A stretch of 47,676 nt of DNA, taken from NCBI GenBank assembly GCA_002698785.1, contig PAAG01000021.1, positions 1-47,676 on the forward strand, written 5' to 3'. Made by a program: the position numbers and the translations under genes. The first letter of the stretch is position 1, and each line of letters opens with the position of its first letter. Of this stretch, positions 1 through 47,676 are shown one piece after another. The stretch is from Verrucomicrobiales bacterium (GTDB lineage Bacteria > Verrucomicrobiota > Verrucomicrobiia > Verrucomicrobiales > DEV007). Below the pieces are notes generated by a model that did no database searches, had not been told where the DNA came from, and was given only the letters and a program-made list of their open reading frames with translations.

Positions 1-133
1 CTTCTTCTGCTGTTTCCGCTACAGAAATGACCAGGAAACCACGGCGTTTCAAAGTCGCTTCCAGATCGCGTGCGGTAACACGATCATTTTCGACAATCAT
101 CAGTCGCAATCGATTGGCAGGGAGGACATCCAT
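1..133 (-). CDS. Response regulator receiver domain protein (cut by window edge)
   Basis: Only the N-terminal 44 codons are present; the gene runs off the left edge. From the ATG at 133 the reading begins MDVLPANRLRLMIVENDRVT and continues through a helix to the strand GFLVISVAET. This matches the first beta strand, the acidic pocket (here E-N-D) and the alpha1-beta2 segment of a CheY-like receiver domain. It would accept phosphate from a sensor kinase. The PAS-rich kinase just upstream on the same strand (stop at 255) is the obvious partner by position, though that kinase looks degenerate. The output domain lies outside the window. Confidence 0.7.
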   Translation of the reverse strand, partial: MDVLPANRLRLMIVENDRVTARDLEATLKRRGFLVISVAETAEE

Positions 134-161
134 CTGAGGGGGAAGAGCCCGGAACGCTACA

Positions 162-181
162 GTTAATTATCCATAATTAAC
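162..181. promoter_or_regulatory. Perfect AT-rich palindrome upstream of the response regulator
   Basis: GTTAATTAT-CC-ATAATTAAC is a perfect 9-bp inverted repeat with a 2-bp centre, 28 bp upstream of the response-regulator start at 133. Its size and symmetry suit a dimeric DNA-binding protein. The regulator is unknown, so calling it an operator is inference. Confidence 0.4.
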
Positions 182-187
182 AGAGAA

Positions 188-204
188 AAACGCCGAAAGC
201 GTTT
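188..204 (-). terminator. Possible weak terminator after the sensor kinase
   Basis: On the minus strand AAACGC-TTTCG-GCGTTT forms a perfect 6-bp stem 51 bp past the kinase stop codon. The stem ends in a short T-run that continues two bases beyond it. The T tract is short, so termination would be partial and read-through into the response regulator is possible. Confidence 0.4.
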
Positions 205-254
205 CTGGTTGTGTGAAAGTGAGGGGCACCGAACGGAGACGGTAGCGGAAAGCC

Positions 255-2456
255 TTACTTCGGAATGATGATTTCCCAGCCCGTGGCAGTGTTTGGTCCA
301 CCTTCCGTAAGCAGTCGTCCTCGGAGTTGCTCGGCCAGGACCTGAAGAATCTCCATCTCCGCATCTTCATCGGTGAATAGGAATCTTCGGCCAGTTCCTG
401 GGCGGAACCGAATCGCGATTTCTTCCGAAGGAAGCTCTTTCACGTCGCAAATGAGAGACGGTCCCTGACCCATTTGCCGCGTGCCAACCACGAGACGCAT
501 AAGTTCGGCGGCGAGGATGCTCAACGGTGGAGCGCTCGCGAGATGAACGGCCACATTATCGAGTCCAGTGATGATGATCTCTTTCCTTCCGCTTCCAAGC
601 CCGGTGAGGCCGCAAACCTCATCCGCAAGATTCTGTAGCAAAGAGACGATCCACACTTCCGTGGCGTTTCCGTAGGGCTGTGCGTTTGCAAGCGCACGCA
701 GGCGAACCTGCCATTTCAAGAAAGCGTCTCGTGCCGCTGCCCCCTGCGGTTCCAGGCTGAAAAGGCTCGTGACGAGCTGTATCTGGTTTCGGAAATGGTG
801 TTGCTCCGCCTCTCTGCCGAGGACCGGATCATACGATTTGTGTGCTTCGGCTTTCTGTATTTCGGCAACCGAGACCAGTAGGCCGGGCGCACCATCTTCC
901 AGGGGAACTGAGACAAAATCACAAAGGGCAGAGATCGTTTCTCCGTTGTGCAGTTTGATAGATTCACGGCTGCTCCACGCATCGTCTAGGCGGAGCACAG
1001 CTTCCAGTCGCTTTCGGAATGCTTTGTTGTCGTCGAGATCTTCGGAAAACAACTCAGGCAGCTTGTGGCCAATTAGTTCACCCGGTTCTCGTTCGAACAG
1101 TCGAGAGGCTGCTTCGTTGGCATCAATAATTCGAAAGGAAGCGTCGGTAGCGAGAAACGTTTGGGAACTGCGGTCAAAGGCGACTGCTTTCCACGGCTGT
1201 TCGGGTTCTTCCGGCACTACCGGAGCCTTTTCCCTCACCACTGCCAGAAGTTGGCCCCCTCCGCAGGGAGATACGGTCGATGCAAAGCGCTGCTTCCCAT
1301 GATCACCGGACCGAATATCTGCATGAATCGTTTTTCCTTCTTGGCGGAGTTGTCGCTGGGTTCGACTCACAATTTCTCCCAACTCAGGAAACACCTCGGA
1401 AACAGGCTCCCCAGACCAGGCGTTGGAAGGTTTCAGGTCCTCCCACTCCTCCTGGGGCGGGGCAAAGTCGACGACCGTGTCATCTTGGTCGAGTAACACG
1501 ATGAGGTCCGGCACCGAGTTCAGAAGTGCCTGAGCCTTCACGGAGATCATGCGCATCTGCTCTTCGAGCTGTTCACGTTCCTGTGCGCTGGTTTCAGTGA
1601 AAATGTAGATCCCCAGGGCCGGTTGTTCGGTAGAGTCGCCAATGGGGCAGTAAGTCAGGCGGGCACGTAGCTCGCTCTCTCGTGTGCGGAGCCATACTTC
1701 ACGGGAAACACTTCCCGCAACATTGGGCTGGGGTGCCTGTTCTCCAAATTCCTCAACGTCTCTTGGATGCAGCAGATCGCTCAGGGTAGAGAGGCGCAGT
1801 TCAGAGAGGGGAATGCCGACCAGCTTCAAGAATGCCTGGTTCGCATCAATCACCCGACCGGTTGTGTCCACCAAAACAGTGCCACTCTCCGAATGGGTAA
1901 AGATTGCTCGGAACTTCGACTTGCCATGCCGGAGTGAGTCCTCCGTCCTCAGTCGTTCCGTCACATCCTGTATCGTAAGGGTGATACCACCATCCTCGAG
2001 CAGTGAAGACCGGAATTCGATTTCCCTCACTTTCTGATCGGTCCCCTTCAACGTAAAAGTCCGTGTCAGTTGATTCCGCCAGATGTGCTCCCTCCAGGAG
2101 TTGATGACTTTTTCTCGATGCTGCTGGTCTGGACATAGTTCTGCGAGCCAAGGTTCGATTCCGCCGGTTTCGGAAATGCCGCAGCCCATAAGAGCACGGC
2201 AAAAGTGATTTTCATGCCGAATTTCCTGCTCAGGGCCAAGAACGACCAATCCGAAGGGCAGATCTTCCAAGATGGAAGTCCAGCCCAGCGACTCCGGAGC
2301 ACCGAGGGGAGGGGTGTTGTGATGCGACACGTTTCCAATTACCTCGGGTTCTGGCTGATCCAGAGACGCGGGTATGCCAAAAACATTGGAAGGTGGACTT
2401 TTCGTTTCAGTCTTCCAAGGTTCGAAAGGATTGCGGGATGGATCCTGGGTGGACAC
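255..2456 (-). CDS. Multi-PAS sensor histidine kinase, HisKA_2-like, with degenerate catalytic domain
   Basis: A 733-residue protein starting with GTG. Four PAS-like segments can be followed: around residues 45-160, 183-300 (FRAIFTHSESGTVLVDTTGR, then VIDANQAFLKLVG), 310-400 and 428-540 (FRIIDANEAASRLFEREPGE). A segment with HHFRNQIQLVTSLFSLE follows; it aligns with the HHRVKNNLQVISSLL phospho-acceptor box of the HisKA_2 (LytS/HWE-like) class. No membrane segment is visible, so it is probably cytoplasmic. The C-terminal ATPase region is unusual: where an N box with a conserved Asn is expected it reads ELMRLVVGTRQMG. The G-box region reads FRPGTGRRFLF. The protein may therefore bind ATP poorly or act as a pseudokinase. 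The response regulator follows downstream on the same strand. Confidence 0.75.
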   Translation of the reverse strand: MSTQDPSRNPFEPWKTETKSPPSNVFGIPASLDQPEPEVIGNVSHHNTPPLGAPESLGWTSILEDLPFGLVVLGPEQEIRHENHFCRALMGCGISETGGIEPWLAELCPDQQHREKVINSWREHIWRNQLTRTFTLKGTDQKVREIEFRSSLLEDGGITLTIQDVTERLRTEDSLRHGKSKFRAIFTHSESGTVLVDTTGRVIDANQAFLKLVGIPLSELRLSTLSDLLHPRDVEEFGEQAPQPNVAGSVSREVWLRTRESELRARLTYCPIGDSTEQPALGIYIFTETSAQEREQLEEQMRMISVKAQALLNSVPDLIVLLDQDDTVVDFAPPQEEWEDLKPSNAWSGEPVSEVFPELGEIVSRTQRQLRQEGKTIHADIRSGDHGKQRFASTVSPCGGGQLLAVVREKAPVVPEEPEQPWKAVAFDRSSQTFLATDASFRIIDANEAASRLFEREPGELIGHKLPELFSEDLDDNKAFRKRLEAVLRLDDAWSSRESIKLHNGETISALCDFVSVPLEDGAPGLLVSVAEIQKAEAHKSYDPVLGREAEQHHFRNQIQLVTSLFSLEPQGAAARDAFLKWQVRLRALANAQPYGNATEVWIVSLLQNLADEVCGLTGLGSGRKEIIITGLDNVAVHLASAPPLSILAAELMRLVVGTRQMGQGPSLICDVKELPSEEIAIRFRPGTGRRFLFTDEDAEMEILQVLAEQLRGRLLTEGGPNTATGWEIIIPK

Positions 2457-2571
2457 GCAGGTAGTGGGAACGGAGTTGAGCAGCGACGAATCATTTAAGA
2501 AAACTTAAGTATCCCCTGCAAGTGATTTATCCGCGGAATACCCCCTAAATGACTCTTTTTTGGAGGATTTC

Positions 2572-3936
2572 TCAGGTTTTCGACTCAGATCTCGATTTTT
2601 CCGCCGCCACTATTCCAAAATACAGCAACAAGCCAAGTAGCAAAGTTCCCAGCCCATAGAGGAATTCCGTCGTCTTCCCCTGGATTTGAAACCAGAGAAC
2701 ATATCCGCTCACAAGTGCGAAAAGGATCGGAGTGACAGGGTATCCCCACGCGCGGTAGGGGCGTTGGAGTTCCGGGTGCCGAATGCGCAGATAGATCAGT
2801 CCGATTACGACCATCATGGATGAAATCGTCAGCAACGCCTGCACATAGTTGATCAACTGCTCGAAAGTAGCAGTGCAGACCAGCAGAATAACGATCACAC
2901 CCTGAATCAAAATCGCCAGCGCGGGCACGCCGTTCCGATTCTCCTTGGTTAGAACTTGGAGAAGGCTGTGGTCGCGACCGATCGCAGCAGTCACCCGTGG
3001 GCCAGCCCAGGTCATGGAGCTGATTGTCGAAATCAGGCCAAAGCTGATCAGGATCCCCATGATCATCCCTCCTTTGTCACCGAGGATCGCTTTGGCAGAA
3101 ATTAAGCCCACCTGCGGTTTCCCTGCCATATCCTCGATCGGAGTCGAATAAAGGAAGGCTGCATTCACGAACATATAGAGCACCGTCACAATTCCCGTCC
3201 CGATCAGCAGGGCCATCGGAACTGTCTTTTCCGGATTGCGCACCTCGTCCATCATATAGGTCGCAGCATTCCAGCCGGTGTAAGCATAAAGCACAAAGAC
3301 CAGCGAAATCGCGAAGGACTGAGAGCGGATCAGTTCGCCATCACCTTCCTTGGGAAGAAAAGAGATCTCTTGAGAAGTCCCGATGAAAAAACCCAGAAGT
3401 CCGAGAACAATAATCAGAACCACCTTCGCATAAGTGAACACCGATTGGAAAATCCCGATGAACTTCACCTTTAGCAGATGAATCGCCGTCAGTAGAATCA
3501 CCGTTGGGACTGAAAAATAAAACACATGAACGGGAATCTCCTTCCCAAACAACGCAACCGTCTCCTCCATTCCCGTGATGTCACCCAGGTAGGTTCCTAA
3601 CAAAGTCGCATTCGCTGCCACAGGCGCGGCGAAACCCACCGAGACTGAAATCCACCCCGCAATAAAGCCGATCAGCGGGTTATAAGTTCTGGAAAGGAGA
3701 TGGTATTCACCACCCGACTTCGGAAAAATCGAAGCAAGCTCTGCATAACACACCGCACCGCAGAACGAAACGATCCCTCCAACCAGCCAGAGAACCATGA
3801 TCGGAAAACCAGACGGAATTCCCGCCACTTGGAAGCCAAGGCTCCCGAACACACCCGTGCCCACCATATTGGCGACAACAATGGCGATGGCCGTGACCAA
3901 CCCGACTTTGGCTACTGAAGACTTCGAATCGCTCAT
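2572..3936 (-). CDS. APC-superfamily amino acid permease
   Basis: A 454-residue integral membrane protein with about 12 hydrophobic helices, the normal size for APC transporters. The first helix carries ANMVGTGVFGSLGFQ, the glycine-rich unwound TM1 motif (GxGxF/I) that contacts the substrate backbone in this superfamily. It should exchange or import amino acids with a cation or by antiport; the substrate cannot be read from sequence. The ATG at 3936 is preferred over an in-frame TTG nine bases upstream, although neither has a good Shine-Dalgarno sequence. It stands alone between the sensor kinase and the PNPOx-like gene, all on the minus strand. Confidence 0.85.
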   Translation of the reverse strand: MSDSKSSVAKVGLVTAIAIVVANMVGTGVFGSLGFQVAGIPSGFPIMVLWLVGGIVSFCGAVCYAELASIFPKSGGEYHLLSRTYNPLIGFIAGWISVSVGFAAPVAANATLLGTYLGDITGMEETVALFGKEIPVHVFYFSVPTVILLTAIHLLKVKFIGIFQSVFTYAKVVLIIVLGLLGFFIGTSQEISFLPKEGDGELIRSQSFAISLVFVLYAYTGWNAATYMMDEVRNPEKTVPMALLIGTGIVTVLYMFVNAAFLYSTPIEDMAGKPQVGLISAKAILGDKGGMIMGILISFGLISTISSMTWAGPRVTAAIGRDHSLLQVLTKENRNGVPALAILIQGVIVILLVCTATFEQLINYVQALLTISSMMVVIGLIYLRIRHPELQRPYRAWGYPVTPILFALVSGYVLWFQIQGKTTEFLYGLGTLLLGLLLYFGIVAAEKSRSESKT

Positions 3937-3972
3937 AAAAATCAATTCACTAACAAAAACACATATTGTTGA

Positions 3973-4425
3973 TCAGCCGCCAAAAGCAACGTCGAAATAT
4001 TCCAGCGCCCATTCGCGCATGAAGCGTACCTTTGTTGGCTCGATTCGATACAGGATAAACTCCGGATTGTCCGGCGATCCCAGGTATTGCTTCAAAAGAG
4101 GATTCGACTTCCAGATCTCTTCCAGCGTCCCACTGTTCGTTTCGATCTTCGCTTCTCCGGTAATTCTCACCTGATCGTGACTGGGGGAAAGATACGCCAG
4201 CTCCACGCGCGAATTCGCCGCAATCTCTCCTGTCTTGTGATAACTCCGTAGATTCGCCACATAAACGGTGAAATCATCATCCACCCGAACCGGCGACACA
4301 GGCCGGACTCTCGGTTGCCCTTCTTCATCTACCGTTGCCAGCATTGGGAACTTTGCCTCCCGAATCACAGCGTGAGCCAGTTCCGGGAGTCGATCCGTAT
4401 CAACAGGTTCGGGTTGCGGTTTCAT
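3973..4425 (-). CDS. Pyridoxamine 5'-phosphate oxidase-like flavin-binding protein
   Basis: A 150-residue split-barrel protein. The segments FPMLATVDEEGQPRVRPVSP, FTVYVANLRSYHKTGEIAAN and VELAYLSPSHDQVRITGEAK follow the strand order of PNPOx-like/general-stress-protein-26 FMN-binding proteins. In this family they bind FMN, F420 or heme and often reduce small molecules; the real substrate is unknown. The ATG at 4425 was chosen because the longer reading (to 4515) would run into the start of the divergent VTT gene. That leaves 53 bp between the two divergent starts. At the C-terminus, RFMREWALEYFDVAF is typical of subfamily members. Confidence 0.75.
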   Translation of the reverse strand: MKPQPEPVDTDRLPELAHAVIREAKFPMLATVDEEGQPRVRPVSPVRVDDDFTVYVANLRSYHKTGEIAANSRVELAYLSPSHDQVRITGEAKIETNSGTLEEIWKSNPLLKQYLGSPDNPEFILYRIEPTKVRFMREWALEYFDVAFGG

Positions 4426-4478
4426 AAAAAGGTCGAGCACGGGGCGTTGATTCGTAGTAAACACGATTCCAGCAAAAT

Positions 4479-5171
4479 ATGAAACGCCTCTTGCTGCTAT
4501 TTCTCGTCCTCGCATTGCTGGTCATCATCCCGTTTATGATTTGGGGCGATTGGTTCGAAGAATCCATGTCCCTCGAAAACACCGTGGAGTGGTTGCAGTC
4601 CGCTGGATCTTGGGGCTGGGCCGCTGGCATCGGCCTACTCCTTATCGATCTTCTCCTTCCCGTATTGGGAACGGTTGTCATGTCCGCTCTGGGCCTCATC
4701 TACGGATGGTGGTGGGGCGGAGTCATATCTGCCATCGGTTCCGTGGGCGCAGGCCTCCTCGCCTACGGCCTTTGCTACCGACTCGGAAGAAAAGCTGCTG
4801 TCTGGTTGGCTGGCGAAAAAGGGCTGGAAGAAGGGGAGCGCCTCTTCGGTGGCGAAACAGGTGGCTGGCTGGTCGCACTTTCTCGCTGGATGCCAGTTTT
4901 GCCAGAGGTCGTCGCCTGCATGGCCGGTATCTCCCGAATGCCATTCCCCCGATTCGTAGCGGCGCTATGTGCCGGGAGCATCCCGATGGGATTTGTATTC
5001 GCGTGGATAGGTCATGCCGGGGAGAGCCAGCCTGGTCTCGCGCTCGGTCTCAGCGCCTGCCTTCCGCCGGTCATCTGGGCAATCTTCCGGTGGATCTACA
5101 AATCCATCGCCCGAAAAAAACAAAGTCAGCTCGATACCAGAACTTCTCCGGGTAGCGATCCTACAAAATGA
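4479..5171 (+). CDS. VTT-domain (TVP38/TMEM64, DedA-like) membrane protein
   Basis: A 230-residue membrane protein with an N-terminal hydrophobic helix and a VTT/SNARE-associated core: LLPVLGTVVMSALGLIYGWW, then GAGLLAYGLCYRLGRKAAVW and LSRWMPVLPEVVACMAGISR. The last block corresponds to the conserved RxxPxxP...aG region of the family. Members scramble or transport lipids or support membrane homeostasis; the specific role here is not deducible. It is divergent from the PNPOx-like gene. Its last 46 bp overlap the 3' end of the HNH gene on the opposite strand. Confidence 0.8.
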   Translation: MKRLLLLFLVLALLVIIPFMIWGDWFEESMSLENTVEWLQSAGSWGWAAGIGLLLIDLLLPVLGTVVMSALGLIYGWWWGGVISAIGSVGAGLLAYGLCYRLGRKAAVWLAGEKGLEEGERLFGGETGGWLVALSRWMPVLPEVVACMAGISRMPFPRFVAALCAGSIPMGFVFAWIGHAGESQPGLALGLSACLPPVIWAIFRWIYKSIARKKQSQLDTRTSPGSDPTK

Positions 5172-5737
5172 CTCCAGCTCGAGTGGCCGAGCCGTTTCGG
5201 CGCACCTTGTCCGAAAAAGGGCCTCCACCGGGGTTTCCTCGGTTCCGTTAGCGGAAACATATTCGCCTGCACCGGCAGTTTGTTCGCTTTCCTTGTGTTA
5301 CACTTGATACAGGAACAGACCACATTCTCCCAGGTGGTTGGGCCACCTTTCTCTCGTGGAATGACATGGTCCAGGTTCAAGTCGCGATTCTCATAGCGAT
5401 TGCCACAGTACTGGCAGGTGAACTTGTCCCTTTCAAAAATACTCTGCCGGCAGAATTTCACCTCTTGCCGGGGAATTCTGTCATAAGACGTGAGAACAAT
5501 GATCGACGGCACCCGAAACTGGTAGGCAATCGTTCGAATCACATCTTCACCCCGGTAATTCACTGATTCATTGATCCACGAATCAGCATCATGGGTGAAA
5601 AAGTTCGACTTCTCGTCGCTGTGCACCACCTGGGCGTGACCAAGAAAGAGAAGGCCGACGGCCCTTTTGACGCCGCAGATATGAACCGGCTGCCACAGCC
5701 GATTGAGCACCAGGACCTGACTGTCTATGGGCTCCAT
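5126..5737 (-). CDS. HNH endonuclease family protein
   Basis: A 203-residue protein. The N-terminal half begins VLVLNRLWQPVHICGVKRAV, the signature opening of a widespread bacterial HNH family. The nuclease core follows: FTCQYCGNRYENRDLNLDHV then IPREKGGPTTWENVV and CSCIKCNTRKANK. The two CxxC pairs (CQYC, CIKC) should bind structural zinc, and DH plus the later N give the HNH metal site. Despite the fold, the cellular role of this family is not established; no methyltransferase or restriction partner is adjacent. It is convergent with the VTT gene, overlapping it by 46 bp. Confidence 0.88.
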   Translation of the reverse strand: MEPIDSQVLVLNRLWQPVHICGVKRAVGLLFLGHAQVVHSDEKSNFFTHDADSWINESVNYRGEDVIRTIAYQFRVPSIIVLTSYDRIPRQEVKFCRQSIFERDKFTCQYCGNRYENRDLNLDHVIPREKGGPTTWENVVCSCIKCNTRKANKLPVQANMFPLTEPRKPRWRPFFGQGAPKRLGHSSWSHFVGSLPGEVLVSS

Positions 5738-5831
5738 TGCGTGCTGGAGTCTACTTCGGAAAAAGGGTGCATCAACCAGCTTTTTCTGCTACAACTCCAT
5801 CACGTGAACGGTTGCTGTGGAGGAAAAGGAA

Positions 5832-5879
5832 CCGATCTCCAATCGGAATTATCGCAATATTTGGATAAGAATTTGCGAT
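5832..5879. other. Two small hairpins in the divergent region before the TPR gene
   Basis: CCGAT-CTCCA-ATCGG (5832-5846) is a perfect 5-bp stem. ATCGCAA (5851-5857) pairs perfectly with TTGCGAT (5873-5879) and is followed by a T-run on the + strand. They lie in the 224-bp gap between the HNH start and the TPR start. They could be a weak terminator or part of a leader. No gene is visible here. Confidence 0.35.
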
Positions 5880-5961
5880 TTTTATGCTTGGATCATTCTC
5901 GATTTCATTGCAAAGTTCCCGCCCAACACGGGCTGAAACCAGCGCAGGTATAGACAGTTAC

Positions 5962-8163
5962 ATGGAATTTTCGTTCGGGCTTACATGGAGACCGAGTGCC
6001 GGGTTCTTGGCGCTTGTGGCCTCGTTGTGTCTGTTTGCAGGGACTTCCAGCCAGGCTCAGCAGGCGAGTTTAGACCCCTCCGACATCTGGTATCGTGGCT
6101 ACCTTCTTGTGCAGGAGGCAGAGGAATACGAAAAAGAGCAGAAGTATCTCGAAGCGTTCAATAAGCTTGGCGAAGCAAAGCCGCACTTCGATCATCTTGT
6201 GCAGGCGTTTCCCGAATACATGCCTGAAATGGTAAAGGGCCGTCGCCACATGATTGCTGAAAAGCGTGACGATCTTAAGCAGAAGCACCGGATGAGCAAC
6301 GCGACTCCCCGAGCCACGCCTGTGCAGCAACCACAGAATCAAAATTCAACACCGATCTCACCACCGCCGGTGAGGGGATACGGAAGCTCCACCGAGAGAT
6401 CGATGGAAATCGAAGATGCTGATTCAGAGTTCGCTCTTCCTAGCTGGACAGAAGGAGAAAGCCAGGTCCTGCCGCGAGTCGCCGGCGTCCCGGGAATGCC
6501 CCGGGTTTCTACACCTCGCCCGACCAGCGTGGGAAGTATCGCTCGAAGTCTCAATGACGATCTGGAAAAGAAAGACGATCTCATCCAGTGGCTCACTGAT
6601 GAAAACCTGAAGCTGCGGACCAAGCTCAAAAGTCGTGAAAACCTTCTCCGTGATGTGAATGCCGAATTGGTCAAAGCTCAGGCAGATCGCGTCAGCCTCA
6701 TGCAGCGAATCCAGCAGCAGGAAGGCATTGGTGGGGCAGAAGCCGAAAAGACCATTTCTACTCTGAAAGATTTACTTCGAGACGCCACTGACCAGCTCGA
6801 GTCAGCCACTACTCGCAATGCCGAACTGGTTGCTGAACTCGAATCTTCCCGCCGCGAAGCAGACCGGATGAAAGCGCGCATCAGCGAGCTGGAAAACGAA
6901 GTCGATAACCTCCTCGCCGTTGTGAAGGGCGAAGGAACTGGCGGAAAAGCCCTCAAGGAATTGATGGATCGGAACAGGGAGCTTTCCGATCAACTCGACC
7001 GCGCTGAGAAATTGGCCGGTAGCCTGTCCGAACTCAACGCCGAGAAAGACAAAGACATCGCGATGCTCAAATCAGAGATCGCCAAAATAAAACTTGAGCG
7101 AGACCAGCTCATTTCAGAAAACCAGCGTCACCAGAAAAGCATCGACGACCTTCAGGAAAAACTCCAGATGCTGTCCGATGGCCTTACTGCCGAGGAAAAG
7201 AATGCACTCGCGAACGCCGATCCTATCCAGCAGCAGGAGATCGACACGCTTCGCACTATGGTCCTGAACCGACTTCGTCAGCAGGCCAAGATGAAGCAGG
7301 CCAAAGAGCTCTTGCTCCAGCAGCTTGAGAGAGTAGGCGCACGCTCAGAAACCCTCCTTGGACTCGTGGAAGACATGGCTCGCGGCTCACAACTGACCGC
7401 CGAAGAGAAAGCTCTCATTAAGACTCCTGAATACCAGGAAATCCTCGAAATGGCGACATCGACCGAGATGAGTGGAGAGTTTGAGGATTCATCAGCAGGA
7501 GAAGCCAGCGCTACGCTCACATTTGTAGCCCCCGGCGTTCCCGGCGAAGGAACTCCCGAAAATCCAGAGTCTGCCGTCAAACTGACTCAACTTGAGAAAG
7601 CGGCACGTCTCGACTTTAAAGAAGGCCGATACAAAGATGCGGAGGAGGGTTTCCTCGAATTTCTCCGTTATCGCCCTCGCAGTGTCCCATGTCTCTGCAA
7701 CCTCGGCGTCTTGAAAATCGCCACCAAAGAGTATTCGAAAGCCGAATACTACCTTGAGAAAGCTCTCGCATTGGAAGAAGGCTCAGGCCTCGCCAACTAC
7801 CTTCTCGGTCGCACCTACTTTCTCCAGGATAAGCTCGACGATGCTCTCGAAAAACTGGAAGTGAGCCTGACCTACGATTCCCAGAATGCGAAAGCGCACA
7901 ACTGCGTCGGAGTGATTTCAACACGCAAAGGATGGGTCGAACGCGCAAAGAGAGCATTCGGAAATGCCGTCACGATTGATCCTGAATACGGCGATGCCCA
8001 CTTCAACCTTGCGGTCCTCTACTCGACCATGGATCAACCAGAGCCGAAGGAAGCCGAGCGGCACTACTTCCGTGCCCTCCACTTGGGTGTTCCTCGCGAC
8101 GCCTCGATCGAAGAATTCCTCAAAGAATTCAACGAGGCAGGTCTATCAGTAGGAATGCGATAG
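5962..8163 (+). CDS. Exported coiled-coil and TPR-repeat protein
   Basis: A 733-residue protein from the ATG at 5962. This start places a clean signal peptide at the N-terminus (hydrophobic FLALVASLCLFAGTSS, cleavage likely near SQAQQ). An in-frame ATG 78 bp upstream would bury it. Order: an alpha-helical TPR-like start, a Pro/Thr/Gln-rich linker, a long heptad-rich coiled coil at about residues 190-445, a short linker, then four TPR units at about residues 540-720 (for example AEYYLEKALALEEGSGLANY). TPR proteins of this form scaffold envelope complexes; partners are not evident from neighbours. It ends 17 bp before the convergent glutaredoxin gene. Confidence 0.75.
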   Translation: MEFSFGLTWRPSAGFLALVASLCLFAGTSSQAQQASLDPSDIWYRGYLLVQEAEEYEKEQKYLEAFNKLGEAKPHFDHLVQAFPEYMPEMVKGRRHMIAEKRDDLKQKHRMSNATPRATPVQQPQNQNSTPISPPPVRGYGSSTERSMEIEDADSEFALPSWTEGESQVLPRVAGVPGMPRVSTPRPTSVGSIARSLNDDLEKKDDLIQWLTDENLKLRTKLKSRENLLRDVNAELVKAQADRVSLMQRIQQQEGIGGAEAEKTISTLKDLLRDATDQLESATTRNAELVAELESSRREADRMKARISELENEVDNLLAVVKGEGTGGKALKELMDRNRELSDQLDRAEKLAGSLSELNAEKDKDIAMLKSEIAKIKLERDQLISENQRHQKSIDDLQEKLQMLSDGLTAEEKNALANADPIQQQEIDTLRTMVLNRLRQQAKMKQAKELLLQQLERVGARSETLLGLVEDMARGSQLTAEEKALIKTPEYQEILEMATSTEMSGEFEDSSAGEASATLTFVAPGVPGEGTPENPESAVKLTQLEKAARLDFKEGRYKDAEEGFLEFLRYRPRSVPCLCNLGVLKIATKEYSKAEYYLEKALALEEGSGLANYLLGRTYFLQDKLDDALEKLEVSLTYDSQNAKAHNCVGVISTRKGWVERAKRAFGNAVTIDPEYGDAHFNLAVLYSTMDQPEPKEAERHYFRALHLGVPRDASIEEFLKEFNEAGLSVGMR

Positions 8164-8180
8164 TCTTTCTGCGGAGAGAG

Positions 8181-8438
8181 TCAGTTCGCCAACCCGTTCT
8201 CCTCTAGGAACGGAATCAGTTCATCCACTCCGAAGTCGGCGAGCATCAAATCCCCGTAAGTCAGGGTTGGGGCATACGTCTGGCCCGAAATCTCTTCCAT
8301 CTCGGCGAATTTGTCCGGATTGGAAATCACGTCGATCGCCTCGTATTCATAGCCCTCTTTATCCAGATACGAAATCGCTTGGGTGCACCAGGGGCATCCA
8401 GGCTTCACATAGACTTTAAAGGTCGGATCGTCAGACAT
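8181..8438 (-). CDS. Glutaredoxin
   Basis: An 85-residue protein, full length for a small glutaredoxin. The redox motif is CPWC near residues 15-18 in VYVKPGCPWCTQAISYL. The cis-proline loop is TYAPTL, and the C-terminal helix carries FGVDELIPFLEENG. It should reduce disulfides or glutathione mixed disulfides in the cytoplasm. CPWC rather than CPYC is seen in several bacterial families. The stop of the GumN-like gene, whose start lies further upstream on this strand, is 12 bp before its start, so the two are probably co-transcribed. Confidence 0.88.
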   Translation of the reverse strand: MSDDPTFKVYVKPGCPWCTQAISYLDKEGYEYEAIDVISNPDKFAEMEEISGQTYAPTLTYGDLMLADFGVDELIPFLEENGLAN

Positions 8439-8449
8439 GCGCCAATCAT

Positions 8450-9337
8450 CTACTCGATTGCAGAAAGCTCAACCTGCTTTACCGAGTAACCCTTTTCTTC
8501 GAGCAGATCGACAACGCTGTCTTCTCCGATCAGGTGCGCGGCTCCAACCAGGAACATCACATTAGTTGATCCTGCCAGGGCCTTTTCGACTTCGGGGACC
8601 CAGTTCTTGTTCCGTTCCGTGAGGATCAGGTCGCGGACTCTAGGAGTAGGGGCGGTTTCCTCGACGACTAACTGACCCAGTGCGTCCATGTCTCCGCTCT
8701 TCCAGGCGGCGATCATGGTATCCAGTAGCTCGGGTGTCTCATCGATATCTTCGAGTGCCTTTTGGAGAAGGGTCTCGATTTCTTCAGTGGTGAACTGCTC
8801 AAAACGCGACATCTGGTACTTGGTCGTTTCCAGCCCTCGGCTGGGTTTCCCATCGTCCAGGCTTTTCTGGTAATACTGGGCTTCGAGTCCGAGGTCGGGG
8901 CGGGCACCGTTGCGAGTGGCTTCAAGTGAACTCAGGGTCAGGTAAACCATACCCGGGGTGAACCGGTCGAATAGCCCTTGTGGAAGTCCTCGAGAGTTGA
9001 GATACCCGTGGACCTTGGAGACCGTTTCCTTATCCAGTTTATCGGAAAGAGATTCTCCTTCGGGAAGGGTCCCAAGTTTCTGGACCTCCATAACTGTTTC
9101 GGGATCGAACATCTTTGCCATGTCGATCTCGAATACCATCTCATCAGATTCCTCGTAAACCTCATCGAAGATCTTCGGCACCGGCAGGTCTTTCTCCCGC
9201 AGCAGGTGCACGGAACCGGCAAGGTACACGGTGGAGTCGTCATCAGAAATCTGCCAGACAGCACCGGTATTCGGTTCGTCTGCATGAGAGACGGCAAAAA
9301 GGGCGGAGGCAATAAGGGGGATGGAAAGGATTCGCAT
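8450..9337 (-). CDS. TraB/GumN family protein, exported
   Basis: A 295-residue protein from the ATG at 9337. The start was chosen because it gives a signal peptide MRILSIPLIASALFAVSHA directly at the N-terminus; a longer reading adds 22 unlikely residues. The mature part shows VYLAGSVHLLREKDLPVPKI and, near the C-terminus, NVMFLVGAAHLIGEDSVVDL then LLEEKGYSV. These are the two GxxH motifs (GSVH, GAAH) that define the GumN/TraB (Tiki-like) metalloprotease-related fold. Activity of bacterial members is poorly characterised. It lies directly upstream of the glutaredoxin gene and is divergent from the FG-GAP gene. Confidence 0.85.
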   Translation of the reverse strand: MRILSIPLIASALFAVSHADEPNTGAVWQISDDDSTVYLAGSVHLLREKDLPVPKIFDEVYEESDEMVFEIDMAKMFDPETVMEVQKLGTLPEGESLSDKLDKETVSKVHGYLNSRGLPQGLFDRFTPGMVYLTLSSLEATRNGARPDLGLEAQYYQKSLDDGKPSRGLETTKYQMSRFEQFTTEEIETLLQKALEDIDETPELLDTMIAAWKSGDMDALGQLVVEETAPTPRVRDLILTERNKNWVPEVEKALAGSTNVMFLVGAAHLIGEDSVVDLLEEKGYSVKQVELSAIE

Positions 9338-9447
9338 GGCTCGAAAACGTTGTCGGAAAGCAAGGCCATTTGCGATACTTTCCGTAAAGTTCAATACTGG
9401 CAAACACCCGAATGTAATTCCAAATCCCGTTATTCTACCAGCCCGAA

Positions 9448-10578
9448 ATGAAACCCTTCTTCTTTTTGCTCCTCCTTGCCCAATTCGTTTCCCTTTCTGT
9501 AAATGCGGAGGGTTGGAAAAAACACACCGTCATGGAGAAAGGGAGAAACAGCACCGCTGTCGCAGCCGACTATGACGGGGATGGTGATATGGATGTCATC
9601 ACTAGTTACCCCGGCACCATCGCCTTGTTTCTCGCGCCCGACTGGACGGAAGTTCCGCTCTACAGGTTCCCGAACATGCGGGGGACCTGCATCCACAGCG
9701 AAACTCTCGATATCGATGGAGACGGCGATATGGATTGGGCAGGCAGTGAAGCGCACACAGGTCCTTTTTGGCTAGAGAACCCGGGCGACGGATCCGGTGC
9801 CTGGACAAAACGCCAGATCGACAACGACATTCGGGGCATCCACTGCGTCCTCAAAGCCGACGTCGATAACGACGGAAAAGAAGACCTCATCATCAACAAC
9901 TTCGAACCCAAGGGCCCACTTGCCGATTCCGTAGCCTGGTTTCGCATTCCAAAGAACGTGAAGAAAGCCGAGACATGGGACAGGTTTGTCTTTGCAGACG
10001 GTGATGCAAGAGGCGGGAGCCACTACTTCGGCTTTGGAGACATAGATGGAGATGGTTGGGGCGAGATCGCCATCGGAGCGAAGGGCGCACCTTTTGAAGA
10101 TGGAAACTGGTATGCCTATTGGAAAAACCCCGGGAAAGAAGGAGTCGAGGGCGCTTGGGAAAAGACGATCATCTCAGAGAACCAACTGGCTGCCACTAAC
10201 ATCAAACCCGGCGACCTCAATGGAGACGGCAAAGTCGACTACCTCGCCTCCCGCGGACACAGTCAGGGAGTGCTGTGGTTTGAGGCACCCGACTGGAAGC
10301 CGCACGAAATCGATCCCGAGATGAAATCTCCCCACAGCCTTGTCTGCGCCGATCTGGATGGCGACGGCGATCTCGACGGAGCTACCTGCGGTTACGAAAG
10401 CGAGAAAGTCTCATGGTATGAAAACGACGGAAAAGGCAACTTCACCATCCACGTCATCGGCGAAGGCCAGCAGTCCTACGACCTCCGTGCTCTCGACATG
10501 GACGGCGACGGTGACCTCGACCTCCTCAACGCAGGACGCGCCACAGCAAACGTCGCATGGTATGAGAACCCACAGTAG
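9448..10578 (+). CDS. Secreted FG-GAP/VCBS-like repeat protein
   Basis: A 376-residue protein with a signal peptide (MKPFFFLLLLAQFVSLSVNA, cleavage after NA). Seven calcium-loop motifs of the DxDxDGxxD type recur about every 45-50 residues, including DYDGDGDMD, DIDGDGDMD, DVDNDGKED, DLNGDGKVD, DLDGDGDLD and DMDGDGDLD. Together they should form a seven-bladed beta propeller stabilised by calcium. No enzymatic domain is attached. Such proteins are frequent in Verrucomicrobiota and Planctomycetota surfaces or periplasm; the ligand is unknown. It is divergent from the GumN-like gene with 110 bp between starts. Confidence 0.88.
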   Translation: MKPFFFLLLLAQFVSLSVNAEGWKKHTVMEKGRNSTAVAADYDGDGDMDVITSYPGTIALFLAPDWTEVPLYRFPNMRGTCIHSETLDIDGDGDMDWAGSEAHTGPFWLENPGDGSGAWTKRQIDNDIRGIHCVLKADVDNDGKEDLIINNFEPKGPLADSVAWFRIPKNVKKAETWDRFVFADGDARGGSHYFGFGDIDGDGWGEIAIGAKGAPFEDGNWYAYWKNPGKEGVEGAWEKTIISENQLAATNIKPGDLNGDGKVDYLASRGHSQGVLWFEAPDWKPHEIDPEMKSPHSLVCADLDGDGDLDGATCGYESEKVSWYENDGKGNFTIHVIGEGQQSYDLRALDMDGDGDLDLLNAGRATANVAWYENPQ

Positions 10579-10581
10579 TAA

Positions 10582-10599
10582 CTTCGACATTAGTCGAAG
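10582..10599 (+). terminator. Stem-loop directly after the FG-GAP gene
   Basis: CTTCGAC-ATTA-GTCGAAG is a perfect 7-bp stem with a 4-nt loop, 3 bp past the stop codon. It lacks a U-tract, so it may stabilise the mRNA 3' end more than terminate. Confidence 0.45.
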
Positions 10600-10687
10600 C
10601 CGCACTCTCCCGACAGAACGGAAATGGGAATCAGAAGCCTCTCCCATAGTTATGGGCTGCACTCAGGACCCTCAGCATTCATAATCC

Positions 10688-11170
10688 ATGACCACCGGCG
10701 AGCTGATCACCCGCGCATCGATCTGGCTCGCCATGTTGTGCTGGACCGCCGCAATCATTTCCAGAGGTAAGCCCTCCGCGAAATGGTATTGGGCGGCCGG
10801 TTTCGATATCTACTGCCTCCACATCCTCTTCGCCTACGGAGTGTTCTACGAATGGAGCAACGAGACCGCGTGGGATCAGACCGCGCAACAGACTGCGGAA
10901 GTGACTGGCTTGGAAACCGGAGTAGGCCTCATCGTAAACTTCACCTTTGCCGCAATTTTGCTCTTCGACGTCATCCAGCAGTGGAGAGGAAGGAAGACCT
11001 TTCGCAACCTTGTCGACGCCTTCGTCATTTTCATGATCGTAAACGGCGCCATCGTCTTCGGTCACGGGCCGGTAAGAGTGTATGGGGCGGCGCTGATCCT
11101 GGCTTTAGTCCTGGTAGCGCGAAAACATCTCGCTCGAAGTCGGTCGACTACAACTCGAGGAAGTTCTTGA
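10688..11170 (+). CDS. Four-helix membrane protein of unknown function
   Basis: A 160-residue protein with four hydrophobic segments, near residues 10-25, 30-52, 77-97 and 108-145. Aromatic and acidic residues lie in the first loop ([11 protein letters not shown] region). I do not recognise the family by name. Similar short four-helix proteins of unknown role occur in marine PVC bacteria, but that is general impression only. A 109-bp gap separates it from the FG-GAP gene; its last 23 bp overlap the 3' end of the TrpG-like gene on the opposite strand. Confidence 0.6.
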
Positions 11171-11711
11171 GCAGGTTCTTTCCAACACCCGTCAAAATTG
11201 ACTCTGGGTGAAACTGCACCCCGTAAATAGGAAAGGTCTTGTGGCGAAGTCCCATGATTTCTCCTTCCGCTGTCTCGGCCGTGATCTCCAGATCGGCTGG
11301 AAACGTATCGCGCTTTACGATCAGGGAATGATAGCGGGTCGCTTCGAAAGGTGATTCGAGCCCTTTGAAAAGTCCTTCGCCATTATGCTGAACGGGAGAC
11401 GTCTTTCCATGCATCAGCCGCTCCGCCCGAACGACATCTCCGCCAAAAACCTCTCCAATACACTGATGTCCAAGGCAAACGCCGAGGAGCGGGATCGACT
11501 CACCAAATTCCCGGATCACATCACAGCTGATGCCTGCCTCGGTAGGCGTGCACGGCCCGGGGGACACACAAATTCGTTCTGGAGCCTTCTCACGAATTTC
11601 ATCCAGAGTAATCTGGTCATTCCGGAAAATCTCCATATCAGCCCCCAGCTCGCCAAAATATTGAACGAGGTTGTAGGTGAATGAATCGTAGTTGTCGATG
11701 ACCAGCAGCAT
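11148..11711 (-). CDS. trpG/pabA: Anthranilate / aminodeoxychorismate synthase glutamine amidotransferase subunit
   Basis: A 187-residue class I glutamine amidotransferase, the usual length for TrpG/PabA. It begins [19 protein letters not shown], which is diagnostic for the family. Catalytic residues are visible: nucleophile C79 in GVCLGHQ and the H168/E170 pair in FHPES. It hydrolyses glutamine and passes ammonia to TrpE or PabB for tryptophan or folate synthesis; no synthase component I lies in the window, so the choice between the two pathways, or dual use, is open. Convergent overlap of 23 bp with the membrane-protein gene. Confidence 0.93.
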
Positions 11712-12120
11712 GGGGAGCGAATGTATTTCTCACCCCGTAGACGGTCAAACGGGAAAGAAAATTACTCATGGAGCCGATGGAATGCTCAAAAAAGGCCTAT
11801 ACCGGCCGCATTCGGATAATCTCGACATTCCTTAAGTGTTTTGTTAGTATGTGTGCGCGGCTGAGGCAACTTGGAAAGCCAAACTCCAAACGGTCCAATT
11901 TCCCCAAAATGCACGAAAAATCCCGAAATGACGGTCGAAAAAACAAGATATGTAACTGATTATCAATGCATTATTTGGAAAATGATGAAAAACGAAAACC
12001 TCCATCATTTCCCATCATTTTGTGAAAACAGCATCAGCAGGTAGGCGTAGACTACTCAGGGGCCCTACATTGATTTGAGCCACATTGTGGGGCACCTTCC
12101 CGAAACCCTCGATAGCCCTT
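11712..12120. other. 409-bp intergenic region with repeated CATCATTT boxes
   Basis: No convincing gene. It is AT-rich and holds AAAATGATG (11979-11987), which can pair perfectly with either CATCATTT (12003-12010) or CATCATTTT (12013-12021). The pieces TTGTTAGTAT (about 11835) and AAAAACGAAAA followed by TCATTTCC (about 11988-12012) also occur in the same order in the R repeats near 45 kb and 46.4 kb. It may be a decayed R copy. It also holds the promoter region of the divergent flanking genes. Confidence 0.4.
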
Positions 12121-14538
12121 ATGAATTTCACCCTTGGTCCCAAAGCGGTATTCGCATGTATATTTTTGGCTATCTCTGTGTTCGGCATGAATACGGAAGC
12201 CGCCGAGACATTCCGAAAGGACAAGCTCAGAGAGATTGATCGAACGATCCAATCAGCCATAGACGAGGCGACCATTCCCGGAGCTGTTCTCTGGCTCGAG
12301 TCGAATGGAGAAGTCTACCTCCGAAGCTATGGAAACCGCATGGTAGTACCTTCGATCGAAAAAATGACCGAAGACACCATTTTCGATGTGGCGAGTCTTA
12401 GCAAAGTCATCGCTACAACACCGTCCATTCTTCACCTCTGGGAACTGGGTAAGCTCGATCTCGACGCCCCCGTTTCAGAATACATTCCTGAATTTGCCGG
12501 GGGCGGAGTGCGCCCCGAACCGAAAGATCCCGAGGTAGTGCCTGAAGACCGGGAAAAGATCACGGTCAGACATCTGCTCACCCACCAGAGTGGACTACCT
12601 CCTGGAATTTATTTGAGCGAACAGGATTTCTGGGGCCACGAAGAAGGCGTTCGTCGCGCCGCAACAATCGGGCTCATAGAAAGACCTGGGACCCGCTTTC
12701 GCTACAGTGATGTAAACTTCATCCTTCTCGGAGAAATCGTCTGGCGAATTTCCGGCCTCACTGTCGATCAATATGCGGAAAGGCATTTCTTCACTCCGAT
12801 GGAAATGTCGAGCACGGGCTACCTTCCCTCACCGTCAAGCGTAAGGCGGATCGCACCAACGACGGAGATAACGGAATACGGATTAGTTCGCGGAGAAGTG
12901 CACGATCCGACTGCTCGCCGTATGCAGGGCGTAGCAGGTCATGCCGGAGTTTTCTCCACAGCGAAGGACATCGCCACCTACGTCCGTATGTGGCTCAACG
13001 GTGGCGTTCACGTGGATCGACAGATCCTGCTTCCGGAAACGATCGAGGAGGCAACAGAAAACCACATGCCTGCCGCCTTGGAGATCACCCGTGGTCTGGG
13101 CTGGGATATCGGTTCTCCCTATGCGTATCAGAGAGGGGAGAAATTTCCCCGAGACGGATTCGGACATACTGGTTGGACGGGAACTTCGATCTGGGCGGAT
13201 CCAGGGAAGAACACATTCGTGATCCTTCTCACCAACCGCAACCATCCAAAGGAAGGAACAAGTGTGAAGCCGCTTAGGATAAAGGTCGGGACTCTTGCCG
13301 CCGAGGCTGTCGGATATTCCACAATGGTTCCTCTTTCTACCGCCGAGAACTCAGAAGATTCTTTCTCATCGATGCAGGTAGCTGCAGGAGGTGATCACGT
13401 CGTTCTCAACGGCATCGATGCCCTGGAGAAGAGTGAGTATAAGGCATTGTCAGGATTGAAGATCGGGCTCGTAACGAATCAGACGGGCATCAGCCGGACA
13501 CGCAGATCCACTATCGACTTACTTGCCAATGCGCCCGGCGTGGGATTGAAGGCACTCTTTTCTCCCGAACACGGAATTCGAGGGGCACTCGAAGAAGACT
13601 CCATCGACGATGGTGTCGACGACACTACGGGGCTTCCCATATATAGCCTCTACAAATCTGCAAACCGCAAGCCTACCAAGAAACAATTGGAAGGTCTGGA
13701 TGCTCTCGTTTTCGATATTCAGGACATTGGTTGCCGTTTTTACACCTATGTCTCGACCATGGGGCTTGCTCTTGAGTCAGCTGCGGAAAATGATCTGAAG
13801 TTTTTTGTTCTCGATCGAGTCAATCCTATCGGTGGAGTTGTTGTCGACGGACCTGTTCGTTCAGGAGAAGGTAACGACTTTGTCGCGTTTCATGACATTC
13901 CCGTCCAACACGGAATGACCGTTGGCGAACTCGCCCGAATGTTTAACGAAGAGCGGGGGATCAACGCAGACCTCACCGTCGTAAAGGTGGAAGGCTGGGA
14001 CCCTTCCGAGAAATTCGACGATACCGGGCTCCCTTGGGTAAACCCTTCTCCAAATATGCGCAGCCTCACCCAGGCCATGCTTTATCCCGGAGTCGGGCTG
14101 GTTGAATTTACCAACCTTTCCGTCGGTCGCGGAACCAGCACACCTTTTGAGCACATTGGCTCTCCGTGGATTCACGATGGGCGACTCGCAGCTCGAATGA
14201 CGGAAGAAGAAATCGCAGGGTTGCTTGTCCTTCCAACCCAGTTCACCCCAAACACCAGTGTCTATGGTGGTGAGGACTGTGCCGGAGTTCGGTTTGTCAT
14301 TACGGATCGAGACTCGTTTCGTCCGCTCGACTTGGGGATTGGACTTATGCGAGCCATTTACGAATACCATCCCGATACATTTACCTTGGCAGAGAAAGGT
14401 AATGTTCTTCTCCGGCATCAACCAACCCTGGAGGCGGTGATCTCTGGAAAGAGTCGTGAGGAGATCCGTGAAGGCTGGCAACCAGAGCTCGATCGCTTCT
14501 TGAAACGGCGCGAAGCTTTCTTACTGTATCCAAGGTAA
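12121..14538 (+). CDS. Fusion of beta-lactamase-fold serine hydrolase (AmiE-like) and NamZ/DUF1343 exo-muramidase domain
   Basis: An 805-residue exported protein from the ATG at 12121, which gives a signal peptide ending near NTEAAE. Residues about 35-410 are a class C beta-lactamase-type hydrolase: SxxK as S92-L-S-K95 in [12 protein letters not shown], YxN as YSDVN, and an HTG box in GHTGWTGTS. Residues about 425-805 are DUF1343/Nam[66 protein letters not shown] and [10 protein letters not shown]. NamZ removes terminal N-acetylmuramate from peptidoglycan fragments. In Bacillus subtilis namZ, nagZ and amiE form one murein-recovery operon, so this fusion should cut peptide and sugar bonds of the same fragment. 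The stop overlaps the longest queH reading (TAATG). Confidence 0.88.
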
Positions 14539-14552
14539 TGGGAAGAAGATCC

Positions 14553-15281
14553 ATGAGTGGAAAAGACGGAAACGAGAAAAACGACATGAACCGTTTTTCG
14601 GCGGAGAACTACGAACGTCCGGTTCTGGAAACGCCGAACGGGTCGAATCGCGTCCTTATGCACTCTTGCTGCGCTCCATGTGCTGCTGAGGTCATGGATG
14701 CCCTTGCTGCGTCAAAGATCGAGACCACGATCTTCTTCTACAATCCCAACATCCATCCCCGCGACGAATACAACATCCGAAAAGAGGAAAACATCCGCTA
14801 CGCAGAAAAGCTGGGGATGGAATTTGTCGATTGGGACTACAACGCACGCGATTGGTTTGACCGCACCAAGGGGATGGAAAACGAACCAGAGAGAGGCATT
14901 CGCTGCACAGCGTGCTTCGACATGCGCTTCGAAGTGACTGCTGACTATGCTGCCGAACACGGCTTCGATCTCATATCCAGCACCCTCGGAATTTCCCGTT
15001 GGAAAAACATGCAGCAGATCAACGGCTGCGGAGAGCGTGCCGCCGCCCGTCACCCCGGTATGTCCTACTGGACCTTCAACTGGAGGAAACAGGGCGGGGC
15101 ACAGCGCATGATTGAGATCTCCAAGCGAGAAGAATTCTATCAGCAGGAATACTGCGGCTGCGTCTATAGCCTTCGCGATACCAACGCGTGGCGCGAACAA
15201 AACGACCGCCCAAAAATCAAACGCCTCGTAAAGTTCTACGGCCGCGACGCTGTCTTGGAAGACGACGAGAAAGAGTCGTGA
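14553..15281 (+). CDS. queH: Epoxyqueuosine reductase QueH
   Basis: A 242-residue protein (start at 14553 preferred, with GGAAGAAG 6 nt upstream; an ATG at 14538 overlapping the previous stop is also open). The DUF208/QueH signature is complete: [13 protein letters not shown] near the N-terminus, [50 protein letters not shown], and the C-terminal YCGCVYSL. The CC, CxxC and CxC cysteines bind the iron-sulfur and second metal site. It performs the last step of queuosine synthesis, reducing epoxyqueuosine in tRNA, and replaces the unrelated cobalamin enzyme QueG. It follows the hydrolase-NamZ gene closely, probably by chance of packing. Confidence 0.93.
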
Positions 15282-15299
15282 GTCGTGCGTCGAATTGGG

Positions 15300-17438
15300 C
15301 TATTGCTCAACTCCGATATGCGTTTTCACCCAGGGCAGCTTGGAGTGGAATGTCAGGAAAGCTGGCAAAATGAGAAGGTCGCAGATGAGGGCGAACCACA
15401 TTGTTAGTCCCGATAATAGTGCAAAGTAGATGGTAGGTTGGAAACTTCCGAAAACTGCGACCCAGAACCCCAGGGAAAGTGCGATGGTCGTGGATACGAG
15501 AGCAAAGCCGGTTGAGTGAGTCGTCTTTTGAATCGCGTCTCCATGAGTTGAGTCCCGATATTTTCGATACGCCGACAGATAGTGGATCGTGTCATCGACG
15601 GCGATGCCGATGGCGATACTCGCAATCATCGCAGTGCCCGTGCTCAGCGCAATGCCAAAGAACGCCATGATTGCTCCCGTCAGGAATAGCGGAACAACAT
15701 TAGGGATGATCGCGAGGAAAATGTAAGAAGGAGAACGAAAAACAATTCCGATCGAAATCAAAATCAGGACAATGGCGATCGCAAAACTTTTGAGCTGAGA
15801 CGCCACGAGATGAGTCGCTTCAGTGATGATGCGATAATAGCTCCCCGTTTCTTTAACTTCGTAATCCTCACCGAGCTCGGACTTGGCAGCATCGCGAATG
15901 CCTTCAACAATTGCCTTCCCTCGAGCCGTCCCGACGGAATCTGTTTGAACAGTCAGTCGAACTTTAGTCTCGTCACTGCTCAGGTAATTGCTCAAGTCAA
16001 TCATGGGCAGAACCTGCGACAAGGGAGGGCGCGGCATTCCCTCAGGGAAAGGTAGTGCAGCTAGAAAATCCGTGATGCTGATCGTATTGCGGACATAATC
16101 GAGATCATGAACCTCGGTTTCGAATGCTTCGATTTTCTCGATTTCGGAGAAGCTGGAAATCGGTTCTCCGTCGACGCGAGAAATCAGAAGTTCGATCGTT
16201 GAGGTTCCTGTTAGGTTGTCCTCGATATACATGGTGTCTTGGACCAGTTCCGATTTCTTTCCCAGGAAGCTGAGTAGATCGGTATCGGTTTCGATCTGTC
16301 TCATTCCATAGATCCCGATCGCGGTCAGAATGACCGACAGCGTGATCACGAGGATAGGATGCTTCACCGGAATGCGGGCCGCAAAATCCAGCATGTGAGA
16401 GAAAGGACCTGTATCCTTCAGCGCATGTTTTTCGGGAGGAGGTGGTGTGAGAAATGTCAGACCGACGGAGAGCCCAAAGACGCCGAGGAAATAAGAGATT
16501 GCTACTCCCAGCGCCGCAAACATTCCAAAGAGGCGCACTGCTGGAGTGGGACTCAACGTCAGGCTTAGGAAACCGATAGCAGTTGTCGTGGATGCAAAAA
16601 GACAGGGGCGATAGAGGGCGCGTACGGCATCGTGAATGCGCTTGAACTTCTTCATCTCGTCATTGCGCAACCAGTCGAGATAAATGTGGATCGTCGTGGC
16701 GACCGACAGGGTCATGATCACTGGGGGGAGCAGGGAAGTGATCATGTTGAGCGTATGACCCAGCATGGAGTAAATCCCAAGTGTCCAACAGATTGTAATC
16801 GCCGAGACGAGCAGTGGGAAAAGCATTCCTGAAAAACGTCGCGTAATCAGAAGAAGCACGATCCCGAGCACGAGCATGGAAAGCGGGGCGAAGATCTTCT
16901 GGTCTTTTCGCACGAGAACGCCGGAACTGTATTTCTGGAGCGGCAAGCCCGTAACGGCGATCCTCGTTTCCGGAGTGTCCACTTCTGCGACGATTTGGTT
17001 CACCGTTTCAACGAGGTCGGACAAAGCATCGCCATCGTCCATGCTTTCGTCCAGCAGCACTCGTAACCCCGCGGTCTCGCCGTCATTCGAAATTAAGAGG
17101 CCCTCATCCATCGATGAGACTTCGAAATCTCGTTCAACGAGGCTGACCACTTTATTGACACCCTTTACCTCACTGAATCGATCAACGAGGTCCCGGAGGA
17201 ATGTGCGGCCATCTTCTCCCAGGATGTCGTCCATTGTGACGGCGATGAATAGGAAGTCTTTCTCACGGAAGAGCTCGTGAAACTCCTCTTCGACTACGTC
17301 TTGGGCGGCGTCATCCGCCTGCATCGACCGATTGGCCTTGTCGATTTTCAGCTGCAGACAAAAGTATCCCGTCAACGCCGTGAACAGCGCGACAACGACC
17401 ACAAATGAGAATCGGTGCCGTTCAAGAAACCACTGCAT
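15300..17438 (-). CDS. RND/MMPL-family lipid exporter
   Basis: A 712-residue membrane protein with two repeats of one helix, a large extracytoplasmic loop, then five helices: the MMPL/Patched-like RND plan (SSD-type). It begins MQWFLERHRFSFVVVVALF. Key membrane motifs are VATTIHIYLDWL in repeat one and GIAVDDTIHYLSAYRKYRDS in repeat two, the latter carrying the paired acidic residues typical of proton-driven RND pumps. Members export hydrophobic lipids and polyketides. The ATG at 17438 overlaps the end of the type III PKS gene by 17 bp, so translation is probably coupled and the pump likely handles the PKS product. Confidence 0.88.
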   Translation of the reverse strand: MQWFLERHRFSFVVVVALFTALTGYFCLQLKIDKANRSMQADDAAQDVVEEEFHELFREKDFLFIAVTMDDILGEDGRTFLRDLVDRFSEVKGVNKVVSLVERDFEVSSMDEGLLISNDGETAGLRVLLDESMDDGDALSDLVETVNQIVAEVDTPETRIAVTGLPLQKYSSGVLVRKDQKIFAPLSMLVLGIVLLLITRRFSGMLFPLLVSAITICWTLGIYSMLGHTLNMITSLLPPVIMTLSVATTIHIYLDWLRNDEMKKFKRIHDAVRALYRPCLFASTTTAIGFLSLTLSPTPAVRLFGMFAALGVAISYFLGVFGLSVGLTFLTPPPPEKHALKDTGPFSHMLDFAARIPVKHPILVITLSVILTAIGIYGMRQIETDTDLLSFLGKKSELVQDTMYIEDNLTGTSTIELLISRVDGEPISSFSEIEKIEAFETEVHDLDYVRNTISITDFLAALPFPEGMPRPPLSQVLPMIDLSNYLSSDETKVRLTVQTDSVGTARGKAIVEGIRDAAKSELGEDYEVKETGSYYRIITEATHLVASQLKSFAIAIVLILISIGIVFRSPSYIFLAIIPNVVPLFLTGAIMAFFGIALSTGTAMIASIAIGIAVDDTIHYLSAYRKYRDSTHGDAIQKTTHSTGFALVSTTIALSLGFWVAVFGSFQPTIYFALLSGLTMWFALICDLLILPAFLTFHSKLPWVKTHIGVEQ

Positions 17439-18534
17439 TCAATAGGGATGCTTCAATCGTTAGGCCGGGACCAAATGCGATTGCGCAGACCTTTTGGCCA
17501 TTGTTCACCGAGCCGCTTTCCAGAATCTCACGAAGTACGAACAAAACAGTAGCACTACTCATGTTGCCATACTCAGACAAAACTTTTCGGGAAGGGGCAA
17601 CCTGCGAGGGATCTAGTTCCAGACTCTCCTGAATCTTGTCTACGATTGCCCTTCCTCCGGGGTGCACTGCCCAGACATCGATTTCATCCGGGCTTGCATC
17701 GCAGCTTTCAAAAATTCCACTCACAATACCGTCGATTTCGGCGCCAATGATCCGTGCGACATATTTGGAGAGAACGATATTAAATCCTCGGTCACCGATG
17801 TCCCAAGCCATGTCAGCACTGCCATCGCGGGTGAGGCGTGATGCAAAGTGATTGATTTCGTATGCCTTGGATCCATCCACTGGAGGAGTTCCCGAAACGA
17901 TCGCTGCGGCGGCCCCATCGGAAAAAACAGAGTTTGCGACGATGGAGTCCAAGTCGTCTTTCACCTGGAGGTGTAAGCTGCAAAGTTCCAGGCAGATGAT
18001 CAACACATTGGCGTTGGGATCGGCTGCACAGAACTGATCGGCCATCTTGAGCGCAGGGAACGCAGCGTAGCATCCCATAAAGCCCAAATTGTATCTCTCA
18101 ACCGCAGGATTGAGATCGAGAGATTCGATGACGAGCAGGTCTGGTCCTGGGTTGAAAAAGCCGGTGCAGGAAACGGTGATAACATGCGTGATGTCTTCTC
18201 GCTCCACCCCGGGACAGTTATCGATCGCATTGCGGGCGATCTCTGGAATCATCTTCTTTGCCGCGTCGACATAGATTTCATTCCGGTCTCCGGTGGTGGG
18301 CTCCTTCATGACGCCGTCCACCCTTTGGAAGAGCATTGAATCGGCACCTTCGTTCCCGAAGTCAGCGATCACACTGTGTCTTCTCTCGATACCAGAATCA
18401 GAATAGACCTTTCGAATATACCGCTTTGATTTTTCACTTCCTGACCAGGATTCCATCACGGAACTCGCGAAAGCCTGAGTATAAGATGTTTCCGGAACGA
18501 GTGTCTCAATGTGTCGAATGAAGCCCAAAACCAA
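17422..18534 (-). CDS. Type III polyketide synthase (chalcone/stilbene synthase family)
   Basis: A 370-residue protein, near the usual family length. The catalytic triad is complete: C155 in GFMGCYAAFPAL, H291 in VWAVHPGGRAI and N324 in LSEYGNMSSATV. The C-terminus AFGPGLTIEASLL is the family GFGPG loop. Such enzymes extend an acyl-CoA with malonyl units to alkylpyrones, alkylresorcinols or related lipids. No ATG fits the N-terminus: an in-frame stop lies upstream and the first usable start is TTG at 18534, with no Shine-Dalgarno, suggesting weak or controlled translation. It forms an operon with the RND exporter. A large hairpin lies 25-65 bp upstream. Confidence 0.92.
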   Translation of the reverse strand: MVLGFIRHIETLVPETSYTQAFASSVMESWSGSEKSKRYIRKVYSDSGIERRHSVIADFGNEGADSMLFQRVDGVMKEPTTGDRNEIYVDAAKKMIPEIARNAIDNCPGVEREDITHVITVSCTGFFNPGPDLLVIESLDLNPAVERYNLGFMGCYAAFPALKMADQFCAADPNANVLIICLELCSLHLQVKDDLDSIVANSVFSDGAAAAIVSGTPPVDGSKAYEINHFASRLTRDGSADMAWDIGDRGFNIVLSKYVARIIGAEIDGIVSGIFESCDASPDEIDVWAVHPGGRAIVDKIQESLELDPSQVAPSRKVLSEYGNMSSATVLFVLREILESGSVNNGQKVCAIAFGPGLTIEASLLNAVVS

Positions 18535-18551
18535 AAGGAGGTAAGATTTAT

Positions 18552-18629
18552 ATGAGGAGATCGGCCTTCTTTCCTATGAAAGATGCCATAAGGCCGATGG
18601 TAGAAAACCGGGGGGTAAAACGCTGTTAG
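18552..18629 (+). CDS. Possible 25-codon small ORF with ideal Shine-Dalgarno
   Basis: AAGGAGGTAA sits 9 nt upstream of an ATG at 18552. The ORF reads MRRSAFFPMKDAIRPMVENR and five more residues to a TAG. It is divergent from the PKS gene and contains the whole inverted repeat at 18560-18598. Few genes in this window have so good a ribosome-binding site, which is the only reason to list it. It may be chance. No homologue is recognised. Confidence 0.3.
   Translation: MRRSAFFPMKDAIRPMVENRGVKRC
18560..18598. promoter_or_regulatory. Nested inverted repeat upstream of the PKS operon
   Basis: ATCGGCCTT (18560-18568) and AAGGCCGAT (18590-18598) are a perfect 9-bp inverted repeat. Inside the loop CTTTC-CTAT-GAAAG forms a second perfect stem. 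It could be a dimer operator or an RNA structure in the 5' leader of the PKS transcript (minus strand). Function is inferred from position only. Confidence 0.45.
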
Positions 18630-18860
18630 AACCGTAGAGATCTTGACCGTTCAATCCAAGGCAGACGCGTGCCGAATCGGCGGCGGTCGATGCTTCTTTG
18701 TCTGCGACATCAATAAAATGAATCAGTGACGGCATTGGAAATTGAGGAGGAGGAGATCCTTTGAACCGGAAGACTCACTGATTTTCGGGAAATCGCGAAT
18801 TTTCTTTTTACAAATATCGTAGCAATCAGGAGCAAGCCGAGACCGATTCGCAGGATAAAA

Positions 18861-18950
18861 TGGCGGAGAGAGTGGGATTCGAACCCACGGTAGGTTACCC
18901 TACACTCGATTTCGAATCGAGCGCCTTAAACCAGACTCAGCCATCTCTCC
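18861..18950 (-). tRNA. tRNA-Ser (anticodon CGA)
   Basis: Reading the minus strand, the acceptor stem GGAGAGA pairs with TCTCTCC, followed by discriminator G and an encoded CCA (18861-18863). The anticodon stem-loop is CTCGA-TTCGAAA-TCGAG, giving anticodon CGA, which reads UCG. The T arm is GTGGG-TTCGAAT-CCCAC. A long variable arm, with GTAGG and CCTAC as its stem, confirms class II serine tRNA. It stands alone between the PKS leader and the nifJ promoter region. Confidence 0.97.
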
Positions 18951-19135
18951 GTTTCGTTCTCGAAGGATCGAGAAGAGAACAAGCGCTGTTCAACCGGAGC
19001 CGGGGCGGTAGAAAAACGCGGGCCGGTATTTTCCTCGCTTCTTCCCATTTTTCAAATGGTAAATATAAAGCGCGGGTGACGCCACGATGCGGAAAATGCC
19101 AAATTTCGCACAGACTTTGAGCCTTTATGCGGAGT

Positions 19136-19153
19136 TTCGGAGTCTTCTCCGAA
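19136..19153 (+). promoter_or_regulatory. Hairpin in the nifJ leader
   Basis: TTCGGA-GTCTTC-TCCGAA is a perfect 6-bp stem ending 14 nt before the nifJ start at 19168. It could affect ribosome access. A second small palindrome, CCATTT-TTC-AAATGG, lies at 19045-19059. Confidence 0.3.
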
Positions 19154-19167
19154 GTACGCTCGTGGTG

Positions 19168-22100
19168 ATGAAAGCGCGATCATTCGCACCGATGGACGGG
19201 AACGAAGCGGCGGCTCATGTCGCTTACCGGACCAACGAGGTTATCGGCATCTATCCGATTACTCCGGCCTCGCCGATGGGAGAGTGGGCAGATCAGTGGA
19301 GCGCTCGAGGGATACCCAACATCTGGGGCGATGTTCCCAAAGTGTTTGAAATGCAATCAGAGGGGGGCGCGGTAGGTGCGCTTCACGGCGCTCTTCAGGC
19401 TGGGGCTCTGGCTACCACTTTTACTGCGAGCCAGGGGTTGCTGTTGATGCTTCCTAATTTCTACAAGATTGCCGGGGAACTCACTTCCGCAGTATTTCAC
19501 GTTGCGGCACGTTCCCTTGCTACGCAGGCTCTTTCCATTTTTGGCGATCATTCCGATGTAATGGCGGCCCGGTCAACGGGGTGGGGAATGCTTTTCTCTT
19601 CGTCAGTACAGGAGTCGATGGACATGGCTCTAATCGCTCAGGCGGCGACTTTGCAGGCGAGGGTGCCGATCCTCCACATATTCGACGGGTTTCGAACCTC
19701 ACACGAGATCCAGAAAATTGAGGTTCTCGATGACGAAGATATTCGCTCCATGATAGATGACGGACGAATTGCCGAGCATCGAGCGAGAGCCCTTTCGCCG
19801 GAGCACCCCTTTATTCGAGGTACTGCGCAGAATCCCGACACCTATTTTCAGGCACGGGAGGCATCCAATCCATACTACCTGGCTTTACCTTCGATCGTCC
19901 AGGATTGCATGAACAGGTTCGGGGAGCTAACCGGACGAAGATATCGATTGTTTGAGTATCACGGAGCCGAAGATGCAGAAGAAATTATCATCATCTCAGG
20001 TTCTGGTGCCTCGACAGCACAAGAGACCGTAGACTACCTCAACTCGATGGGGCGGAAGGTCGGAGTGCTTTCGGTTCGACTGTTTCGTCCATTTGATGCG
20101 GTATCGTTGATCGATGCTATCCCAGCGACCGTGAAGAGAATTTCCGTCCTGGATCGAACGAAGGAGCCGGGAAGCATCGGGGAGCCTCTGTATCTCGATG
20201 TTCTTGCTGGACTTCAGGAACCGGAGGGATTGGTCAAATTTGGCCAAATGCCAATTGTCCGAGGTGGTCGATATGGTCTCTCCAGCAAGGAGTTCACCCC
20301 GGGGATGATCGTCGGGGTGTTTGATGATCTCGCCAGCAGTACGCCGAAAAATCATTTCACCATCGGGATTCACGATGACATCACACAAACCAGTCTTCCG
20401 TGGAATGATGATTTGGATATCGAGCCGGACTCAGTCGTTCGAGCAATGTTCTGGGGACTCGGATCAGACGGGACCGTTGGTGCTAACAAGAACACCATAA
20501 AAATCATCGCAGATCGCACCGATTTTCATACGCAGGCGTATTTTGTTTATGATTCGCGAAAGGCGGGGGCACGAACCATTTCACACCTCCGGTTTGGGCC
20601 GGATCCGATACGCGGGGCCTATCTGATCAAAAAGGCGAACTTCATCGGGGTGCACCAATTCAGTTTTCTCAACTCCTACGATACATTGGAAGCCGCGGCG
20701 GAAGGAGCCACCGTATTGCTCAACTGTCCGCATCCGCCGGAAAGGGTCTGGGAGCACCTGCCCTCCAAAGTGCGTCGGCAGATCGTGGACCGAAACCTAA
20801 AGCTCTTCGTGGTGGATGCGTATCACATTGCGAGGGAGGCAAAGCTATCCGTCCGAATCAATACCATCATGCAGATGGCGTTCTTCGCGTTGAGCAACAT
20901 CCTGCCTCCCAATGATGCGCGGCAGTATATTCGAGAGGCGATCGAGAAAACGTACGGCAAGCGGGGGGAGGCCGTTGTGCAAATGAACTTCAAAGGTGTC
21001 GATCTGGCACTCGAGTATTTGTTTGAGGTTCCTGTCCCCGATTCGCCGGACCTCACAGAAAGGGAAGATGAAGATGCCTACGCTCGATTCCGCGAGGCGC
21101 CGGAGTTCATTCGAGACGTCACTGCGCCGCTCTTGGCAGGAGAAGGGGACCGGCTACCCGTCAGCTCGTTTCCTGTTGATGGAACCTATCCCAGCGCAAC
21201 GACCCGATGGGAAAAGAGGAACCTCGCTCGCGACATCCCGGTATGGGAGCCTGACGTTTGTATTCAATGCGGGCTCTGTGTTTTGGTATGCCCACATGCC
21301 GTAATTCGCGGGAAAGTCTACGAACCTTCCAAGCTTGAGTCTGCTCCGGAAAATTGGAAATCGGCAGGAGCTCGTTGGCGAAATCTTCCTGACAAACAGT
21401 TCACCCTACAGGTCGCACCAGAAGACTGTACCGGGTGCAGCCTCTGTGTTGAGGTATGTCCTGCCAAAGACAAAAGCAACGTTGGCCGAAAGGCGATCAA
21501 CATGAGTCCGCAGTTGCCTCTTCTCGAGCAGGAACGAGAGAACTGGGACTTCTTTGTCGATTTGCCCGAGATGCCGAAGGTGGCCTCGAACGGAAACGGA
21601 GAAGCGCCGCTGAAATTCAAGAATGCTCAAGACATTCAGTTGCTTCAGCCATTGTTCGAGTTCTCAGGCGCCTGTGCAGGTTGTGGAGAAACGCCGTATC
21701 TGAAATTGATGTCCCAGTTGTTTGGGGACCGCACCTTTGTGGCGAATGCCACCGGCTGCTCAAGTATCTATGGGGGGAACCTGCCGACTACTCCGTGGGC
21801 AGTGAATGGCGAAGGGAAAGGGCCTGCCTGGAGCAATTCGCTCTTCGAGGACAACGCCGAATTTGGTCTGGGCATTCGTGTTTCCATCGACAAGCAAACG
21901 ACGACGGCTCAAGAATTAGTCGAGAAGCTTCGGACAATAATTGGAGACGAACTGACCGATGCATTACTTTCCGCTGATCAACTGAGTGAAGGGGGAATCG
22001 CAGAGCAGAGAGCTCGGGTCGAGAGTTTGAAGGGACTGCTACAACAGAATCCTGACAATGCCGATGCAGGGCGGCTCTTGAATTTGTGCGACACGCTTGT

Positions 22101-22749
22101 TCGAAAAAGCGTCTGGCTGGTAGGCGGAGATGGGTGGGCCTACGACATTGGTTACGGCGGACTCGACCATGTCATCGCCAATCCATATGACGTAAACATT
22201 CTCGTCCTGGATACAGAGGTCTATTCGAATACAGGCGGGCAGGCATCGAAGTCGACACCGCTGGGGGCTGTTGCCAAGTTTGCTGCAGGCGGAAAACCTA
22301 CTGCGAAAAAGAACCTCGCTCTCCTTGCGATGGATTACGGGCATGTTTATGTCGCTCAAGTAGCAATGGGAGCGAGTCCGCAGCAAACGATCAAAGCTTT
22401 TCAAGAGGCTGAGTCGTATCCGGGGCCTTCGTTGATCATTGCCTACAGCCACTGTATCGCTCATGGCATCGATATGACGAAGGGGCTCGATCAACAAAAG
22501 CTCGCGTCCCAAACGGGGCATTGGCCGCTGTTCCGGTACGATCCTCGCCGGCACGAAGAAGAACGCAATCCTTTCCAACTCGACTCGAAAGCACCATCCC
22601 GCCCATTGGAAGAGTATCTCTACAATGAAGGGCGATACCGGATGCTCCGTCAGAGTCAGCCGGAGACGGCGAAACATTTGCTCGGCCTGGCCAAAGGACA
22701 GGTCGAAGAGCGATGGAAACACTATCTGGAACTCGCCTCTATGTCATGA
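19168..22749 (+). CDS. nifJ: Pyruvate:ferredoxin (flavodoxin) oxidoreductase
   Basis: A 1193-residue single-chain PFOR, the normal length. The start at 19168 gives the family N-terminus MKARSFAPMDGNEAAAHVAY; a longer reading adds 27 non-conserved residues. Order: pyrimidine domain with IGIYPITPASPMGEW, domain II, the gamma-type domain (FWGLGSDGTVGANKNTIKII), two 4Fe-4S clusters near residues 698 (CIQCGLCVLVCP) and 754 (CTGCSLCVEVCP), then the TPP-binding domain with the cluster-ligating CAGCGETPY near residue 834. It oxidises pyruvate and CoA to acetyl-CoA, CO2 and reduced ferredoxin. Its presence indicates an anaerobic or microaerobic capacity. The stop overlaps the next gene by ATGA. Confidence 0.96.
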   Translation: MKARSFAPMDGNEAAAHVAYRTNEVIGIYPITPASPMGEWADQWSARGIPNIWGDVPKVFEMQSEGGAVGALHGALQAGALATTFTASQGLLLMLPNFYKIAGELTSAVFHVAARSLATQALSIFGDHSDVMAARSTGWGMLFSSSVQESMDMALIAQAATLQARVPILHIFDGFRTSHEIQKIEVLDDEDIRSMIDDGRIAEHRARALSPEHPFIRGTAQNPDTYFQAREASNPYYLALPSIVQDCMNRFGELTGRRYRLFEYHGAEDAEEIIIISGSGASTAQETVDYLNSMGRKVGVLSVRLFRPFDAVSLIDAIPATVKRISVLDRTKEPGSIGEPLYLDVLAGLQEPEGLVKFGQMPIVRGGRYGLSSKEFTPGMIVGVFDDLASSTPKNHFTIGIHDDITQTSLPWNDDLDIEPDSVVRAMFWGLGSDGTVGANKNTIKIIADRTDFHTQAYFVYDSRKAGARTISHLRFGPDPIRGAYLIKKANFIGVHQFSFLNSYDTLEAAAEGATVLLNCPHPPERVWEHLPSKVRRQIVDRNLKLFVVDAYHIAREAKLSVRINTIMQMAFFALSNILPPNDARQYIREAIEKTYGKRGEAVVQMNFKGVDLALEYLFEVPVPDSPDLTEREDEDAYARFREAPEFIRDVTAPLLAGEGDRLPVSSFPVDGTYPSATTRWEKRNLARDIPVWEPDVCIQCGLCVLVCPHAVIRGKVYEPSKLESAPENWKSAGARWRNLPDKQFTLQVAPEDCTGCSLCVEVCPAKDKSNVGRKAINMSPQLPLLEQERENWDFFVDLPEMPKVASNGNGEAPLKFKNAQDIQLLQPLFEFSGACAGCGETPYLKLMSQLFGDRTFVANATGCSSIYGGNLPTTPWAVNGEGKGPAWSNSLFEDNAEFGLGIRVSIDKQTTTAQELVEKLRTIIGDELTDALLSADQLSEGGIAEQRARVESLKGLLQQNPDNADAGRLLNLCDTLVRKSVWLVGGDGWAYDIGYGGLDHVIANPYDVNILVLDTEVYSNTGGQASKSTPLGAVAKFAAGGKPTAKKNLALLAMDYGHVYVAQVAMGASPQQTIKAFQEAESYPGPSLIIAYSHCIAHGIDMTKGLDQQKLASQTGHWPLFRYDPRRHEEERNPFQLDSKAPSRPLEEYLYNEGRYRMLRQSQPETAKHLLGLAKGQVEERWKHYLELASMS

Positions 22750-23771
22750 ATCTGGAAACTGAATATCTTGGCCTGAAACTCAAGAGCCCTCTCGTTGCTT
22801 CGGCTTCTCCCTTGACCCAGGAGGTGAGTAACGGAAAGCGAGTCGAAGATGCCGGGGCGGCCGCCATCGTGATGCACTCGCTCTTCGAGGAGCAGGTAAT
22901 GATCGACAGTCTTCGCCTCAATTCCGAGTTGGAAGCAGGAACGGAGGCCTTCGGTGAGGCTCTAGATTATTTTCCGCAGATGAATGATTATGGAGTCGGA
23001 CCAGATACTCATTTGGACCGGCTCGCGGCCATCAAACGTTCGGTCGATATCCCTGTAATTGGGAGTCTAAATGGAGTGTCCGTCGGTGGCTGGACGAAGT
23101 TTGCGCGCTTGATGGAAGAAGAGGGTGTTGATGCTCTCGAATTGAATCTCTATTACATTCCCACGAATCCCGAAACAAGCGCTGGCGAAATTGAAGAGAT
23201 CTACCTGGACGTGATCGCATCCGTTCGTGAGGTGATCAAAATTCCTCTCGCGGTCAAACTTTCACCGTTCTTCAGCTCGCTTCCTCATTTCGCGAGAGGG
23301 GCCGTTGAGGCGGGGGCAAACGGCTTGGTTTTGTTCAATCGATTCTATGAGCCGGATTTTGATCTGGAGGCACTTGAGGTTAGCCCTCATCTGGTCCTCA
23401 GTAACTCAAATGAATTGCGCTTGCCTCTCCGATGGATAGCCATCCTCTACGGGCAGAACCCCGGGCTTGATCTGGCCCTGACCTCTGGAGTGCATCATCA
23501 CGAAGATGTGATCAAAGGGCTGATGGCTGGAGCAAAAGTAACGATGATGACCTCAGAGTTACTTCTTAATGGGATGGGGCGAATTGGTGAAATTGAGCGG
23601 GGCCTAGCCGAATGGATGGAAGAGCACGAATACGAGTCGGTCAAACAAATGCAGGGCAGCATGAGTCGTCAGAACATCGAGGACCCCGGGACGTATGAAC
23701 GATTCAATTACTTGAAGGTGCTGGGATCCTATCGAGCCCATAAAACTGAAGCCTGGTCCGCCCCGTCGTAG
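22746..23771 (+). CDS. Dihydroorotate dehydrogenase-like flavoprotein
   Basis: A 341-residue TIM-barrel protein whose ATG overlaps the nifJ stop (ATGA), so the two are translationally coupled. It begins MNLETEYLGLKLKSPLVASA. Barrel strands include VIGSLNGVSVGGWTKFARLM, ALELNLYYIPTNP, PLAVKLSPFFSS and NGLVLFNRFYEPDFD. It resembles class 1 DHODs but belongs to the subgroup often found beside PFOR genes. The catalytic Cys/Ser loop of true DHODs is not obvious, so orotate synthesis is doubtful. Coupling to nifJ suggests a redox role using reduced ferredoxin or a related carrier; that is inference. Confidence 0.85.
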   Translation: MNLETEYLGLKLKSPLVASASPLTQEVSNGKRVEDAGAAAIVMHSLFEEQVMIDSLRLNSELEAGTEAFGEALDYFPQMNDYGVGPDTHLDRLAAIKRSVDIPVIGSLNGVSVGGWTKFARLMEEEGVDALELNLYYIPTNPETSAGEIEEIYLDVIASVREVIKIPLAVKLSPFFSSLPHFARGAVEAGANGLVLFNRFYEPDFDLEALEVSPHLVLSNSNELRLPLRWIAILYGQNPGLDLALTSGVHHHEDVIKGLMAGAKVTMMTSELLLNGMGRIGEIERGLAEWMEEHEYESVKQMQGSMSRQNIEDPGTYERFNYLKVLGSYRAHKTEAWSAPS

Positions 23772-23782
23772 TATTGGGGCGG
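23758..23782 (+). terminator. GC-rich stem-loop at the end of the nifJ operon
   Basis: CCGCCCC and GGGGCGG form a perfect 7-bp stem spanning the stop codon, followed by TCGTTCTT. This is a plausible intrinsic terminator with an imperfect U-tract. Confidence 0.5.
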
Positions 23783-23902
23783 TCGTTCTTCGAATTCATC
23801 GAGACGTTGTCTCTTTATCGCCTTCCCTTGCTATGGTATATGCAGGGCTCGTGAAAAGGCGAAGTTCCACGAGCAATTTTTCTAACACTAACACAACATA
23901 AT

Positions 23903-24340
23903 GTGAAATCAGTAATTGAACCTTATTTGTTCTTCGGTGGGCGGACTGAAGAAGCTATCGAGTTCTACGGAAGCGTCCTCGACGCTAAGCTCGAGATGCT
24001 CATGCGCTACGACGAGGCGCCGGATGCTCCACCGGAAGGCATGCTCGCCGAAGGCTGGGAAAAGAAAGTCATGCACGCGAGTTTCTTCGTGGGCGAATCG
24101 AGGATCATGGCATCGGACGGTTGCGGCGGAGAAGAGGAGGGTGGTTTTGATGCCTTTCGACTTTCCATTGCACCGGAGACCGAAGAGGAGGCGAAAAAGA
24201 TTTTCGATGGTCTTGCGGAAGGGGGAGAGGTTGCCATGCCTCTCGGGAAGACTTTCTGGTCTCCTTGCTTCGGCATGGTCACCGATAAGTTCGGCTTGGG
24301 CTGGATGGTAAATGTCGTTGACCCCAATGCCGAAGGTTGA
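23903..24340 (+). CDS. PhnB-like VOC/glyoxalase-fold protein
   Basis: A 145-residue protein with a GTG start; the ATG two bases earlier is out of frame. It reads VIEPYLFFGGRTEEAIEFYG at the N-terminus, then MHASFFVGESRIMASDG and ends GMVTDKFGLGWMVNVV. This is the PhnB / 3-demethylubiquinone-methyltransferase-like branch of the vicinal oxygen chelate fold. These are dimeric and of mostly unknown substrate; none is implied by the neighbours. It lies 131 bp after the DHOD-like gene and convergent with the next gene. Confidence 0.85.
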   Translation: MKSVIEPYLFFGGRTEEAIEFYGSVLDAKLEMLMRYDEAPDAPPEGMLAEGWEKKVMHASFFVGESRIMASDGCGGEEEGGFDAFRLSIAPETEEEAKKIFDGLAEGGEVAMPLGKTFWSPCFGMVTDKFGLGWMVNVVDPNAEG

Positions 24341-24352
24341 CCCCTCAACACA

Positions 24353-24973
24353 TTAGCGTTCCAGCTCTCCCACGACTTGAACGCCATCTTTATCGACGAG
24401 CAGAACTTCCAGGCTGACTGGAAGTTCTGTCTGTCGAAATTCCTCAACGATCTTTGGGCCGTTGAATTCGAGCTTTCCTCCGGTCGCCGGGAAGAGGTGC
24501 AGGCGGTGCCTGTCGATTGGAATCACAAAGATTCTGTCTCCAAGAGCGTCTCGGAATTTTTCATGGAAGGCTGAGGAAAAGACGATGCTTGTCAGGAAAG
24601 GGTCTTCATCGGCAATGGTGATGTAGTCGATCACCCCGCGGCGATCTCTGTAGACGGTAGGTTCGATTTTTTCGACGAGTGTGTCTGCCACTTTCGTCGC
24701 GATCGAGAAAAACGACTCCCATTCGAAGCCTCTCTCATTCCACATTTCTTCGGAAAAGGACCGCACTCCGTAGTCCCATTCATAAAAAGGGACGATTTGC
24801 GTGAGTTTAGCTCCCTCGAGAGCTTGGTTCACCTCGTGTGTCTCGAAGGTACCCTCCAGAATCACCCCTACCCGGCGAGCGACGTCCTCCGATTGGACCA
24901 TGGAAAAAGCGAGAGCCGCAAGAATGGTGGCCACGTATTTCTGTAGAGAGGGAATTTGAAATCCATTTGCCAT
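24353..24973 (-). CDS. Exported protein of unknown function
   Basis: A 206-residue protein with an apparent signal peptide (YVATILAALAFSMVQS, cleavage near residue 28). I do not recognise the family. The mature part is mixed alpha/beta with acidic character; notable stretches are VGVILEGTFETHEVNQALEG, YITIADEDPFLTSIVFSSAF, RIFVIPIDRHRLHLFPATGG and a C-terminal LPVSLEVLLVDKDGVQVVGE. Its 5' end is divergent from ruvA with 39 bp between starts, so promoters must overlap. Confidence 0.6.
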   Translation of the reverse strand: MANGFQIPSLQKYVATILAALAFSMVQSEDVARRVGVILEGTFETHEVNQALEGAKLTQIVPFYEWDYGVRSFSEEMWNERGFEWESFFSIATKVADTLVEKIEPTVYRDRRGVIDYITIADEDPFLTSIVFSSAFHEKFRDALGDRIFVIPIDRHRLHLFPATGGKLEFNGPKIVEEFRQTELPVSLEVLLVDKDGVQVVGELER

Positions 24974-25012
24974 ACGGCGCGGAAGAGGTTGGGTGAGAAG
25001 AGACTAACGACG

Positions 25013-25612
25013 ATGATCACTTTTTTACAAGGAACGCTCGAAGAGAACTGGCCTGGCCGGCTTGTGATTAATGCTGGTGGGGTAGGGTATGAGGTGATCA
25101 TTCCCTTGCTCGGCGATGATGTGTTTGGCCAGATGGGGGAGGCTACCAAAGTCCTCACGCACCACCATATTCGTGAACAGGAGCAAACTTTGTATGGTTT
25201 TCCCGATGAGGAAGCGCGCGATTTGTTCCGGCTTTTGATCAACCGAGTTTCCGGTGTCGGGCCGAAAGTGGCGATGGCAATCCTGAGCGGTATGGCAACG
25301 AGAGATTTTAAAGAGTCAGTTGTCTCGGGGGATATCGCGGCGATTGCCAAGATCAAGGGCATCGGGAAAAAGACAGCCGAGCGTATTGTTTTCGAACTCG
25401 GAGATAAGGTGGGAGTGAAGGAGGCTTGGATGACACAGTCCTCCGGGGAGGCGTTATCTCCTGATCAGGCGGCTCGTAATGATACGCTGCTCGCACTGAT
25501 TTCTCTGGGATACAAACAAGCTGATGCACAGAAGGTTATCGAGAAGCTTCCCGCAGACATGACTCGTTCTGATGAAATGTTAAGGGCCGCTCTACGACTA
25601 TTACAGGGATGA
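25013..25612 (+). CDS. ruvA: Holliday junction branch migration protein RuvA
   Basis: A 199-residue protein of normal RuvA length. Domain I begins MITFLQGTLEENWPGRLVIN, then GVGYEVIIPL. Domain II has both helix-hairpin-helix motifs: LLINRVSGVGPKVAMAIL and IAKIKGIGKKTAERIVFEL. Domain III is the short C-terminal helix bundle (ALISLGYKQADAQKVI) that contacts RuvB. RuvA tetramers bind four-way junctions and load RuvB. The start at 25013 yields the conserved N-terminus. Its stop overlaps the next start (ATGA), while ruvB and ruvC are not in the window. Confidence 0.96.
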   Translation: MITFLQGTLEENWPGRLVINAGGVGYEVIIPLLGDDVFGQMGEATKVLTHHHIREQEQTLYGFPDEEARDLFRLLINRVSGVGPKVAMAILSGMATRDFKESVVSGDIAAIAKIKGIGKKTAERIVFELGDKVGVKEAWMTQSSGEALSPDQAARNDTLLALISLGYKQADAQKVIEKLPADMTRSDEMLRAALRLLQG

Positions 25613-26943
25613 CAATCGAAGCTCCCATGACTTCAGAAGACGAACTCGTAGAGAAAGCCGCCAGAATCCGTGCGGCTCTTCCCGAGGGCGGTCTGTTCGC
25701 GGAAAAAGAATGGCGCGTGTCCCCCGAAGCATTTCCGCTCTCCAAGAAGGAGGTTAAGAGCCTTGAGAAACTGGGCGAGCTTCTGCATCGGTTTCAGAAG
25801 ACCTGCGATTTGATATACCGGAGAAGTCGGAAAGGATCTTTGCCTGGATGGATAGCGGATTATCTGGATCGCGGAAAACCTCAATGGCTTCTGGATGCTG
25901 GATTATCATCCCCTTTGACGGACGTTGTCCCTCGAGTCATTCGACCAGATCTTATCCTGACGGAATCTGGATTCACTGCCACTGAGCTTGATTCCGTTCC
26001 CGGTGGCATCGGTCTCACCGCCTGGCTCGGGAAGATGTACTCAGAAGTGACTCCCGACGCCTCGATTGTCGGGGGCACTGACGGATTGCTGGATGGGTTT
26101 GGTTCGATTTTTCCACAGGGAGAGGCGGATATCCTGGTTTCCGAGGAATCCGCTGGCTACCGGCCGGAAATGAACTGGCTCGCAGAACATCTCGATGGAG
26201 ATTGGCAGGTCCATTCCGCAGAAGATTACGAGGCGACGGACCGGGATATTTACCGATTCTTTGAACTATTCGATCTGGAGAATATCTCCGGAGGGAAAGC
26301 TGCAGGAGTTCGGGCTGCTGGGGGCGATGGGTTTCTCACTCCGCCATTCAAGCCATGGCTCGAAGAAAAAATGTGGTCGGCCCTCTTTTATTCACACCCG
26401 TTGAAGGATGTGTGGAGAAGGGAATTGCGAGATGCCAACTGGAAGCGGCTTCGCGACTTGTTTCCCCGCAGTTGGATCGTCGATCCGGCTGAGGTACCTC
26501 ACCACGCAGAGATTCCTGAACTGGGAATCCAGGATTTTTCGGAACTATCAGGATTCACGCAAACCGAGCGGGAACTTGTTTTAAAACTGAGTGGATTCAG
26601 TGAAAAGGCATGGGGAAGCCGAAGTGTAACCATCGGGCAAGATGCCTCTGGGGAAGAATGGTCCGAGGCGGTCGAAGAGGCGATCGACTCTTTTGATGTC
26701 TCGCCTTTTGTTCTTCAAAGATTCCATGCGGGCAAGCTCGTAGAGCATCCATGGTTGAATCCTGAAACCGGAACCATCGAATATATGGAGGGGCGTGTTC
26801 GGCTATGTCCTTATTACTTTGTTTCCTCCGATACTGGAAAGGTTTCACTCGGCGGAGCGCTGGCCACGATATGTCCAGCCGACAAAAAGGTGCTGCACGG
26901 AATGACAGATGCGATCCTCGTTCCTTGTCGTCTTGAGACATAA
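25609..26943 (+). CDS. Unrecognised protein, possibly ATP-grasp-like, coupled to ruvA
   Basis: A 444-residue soluble protein whose ATG overlaps the ruvA stop. I cannot name the family. Features suggesting an ATP-grasp or glutathionylspermidine-synthase-like fold are an acidic ELDSVPGGIGLTAWLG segment, a lysine-bearing strand LVLKLSGFSEKAWGSRSVTI, and a later block FVLQRFHAGKLVEHPWLNPE followed by EYMEGRVRLCPYYFV. In ATP-grasp enzymes such parts bind ATP phosphates and metal. This assignment rests on pattern similarity only. Tight coupling to ruvA need not mean a role in recombination. Confidence 0.5.
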   Translation: MTIEAPMTSEDELVEKAARIRAALPEGGLFAEKEWRVSPEAFPLSKKEVKSLEKLGELLHRFQKTCDLIYRRSRKGSLPGWIADYLDRGKPQWLLDAGLSSPLTDVVPRVIRPDLILTESGFTATELDSVPGGIGLTAWLGKMYSEVTPDASIVGGTDGLLDGFGSIFPQGEADILVSEESAGYRPEMNWLAEHLDGDWQVHSAEDYEATDRDIYRFFELFDLENISGGKAAGVRAAGGDGFLTPPFKPWLEEKMWSALFYSHPLKDVWRRELRDANWKRLRDLFPRSWIVDPAEVPHHAEIPELGIQDFSELSGFTQTERELVLKLSGFSEKAWGSRSVTIGQDASGEEWSEAVEEAIDSFDVSPFVLQRFHAGKLVEHPWLNPETGTIEYMEGRVRLCPYYFVSSDTGKVSLGGALATICPADKKVLHGMTDAILVPCRLET

Positions 26944-27213
26944 TTATTGCTCCTGATGCTGGAAATTTTAGCATTGGGGCGCGTGGAGCGGGAATTTCGC
27001 AAATTTGAGAGATAAACAAGCCTTAATTTTAAAAGGTTTGGAATGAAAATTTGCGTTTGTGCGTATCAATGTTAAGATTTTGTGTGCAAGCATTCCGTGC
27101 TTTCACAGAACCTCTCAATTGTGTCTAATCACCCACCTCGCTAATTCGTCTGTGATACGGACGAAGGCATCGGAGTCACCCAAAAACGGTTGAATCAATA
27201 CGAGGCGATAGAA

Positions 27214-30072
27214 GTGAAAAAGATAAAATTCACCTGCTCGAACTGTCAGGCAAAACTCCGAGTACCTACACATCTCGCTGGAGTCACAGCTCCGTGCCCG
27301 AAATGTGGCCACAAGATCACAGCTCCGACTGATTATGAATCTATTGTGGTAGAGGAAACACCTGCTAAAGCTCCCGCAGCAGTGGCTGCTTCACAGAGGA
27401 CGAGGGTTGCAACCGCGACAGCAAAGTCAGTCTCCTCTCCTCCTTTGGCATCGCCATCGCACGAGGAGCATTTCTCTCCATCCGTGAGTGAATCACCGAC
27501 TTCCAGGACACCGGATTCGGAGAAGAGGGAAGGGATCGCGCCATTACCTCCGATTGAAGCTCCTCCTGAACCTTCCCAACCGCCAGCAGTATCGAACGAA
27601 CATCTTTCCAGCGATGATGGTCCCTCCCTGCCGCCGCCAATTCTCGACGAAACGGTACCTGAGACCGATGAGAATGAAGCTCCTATCTCTCTTCCGCCGT
27701 TGGATCTACCTACAGAGACATCATCTCCAGAACCTCTTTTCCCTTCAAACGAGGACATAGAAAAGCCCGATGCTCCGGTTGTTTCCGATCTTCCTGAGCC
27801 GGCAAGCCCGAAGACTCAGCCGATTCGGGTGAGTACTCGCCCTGAGCATCTCCCTGAGATGAGGCCTGTTCGGGATGAGGAGACTGGGAGTCTACCTCGA
27901 CTGGATATATCGTTGGGCGAAGGTTCTTCCTCGGCGGGGAAACCGCCTGCTTCTTTTAACGGTGAATCGCAGGAAAAGACGCGCCTCCATCTTCCACAGC
28001 CGGGAGATCTGTCTAATGACGATGATCTGCATCAGTTCTCGCCCGATGATTTCATCATTCCCTCTGATGGGGGAGAGGGACCACGCGAGGACGCACCGAA
28101 GGCAGTTGAGAGCGAGCCTGTAGTGCAGCCTCCGGCGATACCAGAGGCAGAGGAGGTAGAAGCAGCCCCCCCAGTCTCAGAAGAATCAGTGCTCCCAGAA
28201 AAAGACTCGGATCTTACCGAAATGCTTTTCAACTCCGATCCAGCACCTTCCAATCTGCAGGACTCCCTTGGTTCTCCAGATTTTCTGGAAGAGGTAGCAC
28301 CTCCCGCTGCGCCACCGGCAATCCCAGCGGATCCAGTTTCAGAAGAAGCTCCAGAAAGAAAGAATCCTGAAGATCTTTTTTCCAGTCCGGGAGACCTCCC
28401 TGAAGAAACTCCTGATCCCCTTCCCAGTTCTGGCGAGTCGTCACTGAACGAGGGTTCCTTTGAAAAGCTTTTCGCCCAGCAGTCCTCAAGCCCTCCAGAT
28501 ATCCCGCCTGGTATTCCTTCTGAGGCCGATTCTGAAGAGCCAGTGACTGTCCCTCTTCCTGAGACAGCGCAGCCCTCTCCATCGACGCAGGTACTACCAA
28601 TTCCGAGCGAAACAGTTCCGGTTGAGCCAAATCGCAGTGAATCTGATGTCCTGGACGAGATGTTTGGTAGCTCTCCGCCAGAGTCGAAGGGCATGAGCAA
28701 GTCGACTGTCGTGATGCTTTGTTCGGTCGGTGCCGTTGTGATCATTGCTACTGTTCTTGTAGTGGTTATCGGGATGGCCTTTGGTGGATTCAGTGTTTCG
28801 GGACCAGGGGAAGAAGATACCCAGGAGGATGCGACTTCGATGCTGATGGCAAAGAAGGACGAGGAGAAGTCCGAAGAGCCTGAGCCAGTCGATCCTACCA
28901 TTGACGACGCTCCCGCTGTCATAGATCCCGTGGCCACCGAAAGGGTTGAACAAACCGAAACGACTGATGACCCCTCCTCATCCAGTAGCACGGTGACTTT
29001 GCCGGGGGACACTGAAAAACCGGTCATGATCGTCGATCATAGTTCCGGGGCCCCAGAGGCTCTTCCGAGAGAAGAGGGGTTGAACGATGTCGTTGAAGAA
29101 GCAAAGCGAGCGATTCAAGGTGGTGAACCTGGGGAACCGACCGCAGTGGAGGAACCCAAGGCCCTCTCTTTTGATGATGCTTTGGACCAGTTCGGAGGAA
29201 ATGGAAGTGCTGGTTCCGCCGACCCTGCGAATTCTTCTTTCACTGACGCAGGAGATTCTCTGATCAATGGTGATCCATCGGCAGGATTCCCGAGCACCAT
29301 GCCTTTAGCTAATGGTGATGCGGCCGACAAGTCCACGGATGGAGCAGCTAGTTCAGGCGCTCCGAAAAATTACAATCCTCCGGAATCCTTTGCTGCTCCA
29401 GGACCGGAGGAAGGGCCGCTTGTAAGGATCAATGATCTGATCGATGCATTTCTGCGTGCTCCCGATTGGGAGACAAGATTGAAATATTGTTACAACGCGG
29501 AGAGCCTTCGCCCGGCCATGGAAGAGTATTATCAGAAGTGGCCAGACAACGGGTTCACCAGATTTTCTCAACAGATGTTCCAGATGGAACTGGATAAGGA
29601 AATGGGGGGACCATACTGGGTCTATCTCATTTCAACCTCTGATGAAGACCAGGGATTCCCGCTCATCATCCGAGTCGAGGATGGAAATCTGAAGGTGGAT
29701 TGGGAGATTTTCGCCGAATTCAACGATCGACATTTTGCCAAATTCCTGAAAGGGGAGATGCCGAATCCGGGGACCTACCGTGTCGTTCTCGAGCGGAAGT
29801 CAGACTATTACGGTACCGACCGGGATGCATTCACTACGCTGAGCGAATACAACGTCTACGAAGTAAATGCTCCTTACGGGGCGCTAAATGAATTTTCCGG
29901 ATATGCATTCGTGAAGAAGGACTCACCGGTAGCCAAAGAATTAGATGCTGTGTTAGGCCTGAATGATGAACCCCTCGCGGTTATTGCCACGTTGGAACGT
30001 GTCACATTCGATCATGGGACGAAGCATATGGTCATCAATGAGTACGTGACCGAAGGGTGGTTCCAGAACTAA
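27214..30072 (+). CDS. Zinc-ribbon protein with long disordered linker, one membrane helix and C-terminal domain
   Basis: A 952-residue protein. GTG at 27214 is preferred over TTG at 27190: it has GAGG eight bases upstream and yields KKIKFTCSNCQAKLRVP at the very N-terminus. The zinc ribbon is CSNC...CPKC, with spacing like MJ0042-type ribbons. Residues about 45-485 are Pro/Glu/Ser-rich and probably disordered. One helix follows near residue 500 (VVMLCSVGAVVIIATVLVVV), then another acidic linker. Residues about 730-952 are globular (LIDAFLRAPDWETRLKYCYN; YWVYLISTSDEDQGFPLIIR). The ribbon should face the cytoplasm and the C-domain the periplasm. Role unknown; xerC/D follows after 9 bp. Confidence 0.7.
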   Translation: MKKIKFTCSNCQAKLRVPTHLAGVTAPCPKCGHKITAPTDYESIVVEETPAKAPAAVAASQRTRVATATAKSVSSPPLASPSHEEHFSPSVSESPTSRTPDSEKREGIAPLPPIEAPPEPSQPPAVSNEHLSSDDGPSLPPPILDETVPETDENEAPISLPPLDLPTETSSPEPLFPSNEDIEKPDAPVVSDLPEPASPKTQPIRVSTRPEHLPEMRPVRDEETGSLPRLDISLGEGSSSAGKPPASFNGESQEKTRLHLPQPGDLSNDDDLHQFSPDDFIIPSDGGEGPREDAPKAVESEPVVQPPAIPEAEEVEAAPPVSEESVLPEKDSDLTEMLFNSDPAPSNLQDSLGSPDFLEEVAPPAAPPAIPADPVSEEAPERKNPEDLFSSPGDLPEETPDPLPSSGESSLNEGSFEKLFAQQSSSPPDIPPGIPSEADSEEPVTVPLPETAQPSPSTQVLPIPSETVPVEPNRSESDVLDEMFGSSPPESKGMSKSTVVMLCSVGAVVIIATVLVVVIGMAFGGFSVSGPGEEDTQEDATSMLMAKKDEEKSEEPEPVDPTIDDAPAVIDPVATERVEQTETTDDPSSSSSTVTLPGDTEKPVMIVDHSSGAPEALPREEGLNDVVEEAKRAIQGGEPGEPTAVEEPKALSFDDALDQFGGNGSAGSADPANSSFTDAGDSLINGDPSAGFPSTMPLANGDAADKSTDGAASSGAPKNYNPPESFAAPGPEEGPLVRINDLIDAFLRAPDWETRLKYCYNAESLRPAMEEYYQKWPDNGFTRFSQQMFQMELDKEMGGPYWVYLISTSDEDQGFPLIIRVEDGNLKVDWEIFAEFNDRHFAKFLKGEMPNPGTYRVVLERKSDYYGTDRDAFTTLSEYNVYEVNAPYGALNEFSGYAFVKKDSPVAKELDAVLGLNDEPLAVIATLERVTFDHGTKHMVINEYVTEGWFQN

Positions 30073-30081
30073 GGTCCCCTG

Positions 30082-30975
30082 ATGGAGAGAGAGATCGACC
30101 GGTTCATCCGCTTTCTAGCGGTCGAGAAAGGATTATCCAAGAACTACCAGCTTTCCGTTCGCCAGTCGCTGGAGGCTTTCTCTGAGTGGCTGGCGAGAAA
30201 GCACAAGGTTACCCAATGGGACCAAGTGTCTGTGGATCATTTTACTTCTTATCTCGGAGAGAGGAAGCTGAAGGACCGCATGGCCTCCTCCAGTCTGAGG
30301 GTGCAGTTGATTGCTTTGAAAATTTTCTTTCGCCACATGGCGGGGAAAAAAGCGGTTCGGGAGGATGTGGCGGAGAAAATCGATTCTCCGAGGATGGAGA
30401 AATATCTGCCCGAGACCTTGAACGAACCGACGGTTCAGAAGCTCCTCGAGTCGATCGACGATACTCGCCCATTGGCCCGACGTGATCGAGCGATGCTGGA
30501 ACTTCTCTATTCCAGTGGACTGCGAGTATCTGAGCTCACCGGCGCTCGGCTGGAAAATCTGTTCCTTGAGGATGGGATTATCCGAGTCACGGGGAAGGGA
30601 AACAAGACACGGCTTGTGCCAGTGGGAGGAGCCGCTCGCGAAGCAGTTGAGACTTACCTGGAGCAAGAGCGACCGAACTTGGTCAGCCGGCACACCGGAA
30701 GTGAAATTTTTCTCTCCAAATGGGGAAAGAAGCTTACAACAACGCGTGTCTGGCAAATTGTGAAAGAACGTGCTCGGCTTGCCGGAATTGACACCAATGT
30801 GTATCCGCACCTGCTAAGGCACTCTTTCGCGACACACTTGCTTGGGAACGGCGCCGATTTGCGTGTTATTCAGGAGCTACTGGGGCACGCTGATATTTCT
30901 ACAACACAGATCTACACGCATGTGGATCAGAAACGCTTGCGGGATGTTCACCGCAAGTTCCACCCGCGAGGGTAG
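30082..30975 (+). CDS. xerD: Tyrosine recombinase of the XerC/XerD type
   Basis: A 297-residue protein, standard Xer length. The N-terminal SAM-like domain begins EIDRFIRFLAVEKGLSKNYQ. The catalytic set is complete: R148 (SGLRVSEL), K172 (GKGNKTR), H243 and R246 (HLLRHSFATHLL), H269 (LLGHADIS) and Y278 (TQIYTH). It resolves chromosome dimers at dif with its partner. XerD is slightly preferred over XerC by the N-terminus, but the choice is uncertain. It lacks the extra segment found in integron integrases, so it is not IntI. It may share a transcript with the zinc-ribbon gene 9 bp upstream. Confidence 0.9.
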   Translation: MEREIDRFIRFLAVEKGLSKNYQLSVRQSLEAFSEWLARKHKVTQWDQVSVDHFTSYLGERKLKDRMASSSLRVQLIALKIFFRHMAGKKAVREDVAEKIDSPRMEKYLPETLNEPTVQKLLESIDDTRPLARRDRAMLELLYSSGLRVSELTGARLENLFLEDGIIRVTGKGNKTRLVPVGGAAREAVETYLEQERPNLVSRHTGSEIFLSKWGKKLTTTRVWQIVKERARLAGIDTNVYPHLLRHSFATHLLGNGADLRVIQELLGHADISTTQIYTHVDQKRLRDVHRKFHPRG

Positions 30976-30984
30976 GAGGGGGGA

Positions 30985-31386
30985 TCAGTAGTCTTCGTCC
31001 GAAGACTTCCACCAGTCTGCTGGCTTCTCCCAGGGATCGAGTTTCTCGGCGCGTTCTTCGGCCTGATTGTCTTCAACAAAGAGAGCATCGTCCTCTTCCT
31101 TGCGGGAAATCTCTTCCAGAAGCTCTTCGAGTCCCTCATTCTCAGCGGAGTATTTCTTCTCGCGATACACGAGGTATCCGAAAAAGATCCCTATTCCGAG
31201 CACCATTCCGGCAACTAGTCCGATCATGAATAGTGCGGCTGCGCTATCGGCTGCAACCCATGCGCTGTGACCTGTTCCGAACTCGGAAGAAGCTGCTGAA
31301 TTGAGTTGTATCAGACCGTCAATCGCCATCAATGCGAGAATAAAAGCTCCAACTACGAAAACAAGGCGATTGAGCGAGAATTTCAT
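30985..31386 (-). CDS. Small two-helix membrane protein, unknown function
   Basis: A 133-residue protein with two hydrophobic helices (LVFVVGAFILALMAIDGLIQ near residues 8-27 and ALFMIGLVAGMVLGIGIFFG near 51-70). A strongly acidic cytoplasmic tail follows, ending EKPADWWKSSDEDY. I do not recognise a family. It is convergent with the Xer gene (9 bp between stops). Confidence 0.55.
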   Translation of the reverse strand: MKFSLNRLVFVVGAFILALMAIDGLIQLNSAASSEFGTGHSAWVAADSAAALFMIGLVAGMVLGIGIFFGYLVYREKKYSAENEGLEELLEEISRKEEDDALFVEDNQAEERAEKLDPWEKPADWWKSSDEDY

Positions 31387-31484
31387 AAGTTTCGTGTGTG
31401 CGGTTCGCAGTGCTGCGACTGAACTACGCGAAATATATCAAATTTGTAAATTCTAACAACCGCAAATCCTGTTTTTAGAGAATT

Positions 31485-31501
31485 TTGCGAGAAATTCGCA
31501 A
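31485..31501. promoter_or_regulatory. TTGCGA/TCGCAA palindrome between two minus-strand genes
   Basis: TTGCGA-GAAAT-TCGCAA is a perfect 6-bp inverted repeat, 83 bp past the Fur-family stop and 99 bp upstream of the small membrane-protein start. It could be a weak terminator or an operator; no U-tract follows on the minus strand. Confidence 0.3.
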
Positions 31502-31583
31502 TTATGAGAAGTTTGTGAGCCTTTTATGGGCGAAAATTGGTCTGAAGCAGCCAAATTTTTGCGACCTCGAGAAAATGGAAAGG

Positions 31584-32018
31584 TCAGTTCTGGCAGGACT
31601 GGCAGAGACCGAAGAACTCCAACTCGTGCTCAATCTCAGTGAATCCACTGGAGTCAGCGATTTCGTTTTCGAGATGCTCTACGGGACAGGCGAGATCCAG
31701 AACTGCGATCGTGCCGCAGTCTCTGCAAATCAGGTAATCCTGGTGGTTCCCTTGGCGAAGGCAATAGTGTGCCGCACGGCTGTGGAAGCCGATTCGTCGA
31801 ACAATCCGATGTTCCTCCAGGCGTGTGATCAGGCGATACACAGTGGCCGGATCGCAATCGACATTAAAGTTCGAGTTCCCAGCGATCTCTTGAAGTGTCA
31901 GCGGCCGATCGGCAGACGCGAGAACGTCAAGACAAGCACGAAGTGCGGTTGTTTTCCGCAAACCGGCTTTGGAACATTCCTCAAGAAGGTCGGTGACTAC
32001 TGGAAGGGTGGATGACAT
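31584..32018 (-). CDS. Fur-family metalloregulator
   Basis: A 144-residue repressor. The start at 32018 gives the normal length; a longer reading adds 39 basic residues without conservation. The winged helix includes TALRACLDVLASADRPLTLQ and CDPATVYRLITRLEEHRIVR. Metal residues are visible in AHYCLRQGNHQDYLICRDCG and HELEFFGLCQSCQ, two CxxC pairs forming the structural zinc site, with His residues for the sensing site. Whether it senses iron (Fur) or zinc (Zur) cannot be settled; the wording HQDYLICRDCG is seen in both. It is divergent from the sulfatase gene with 127 bp between starts. Confidence 0.88.
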   Translation of the reverse strand: MSSTLPVVTDLLEECSKAGLRKTTALRACLDVLASADRPLTLQEIAGNSNFNVDCDPATVYRLITRLEEHRIVRRIGFHSRAAHYCLRQGNHQDYLICRDCGTIAVLDLACPVEHLENEIADSSGFTEIEHELEFFGLCQSCQN

Positions 32019-32145
32019 CTGAAAACTGGGGAACGATAGCGTGGCCGAATAGATACCGCAAGCCTTCCCACCCGCGATCCTGCCGTGTTCTGAGCGCTTG
32101 TGTTGTGATATGCGTTTCGGTCTAAAACGAATCAATCAAATCCCT

Positions 32146-33597
32146 ATGTATCGAGCCTTGCTAGCATTGTTATTCCTCACCTGCTTTTCAGTGAAGGCTG
32201 AGGAGAGGTGGAACCTGATATTCCTACTCACAGATGATCAGACGACATACTCGCTGGGATGTTACGGAAACAAAGACGTCCAGACGCCAAATATTGATCA
32301 GCTCGCCGCGGATGGAATGATCTTCGACAATCACTACGACACCACCGCGATCTGCATGGCGAGTCGGGCGAGCGTTTTCACAGGGCTATTCGAATATCGG
32401 ACCGGCTGTAATTTCGATCACGGCAACCTGCTGGAGAAAAAGTGGGCCAAGAGCTATCCGATGCTGCTGCGAAAGGCCGGGTATCGAACCGCCTTTGCCG
32501 GAAAATTCGGAATCGAAATTGCCGAAAAGCCCGATGGAAAAGGGCGACTCGCGGAGAATGATTTCGATAAGTGGGGAGGTGGCCCTGGGCAGACGAGCTA
32601 CAACACGAAACAGAATGCTTCGATGAAGGCGTATGCAAAAGAGTATCCCCATTCAACTGTATCCTACGGAGCCTTCGGTCGGGACTTTGTGAGCGAATCG
32701 GCGAAAGGAGATGCTCCATTTTGTCTGTCCATCAGTTTCAAGGCCCCTCACAAACCCGCCACTCCGGACCCTCAGTTCGATTCTATCTACAAAGGGAAAA
32801 CGTTTACCAAACCCGAGAACTACGGACGAGAGAACGGAGAGCATTTCTCTCAGCAGAGTCGGCAGGGGCGTCAGTTTGTACGGTTCGAAGAGTGGGGGTA
32901 TGCAGATCGTTATGACGAGGTCATGGCCATCTACCATCAGCAGATTTATGCGATTGATGTGGCCGTCGGGATGATTCGTGATGCAATCAAGGACGCTGGA
33001 GTAGAAGGGAACACGGCCATCATATTCACTTCCGACAATGGGTTCCTGTGTGGCTCACACGGATACGGCTCAAAGGTCCTGCCTTACGAAGAAGCTTCGC
33101 GAGTCCCGATGATTATGTATCTGCCAGGGCATGCGAACTCGGGCAAAGGAATCCGATGCGACGCGCTGACGGGGAACGTGGATTTTCACCCCACGCTATT
33201 GGAGTTGGCTGGTGTCGATGTCCCCCAAGGCATCGATGGGAAAAGCCTTCTACCGTTGTATGAAAATCCGGCTGAGGAAACACACGAGCAGTTGCCCTTG
33301 ATCAACGTCTGGGGCCCAAAGGAAGCGCACAGCCTTGGTGTGGTGACCAAGGACTGGAAGTACATCTACTGGCCGTACGACGAAGGGGCTTTCGAAGCGA
33401 CGGAAGAACTCTACTTTCTTCGTGAAGATGGGCTGGAAATGCACAACGTCATCGACGACCCCAAGCACGAGTCGGCTCGGGAGCAAATGCAGAAGCGATA
33501 CGATTCTGAGGTGCAGTCCTGGCGACAAAAGGCCGTCCCGTTTCACGGTTATTCACCGTTCGGGAAGACCTTTCAAAGGAAGAGCGCCGATCAGTAG
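32146..33597 (+). CDS. Exported sulfatase (alkaline-phosphatase superfamily)
   Basis: A 483-residue protein from the ATG at 32146, which gives the signal peptide MYRALLALLFLTCFSVKAEE. Metal-site aspartates lie in LLTDDQTTYSLGCYG and in FTSDNGFLCGSHG. The modification motif is C70-M-A-S-R, so the catalytic Cys would be converted to formylglycine by an anaerobic sulfatase-maturing enzyme or FGE. CxASR is less common than CxPSR but is accepted by known maturases. It likely acts in the periplasm on a sulfated polysaccharide. Its stop overlaps the cysJ stop by 7 bp on the opposite strand. Confidence 0.9.
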   Translation: MYRALLALLFLTCFSVKAEERWNLIFLLTDDQTTYSLGCYGNKDVQTPNIDQLAADGMIFDNHYDTTAICMASRASVFTGLFEYRTGCNFDHGNLLEKKWAKSYPMLLRKAGYRTAFAGKFGIEIAEKPDGKGRLAENDFDKWGGGPGQTSYNTKQNASMKAYAKEYPHSTVSYGAFGRDFVSESAKGDAPFCLSISFKAPHKPATPDPQFDSIYKGKTFTKPENYGRENGEHFSQQSRQGRQFVRFEEWGYADRYDEVMAIYHQQIYAIDVAVGMIRDAIKDAGVEGNTAIIFTSDNGFLCGSHGYGSKVLPYEEASRVPMIMYLPGHANSGKGIRCDALTGNVDFHPTLLELAGVDVPQGIDGKSLLPLYENPAEETHEQLPLINVWGPKEAHSLGVVTKDWKYIYWPYDEGAFEATEELYFLREDGLEMHNVIDDPKHESAREQMQKRYDSEVQSWRQKAVPFHGYSPFGKTFQRKSADQ

Positions 33598-35372
33598 ACG
33601 TCTCTCTGGTAGCGCTTCTCTTTGCGCAGAGCATCCACGTATGCCTTGGCATCTTCCGGCGACTTGCCACCGTGTTCTGCCGCAATGTCGATCAGGGCCT
33701 GGTGCACATCTTTCGCCATCTTGGTAGCGTCACCACAGACATAGAAATGAGCGCCATCTTCGAGCCACTTCCAGACTTCAGCGCCATTCTCAAGCAGGCG
33801 ATGCTGGACGTAGATCTTCTCTTTCTGATCTCGTGAAAACGCGAGCGTCAGGTCCGAGAGGGAACCCTCATCAAGATAGTCGAGCCATTCCAGCTGGTAG
33901 AGGAAGTCATAGGAGAATTGCTGGTCTCCGAAGAAAAGCCAGTTCTTCCCATTCGCGCCAACAGCAGAACGCTCTTCAACAAAAGCGCGGAACGGAGCAA
34001 TGCCTGTTCCTGGGCCGACCATGATGATCGGAGTGTCGTTGTTTTCAGGAAGGCGGAAATTCTTATTGGAATGGAAGAAAACCCTGACGGTATCACCAAT
34101 ACTCACATCATCCGCGACGTAGCATGAGCAAACTCCCGTGCGATCACGACCGTGAGTATTATAGCGCACTGCGGCGATGGTGAGGTCGACTTGGTCTTCG
34201 TGCTTCTTGATGCTCGATGCGATGGAGTAAAGCCTCGGATTGAGCTTGCGCAGAATCCCGGTGAAAGTTTCCGGCGACCAGTTCTTGTTCGGGAAAACCT
34301 CCAGCAAATCAATCAACTGACGTCCCCAGACCCATTCCTTCAGTTCTTCCTTCTTGTCCTTGGCGAGGAGCTTCTCGAGTTTCTTATCTCCGACAACGCC
34401 ATTGTATTTGAGGGCAATGGCAGGGCTCAGACTTGTGATGTCAAAGTCCGTCTTGAGCGCTTCAGCCAGAGTCTTATCACCCAGCTTCGCATTCGCCTTA
34501 AGACCGGTAACCGCGAGAATCGCTTCGACGTCGGCGGTGCTGTTCTCAGGATAAATTCCCAGCGCATCACCTGGCTCGTAGCTGAGTCCGGAGCCTTCGA
34601 GAGAAAGCTCGATATGCAGAGTCTCTTTGTTAGAGCCCGTTCCATTCAGGACAACCTTGTCGAGGATCTCGGCGCTGTAAGGATTCTTCTTGTCGTAAAC
34701 AACGGAAGCAGGCGCTGCACCCGTTGCCGCAATCGCAGATGCGACGTCTTCCTGTTTCGGAAATGCATTAATCGCACCATCCAGCCACTTCTCGAACGGC
34801 TCTTGGTAGTCCACGTCGCAATCGGCGCGGTCAAAGATGCGCTCGGCTCCGAGTTCGGAAAGGCGAGCATCGAAATCTTTACCCATCTTGCAGAACTGCT
34901 CGTAGCTGGTATCACCCAGTCCACAGACAGAAAACTTCAGGTTCGCCAGCTGAGGCATGGATTTCCCCATGAACTCCTCGTAGTAACCGGTCGCCGCATC
35001 GGGCGGATCACCTTCGCCCCATGTGCTGACGACGACGAGGAGGTTCTCTGCCTTGGCCAGGTCAGCTGCCTTGGCATCGCCCATGTTGACGATCTTTGCC
35101 TTGAAGCCTTCTTTCTCGGCACGCTTCTGGATCTCGCCAGCCAGCTGCTCGGAATTTCCAGACTCAGAACCGTAGAGAACGGTGAGAGGCTGTTTGGTGG
35201 CTGTGGCAGGGGCCGCAGCAATCGGCGCTGCGCCAGTCGCGCCACCGGCAAAACCGATGCCTGCGAAAAATCCGGAAAGCCAGGTCGCCTGCTCAGCATT
35301 CAATCCTGCTGCCAGTTGCTGGGCCAGTTGTTCCCGTTCAGGCGGAAGGGGAGAGAGGTTGGGAGAACTCAT
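33591..35372 (-). CDS. cysJ: Sulfite reductase (NADPH) flavoprotein alpha subunit
   Basis: A 593-residue diflavin reductase, standard CysJ length. An N-terminal flavodoxin domain (LTVLYGSESGNSEQLAGEIQ; VVSTWGEGDPPDAATGYYEE) follows a short helical and Ala/Pro linker. Then come the FAD-binding domain (PRLYSIASSIKKHEDQVDLT; GVCSCYVADD) and the NADPH domain (IMVGPGTGIAPFRAFVEER; FYVCGDATKMAKDV). It ends YQRDVY, the typical CysJ terminus. It passes electrons from NADPH through FAD and FMN to the CysI hemoprotein. It lies 39 bp downstream of cysI on the same strand. Convergent with the sulfatase gene. Confidence 0.96.
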   Translation of the reverse strand: MSSPNLSPLPPEREQLAQQLAAGLNAEQATWLSGFFAGIGFAGGATGAAPIAAAPATATKQPLTVLYGSESGNSEQLAGEIQKRAEKEGFKAKIVNMGDAKAADLAKAENLLVVVSTWGEGDPPDAATGYYEEFMGKSMPQLANLKFSVCGLGDTSYEQFCKMGKDFDARLSELGAERIFDRADCDVDYQEPFEKWLDGAINAFPKQEDVASAIAATGAAPASVVYDKKNPYSAEILDKVVLNGTGSNKETLHIELSLEGSGLSYEPGDALGIYPENSTADVEAILAVTGLKANAKLGDKTLAEALKTDFDITSLSPAIALKYNGVVGDKKLEKLLAKDKKEELKEWVWGRQLIDLLEVFPNKNWSPETFTGILRKLNPRLYSIASSIKKHEDQVDLTIAAVRYNTHGRDRTGVCSCYVADDVSIGDTVRVFFHSNKNFRLPENNDTPIIMVGPGTGIAPFRAFVEERSAVGANGKNWLFFGDQQFSYDFLYQLEWLDYLDEGSLSDLTLAFSRDQKEKIYVQHRLLENGAEVWKWLEDGAHFYVCGDATKMAKDVHQALIDIAAEHGGKSPEDAKAYVDALRKEKRYQRDVY

Positions 35373-35411
35373 TTCGATACAGTCACAAAAAAGGATAACA
35401 AGGAATGGCGA

Positions 35412-37160
35412 TTACACGGCGAGTTGAGGCTCTACGAAGTCCTTGTGGAAATCGCGACCGTGTTCGGTCTCTTTGACGTAGCCTGCCCGGACGACGAAAT
35501 CGCCGAAGCGCTCACCGTCTTCCCGGTTCTTGGCATAGTCCTGGATGATAGGCTTCAAGATCGCCGGTGCGTCTGTGCCCTTGATAGAGGGCGCGTAGAG
35601 TTTGCTCAGGCGGTCGCCTGCAAATCCAGCACCGAGATAAAGATTATACTTCCCAGGGGCACGACCGACAAAGCCGATCTCAGCAATGTAAGGGCGAGCA
35701 CAGCCATTCGGGCATCCAGTCATCCGGATCGTGATGGCGTCATGACGAAGGCCAGCCTCTTCCATGATCTCATCGATTTCAGAAACCAGATCAGGAAGGT
35801 AGCGTTGTGATTCTGCCAGGGCGAGTCCGCAGGTAGGCAGGGAAACGCACGCCATCGAGTTGAGGCGAAGGGCGCTGCGTTCGTGGGCATCGATCATCTT
35901 GTGCTCTTCGAGCAGCTTGGTGATCGCTGGCTTCGCTTTGGGGGAAATGTTAGCGATGATGAGATTCTGGTTCGCCGTCAGGCGGAAATCACCTTTGTGG
36001 ATCTCAGCGATCTTGCGCAGACCGGTCAGGAGTGGATACGCGTCGGTGTCGTAAACACGGCCATTCTCCACGAAGAGAGTAAAGTGGAAGTTACCCTTGT
36101 GGTCTTCGATCCACCCATAGCGATCGCCGTTGTCGTCGAATTTGAACTCACGCGGCTTCTCAAGTTTGTATCCGAGAAGCTTCTCTACCTCCTCACGGAA
36201 AGCATCGAGGCCCATGCGCTCGATCGTGTATTTGAGGCGAGCGTTCGCGCGGACTTCGCGGTTTCCGTTGTCACGCTGCACACGCACGACGGCTTCACCG
36301 ACGGCTACGGCCTGCTCAGGCGTGCAAAAGCCGAGAACCTCTGCGAGGCGCGGGAAAGTGTCTTCGTTTCCGTGAGTCATTCCCATTCCGCCACCGACGG
36401 TCACGTTGTAACCGACGATCTTGTCGTCTCCTTCGAGGATCGCGATATACCCGAGGTCGTGAGCGTAGATGTCCACGTCATTGCTCGGAGGCACAGCGAT
36501 CACGGTTTTAAACTTACGGGGCAGGTAGTGCTTTCCGTAAATAGGCTCTTCCGGATCGGCGATGTCGTCAATCTTCGGCGGATCGTAAGTGACCTTCACC
36601 TTCTCACCCGTGCCATCGTCGAGCCAGATTTCGTGATAGGCACCCGTGCGAGGGCTGAGGTGGTCAGAAATTTCAGTCGCGAGCTTCAATACGTCCCCAT
36701 GCACCTTCGACTGCATCGGATTCGGATTGCACATCACGTTTCGGTTCACGTCACCGCAGGCAGCGAGCGTGTCGAAAAGCGCTTCGTTGATCTCTGCGAT
36801 CGTCTTCTTGAGGTTACTCTTGATGACGCCGTGAAACTGGAAAGCCTGGCGCGTGGTCAGCTTGATCGCATTGTTCGCGTGCTCCTGTGCGATGCGGTCC
36901 ATATCGAGCCACTGCGCGGGAGTCGAGACGCCACCGGGAACCCGCACACGAATCATGAAGGAATACGCTGGCTCCAGCTTCTTCTTCCTTCTCTCTTTGC
37001 GGATGTCACGATCGTCCTGCTGGTAGATGCCGTGGAATTTCGTGAGCTGCTGGTCGTCTTTGGAGAGAGATCCAGTCGCCGAATTGGCGAGTCCTTCGAG
37101 GATGGTTCCGCGGAGGTAGTTACTGGCGTCTTTGATGCCTTCGTTAGCTGATTTGGCCAT
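35412..37160 (-). CDS. cysI: Sulfite reductase hemoprotein beta subunit
   Basis: A 582-residue siroheme/4Fe-4S enzyme, standard length. The cluster cysteines are in CVSLPTCG (Cx5C) and TGCPNGCARP (CxxxC), and the cofactor-binding arginines lie in TRQAFQFHGV and around NRNVMCNPNP. It reduces sulfite to sulfide with six electrons from CysJ, feeding cysteine synthesis. It is the first gene of the cysIJ operon and is divergent from the Rrf2 regulator with 96 bp between starts. The shared region holds a perfect inverted repeat. Confidence 0.96.
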   Translation of the reverse strand: MAKSANEGIKDASNYLRGTILEGLANSATGSLSKDDQQLTKFHGIYQQDDRDIRKERRKKKLEPAYSFMIRVRVPGGVSTPAQWLDMDRIAQEHANNAIKLTTRQAFQFHGVIKSNLKKTIAEINEALFDTLAACGDVNRNVMCNPNPMQSKVHGDVLKLATEISDHLSPRTGAYHEIWLDDGTGEKVKVTYDPPKIDDIADPEEPIYGKHYLPRKFKTVIAVPPSNDVDIYAHDLGYIAILEGDDKIVGYNVTVGGGMGMTHGNEDTFPRLAEVLGFCTPEQAVAVGEAVVRVQRDNGNREVRANARLKYTIERMGLDAFREEVEKLLGYKLEKPREFKFDDNGDRYGWIEDHKGNFHFTLFVENGRVYDTDAYPLLTGLRKIAEIHKGDFRLTANQNLIIANISPKAKPAITKLLEEHKMIDAHERSALRLNSMACVSLPTCGLALAESQRYLPDLVSEIDEIMEEAGLRHDAITIRMTGCPNGCARPYIAEIGFVGRAPGKYNLYLGAGFAGDRLSKLYAPSIKGTDAPAILKPIIQDYAKNREDGERFGDFVVRAGYVKETEHGRDFHKDFVEPQLAV

Positions 37161-37190
37161 GTGTTCCGGAGGTTTTCAGATGGAAAACGC

Positions 37191-37228
37191 AATACATTTT
37201 AATCTTGCGTCATTTACTAATGTATTGT
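37191..37228. promoter_or_regulatory. Inverted repeat between cysI and the Rrf2 gene
   Basis: CAATACATT (37191-37199) and AATGTATTG (37220-37228) are a perfect 9-bp inverted repeat with a 20-bp AT-rich spacer. It sits 31 bp upstream of the cysI start and 29 bp upstream of the Rrf2 start, where a regulator would control both. Binding by the Rrf2 protein is inferred. Confidence 0.55.
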
Positions 37229-37256
37229 ATTTCCCTAATATCAAGCAGTTTTTCGG

Positions 37257-37679
37257 ATGCGCCTCCCTTTAAAAACAGAGTATGCCTGCCAGGTTCTGGC
37301 GCAGTTGGCCCTTACCTACGCGAAGGACGGCGTTCGGCAAGTGGATGATTTAGCGACCGCCGAGGCATTGTCCCCGAATTACTCCGTCCAGATTCTCACC
37401 GCCTTACGACAGGCCGGACTCGTAATCAGCCGCCGCGGAAAAAACGGCGGTTATCTTTTGGCGAAGTCTCCCGAAGAAATCACCCTCGCCGAAATCGCGA
37501 TTGCCATGGAGGGGGAACAAATCATCGAGAGCAGCCCCGGAAACGGAGGCATGTCCGCCGGGACCGTTCACGAAGCGTGGAAAAGAGTGAACGAAGCCCT
37601 TCTCGAAAGCTGCCGGGAGATTCGCCTTTCGGAACTCATCGCCGAGTCAGAAGACGAATCAGTCGACTGGGTGATCTGA
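37257..37679 (+). CDS. Rrf2-family transcriptional regulator, probable sulfur regulator
   Basis: A 140-residue protein of normal Rrf2 length. The winged helix starts MRLPLKTEYACQVLAQLALT and includes SPNYSVQILTALRQAGLVIS then RRGKNGGYLLAKSPEEITLA, the family wing. The cysteine cluster that holds Fe-S in IscR/NsrR is absent: only two distant cysteines remain. That is the state seen in CymR, which represses cysteine genes in Firmicutes together with CysK. Its divergent position against cysIJ supports a similar role, inferred from context. Confidence 0.88.
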   Translation: MRLPLKTEYACQVLAQLALTYAKDGVRQVDDLATAEALSPNYSVQILTALRQAGLVISRRGKNGGYLLAKSPEEITLAEIAIAMEGEQIIESSPGNGGMSAGTVHEAWKRVNEALLESCREIRLSELIAESEDESVDWVI

Positions 37680-37680
37680 T

Positions 37681-38064
37681 CTACTCCTTAGCCGTGTAGT
37701 CGAACACAAACACCTTCTCGAGGTGCGGCTTCAGGATCGCCACGAAAGCCTTGTGATCCGGGTGGGGGAGATACGCTTCGAGCCCAGCCTTATCCTTGAA
37801 AGTCACGAGAAAGGCGTGGGTGAAATCGTCGTTCAGCCCCTCTACGCTCTCTGAGAATCCCCATTCGACAGACTGGATCGTGTCGATCTTATCCTTCAGC
37901 AGCATGAACTCATCGACCACTTGCTGGATGTCATCGTCAGTAGCCGACTCTTTGAACTGGAAAGCCACGAAGTGTCGGAAAGGAGCCTCGTGATGATCAG
38001 CACGAATGTTGCTAGTCAAAAGAGCGAATGAAAAGAAAAGCAGAATGGAGTGAACAAATTTCAT
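37681..38064 (-). CDS. Exported Dabb (stress-responsive A/B barrel) domain protein
   Basis: A 127-residue protein from the ATG at 38064, which gives the signal peptide [20 protein letters not shown] ending near RA. An HHEAPF segment follows, then the Dabb ferredoxin-like barrel with [40 protein letters not shown] and [20 protein letters not shown]. Dabb proteins dimerise; most have no defined activity. Export is less common for them. Convergent and almost abutting the Rrf2 gene (1 bp gap), divergent from pgi with 49 bp between starts. Confidence 0.85.
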
Positions 38065-38113
38065 CGCGAAACCCTTTGCGAATCGAGGGTATCTGTCGAT
38101 CATAAAAAAACAC

Positions 38114-39679
38114 ATGAGCACGTGGGACAAATTCTCTAATTCCGTTATTCGCTACCCTGACCTGGGGTTTTCACTCGACTACAGCCGCATGGACGCACCC
38201 GACGAGTGGTCGGCGGAGATGACAGCGAAAATCGAGCGCGCCTTCAAAGATCGGGCCGCGATCGAAGCGGGCGAAATCATGAACCCCGACGAGGGACGTG
38301 CCGTCGGTCACTACTGGCTTCGCAATCCAGACCTCGCTCCCGATGCCGAAGCTGCCTGGATTCGGGAAACCAAAGACAGAGTCACCGCTTTCTCAGCCAA
38401 AGTATTAAAAGGGGAGATCAAGGCACCAAACGATCGTGCGTTCCGTCACGTTCTTCTCGTCGGCATCGGTGGTTCCGCCCTCGGGCCACAGCTCGTTTCC
38501 AAGGCACTCCTCCCACCCAATGCTCCCATCGATCTCCTTTTCCTCGACAATACCGACCCCGGTGGAATGGACGACGTCTTCGAGTCACTCGGAGACGGAC
38601 TCGCCGAGACACTCGTCGTCGTGATCTCCAAATCCGGTGGCACCGCCGAGACCCGCAACGGTATGCTCGAGACCGAAGCCGCTTACAAAGCTCGCGGCCT
38701 GGACTTTTCAAAATACGCCGTCGCCGTAACCGGTGATGGTAGCAAGCTCGACAAACACGCCGAATCCGAAGGCTGGATCGAGCGCTTCCCCATGGAAGAT
38801 TGGATCGGTGGTCGTACCTCCGTGATGAGCGCCGTCGGCCTCCTCCCGGCAGCCCTCATCGGTCTCAACATCGATCGCTTCCTCGCCGGCGCTGCCGCCA
38901 TGGATGAAAAGACGCGCGTCGATTCCGTCGACGAAAACGCCTCCATGCTGCTCGCCCTCATGTGGTATCACGCCGGAGACGGAGTCGGCAGCAAGGACAT
39001 GGTCATCCTGCCCTATTGCGACCGCCTCGACCTGATGAGCAAATATCTCCAGCAGCTCGTCATGGAGTCACTCGGGAAAGAGCTCGACCTCGACGGCAAT
39101 GTCGTGAACCAGGGCATCGCCGTTTACGGAAACAAAGGCTCCACCGACCAGCACGCCTACGTCCAGCAACTGCGCGACGGCCTCAAGAATTTCTTCGCTA
39201 CCTTCATCGAAGTTCGCGAGACCCGTAAAGGCGACGCCATGGAAGTCGACGACATGGGCTCCTCCACCGGCGACTACCTCCAGGGCTTCCTTCGCGGCAC
39301 CCGCAAAGCTCTCTACGAAAGCGGCCGAAAGTCGATGACCATTTCCCTCGACGAACTGAACGCCTTCACTCTCGGCGAACTGATCGCCCTCTACGAGCGC
39401 GCCGTTTCCTTTTACGCCAGCCTCGTCAACATCAACGCCTACCACCAGCCAGGTGTGGAGGCAGGTAAGAAAGCAGCCGGCACATTTCTGGATCTGTTAG
39501 CCAAAGTCCGCGGAACCCTCGGCGAATCCGAAGGCGCCGTCACAGCCGACGCAATGGCAGAAAAGATCGGCGAAGAAGATGTCGAGGCCGTCTATCACTG
39601 CCTCAATCACCTTGCTGCGAATGGAGTATGTTCGAGGACGGAAGGGGAGACGGTTGCGGGGGATGAGTTTACCTCGTGA
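38114..39679 (+). CDS. pgi: Glucose-6-phosphate isomerase
   Basis: A 521-residue protein of the bacterial short PGI branch. Sugar-isomerase domains are visible: [58 protein letters not shown] and the [20 protein letters not shown] block with the catalytic Glu/His region, then [20 protein letters not shown]. It interconverts glucose-6-phosphate and fructose-6-phosphate. It is the last clearly core gene before the accessory region. Confidence 0.94.
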
Positions 39680-39971
39680 CGACGGCAGGGAGAAGGATAG
39701 CGGAGTGCGCATAGCCATTGCTGACTGCGATCGTGGAAAATCTCGATCGAGGCCATTTTCGTTCCTTCAGTCTAATCAGCTATTTCTCCAACTACGTTAG
39801 CACGCTCGGGAAACCATTCTTCACATTTTGCTGTAAGCCGCGAAAGGCTTACAGATCGCCTGACTACGAGTATCGCCGCTTTCGAAAAGATATATAGTAG
39901 AGCGATCTGTAGGGAAAGCACAGCTTGTGAACAACATCAGGAAATCGCCTGAGACCCTTGACCTGTTAGGA
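39680..39971. other. Intergenic boundary between pgi and the cassette array
   Basis: No gene is seen. Base composition becomes more AT-rich from here. The main content is a pair of overlapping hairpins at 39831-39911 (separate entry). No integrase gene or integrase fragment is recognised on either strand. Confidence 0.5.
39831..39911. promoter_or_regulatory. Two mutually exclusive perfect hairpins before the array
   Basis: CTGTAAGCC-GCGAAA-GGCTTACAG (39831-39854) is a perfect 9-bp stem. TACAGATCGC (39850-39859) pairs perfectly with GCGATCTGTA (39902-39911), a 10-bp stem. The two share 39850-39854 and cannot both form. This is the layout of an attenuator or of a recombination site; which one is unknown. 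A TATATA lies between at about 39891. Confidence 0.45.
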
Positions 39972-40056
39972 TTTTTCCGCTTTCGTGTGAGTGAAATTAC
40001 CTGCCGAAATCGAAAATGCATATCGATATTCAGTTCCTATAATTTTACTGTTCGGG
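39972..40056 (+). repeat. 85-bp direct repeat block, copy 1, ending in a GTTC core
   Basis: It shares about 70% identity by eye with 41340-41423, including CGAAAAT, ATATCGATATTC, GTTCCT and TACTGTTC. Both end in a GTTC-type box (here GTTCGGG, 40050-40056) followed 6-7 nt later by a cassette start codon. Unlike the attC sites it has no L''/L' palindrome, so it could be attI-like. Confidence 0.55.
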
Positions 40057-40062
40057 TTAGAA

Positions 40063-40506
40063 ATGGATGTGAAATGGACCATCTTGCTCGCCCCTTTCAG
40101 CCTTTTGCTATTCCTCTGGCCAGCATCGCATTTCTATAACTTCTCTCTCCATTCATTCGCAATTGCGGGATACGACACCGCAATGATCATTGAGTTCGGA
40201 ACAGTGATTTTTACGATTGAGCAGAAAAGAAGCCTAACGTCAGAAACAGTGAAGCTTACTAAAAACGATTCATCTGATACGATTCCATTCTGGCTTACCA
40301 TGAAAGGAATTGGCCCGTCTCACGATTTGATCTTGGATTCTCCACGAAATCGGCTATTCGGATTATATGCGCGGATTCCGTTCTGGCTCATTTTTGGGGT
40401 TTTCTCAGTCATGTTTGGTTCAATTGTATTGTTTCAGAAATCGCGCAGCAGGAACGGGGCAGCCGAACAAGTCGAGGATGCCAAGCCCGATAACGCCCCG
40501 AGTTGA
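40063..40506 (+). CDS. Cassette gene 1: membrane protein of unknown function
   Basis: A 147-residue protein from the ATG at 40063, six bases after the GTTCGGG box. Two or three hydrophobic segments are seen: WTILLAPFSLLLFLWPASHF at the N-terminus and FWLIFGVFSVMFGSIVLF near residues 110-127, with a soluble segment between (EFGTVIFTIEQKRSLTSETV). No family is recognised. Its last 15 codons lie inside the following attC, normal for gene cassettes. A reading extended upstream to 39991 is open but crosses the repeat block. Confidence 0.6.
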   Translation: MDVKWTILLAPFSLLLFLWPASHFYNFSLHSFAIAGYDTAMIIEFGTVIFTIEQKRSLTSETVKLTKNDSSDTIPFWLTMKGIGPSHDLILDSPRNRLFGLYARIPFWLIFGVFSVMFGSIVLFQKSRSRNGAAEQVEDAKPDNAPS

Positions 40507-40586
40507 TTGACTTCCGTGATCCAGATCCTTACCCTGCATTCGAGATCGTGCTCCCATATCGGGCTGGCATCTCTTCAACGTTCTGC
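40462..40586 (+). repeat. attC-like recombination site 1 (complete)
   Basis: R'' GCCGAAC (40462-40468), 9-nt spacer, L'' ATGCCAAGCCCGATA (40478-40492), variable loop, L' TATCGGGCTGGCAT (40557-40570), spacer, R' GTTCTGC (40580-40586). L' is the exact complement of L'' apart from one unpaired A, the extrahelical base of attC sites. Total 125 bp. It joins cassettes 1 and 2. Confidence 0.85.
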
Positions 40587-40593
40587 CTTGAAA

Positions 40594-41010
40594 ATGGAAA
40601 GCCGACGCTCATTTATCGTTTTCATTATGCTCCGGTTCTTGGCGTGGGGAACGGCGACGGCGATAATCGTTGGTTTTCTCGTCGGGATTGGAGTTTTCGA
40701 TCAAGTCCCCATCGAGCAGTTGGTCGCTATTGCGATCGTAGGAATCGTTTCTTCGTTCTTCGAATTTGACTCGCTCCCCCGGAAGATTGAAATCGGCGAG
40801 CGAAATCTTATCCGCGTAGATCCATCGGGAGAGGAGATTGTCACCTCTGAGTTCGGCGTTCGACGATTTCTTTGGCTCACGCGGGTCGTCACTTGCAGGA
40901 ACCGAAGAGTGCTTAACATTCCCTTGGAGGCCTACCAATCGACTTCGGAGCTGACTAAGATTGCGCGAAGAGGCATCCGGAAACGGGCAGAGCAAAACGC
41001 GGCTGGATAA
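40594..41010 (+). CDS. Cassette gene 2: two-helix membrane protein with PH-like tail
   Basis: A 138-residue protein, ATG seven bases after R' of attC 1. It begins MESRRSFIVFIMLRFLAWGT; two helices cover about residues 8-32 and 38-58. A basic beta-rich tail (EIGERNLIRVDPSGEEIVTS, FGVRRFLWLTRVVTCRNRRV) resembles membrane-associated PH-like or YcxB-type domains, but this is only a resemblance. Function unknown. The start is set by its uniform distance to the core site. Its 3' end overlaps an attC 5' half. Confidence 0.6.
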   Translation: MESRRSFIVFIMLRFLAWGTATAIIVGFLVGIGVFDQVPIEQLVAIAIVGIVSSFFEFDSLPRKIEIGERNLIRVDPSGEEIVTSEFGVRRFLWLTRVVTCRNRRVLNIPLEAYQSTSELTKIARRGIRKRAEQNAAG

Positions 41011-41020
41011 TCCGCTACTC
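40987..41020 (+). repeat. attC 5' half without 3' half, after cassette 2
   Basis: R'' GCAGAGC (40987-40993), 9-nt spacer, L'' CTGGATAATCCGCTACTC. It is nearly the same as the 5' half of the complete site at 42169 (GCAGAAC, CTGGACAATCCGCTAC). No complementary L'/R' is found before the next cassette at 41431; a GGGACAGAC box (41057-41065) and repeat R1 follow instead. Confidence 0.65.
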
Positions 41021-41111
41021 GCTCTGAGTCGAAGTGAATCTCGTAAACGATATAAAGGGACAGACTTGAATGGCGCTGCATTAAGCGGAAAAGTGTCAGG
41101 GAAAAGTGGGG

Positions 41112-41242
41112 AAAAGTGTCAGTCGACAAAATAAGCATTTTCTCACTGCGACGAGCACAAGCTGCCGAGTGCCAATCCACAAATAAGGGGCGGTTTACAT
41201 AGGGGGAAGAGGCTGCAAAAGGACCACAGCAAACCCTCGACG
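41112..41242 (+). repeat. R repeat, fragment R1 (positions 1-131 of the 415-bp unit)
   Basis: It starts AAAAGTGTCAGTCGACAAAA and ends in CCCTCGACG, collinear with the full copies at 44755 and 46097, then diverges abruptly. The first 90 bp match R2 at 43824 almost perfectly. No conserved ORF. Confidence 0.8.
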
Positions 41243-41339
41243 CAGTTAAAAAGGGGTCAGTCGAACACGTGGCTTACTTCAGTGCCAGCCACAAGATCGC
41301 CCACCAGCCTCACTCCCGACACCATTGACTCATTGGAAG

Positions 41340-41423
41340 TTTTTCGCTTCCCTGAGCGTTGACTTACTTACCGAAATTGAAAATGAATATCGATATTCGG
41401 TTCCTAAACTCCTACTGTTCTGC
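41340..41423 (+). repeat. 85-bp direct repeat block, copy 2, ending in a GTTC core
   Basis: Partner of 39972-40056. It contains the perfect 14-bp palindrome GAATATCGATATTC and ends in GTTCTGC (41417-41423), seven bases before the next cassette start. No L''/L' fold is present. Confidence 0.55.
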
Positions 41424-41430
41424 CAAAGAA

Positions 41431-42267
41431 ATGAAGACACTGATCGCACCAATCTTGTTCTTCTGTGCGTCTGTCGGGGTTTTCGCTGCTGACCCAGCCG
41501 TCAAAGACGAGCAGGCCATTCGTGCGCTAATCGAAGATTTGGTTTTCGAGCACGAGAAGGCGTCTGAAACTCTTCTGATAAGTCCCGGAATTGCGGGCAA
41601 CGATGACGTGGAGTACAAGCGTCAGTTTGAGAAGTGCAAAGAGGCATTCAAGAGGCTGAGCGAATTGAAGGCGCAGGCCTTGCCAATTCTGGTGGAGCAC
41701 CTCAAAGACAAGCGGCCATCGATTCATTTCCGAAATCACTACGAGAGTCATTCGGTGGGAGACGCTTGCTACTGGAACATCTATTTTCAGCTACAGGATC
41801 GCCCGTCGAATTACTCGGAATACGGCTATCAGCGTAAAGGCCGTGACGGGGAGCATCACCCCAAACCTTACTGGACAGGAACTCCATTTCATGAAGCCGG
41901 CGGCATCGCTCAATGGCTCAAACAGAACGAGAATCTCTCCTACGTCGAGATGCAGATCAAGTGTCTGAATTGGCTATTGGAACGAGAGAAGACGATCGGT
42001 GCTGCCGATGCCGATAGCTACTTCCTGAACATTTTGCCCCTCGAGATCAGGATACTGGAGCGTAGGCTGGAAGCTGGAGCTGAGGTCGAAGGAGAATTGA
42101 AGCGGTTGCGAGACGCACTTGCAAAGAAGGATGTCACTGCCGTCCCTGTGAACCTGCTATCACCCAAGGCAGAACAAAGCAGCGCTGGACAATCCGCTAC
42201 CCGTTCCGCGTCGGATTCAGAAGGTGACGACAAACTTCAACCAGAATCAGAGGGGCGCTCCCAGTAG
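41431..42267 (+). CDS. Cassette gene 3: exported protein of unknown function
   Basis: A 278-residue protein from the ATG at 41431, seven bases after a GTTCTGC box; this start gives a signal peptide MKTLIAPILFFCASVGVFAA with cleavage near FAA-DP, which supports it over a longer reading. The mature part is helical, with conserved-looking IRALIEDLVFEHEKASETLL, ACYWNIYFQLQDRPSNYSEY and LSYVEMQIKCLNWLLEREKT. No family is recognised. The last 33 codons are encoded by the attC site itself and are polar and low-complexity (SAGQSATRSASDSEGDDKLQ), so they are probably dispensable. Confidence 0.6.
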   Translation: MKTLIAPILFFCASVGVFAADPAVKDEQAIRALIEDLVFEHEKASETLLISPGIAGNDDVEYKRQFEKCKEAFKRLSELKAQALPILVEHLKDKRPSIHFRNHYESHSVGDACYWNIYFQLQDRPSNYSEYGYQRKGRDGEHHPKPYWTGTPFHEAGGIAQWLKQNENLSYVEMQIKCLNWLLEREKTIGAADADSYFLNILPLEIRILERRLEAGAEVEGELKRLRDALAKKDVTAVPVNLLSPKAEQSSAGQSATRSASDSEGDDKLQPESEGRSQ

Positions 42268-42293
42268 CGGGTGCCAGGCCTTGGACGTTCGCT
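42169..42293 (+). repeat. attC-like recombination site 2 (complete)
   Basis: R'' GCAGAAC (42169-42175), 9-nt spacer, L'' CTGGACAATCCGCTAC, loop, L' GTAGCGGGTGCCAGG, R' GTTCGCT (42287-42293). The arms pair with one or two bulges. Total 125 bp, inside the 3' end of cassette gene 3. Confidence 0.78.
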
Positions 42294-42300
42294 CTGAAAA

Positions 42301-42633
42301 ATGGTCTTCTTGCTCTTCTTGGGAGTTCCGATCATCGCATCGGTAATGATCGTGACGCTTCTTTCGATTCCATTCCGTTTCTTGCGCCCCAAATCGAACG
42401 GCTATCAGCAGTATTGGTACCTGCGATTTGCGATCATCGTTCTCACTTTTGTCGCGCTACTCGCATTCAAATTATCTGGTGGATACGACGGTATTCTTTC
42501 GAGCGAATTTTCGCCGATCGGTACGGATGAGCGTGGTCTCGTGGTTTACCTCGGAACTGCCATCTTGATTTTGACTGCTGTGATCTCCTTCTTGGAACTC
42601 CTCTTTGTCCGAGGGCGGCATCTCCGCATGTAG
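42301..42633 (+). CDS. Cassette gene 4: small three-helix membrane protein
   Basis: A 110-residue protein, ATG seven bases after R' of attC 2. Three hydrophobic helices: VFLLFLGVPIIASVMIVTLL near residues 2-24, LRFAIIVLTFVALLAFKL near 41-58 and YLGTAILILTAVISFLELLF near 83-102. No catalytic motif or family recognised. Confidence 0.6.
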   Translation: MVFLLFLGVPIIASVMIVTLLSIPFRFLRPKSNGYQQYWYLRFAIIVLTFVALLAFKLSGGYDGILSSEFSPIGTDERGLVVYLGTAILILTAVISFLELLFVRGRHLRM

Positions 42634-42649
42634 CCCTCGAAACGACTGG

Positions 42650-42773
42650 AGCGAACAAGCCGGAGATGGCAAGCCCTATCCCATTTGCAGTCGGTTGACT
42701 TCCGCAGCCCGTTTCCGTATCCTGCTTTCGAGGCCGCGCCCCGGATAGGGCTGCCATTCCTCAAACGTTCGGC
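42650..42773 (+). repeat. attC-like recombination site 3 (complete)
   Basis: R'' AGCGAAC (42650-42656), spacer AAGCCGGAG, L'' ATGGCAAGCCCTATCC, loop, L' GGATAGGGCTGCCAT, spacer, R' GTTCGGC (42767-42773). L' is the exact complement of L'' except for a single unpaired A, the clearest fold in the array. Total 124 bp. Confidence 0.87.
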
Positions 42774-42780
42774 GAAGAAA

Positions 42781-43251
42781 ATGCCCGCACTTGCTGACAT
42801 CGGCACTGTAATCGAAGTGCTTCCGTGGGATGACATATGGTGTAAAACCAGCGATGAAGACTGCGAGTATCTTTACGACCACACACCGTTTCGATTTCGC
42901 GTTGAGGGACGGCTGGAAGACGGACAGATTTTCTTCGGCTTATTTGGTCCGATCACAACAGGGCCAGAGAGATATCGGGGTTTGATATGTAACATCATGA
43001 TACGAGGCGACGGCTCAGATTGGAGATCGTCTCAGCAATGCCAAGCGAACTTCAAAGTCGGTCCCACGGCGGCTAAGCGAGACCATAGATTCGACTTCAG
43101 GCACCCAGAGGGAACGACCGTTGAGGGGTATCCTGTGATCGGACGTTTCGGTTCGATCGAAGTTGTTGACGAAGATTATCCACGGCCTTCGGGCTTGCCT
43201 CCACAAGTGGAAGCTATTTGGCGAGGGGCGCTTGAGAGGGAATTGAAATAG
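42781..43251 (+). CDS. Cassette gene 5: soluble protein of unknown function
   Basis: A 156-residue protein, ATG seven bases after R' of attC 3. Beta-rich and soluble: IGTVIEVLPWDDIWCKTSDE, FRFRVEGRLEDGQIFFGLFG, then YPVIGRFGSIEVVDEDYPRP. I do not recognise the family. The block GRFGSIEVVDED near the end may be an OB- or SH3-like strand pair, but this is a guess. The stop is followed within 1 bp by an AGGGACAGAC box. Confidence 0.58.
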   Translation: MPALADIGTVIEVLPWDDIWCKTSDEDCEYLYDHTPFRFRVEGRLEDGQIFFGLFGPITTGPERYRGLICNIMIRGDGSDWRSSQQCQANFKVGPTAAKRDHRFDFRHPEGTTVEGYPVIGRFGSIEVVDEDYPRPSGLPPQVEAIWRGALERELK

Positions 43252-43275
43252 AGGGACAGACCTACAATTGAATTT

Positions 43276-43307
43276 CGGATCGAGCTACCATGCCTTGAAC
43301 GTTGTGC
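43276..43307 (+). repeat. attC 3' half without clear 5' half
   Basis: L' CGGATCGAGCTACCATG, spacer CCTTGAAC, R' GTTGTGC (43301-43307). Upstream of it I find only weak pairing (TGGAAGCTATTTGG) at the wrong spacing from any AAC box. An AGGGACAGAC box lies between. It is the reciprocal of the truncated 5' halves elsewhere. Confidence 0.5.
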
Positions 43308-43315
43308 GAAAAAAT

Positions 43316-43780
43316 ATGTTTTACATCGAACCCAGTTCTGAAGACATCTGCCGCGCACTGGATGCGTGGAAGTGGTTGCCAATTGAATTGAAACAACCGA
43401 TCCTCGTCACCGCATTCGGAGACATTTTCTTATCTGCGACCGACGGAATTTGGTTTCTTGATACGCTTGAAGGAAGCCTGAATAGAGTCTGTGACACAAG
43501 AGAGGAACTCTCCCAGATTCTTCGAACTGAAGATGGTGGGAATCATTATCTTTTTGCTGGGTTTGTGGAGCGAGCGCAACGGGAAGGTATGCTCCTCAAA
43601 GAAAATCAGTGCTACGACTTCAAGGTGAATCCCGTCGTTGGAGGAAAAATTGAATTCGCCAACATTGAACCCAGGGACTTCGTGGTTGCAGTGAACATGG
43701 CCGGGCAATTGCATGAGCAGACTCGAAATCTGCCCGACGGGACTCGTATCGAAGGATTCACAATCAACTCAGAGTCCTAG
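43316..43780 (+). CDS. Cassette gene 6: DUF1851 / Tdi1-type immunity protein
   Basis: A 154-residue protein, ATG eight bases after GTTGTGC. It matches the C-terminal layout of DUF1851 (T6SS immunity protein Tdi1 C-terminal domain): KQPILVTAFGDIFLSATDGI, WFLDTLEGSLNRV, QCYDFKVNPVVGGKIEFANI and VVAVNMAGQLHEQTRNLPDG. In the family the C-terminal part often follows a GAD-like domain; here it stands alone apart from a short helical N-terminus. Such proteins neutralise toxins of polymorphic or type VI systems. No cognate toxin is adjacent, as expected for a mobile cassette. Confidence 0.8.
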   Translation: MFYIEPSSEDICRALDAWKWLPIELKQPILVTAFGDIFLSATDGIWFLDTLEGSLNRVCDTREELSQILRTEDGGNHYLFAGFVERAQREGMLLKENQCYDFKVNPVVGGKIEFANIEPRDFVVAVNMAGQLHEQTRNLPDGTRIEGFTINSES

Positions 43781-43806
43781 CAAGCGCACACCAGCTCGGC
43801 GTAGGG
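43775..43806 (+). repeat. Probable attC 5' half without 3' half, after cassette 6
   Basis: TCCTAGC overlapping the stop codon, then a 9-nt spacer AAGCGCACA and an L''-like CCAGCTCGGCGTAGGG. The R'' box is degenerate. Repeat R2 begins 18 bp later. Confidence 0.45.
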
Positions 43807-43823
43807 AAAGGGGGAAAAGTGGG

Positions 43824-43912
43824 AAAAGTGTCAGTCGACAAAATAAGCATTTTCTCACTGCTACGAGCACAAGCTGCCGAGTGCCAATCCACAAATAAGG
43901 GGCGGTTTACAT
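43824..43912 (+). repeat. R repeat, fragment R2 (positions 1-89)
   Basis: Nearly identical to R1 over 89 bp, with one clear difference (CTGCTACGAG for CTGCGACGAG), then it breaks off. It is followed by TGTCTGTCCC, an inverted copy of the GGGACAGAC box region seen at 41057. Confidence 0.8.
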
Positions 43913-44072
43913 TGGTGCAGTGCCATTCATGTCTGTCCCTTTAAATCAGCAGTGGAAACTTGCTTCAAACAAGGTTCTAAAACGCTTCACGAACGCTTCG
44001 ACATTTTTCTAATTAGCAGCAAGCCAGGAAATTATAACGCGTCTCCACCAAAGATTGGGGGCTATTCTATTT

Positions 44073-44252
44073 TTAACGGCACTCTGCGATGACTCTCAAG
44101 CGGTAGGTTTTGAAGCCATAGGAGGAAGGCCGCCCCGCTCGTCGTTGGATGAGCTTCATTTTTCGATGGAAGCCCTCTGTGATGCCGTTGGATTTGGAGA
44201 AGCGCCACATGCAGACGATAGCTTCGTCCAAGTTGGCGAGGGGTTTGGCTAG
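44073..44252 (-). pseudogene. C-terminal remnant of an ISL3-family transposase
   Basis: Reading the minus strand toward a TAA at 44073 gives LAKPLANLDEAIVCMWRFSK, then SNGITEGFHRKMKLIQRRA and YGFKTYRLRVIAECR. This is the end of ISL3-type (IS204/IS1001/IS1165) transposases, whose family C-terminus resembles TNGFTEGFHRKIKLIQRRAY. The upstream part, including the first catalytic residues, is gone, and a GRPSS insertion disturbs the RRAYGF block. After the stop (to about 43951) lie possible IS end sequences. It marks a past transposition into the array. Confidence 0.75.
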
Positions 44253-44286
44253 ACAGCGAAGGGGCGAACCTTGCCCGCATCGTCTA

Positions 44287-44781
44287 CTACGCGCCTGAAT
44301 CTGGAAAAACCGAAGCGTATCCCTGCGGCATCATCGACCAATCCAAATTGGCAATATGCTTCTCTTCGTCCTCTACGTCGGGAACAACAACTCGAATCTG
44401 GCTTGCTTGCATGTGCGTAAAGAACTCGTCAGGAAGCCCCGCGAAGTGGTTCTCCACGTAGTGGATAAGATAGTTGTTCCAGATCCAAACGCCATCGGTG
44501 AAAAAGGCGAATGATTGATCCAAATCCTCGCCACACAACTTACATTTCGCATCTTCAGAACTCGACACTTTTAGGGCTACGCCATCAGAAAGATACTCTA
44601 AAACTGAATTCCGAATCGCATCGCTTTCGAAAAATCCGGGATTCACCCAATGTTTGACAGACGGAGCGTCTACATACCGATTGTCTTCACTCCAAAACCC
44701 AAACCATTTTGAGTGCGCGCCTTCCATGATTAATTCGGGAATAGTGTCATAGGGAAAAGTGTCAGTCGACAAAATAAGCAT
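44287..44781 (-). CDS. Cassette gene 7 (reverse orientation): putative zinc-binding protein
   Basis: A 164-residue protein from the ATG at 44781; the start is uncertain because the first nine residues (MLILSTDTF) are encoded by the left end of repeat R3, and a later Met (MEGAHSK, 44730) is also possible. A CxxC pair (AKCKLCGEDLDQSFAFFTDG), followed by VWIWNNYLIHYVENHFAGLP then DEFFTHMQ, recalls small proteins common in integron cassettes that carry a CxxCG, a TDG and a HY/H pattern. Zinc binding by the Cys and His is likely. Unlike its neighbours it lies on the minus strand. Confidence 0.6.
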   Translation of the reverse strand: MLILSTDTFPYDTIPELIMEGAHSKWFGFWSEDNRYVDAPSVKHWVNPGFFESDAIRNSVLEYLSDGVALKVSSSEDAKCKLCGEDLDQSFAFFTDGVWIWNNYLIHYVENHFAGLPDEFFTHMQASQIRVVVPDVEDEEKHIANLDWSMMPQGYASVFPDSGA

Positions 44782-45169
44782 TCTTCCACTGCGGCGAGCA
44801 CAGCCTACCGAACTCCAATCCATAAATGAGGATCGGTCTACACAGGGGAAAGAGCCTGCAAAAGGAACACAGCAAAACCTCGACGAATAGGGTAGGTTAT
44901 GCTATTGTTAGTATAGCCGCTCGCTCGCAAAACCGCGGTCGAGATTCCTCCTCTTTTCCAACATTCCTACGCTCAATTACCCATCAAATGATGGGGAAAA
45001 CGCACCAAAATGCATGGGAAAGTAGGGGAATGATGGGTTCCTCTCATTTCGAAAATTAGCAAAACAATCGTTGAATCAACGAGTTACACAAAAACTGGGC
45101 TGGATTTTGCCGGAAAAAAACGAAAAACCCCTCATTTCCGATCTCCTGCGGATTCTAGATTGCCAATTC
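44755..45169 (+). repeat. R repeat, full copy R3 (415 bp)
   Basis: It begins AAAAGTGTCAGTCGACAAAA and ends at GATTGCCAATTC. Collinear with R4 over its whole length, about 80% identical by eye and equal in length. Inner landmarks: TATGCTATTGTTAGTATAG, the palindrome CCCATCA-AA-TGATGGG, and AAAAACGAAAAACCCCTCAT. No ORF is conserved between copies and I see no terminal inverted repeats. Confidence 0.85.
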
Positions 45170-45216
45170 CTGAGCAGAGAGTTTAAAGGGATATTACCTC
45201 CAACTGCAGAGAAAAT

Positions 45217-45615
45217 ATGGAACATTGCGATGAGTATGTAGCTTCAGCCACACTCATGATACTTGGCGATGATCTAGATCCGTCAAAAGTCACCCAATGG
45301 CTCGGAATGCAACCATCGAAATCTTGGCGAGCCGGAGAAGAGAAGATGTTGGCTCCTGGCCGTTTTTATGACTGGGGTGGCTGGAAGTGCTTCGGTGATA
45401 AGTCAGACCATCCACTAGAGGAGAAGATTGAATCTTGGTTGATCCGTCTCGAAGGACGAGAGGAAGAGTTCCGAAAGATGAATGACTTGGGATGGAGATG
45501 CTCGATTGACTGTTTTTTGGCATTCGATTCTGGCACGTCTATGAGCATTAATCCTGATTTATCTCGAAGGATTTCTGAGCTTGGCCTGACAATCGACATC
45601 TGCCTAAATAACTGA
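45217..45615 (+). CDS. Cassette gene 8: DUF4279 protein
   Basis: A 132-residue protein matching DUF4279: ASATLMILGDDLDPSKVTQW followed by LGMQPSKSWRAGEEK, the family opening, then FYDWGGWKCFGDKSDHPLEE, IESWLIRLEGREEEFRKMND and a C-terminal MSINPDLSRRISELGLTIDI. DUF4279 proteins are small, of unknown activity and frequent on mobile and toxin-immunity loci. It starts 48 bp after R3. CAACTGCAGAGAAAATATG precedes the gene, resembling other cassette starts but without the GTT. Confidence 0.82.
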   Translation: MEHCDEYVASATLMILGDDLDPSKVTQWLGMQPSKSWRAGEEKMLAPGRFYDWGGWKCFGDKSDHPLEEKIESWLIRLEGREEEFRKMNDLGWRCSIDCFLAFDSGTSMSINPDLSRRISELGLTIDICLNN

Positions 45616-45619
45616 TCAC

Positions 45620-45735
45620 GCGCAACAAGTCGCAGCACCCAACCTCCTGCCCCTCGGTGAACTCAAGATTGCAAATGATTTCAACCCTTAACCACAGGGC
45701 TGCCATCAGGCGGTGGGTATGCTATAATGTTAGGT
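45620..45735 (+). repeat. attC-like recombination site 4 (complete, canonical R' GTTAGGT)
   Basis: R'' GCGCAAC (45620-45626), spacer AAGTCGCAG, L'' CACCCAACCTCCTG, loop, L' CAGGCGGTGGGT, spacer, R' GTTAGGT (45729-45735), which fits GTTRRRY. L'' and L' pair with one unpaired A and one mismatch. Total 116 bp. Confidence 0.78.
45700..45728 (+). promoter_or_regulatory. Extended -10 promoter inside attC site 4
   Basis: TGCTATAAT (45720-45728) is a perfect extended -10 with TATAAT. CTGCCA at 45700-45705 lies 17 bp upstream and matches TTGACA in 4 of 6 positions. It would start transcription at the cassette boundary, upstream of gene 9. Confidence 0.6.
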
Positions 45736-45750
45736 TCAGAAAATATATCG

Positions 45751-46044
45751 ATGCCAGCCCTCTCCGCATACGCCAATACCGAAAATACCGCCCTCATTAT
45801 TCTCAAGCAAAAGGGCTATCAATACTGGTATGATGAGGAGACGGAACGCTACTGCTGCGAAAAAGACGGATGGGATTTCACCGCGGAGGGAGCTACTGAG
45901 TTGCTAGGAGTCGTTGCATTCTTTGAGCATCATCAACCGACGGAGTATAAAGAATACTGGTGGAAGATTGACGAACCTTGGCTGATTGAAGATGTTCCGA
46001 ATGAGCCGGAGACCTACACACCCATTTGGAAGCGTGAGGAATAG
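45751..46044 (+). CDS. Cassette gene 9: small acidic protein of unknown function
   Basis: A 97-residue protein from the ATG at 45751, 15 bases after R' of attC 4 (a further ATG at 45727 overlaps the core box). It is aromatic and acidic: QKGYQYWYDEETERYCCEKD, GWDFTAEGATELLGVVAFFE and EYKEYWWKIDEPWLIEDVPN. No family is recognised. Size and charge are typical of cassette-borne antitoxin or immunity proteins, but nothing proves that. Confidence 0.62.
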   Translation: MPALSAYANTENTALIILKQKGYQYWYDEETERYCCEKDGWDFTAEGATELLGVVAFFEHHQPTEYKEYWWKIDEPWLIEDVPNEPETYTPIWKREE

Positions 46045-46054
46045 ATCCCCAAAA

Positions 46055-46088
46055 GCCTAACAGGGCGTCGTAGCCAACCCACATCCGA
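46055..46088 (+). repeat. attC 5' half without 3' half, after cassette 9
   Basis: R'' GCCTAAC (46055-46061), a perfect RYYYAAC box, spacer AGGGCGTCG, L'' TAGCCAACCCACATCCGA. Repeat R4 starts 8 bp later and no L'/R' follows. Confidence 0.62.
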
Positions 46089-46096
46089 GTTTGTGT

Positions 46097-46511
46097 AAAA
46101 GTGTCAGTCGACAAAATAAGCATTCTTCCACTGCGGCGAGCAAAACCTACCGCGGTCCAAACCACAAATGAGAACCGGTCTACACAGGGGAAAGAGCCCC
46201 CAAAAGGAACACAGCAAAACCTCGACGAATAGGTGAAGTTGTGCTATTGTTAGTATTGTCGCCCGTTCGTAAAACACCGGTCGAGTTTTCCGCTCTTTTC
46301 CAAGAGTTCCTACTCTCAATTACCCACCAAATGATGGGGAAAAGGCATCGAAATGCAGGGGAAAGTGGGGAAATGATGGGTTCCCATCGTCTCGGGATTC
46401 AGCGAAACAATCGTTAAATCAACAAGTTACACAAAGTTTGGACTGAATTTCGCCGAAAAAAACGAAAAACCCCTCATTTCCGATCTCCTCCGGATTTTAG
46501 ATGGCCAATTC
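46097..46511 (+). repeat. R repeat, full copy R4 (415 bp)
   Basis: Same ends and landmarks as R3. Differences are single-base changes spread along the unit (for example CCCACCAAATGATGGG for CCCATCAAATGATGGG), with no net length change, as expected for an element constrained at the DNA or RNA level or recently copied. Confidence 0.85.
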
Positions 46512-46563
46512 GAGAGACGGCCGAACTGGCACCCCATGCTTCCCGAGATACTCCTTCACAGAA

Positions 46564-46621
46564 AAAATGTCAGTCGACAGAACAAGCATTTTCTCACTGC
46601 GACGAGCACAATCTGCCGAAC
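46564..46621 (+). repeat. R repeat, short fragment R5
   Basis: Only TGTCAGTCGACAGAACAAGC and the following 35 bp match the left end of R. It is followed by GCCGAACGCTTAAT, an R''-like box. It lies in a stretch (46512-46688) where I see no supportable gene. Confidence 0.7.
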
Positions 46622-46688
46622 GCTTAATCTTACATATTGTTTTCGTTCCCTTGGCAAATGACGGGGGCGTAATCTTCGTCCGAGCAAT

Positions 46689-46811
46689 GCCGAACGACAC
46701 TTGGCGCACAAGCCCCGACCGCTCCGAGCCGAAATGTTTTTTCCGATCCGCCAATTATTCCACCATCAACACGCGCTCTCCGTCGGGGCTGAGTGCCCTT
46801 GAACGTTCTGA
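46689..46811 (+). repeat. attC-like recombination site 5 (complete)
   Basis: R'' GCCGAAC (46689-46695), spacer GACACTTGG, L'' CGCACAAGCCCCGACCG, loop, L' CGTCGGGGCTGAGTGC, spacer, R' GTTCTGA (46805-46811). The AGCCCCGAC arms pair perfectly with one unpaired A. Total 123 bp. It precedes the toxin-antitoxin cassette. Confidence 0.83.
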
Positions 46812-46859
46812 CAGAAAAATCGGACTTTCGCTCGGAGGTGAATCAGTTTACGCTATGGC

Positions 46860-47084
46860 ATGACCTTCGATCGTATAGCACCTGAGGCCCTGAAGTTGCC
46901 GCTCGAAGACCGAATCCAGCTAGCGGCCTCGCTTTGGGAAAGTATCGAGGATCCTTACGCATTGGCTGCTGATCGGGCTGATGAGGACGCGATCGTATTG
47001 GCACTTGCCCGGGACGCCGAGATCGAATCGGGTAAGGTTGCCCCGCTCTCACATAGTGACCTAATGAAACGCCTTCGGAAGTGA
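46860..47084 (+). CDS. Cassette gene 10a: addiction-module antitoxin component
   Basis: A 74-residue protein of the putative addiction module component family (TIGR02574-like): IAPEALKLPLEDRIQLAASL then WESIEDP, the family core, and a short basic C-terminus. It should bind and neutralise the toxin encoded next and repress the operon. TCGGAGGTG, a good Shine-Dalgarno, lies 20-26 bp upstream, a little far from the ATG at 46860. It starts 48 bp after R' of attC 5, so this cassette carries its own leader, unlike the others. Its stop overlaps the toxin start. Confidence 0.85.
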   Translation: MTFDRIAPEALKLPLEDRIQLAASLWESIEDPYALAADRADEDAIVLALARDAEIESGKVAPLSHSDLMKRLRK

Positions 47085-47374
47085 CATTCGAATACCATCC
47101 CGCGGTCGCTGATGAACTGGAAGAGATTCGCGACTACTACGAAGATAAGTCTGTGGGTCTGGGCAAGGCGTTTGTGGATGAATTCGAGCGACAGTTGATG
47201 AACATCGCTGCAATGCCTTCGAGGTGGATGATCGTTCAGGGCGATGTTCGGAGATCGCTGATGAAGCGATTCCCCTACGTGATTCTGTTCCGGGTCATCG
47301 ACGACGAGATTATCCGGGTGACTGTCGTGAAGCACGAAAAGAGGCACCCTGTATTCGGGCTGGGAAGGCGGTAG
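47081..47374 (+). CDS. Cassette gene 10b: RelE/ParE-family toxin
   Basis: A 97-residue protein with GTG start overlapping the antitoxin stop (GTGA). It begins VTFEYHPAVADELEEIRDYY, then KAFVDEFERQLMNIAAMPSR, RRSLMKRFPYVILFRVIDDE and IRVTVVKHEKRHP. This is the ParE/RelE fold: two helices then a beta sheet ending in the conserved Arg/His region. ParE members poison gyrase and RelE members cut mRNA; the subtype is not clear, though pairing with the addiction-module component is usual for the ParE-like branch. Such pairs stabilise cassette arrays. Confidence 0.88.
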   Translation: MTFEYHPAVADELEEIRDYYEDKSVGLGKAFVDEFERQLMNIAAMPSRWMIVQGDVRRSLMKRFPYVILFRVIDDEIIRVTVVKHEKRHPVFGLGRR

Positions 47375-47383
47375 GCCGAAAAG

Positions 47384-47420
47384 GCAGAACAAACGGGTGG
47401 AGATCGACCTGAGACCCGGG
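47384..47420 (+). repeat. attC 5' half without 3' half, after the toxin gene
   Basis: R'' GCAGAAC (47384-47390), the exact complement of the R' box GTTCTGC, spacer AAACGGGTG, L''-like GAGATCGACCTGAGACCC. No L'/R' follows; R6 begins about 75 bp later. Confidence 0.58.
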
Positions 47421-47495
47421 GCGTTGATGCTCGAGGGTAATTCCCGCAGTAACCTTCCAATCCCAAAAAAGTCTCCGATTTGCGAAAAGACTTTT

Positions 47496-47676
47496 GAGAA
47501 CCGGTCTACTTAGGGGAAAGAGGCTGCAAAAGGAACCCAGCTACCCCTCGACGAGCGTGCAAAATTATGCTATTGTTAGTATAGTCGCTCGCTCGCAAAA
47601 CCGCGGTCGAGATTCCTCCTCTTTTCCAACATTCCTACGCTCAATTACCCATCAAATGATGGGGAAAACGCACCAA
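47496..47676 (+). repeat. R repeat, fragment R6, running off the window
   Basis: It enters R at about position 81 (GAGAACCGGTCTAC) and continues collinearly to the window end. Its last 100 bp differ from R3 at a single visible base (AGTATAGTCGC for AGTATAGCCGC). Either the element or the array continues beyond the window. Confidence 0.82.

What the first reader, a model, noticed from the sequence alone, without database searches (positions are those of the whole stretch)
12121..14538. AmiE-like amidase fused to NamZ exo-muramidase
Separate genes of one murein-recovery operon in Bacillus subtilis (amiE, namZ) correspond to two domains of one exported protein here. A single enzyme could remove peptide and MurNAc from the same cell-wall fragment. 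Both active-site sets appear intact.
Basis: partly seen in the sequence, partly recalled or inferred. Interest (0 to 1): 0.55.

Follow-up and report, generated by a model that had tools for sequence, protein, structure and literature searches.

The report
Fused two-domain cell-wall salvage enzyme
One probably exported bacterial protein joins a serine hydrolase of the kind found in cell-wall salvage operons to an enzyme family that clips off the sugar MurNAc; the fusion is real, old and shared by several phyla, so it is a sound but fairly ordinary finding whose exact reactions are untested.

Summary
Window 12121-14538 (+) is one intact 805-codon gene with a signal-like N-terminus, an S12 (beta-lactamase-fold) domain (39-385), a low-confidence linker (409-423) and a complete NamZ domain (448-803). 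Both motif sets are intact and nearly invariant in 80 fused relatives.

It is not a private oddity. Of 36 genomes searched (own included) 24 have NamZ and 21 of those carry the fusion; Acidobacteriota, Planctomycetota and Pseudomonadota have it too. The architecture was tabulated in 2008.

The S12 half groups with S12 genes of murein-salvage loci (YfeW/PBP4B, Thermomicrobium, Deinococcus, haloarchaea), apart from AmpC, AmpH and most own-genome paralogues; support is moderate and depends on long-branch rows. MurQ or NagZ-type genes flank the fusion in 10 of 80 loci, none verrucomicrobial, and not in the window.

Best reading: an exported enzyme that removes the stem peptide (AmiE-type amidase, inferred), then MurNAc (inferred), probably as two flexibly tethered domains. 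B. subtilis AmiE was not compared and no activity is shown. New member of a known kind.

The parts
12121..14538 (+). Fusion gene: S12 serine hydrolase + NamZ exo-muramidase, 805 aa (longer TTG start possible at 12085)
12121..12204 (+). Signal-peptide-like N-terminus (residues about 1-28)
   Evidence: sequence by inspection; lower pLDDT with a predicted helix 7-21
12235..13275 (+). S12 / beta-lactamase-fold domain, residues 39-385
   Evidence: PF00144; fold match Z up to 41 to S12-fold enzymes
12394..12405 (+). S92-L-S-K95, catalytic SxxK motif
   Evidence: 81 of 81 rows keep S and K
12703..12717 (+). Y195-S-D-V-N199 second S12 motif
   Evidence: Y and D in 81 of 81 rows
13165..13173 (+). H349-T-G351 third S12 motif, within GHTGWTG
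13276..13461 (+). Interdomain stretch (residues 386-447) with a low-confidence linker at 409-423
13462..14067 (+). NamZ_N domain, residues 448-649
   Evidence: PF07075
13564..13575 (+). P482-E-H-G485, conserved NamZ motif
   Evidence: E, H and G in 81 of 81 rows (rows partly selected on this peptide)
14077..14529 (+). NamZ_C domain, residues 653-803
   Evidence: PF20732
14538..15281 (+). QueH (epoxyqueuosine reductase) gene, directly downstream; neighbour only, found beside the fusion in 4 of the 80 named loci (L040-L043, the closest relatives; cut by the contig end in L041)

Best explanation
The gene encodes an exported, bifunctional murein-salvage enzyme. The N-terminal S12 domain, of the group that sits in MurNAc-salvage operons (PBP4B/YfeW and, by inference, B. 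subtilis AmiE), forms a serine acyl-enzyme and removes the stem peptide from MurNAc. The C-terminal NamZ domain then releases the peptide-free, non-reducing-end MurNAc from GlcNAc. The freed MurNAc would be taken up and used in the cytoplasm: by a fused kinase-MurQ etherase in 16 of 36 genomes searched, and possibly by an AmgK-like kinase in the window's own genome. The two domains are most likely flexibly tethered and work in turn, not by channelling. SHOWN: one gene, both complete domains, intact motifs, conservation of the fusion, grouping of both halves (moderate for the S12 half), MurQ/NagZ-type neighbours in other phyla. INFERRED: export, amidase specificity, order of cleavage, fate of MurNAc.
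For: Domains and motifs. AlphaFold model with mean pLDDT 91.4; the NamZ half matches solved DUF1343 structures 4k05 (Z 48.6, rmsd 2.3 over 374) and 4jja (Z 39.5). S12 trees of 42 rows: with domain-trimmed rows, all 6 S12 from murein-salvage loci and all 23 fused rows used fall in a 34-row group (90/95) without AmpC, AmpH or the 6 own-genome paralogues; with whole outside proteins, a 35-row group (94/97) leaves out 7 of these 8; without the three longest paralogue rows the split is 96/91. Motifs D-x-AS-x-[TS]K, Y[ST][DC], [HN]D and H-x-G[FWY]TG are all present in the 34 rows of the first group, and the full set is in none of the 8 outside rows. S12 relatives in salvage context: E. coli murQ-murP-yfeW, Deinococcus AnmK-MurQ-S12, Thermomicrobium nagA-S12-AnmK-hexosaminidase-BadF-MurQ, haloarchaeal AnmK / S12 / NamZ / NagZ clusters. 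Around the fusion itself: MurQ in 5 and a NagZ-type GH3 in 7 of 80 named loci, union 10. NamZ tree: the 26 fused rows used fall in one group (95/92) with one unfused member nested.
Against: No activity data. The window's neighbours (FG-GAP, trpG-like, QueH, RND transporter, PKS-like) show no salvage link, none of the 10 MurQ/NagZ-flanked loci is verrucomicrobial, and no background rate for such neighbours was measured. Curated PBP4B cut-off not reached (166.5 of 385 bits). The own-genome paralogue L147, outside the group, also hits PBP4B (82.7 bits, third best), above the Deinococcus (75.8) and haloarchaeal (61.2) members, so that hit alone does not define the group. With whole proteins the very long paralogue row L150 falls inside the group, and several other rows are on long branches. 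Closest solved S12-fold structures are esterases and an acyltransferase, none a muropeptide amidase; B. subtilis AmiE was not compared. Own genome: NagZ without a visible signal peptide, MurQ-like protein only under cut-off (132.5 of 168 and 101.9 of 302 bits), no AnmK, so the downstream route is uncertain. The fusion and the kinase-MurQ gene do not strictly co-occur: 12 of 21 fused genomes have it, as do 4 of the other 15.
Confidence: 0.66

Rival explanations
1. The S12 domain is a DD-carboxypeptidase/endopeptidase (PBP4B-like) that trims D-Ala or cross-links, not the amide between MurNAc and L-Ala; the NamZ domain works separately.
For: Best curated match is PBP4B; a DD-carboxypeptidase activity for E. 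coli pbp4B is in print (title of reference 19, seen; paper not read). YfeW lies inside the same group in the S12 trees.
Against: Within that group YfeW and Priestia PBP4B pair with each other and not with the fused rows, and the score is far under the PBP4B cut-off. Pairing with an exo-muramidase makes most sense if the peptide is removed whole (inference; NamZ's need for peptide-free ends is recalled, not read).
Confidence: 0.18
2. The S12 domain is an esterase or acts on another envelope glycan or lipid, and only the NamZ half serves murein.
For: Closest solved S12-fold structures by sequence and fold include EstU1 (4ivi), EstG (7uda, 7u1b) and other esterases. EstG, a C. crescentus enzyme, was reported to act on a cyclic glucose hexamer (passage in PMC11389396), so this fold does not fix the substrate.
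Against: Murein-salvage linkage of the group and of the fusion in other phyla; H-T-G motif kept; no AmiE-type solved structure turned up among the listed matches, so structural nearness to esterases says little.
Confidence: 0.11
3. The NamZ half has drifted to another glycan, or one half is a non-catalytic targeting domain.
For: Two NamZ of Tannerella are reported to differ in specificity (title only, reference list).
Against: Both motif sets are nearly invariant across 81 rows.
Confidence: 0.05

Closest known systems
B. subtilis AmiE (YbbE) and NamZ (YbbC), genes of one cluster
   Same: Same two enzyme families (NamZ = YbbC recalled), in B. subtilis in one cluster with nagZ and murQRP
   Different: Fused here S12-first, no mur genes alongside; AmiE and B. 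subtilis NamZ sequences not compared
S12-DUF1343 fusion proteins (DDPept-DUF1343, YP_439122.1, Table 3 of PMC2605481; genes on NZ_CP013419.1 and NZ_CP151111.1)
   Same: Same domain pair; the two plasmid proteins are 37.0 and 37.5% identical over 100 and 98% of the query
   Different: The plasmid copies follow a polysaccharide deacetylase and a putative glycoside hydrolase (DUF4015 in L138)
RmNag3-type GH3-S12 fusions (PMC6987092)
   Same: S12 fused to an exo-acting N-acetylhexosaminidase (passages); the S12 of a Phocaeicola GH3-S12 protein falls in the same S12 group
   Different: Partner is GH3, placed N-terminally; here it is NamZ, placed C-terminally
E. coli YfeW (PBP4B)
   Same: Nearest curated S12 family; lies in the murQP operon
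   Different: Stand-alone; the window protein scores 166.5 against the 385 cut-off

Membership tests
NamZ (DUF1343) exo-beta-N-acetylmuramidase | NamZ_N and NamZ_C domains above curated cut-offs | tested here: met
   265.6 bits (cut-off 26.9) and 142.2 bits (cut-off 25)
NamZ (DUF1343) exo-beta-N-acetylmuramidase | Fold of solved DUF1343 proteins | tested here: met
   4k05 Z 48.6, rmsd 2.3 over 374 residues; 4jja Z 39.5
NamZ (DUF1343) exo-beta-N-acetylmuramidase | Conserved PEHG motif (its catalytic role is recalled) | tested here: met
   rows partly selected on this peptide
NamZ (DUF1343) exo-beta-N-acetylmuramidase | Releases terminal MurNAc | not testable with these tools
   needs enzyme assay
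AmiE-type S12 MurNAc-L-Ala amidase | S12 fold with SxxK, Y-x-D/N and K/H-T-G motifs | tested here: met
AmiE-type S12 MurNAc-L-Ala amidase | Groups with B. subtilis AmiE | not tested
   AmiE sequence not obtained; the domain groups with S12 of other murein-salvage loci (90/95, 94/97, 96/91)
AmiE-type S12 MurNAc-L-Ala amidase | Gene next to MurNAc-salvage genes | tested here: inconclusive
   not in the window; 10 of 80 fused loci, all in other phyla
AmiE-type S12 MurNAc-L-Ala amidase | Amidase activity | not testable with these tools
   needs enzyme assay
PBP4B equivalog (NF002968) | Score over 385 bits | tested here: not met
   166.5 bits
Class C beta-lactamase equivalog (NF033085) | Score over 415 bits | tested here: not met
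   50 bits
Family VIII carboxylesterase | W-x-G in place of K/H-T-G (recalled) | tested here: not met
   H349-T-G351 kept; H 80 of 81 and G 81 of 81 rows

The most novel reading that the evidence does not exclude
In the window's order MurNAc salvage is run by two bifunctional proteins: an exported S12-NamZ fusion that strips peptide and MurNAc from wall fragments, and in many relatives a cytoplasmic kinase-MurQ etherase fusion that takes MurNAc to GlcNAc-6P. The exported fusion would be a single old event shared by Verrucomicrobiota, Acidobacteriota, Planctomycetota and some Pseudomonadota, defining an extracytoplasmic MurNAc-release route different from the AmpG/anhydro-MurNAc route of enterobacteria.
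Probability: 0.33. Interest if true: 0.45.

Novelty: new member of a known kind. Interest (0 to 1): 0.28.

Why it matters
It gives a Rosetta-stone link between a poorly characterised S12 group and the exo-muramidase NamZ, and one construct in which amidase-then-muramidase order and any benefit of tethering can be tested. It also points to how little-studied phyla may recover MurNAc without AnmK.

Tried and rejected
Beta-lactamase reading: rejected, since class C models score far below cut-off and AmpC lies outside the S12 group. Assembly or frame artefact: rejected by 20 other genomes with the same fusion. L003 (1099-aa frame) and L025 (577-aa frame) were first taken as other NamZ fusions; no S12 half was found in the parts of these frames that searched, and reading the frames suggests stand-alone NamZ genes inside over-long open frames. 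Canonical downstream route in the own genome: AnmK in 0 of 36 genomes; MurQ-like SIS protein only under cut-off; AmgK-like kinase far under its cut-off (59.1 of 550 bits). First structure (16 rows, mean pLDDT 77.8, pTM 0.54) was replaced by one with 89 rows. Promoter and terminator counts (2 and 6) were within the spread of the shuffles (means 2.7 and 4.4). Distance between the two active sites was not computed (no coordinates at hand, pTM 0.59).

S12 tree checked again: the rows had been trimmed to the stretch matched by a model of the fused domain, which cut the last motif off AmpC, AmpH and some paralogues (so the motif table could not test it there). I repeated it with whole outside proteins: the group then holds 35 rows at 94/97 and takes in paralogue L150, on a branch of 5.81; leaving out the three longest paralogues (L149, L150, L151) gives 96/91. 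The fused rows alone as one side of a branch have 93/89, 70/86 and 66/82 in the three trees, so a single origin is only weakly supported by the S12 half. My confidence was lowered slightly for this (0.68 to 0.66; novel case 0.35 to 0.33).

Print: the NamZ founding paper is not in the library, so what it says about fusions is unknown to me. Searches were seen as listings; of the five papers naming DUF1343 I opened two and left three unopened. In what I opened, the architecture appears only in the 2008 table.

In the phylum sample (288 genomes, 170 with NamZ, listing truncated) I counted 12 listed matches with a frame of 700 aa or more; 9 of the 10 NamZ-bearing genomes of the window's order in that sample are among them; frame length is only a proxy. 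The S12 trees used 20 of the 80 named fused loci, the window and 2 plasmid fusions; the NamZ tree the same plus 3 fused genes of the order.

Full report
WHAT IS THERE. Window 12121-14538 (+) is one uninterrupted gene of 805 codons. Pfam gives Beta-lactamase (S12) at 39-385, NamZ_N at 448-649 and NamZ_C at 653-803, all far above cut-off. The N-terminus looks like a signal peptide by eye. With an alignment of 89 sequences AlphaFold2 gives mean pLDDT 91.4; residues 409-423, between the domains, are under 50, and pTM is 0.59, so each domain is well modelled but their mutual placement is not. The NamZ half matches the solved DUF1343 proteins 4k05 (Z 48.6) and 4jja (39.5); the S12 half matches an acyltransferase, esterases and class C beta-lactamases at Z about 33-41 among the 50 entries shown. 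The motifs S92xxK95, Y195-S-D197, H349TG351 and PEHG 482-485 are nearly invariant in 81 aligned rows.

HOW COMMON. The own genome has a second, stand-alone NamZ without a visible signal peptide. Of 36 genomes searched (the own one, its genus and order), 24 have NamZ and 21 of those carry the fusion, one copy cut by a contig end; in the other 3 only stand-alone NamZ was found. A scan of named genomes kept 80 loci, all fused S12-first, from records named Verrucomicrobiota, Acidobacteriota, Planctomycetota and one gammaproteobacterial MAG among others; these were the best-scoring matches of a capped scan, so this is no prevalence figure. Plasmid records add Burkholderia and Cupriavidus fusions. 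In three haloarchaeal plasmids the same two families lie as separate genes with one gene between them. Across a sample of the phylum the fusion looks like a minority of the listed NamZ genes, concentrated in the window's order (by frame length only, listing truncated).

WHICH S12. In a tree of 42 S12 domains, all 23 fused and all six salvage-locus S12 rows fall into a group of 34 (90/95) apart from E. coli AmpC, AmpH and six S12 paralogues of the own genome. Those rows had been trimmed, so I repeated it with whole outside proteins: 35 rows at 94/97, leaving out 7 of the 8 and taking in the very long paralogue L150; without the three longest paralogues the split is 96/91. Gemmatirosa, Streptomyces, Enterococcus and Priestia S12 and a Phocaeicola GH3-S12 also fall inside, so the group is wider than salvage loci. 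Members other than L150 share D-x-AS-x-[TS]K, Y[ST][DC], [HN]D and H-x-G[FWY]TG; none of the 8 outside rows has the full set. NCBIfam agrees in part: PBP4B is the best hit for the window and for all eight other members scanned, whereas the six paralogues hit AcmB, class C, LipL or 3-sucCA synthase models best. But the paralogue L147 scores 82.7 bits on PBP4B, more than the Deinococcus (75.8) and haloarchaeal (61.2) members. Of the proteins scanned, the PBP4B cut-off is reached only by YfeW and the Priestia protein.

WHICH CONTEXT. Relatives of the S12 half sit in murQ-murP-yfeW, AnmK-MurQ-S12 and nagA-S12-AnmK-hexosaminidase-BadF-MurQ. Around the fusion itself, MurQ lies within the fetched flanks (up to 6 kb each side) in 5 of 80 loci and a NagZ-type GH3 in 7 of 80, union 10, all in acidobacterial or planctomycete records; no background rate was measured. 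In the window there is no such link; QueH follows the fusion in 4 of the 80, the nearest relatives.

THE REST OF THE PATHWAY. AnmK was found in 0 of 36 genomes, a GH3 domain in 36 of 36, and a single-frame BadF-type kinase plus MurQ in 16 of 36 (domains checked on one). That gene is in 12 of the 21 fused genomes and 4 of the other 15, so the association is loose. In the own genome I found only a MurQ-like SIS protein below cut-off, beside a gene with two ABC-ATPase stretches, and an AmgK-like kinase below cut-off. Its NagZ has no visible signal peptide. The assembly is 95.9% complete, so absences may be gaps.

ORIGIN. The NamZ halves of 26 fused rows form one group (95/92) with a single unfused member nested in it, which fits one old fusion with a later loss of the S12 half. 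The S12 half does not contradict this but supports it only weakly (fused rows on one side of a branch at 93/89, 70/86 and 66/82). The spread over phyla then needs vertical inheritance plus transfer; I did not separate these.

MECHANISM. Inferred order: the S12 serine is acylated by the MurNAc-bound stem peptide and releases it; the NamZ domain then removes the freed non-reducing MurNAc. That NamZ works with AmiE and NagZ in B. subtilis, and wants peptide-free MurNAc ends, is recalled. The gene order amiE-nagZ-ybbC and AmiE's amidase activity come from passages of PMC5061867. A low-confidence linker argues for sequential action by tethered domains. A DD-peptidase or esterase role for the S12 half is not excluded; EstG, a close fold match, was reported to act on a cyclic glucan.

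IN PRINT. A 2008 survey lists DDPept-DUF1343 for one protein (Table 3 passage) and does not discuss it in its section on S12 architectures (read in full). The counterpart GH3 N-acetylglucosaminidase-S12 is characterised as RmNag3 (passages); I saw no assay of its S12 half in those passages. No paper on the NamZ-S12 fusion turned up in the listings of searches; the NamZ founding paper is not held.

VERDICT. Correct observation, sound family-level reading, untested chemistry, common architecture: a new member of a known kind, of modest interest.

Noticed in passing
L136 527-10382 (Haladaptatus halobius), L137 438-13227 (Halorussus halophilus), L146 1-17727 (Halorussus vallis): Haloarchaeal plasmids carry what looks like a murein-catabolism cluster: AnmK, HAD hydrolase, PBP4B-group S12, a protein without a Pfam hit (checked in L136), NamZ, NagZ, GH18 (L136, L146), a peptidoglycan-recognition protein (L146) and ABC transporter genes (L137, L146), in organisms not known to make murein (recalled)..
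   Followed up: partly
L131 4708-6561 and 15 further genomes: Single-frame fusion of a BadF-type (GlcNAc/MurNAc kinase-like) domain with MurQ etherase, open frames of 602-801 aa, in 16 of 36 genomes searched; not found in the window's own genome.
   Followed up: partly
L129 5980-7536: Own-genome GKRP/MurQ-like SIS protein of 518 aa directly upstream of a gene with two ABC-ATPase stretches; substrate unknown.
   Followed up: partly
L036 6889-7986: Second, stand-alone NamZ in the own genome with no visible signal peptide, so perhaps cytoplasmic.
   Followed up: partly
L169 3259-4254: AmgK-like kinase in the own genome (59.1 bits, cut-off 550), a possible alternative MurNAc outlet.
   Followed up: partly
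L138 6003-10376, L139 5878-10316: Polysaccharide deacetylase, putative glycoside hydrolase (DUF4015 in L138) and S12-NamZ fusion as neighbouring genes on Burkholderia and Cupriavidus plasmids.
   Followed up: no
L119 8360-9409; L104 9026-10069; L094 and L101 (one contig): A second NamZ match beside the fusion, or two fusions on one contig: perhaps local duplication.
   Followed up: no
window 15300-18534 (-): RND/MMPL-family exporter gene overlapping a type III PKS / DpgA-like synthase gene: possible small lipid or polyketide locus.
   Followed up: no
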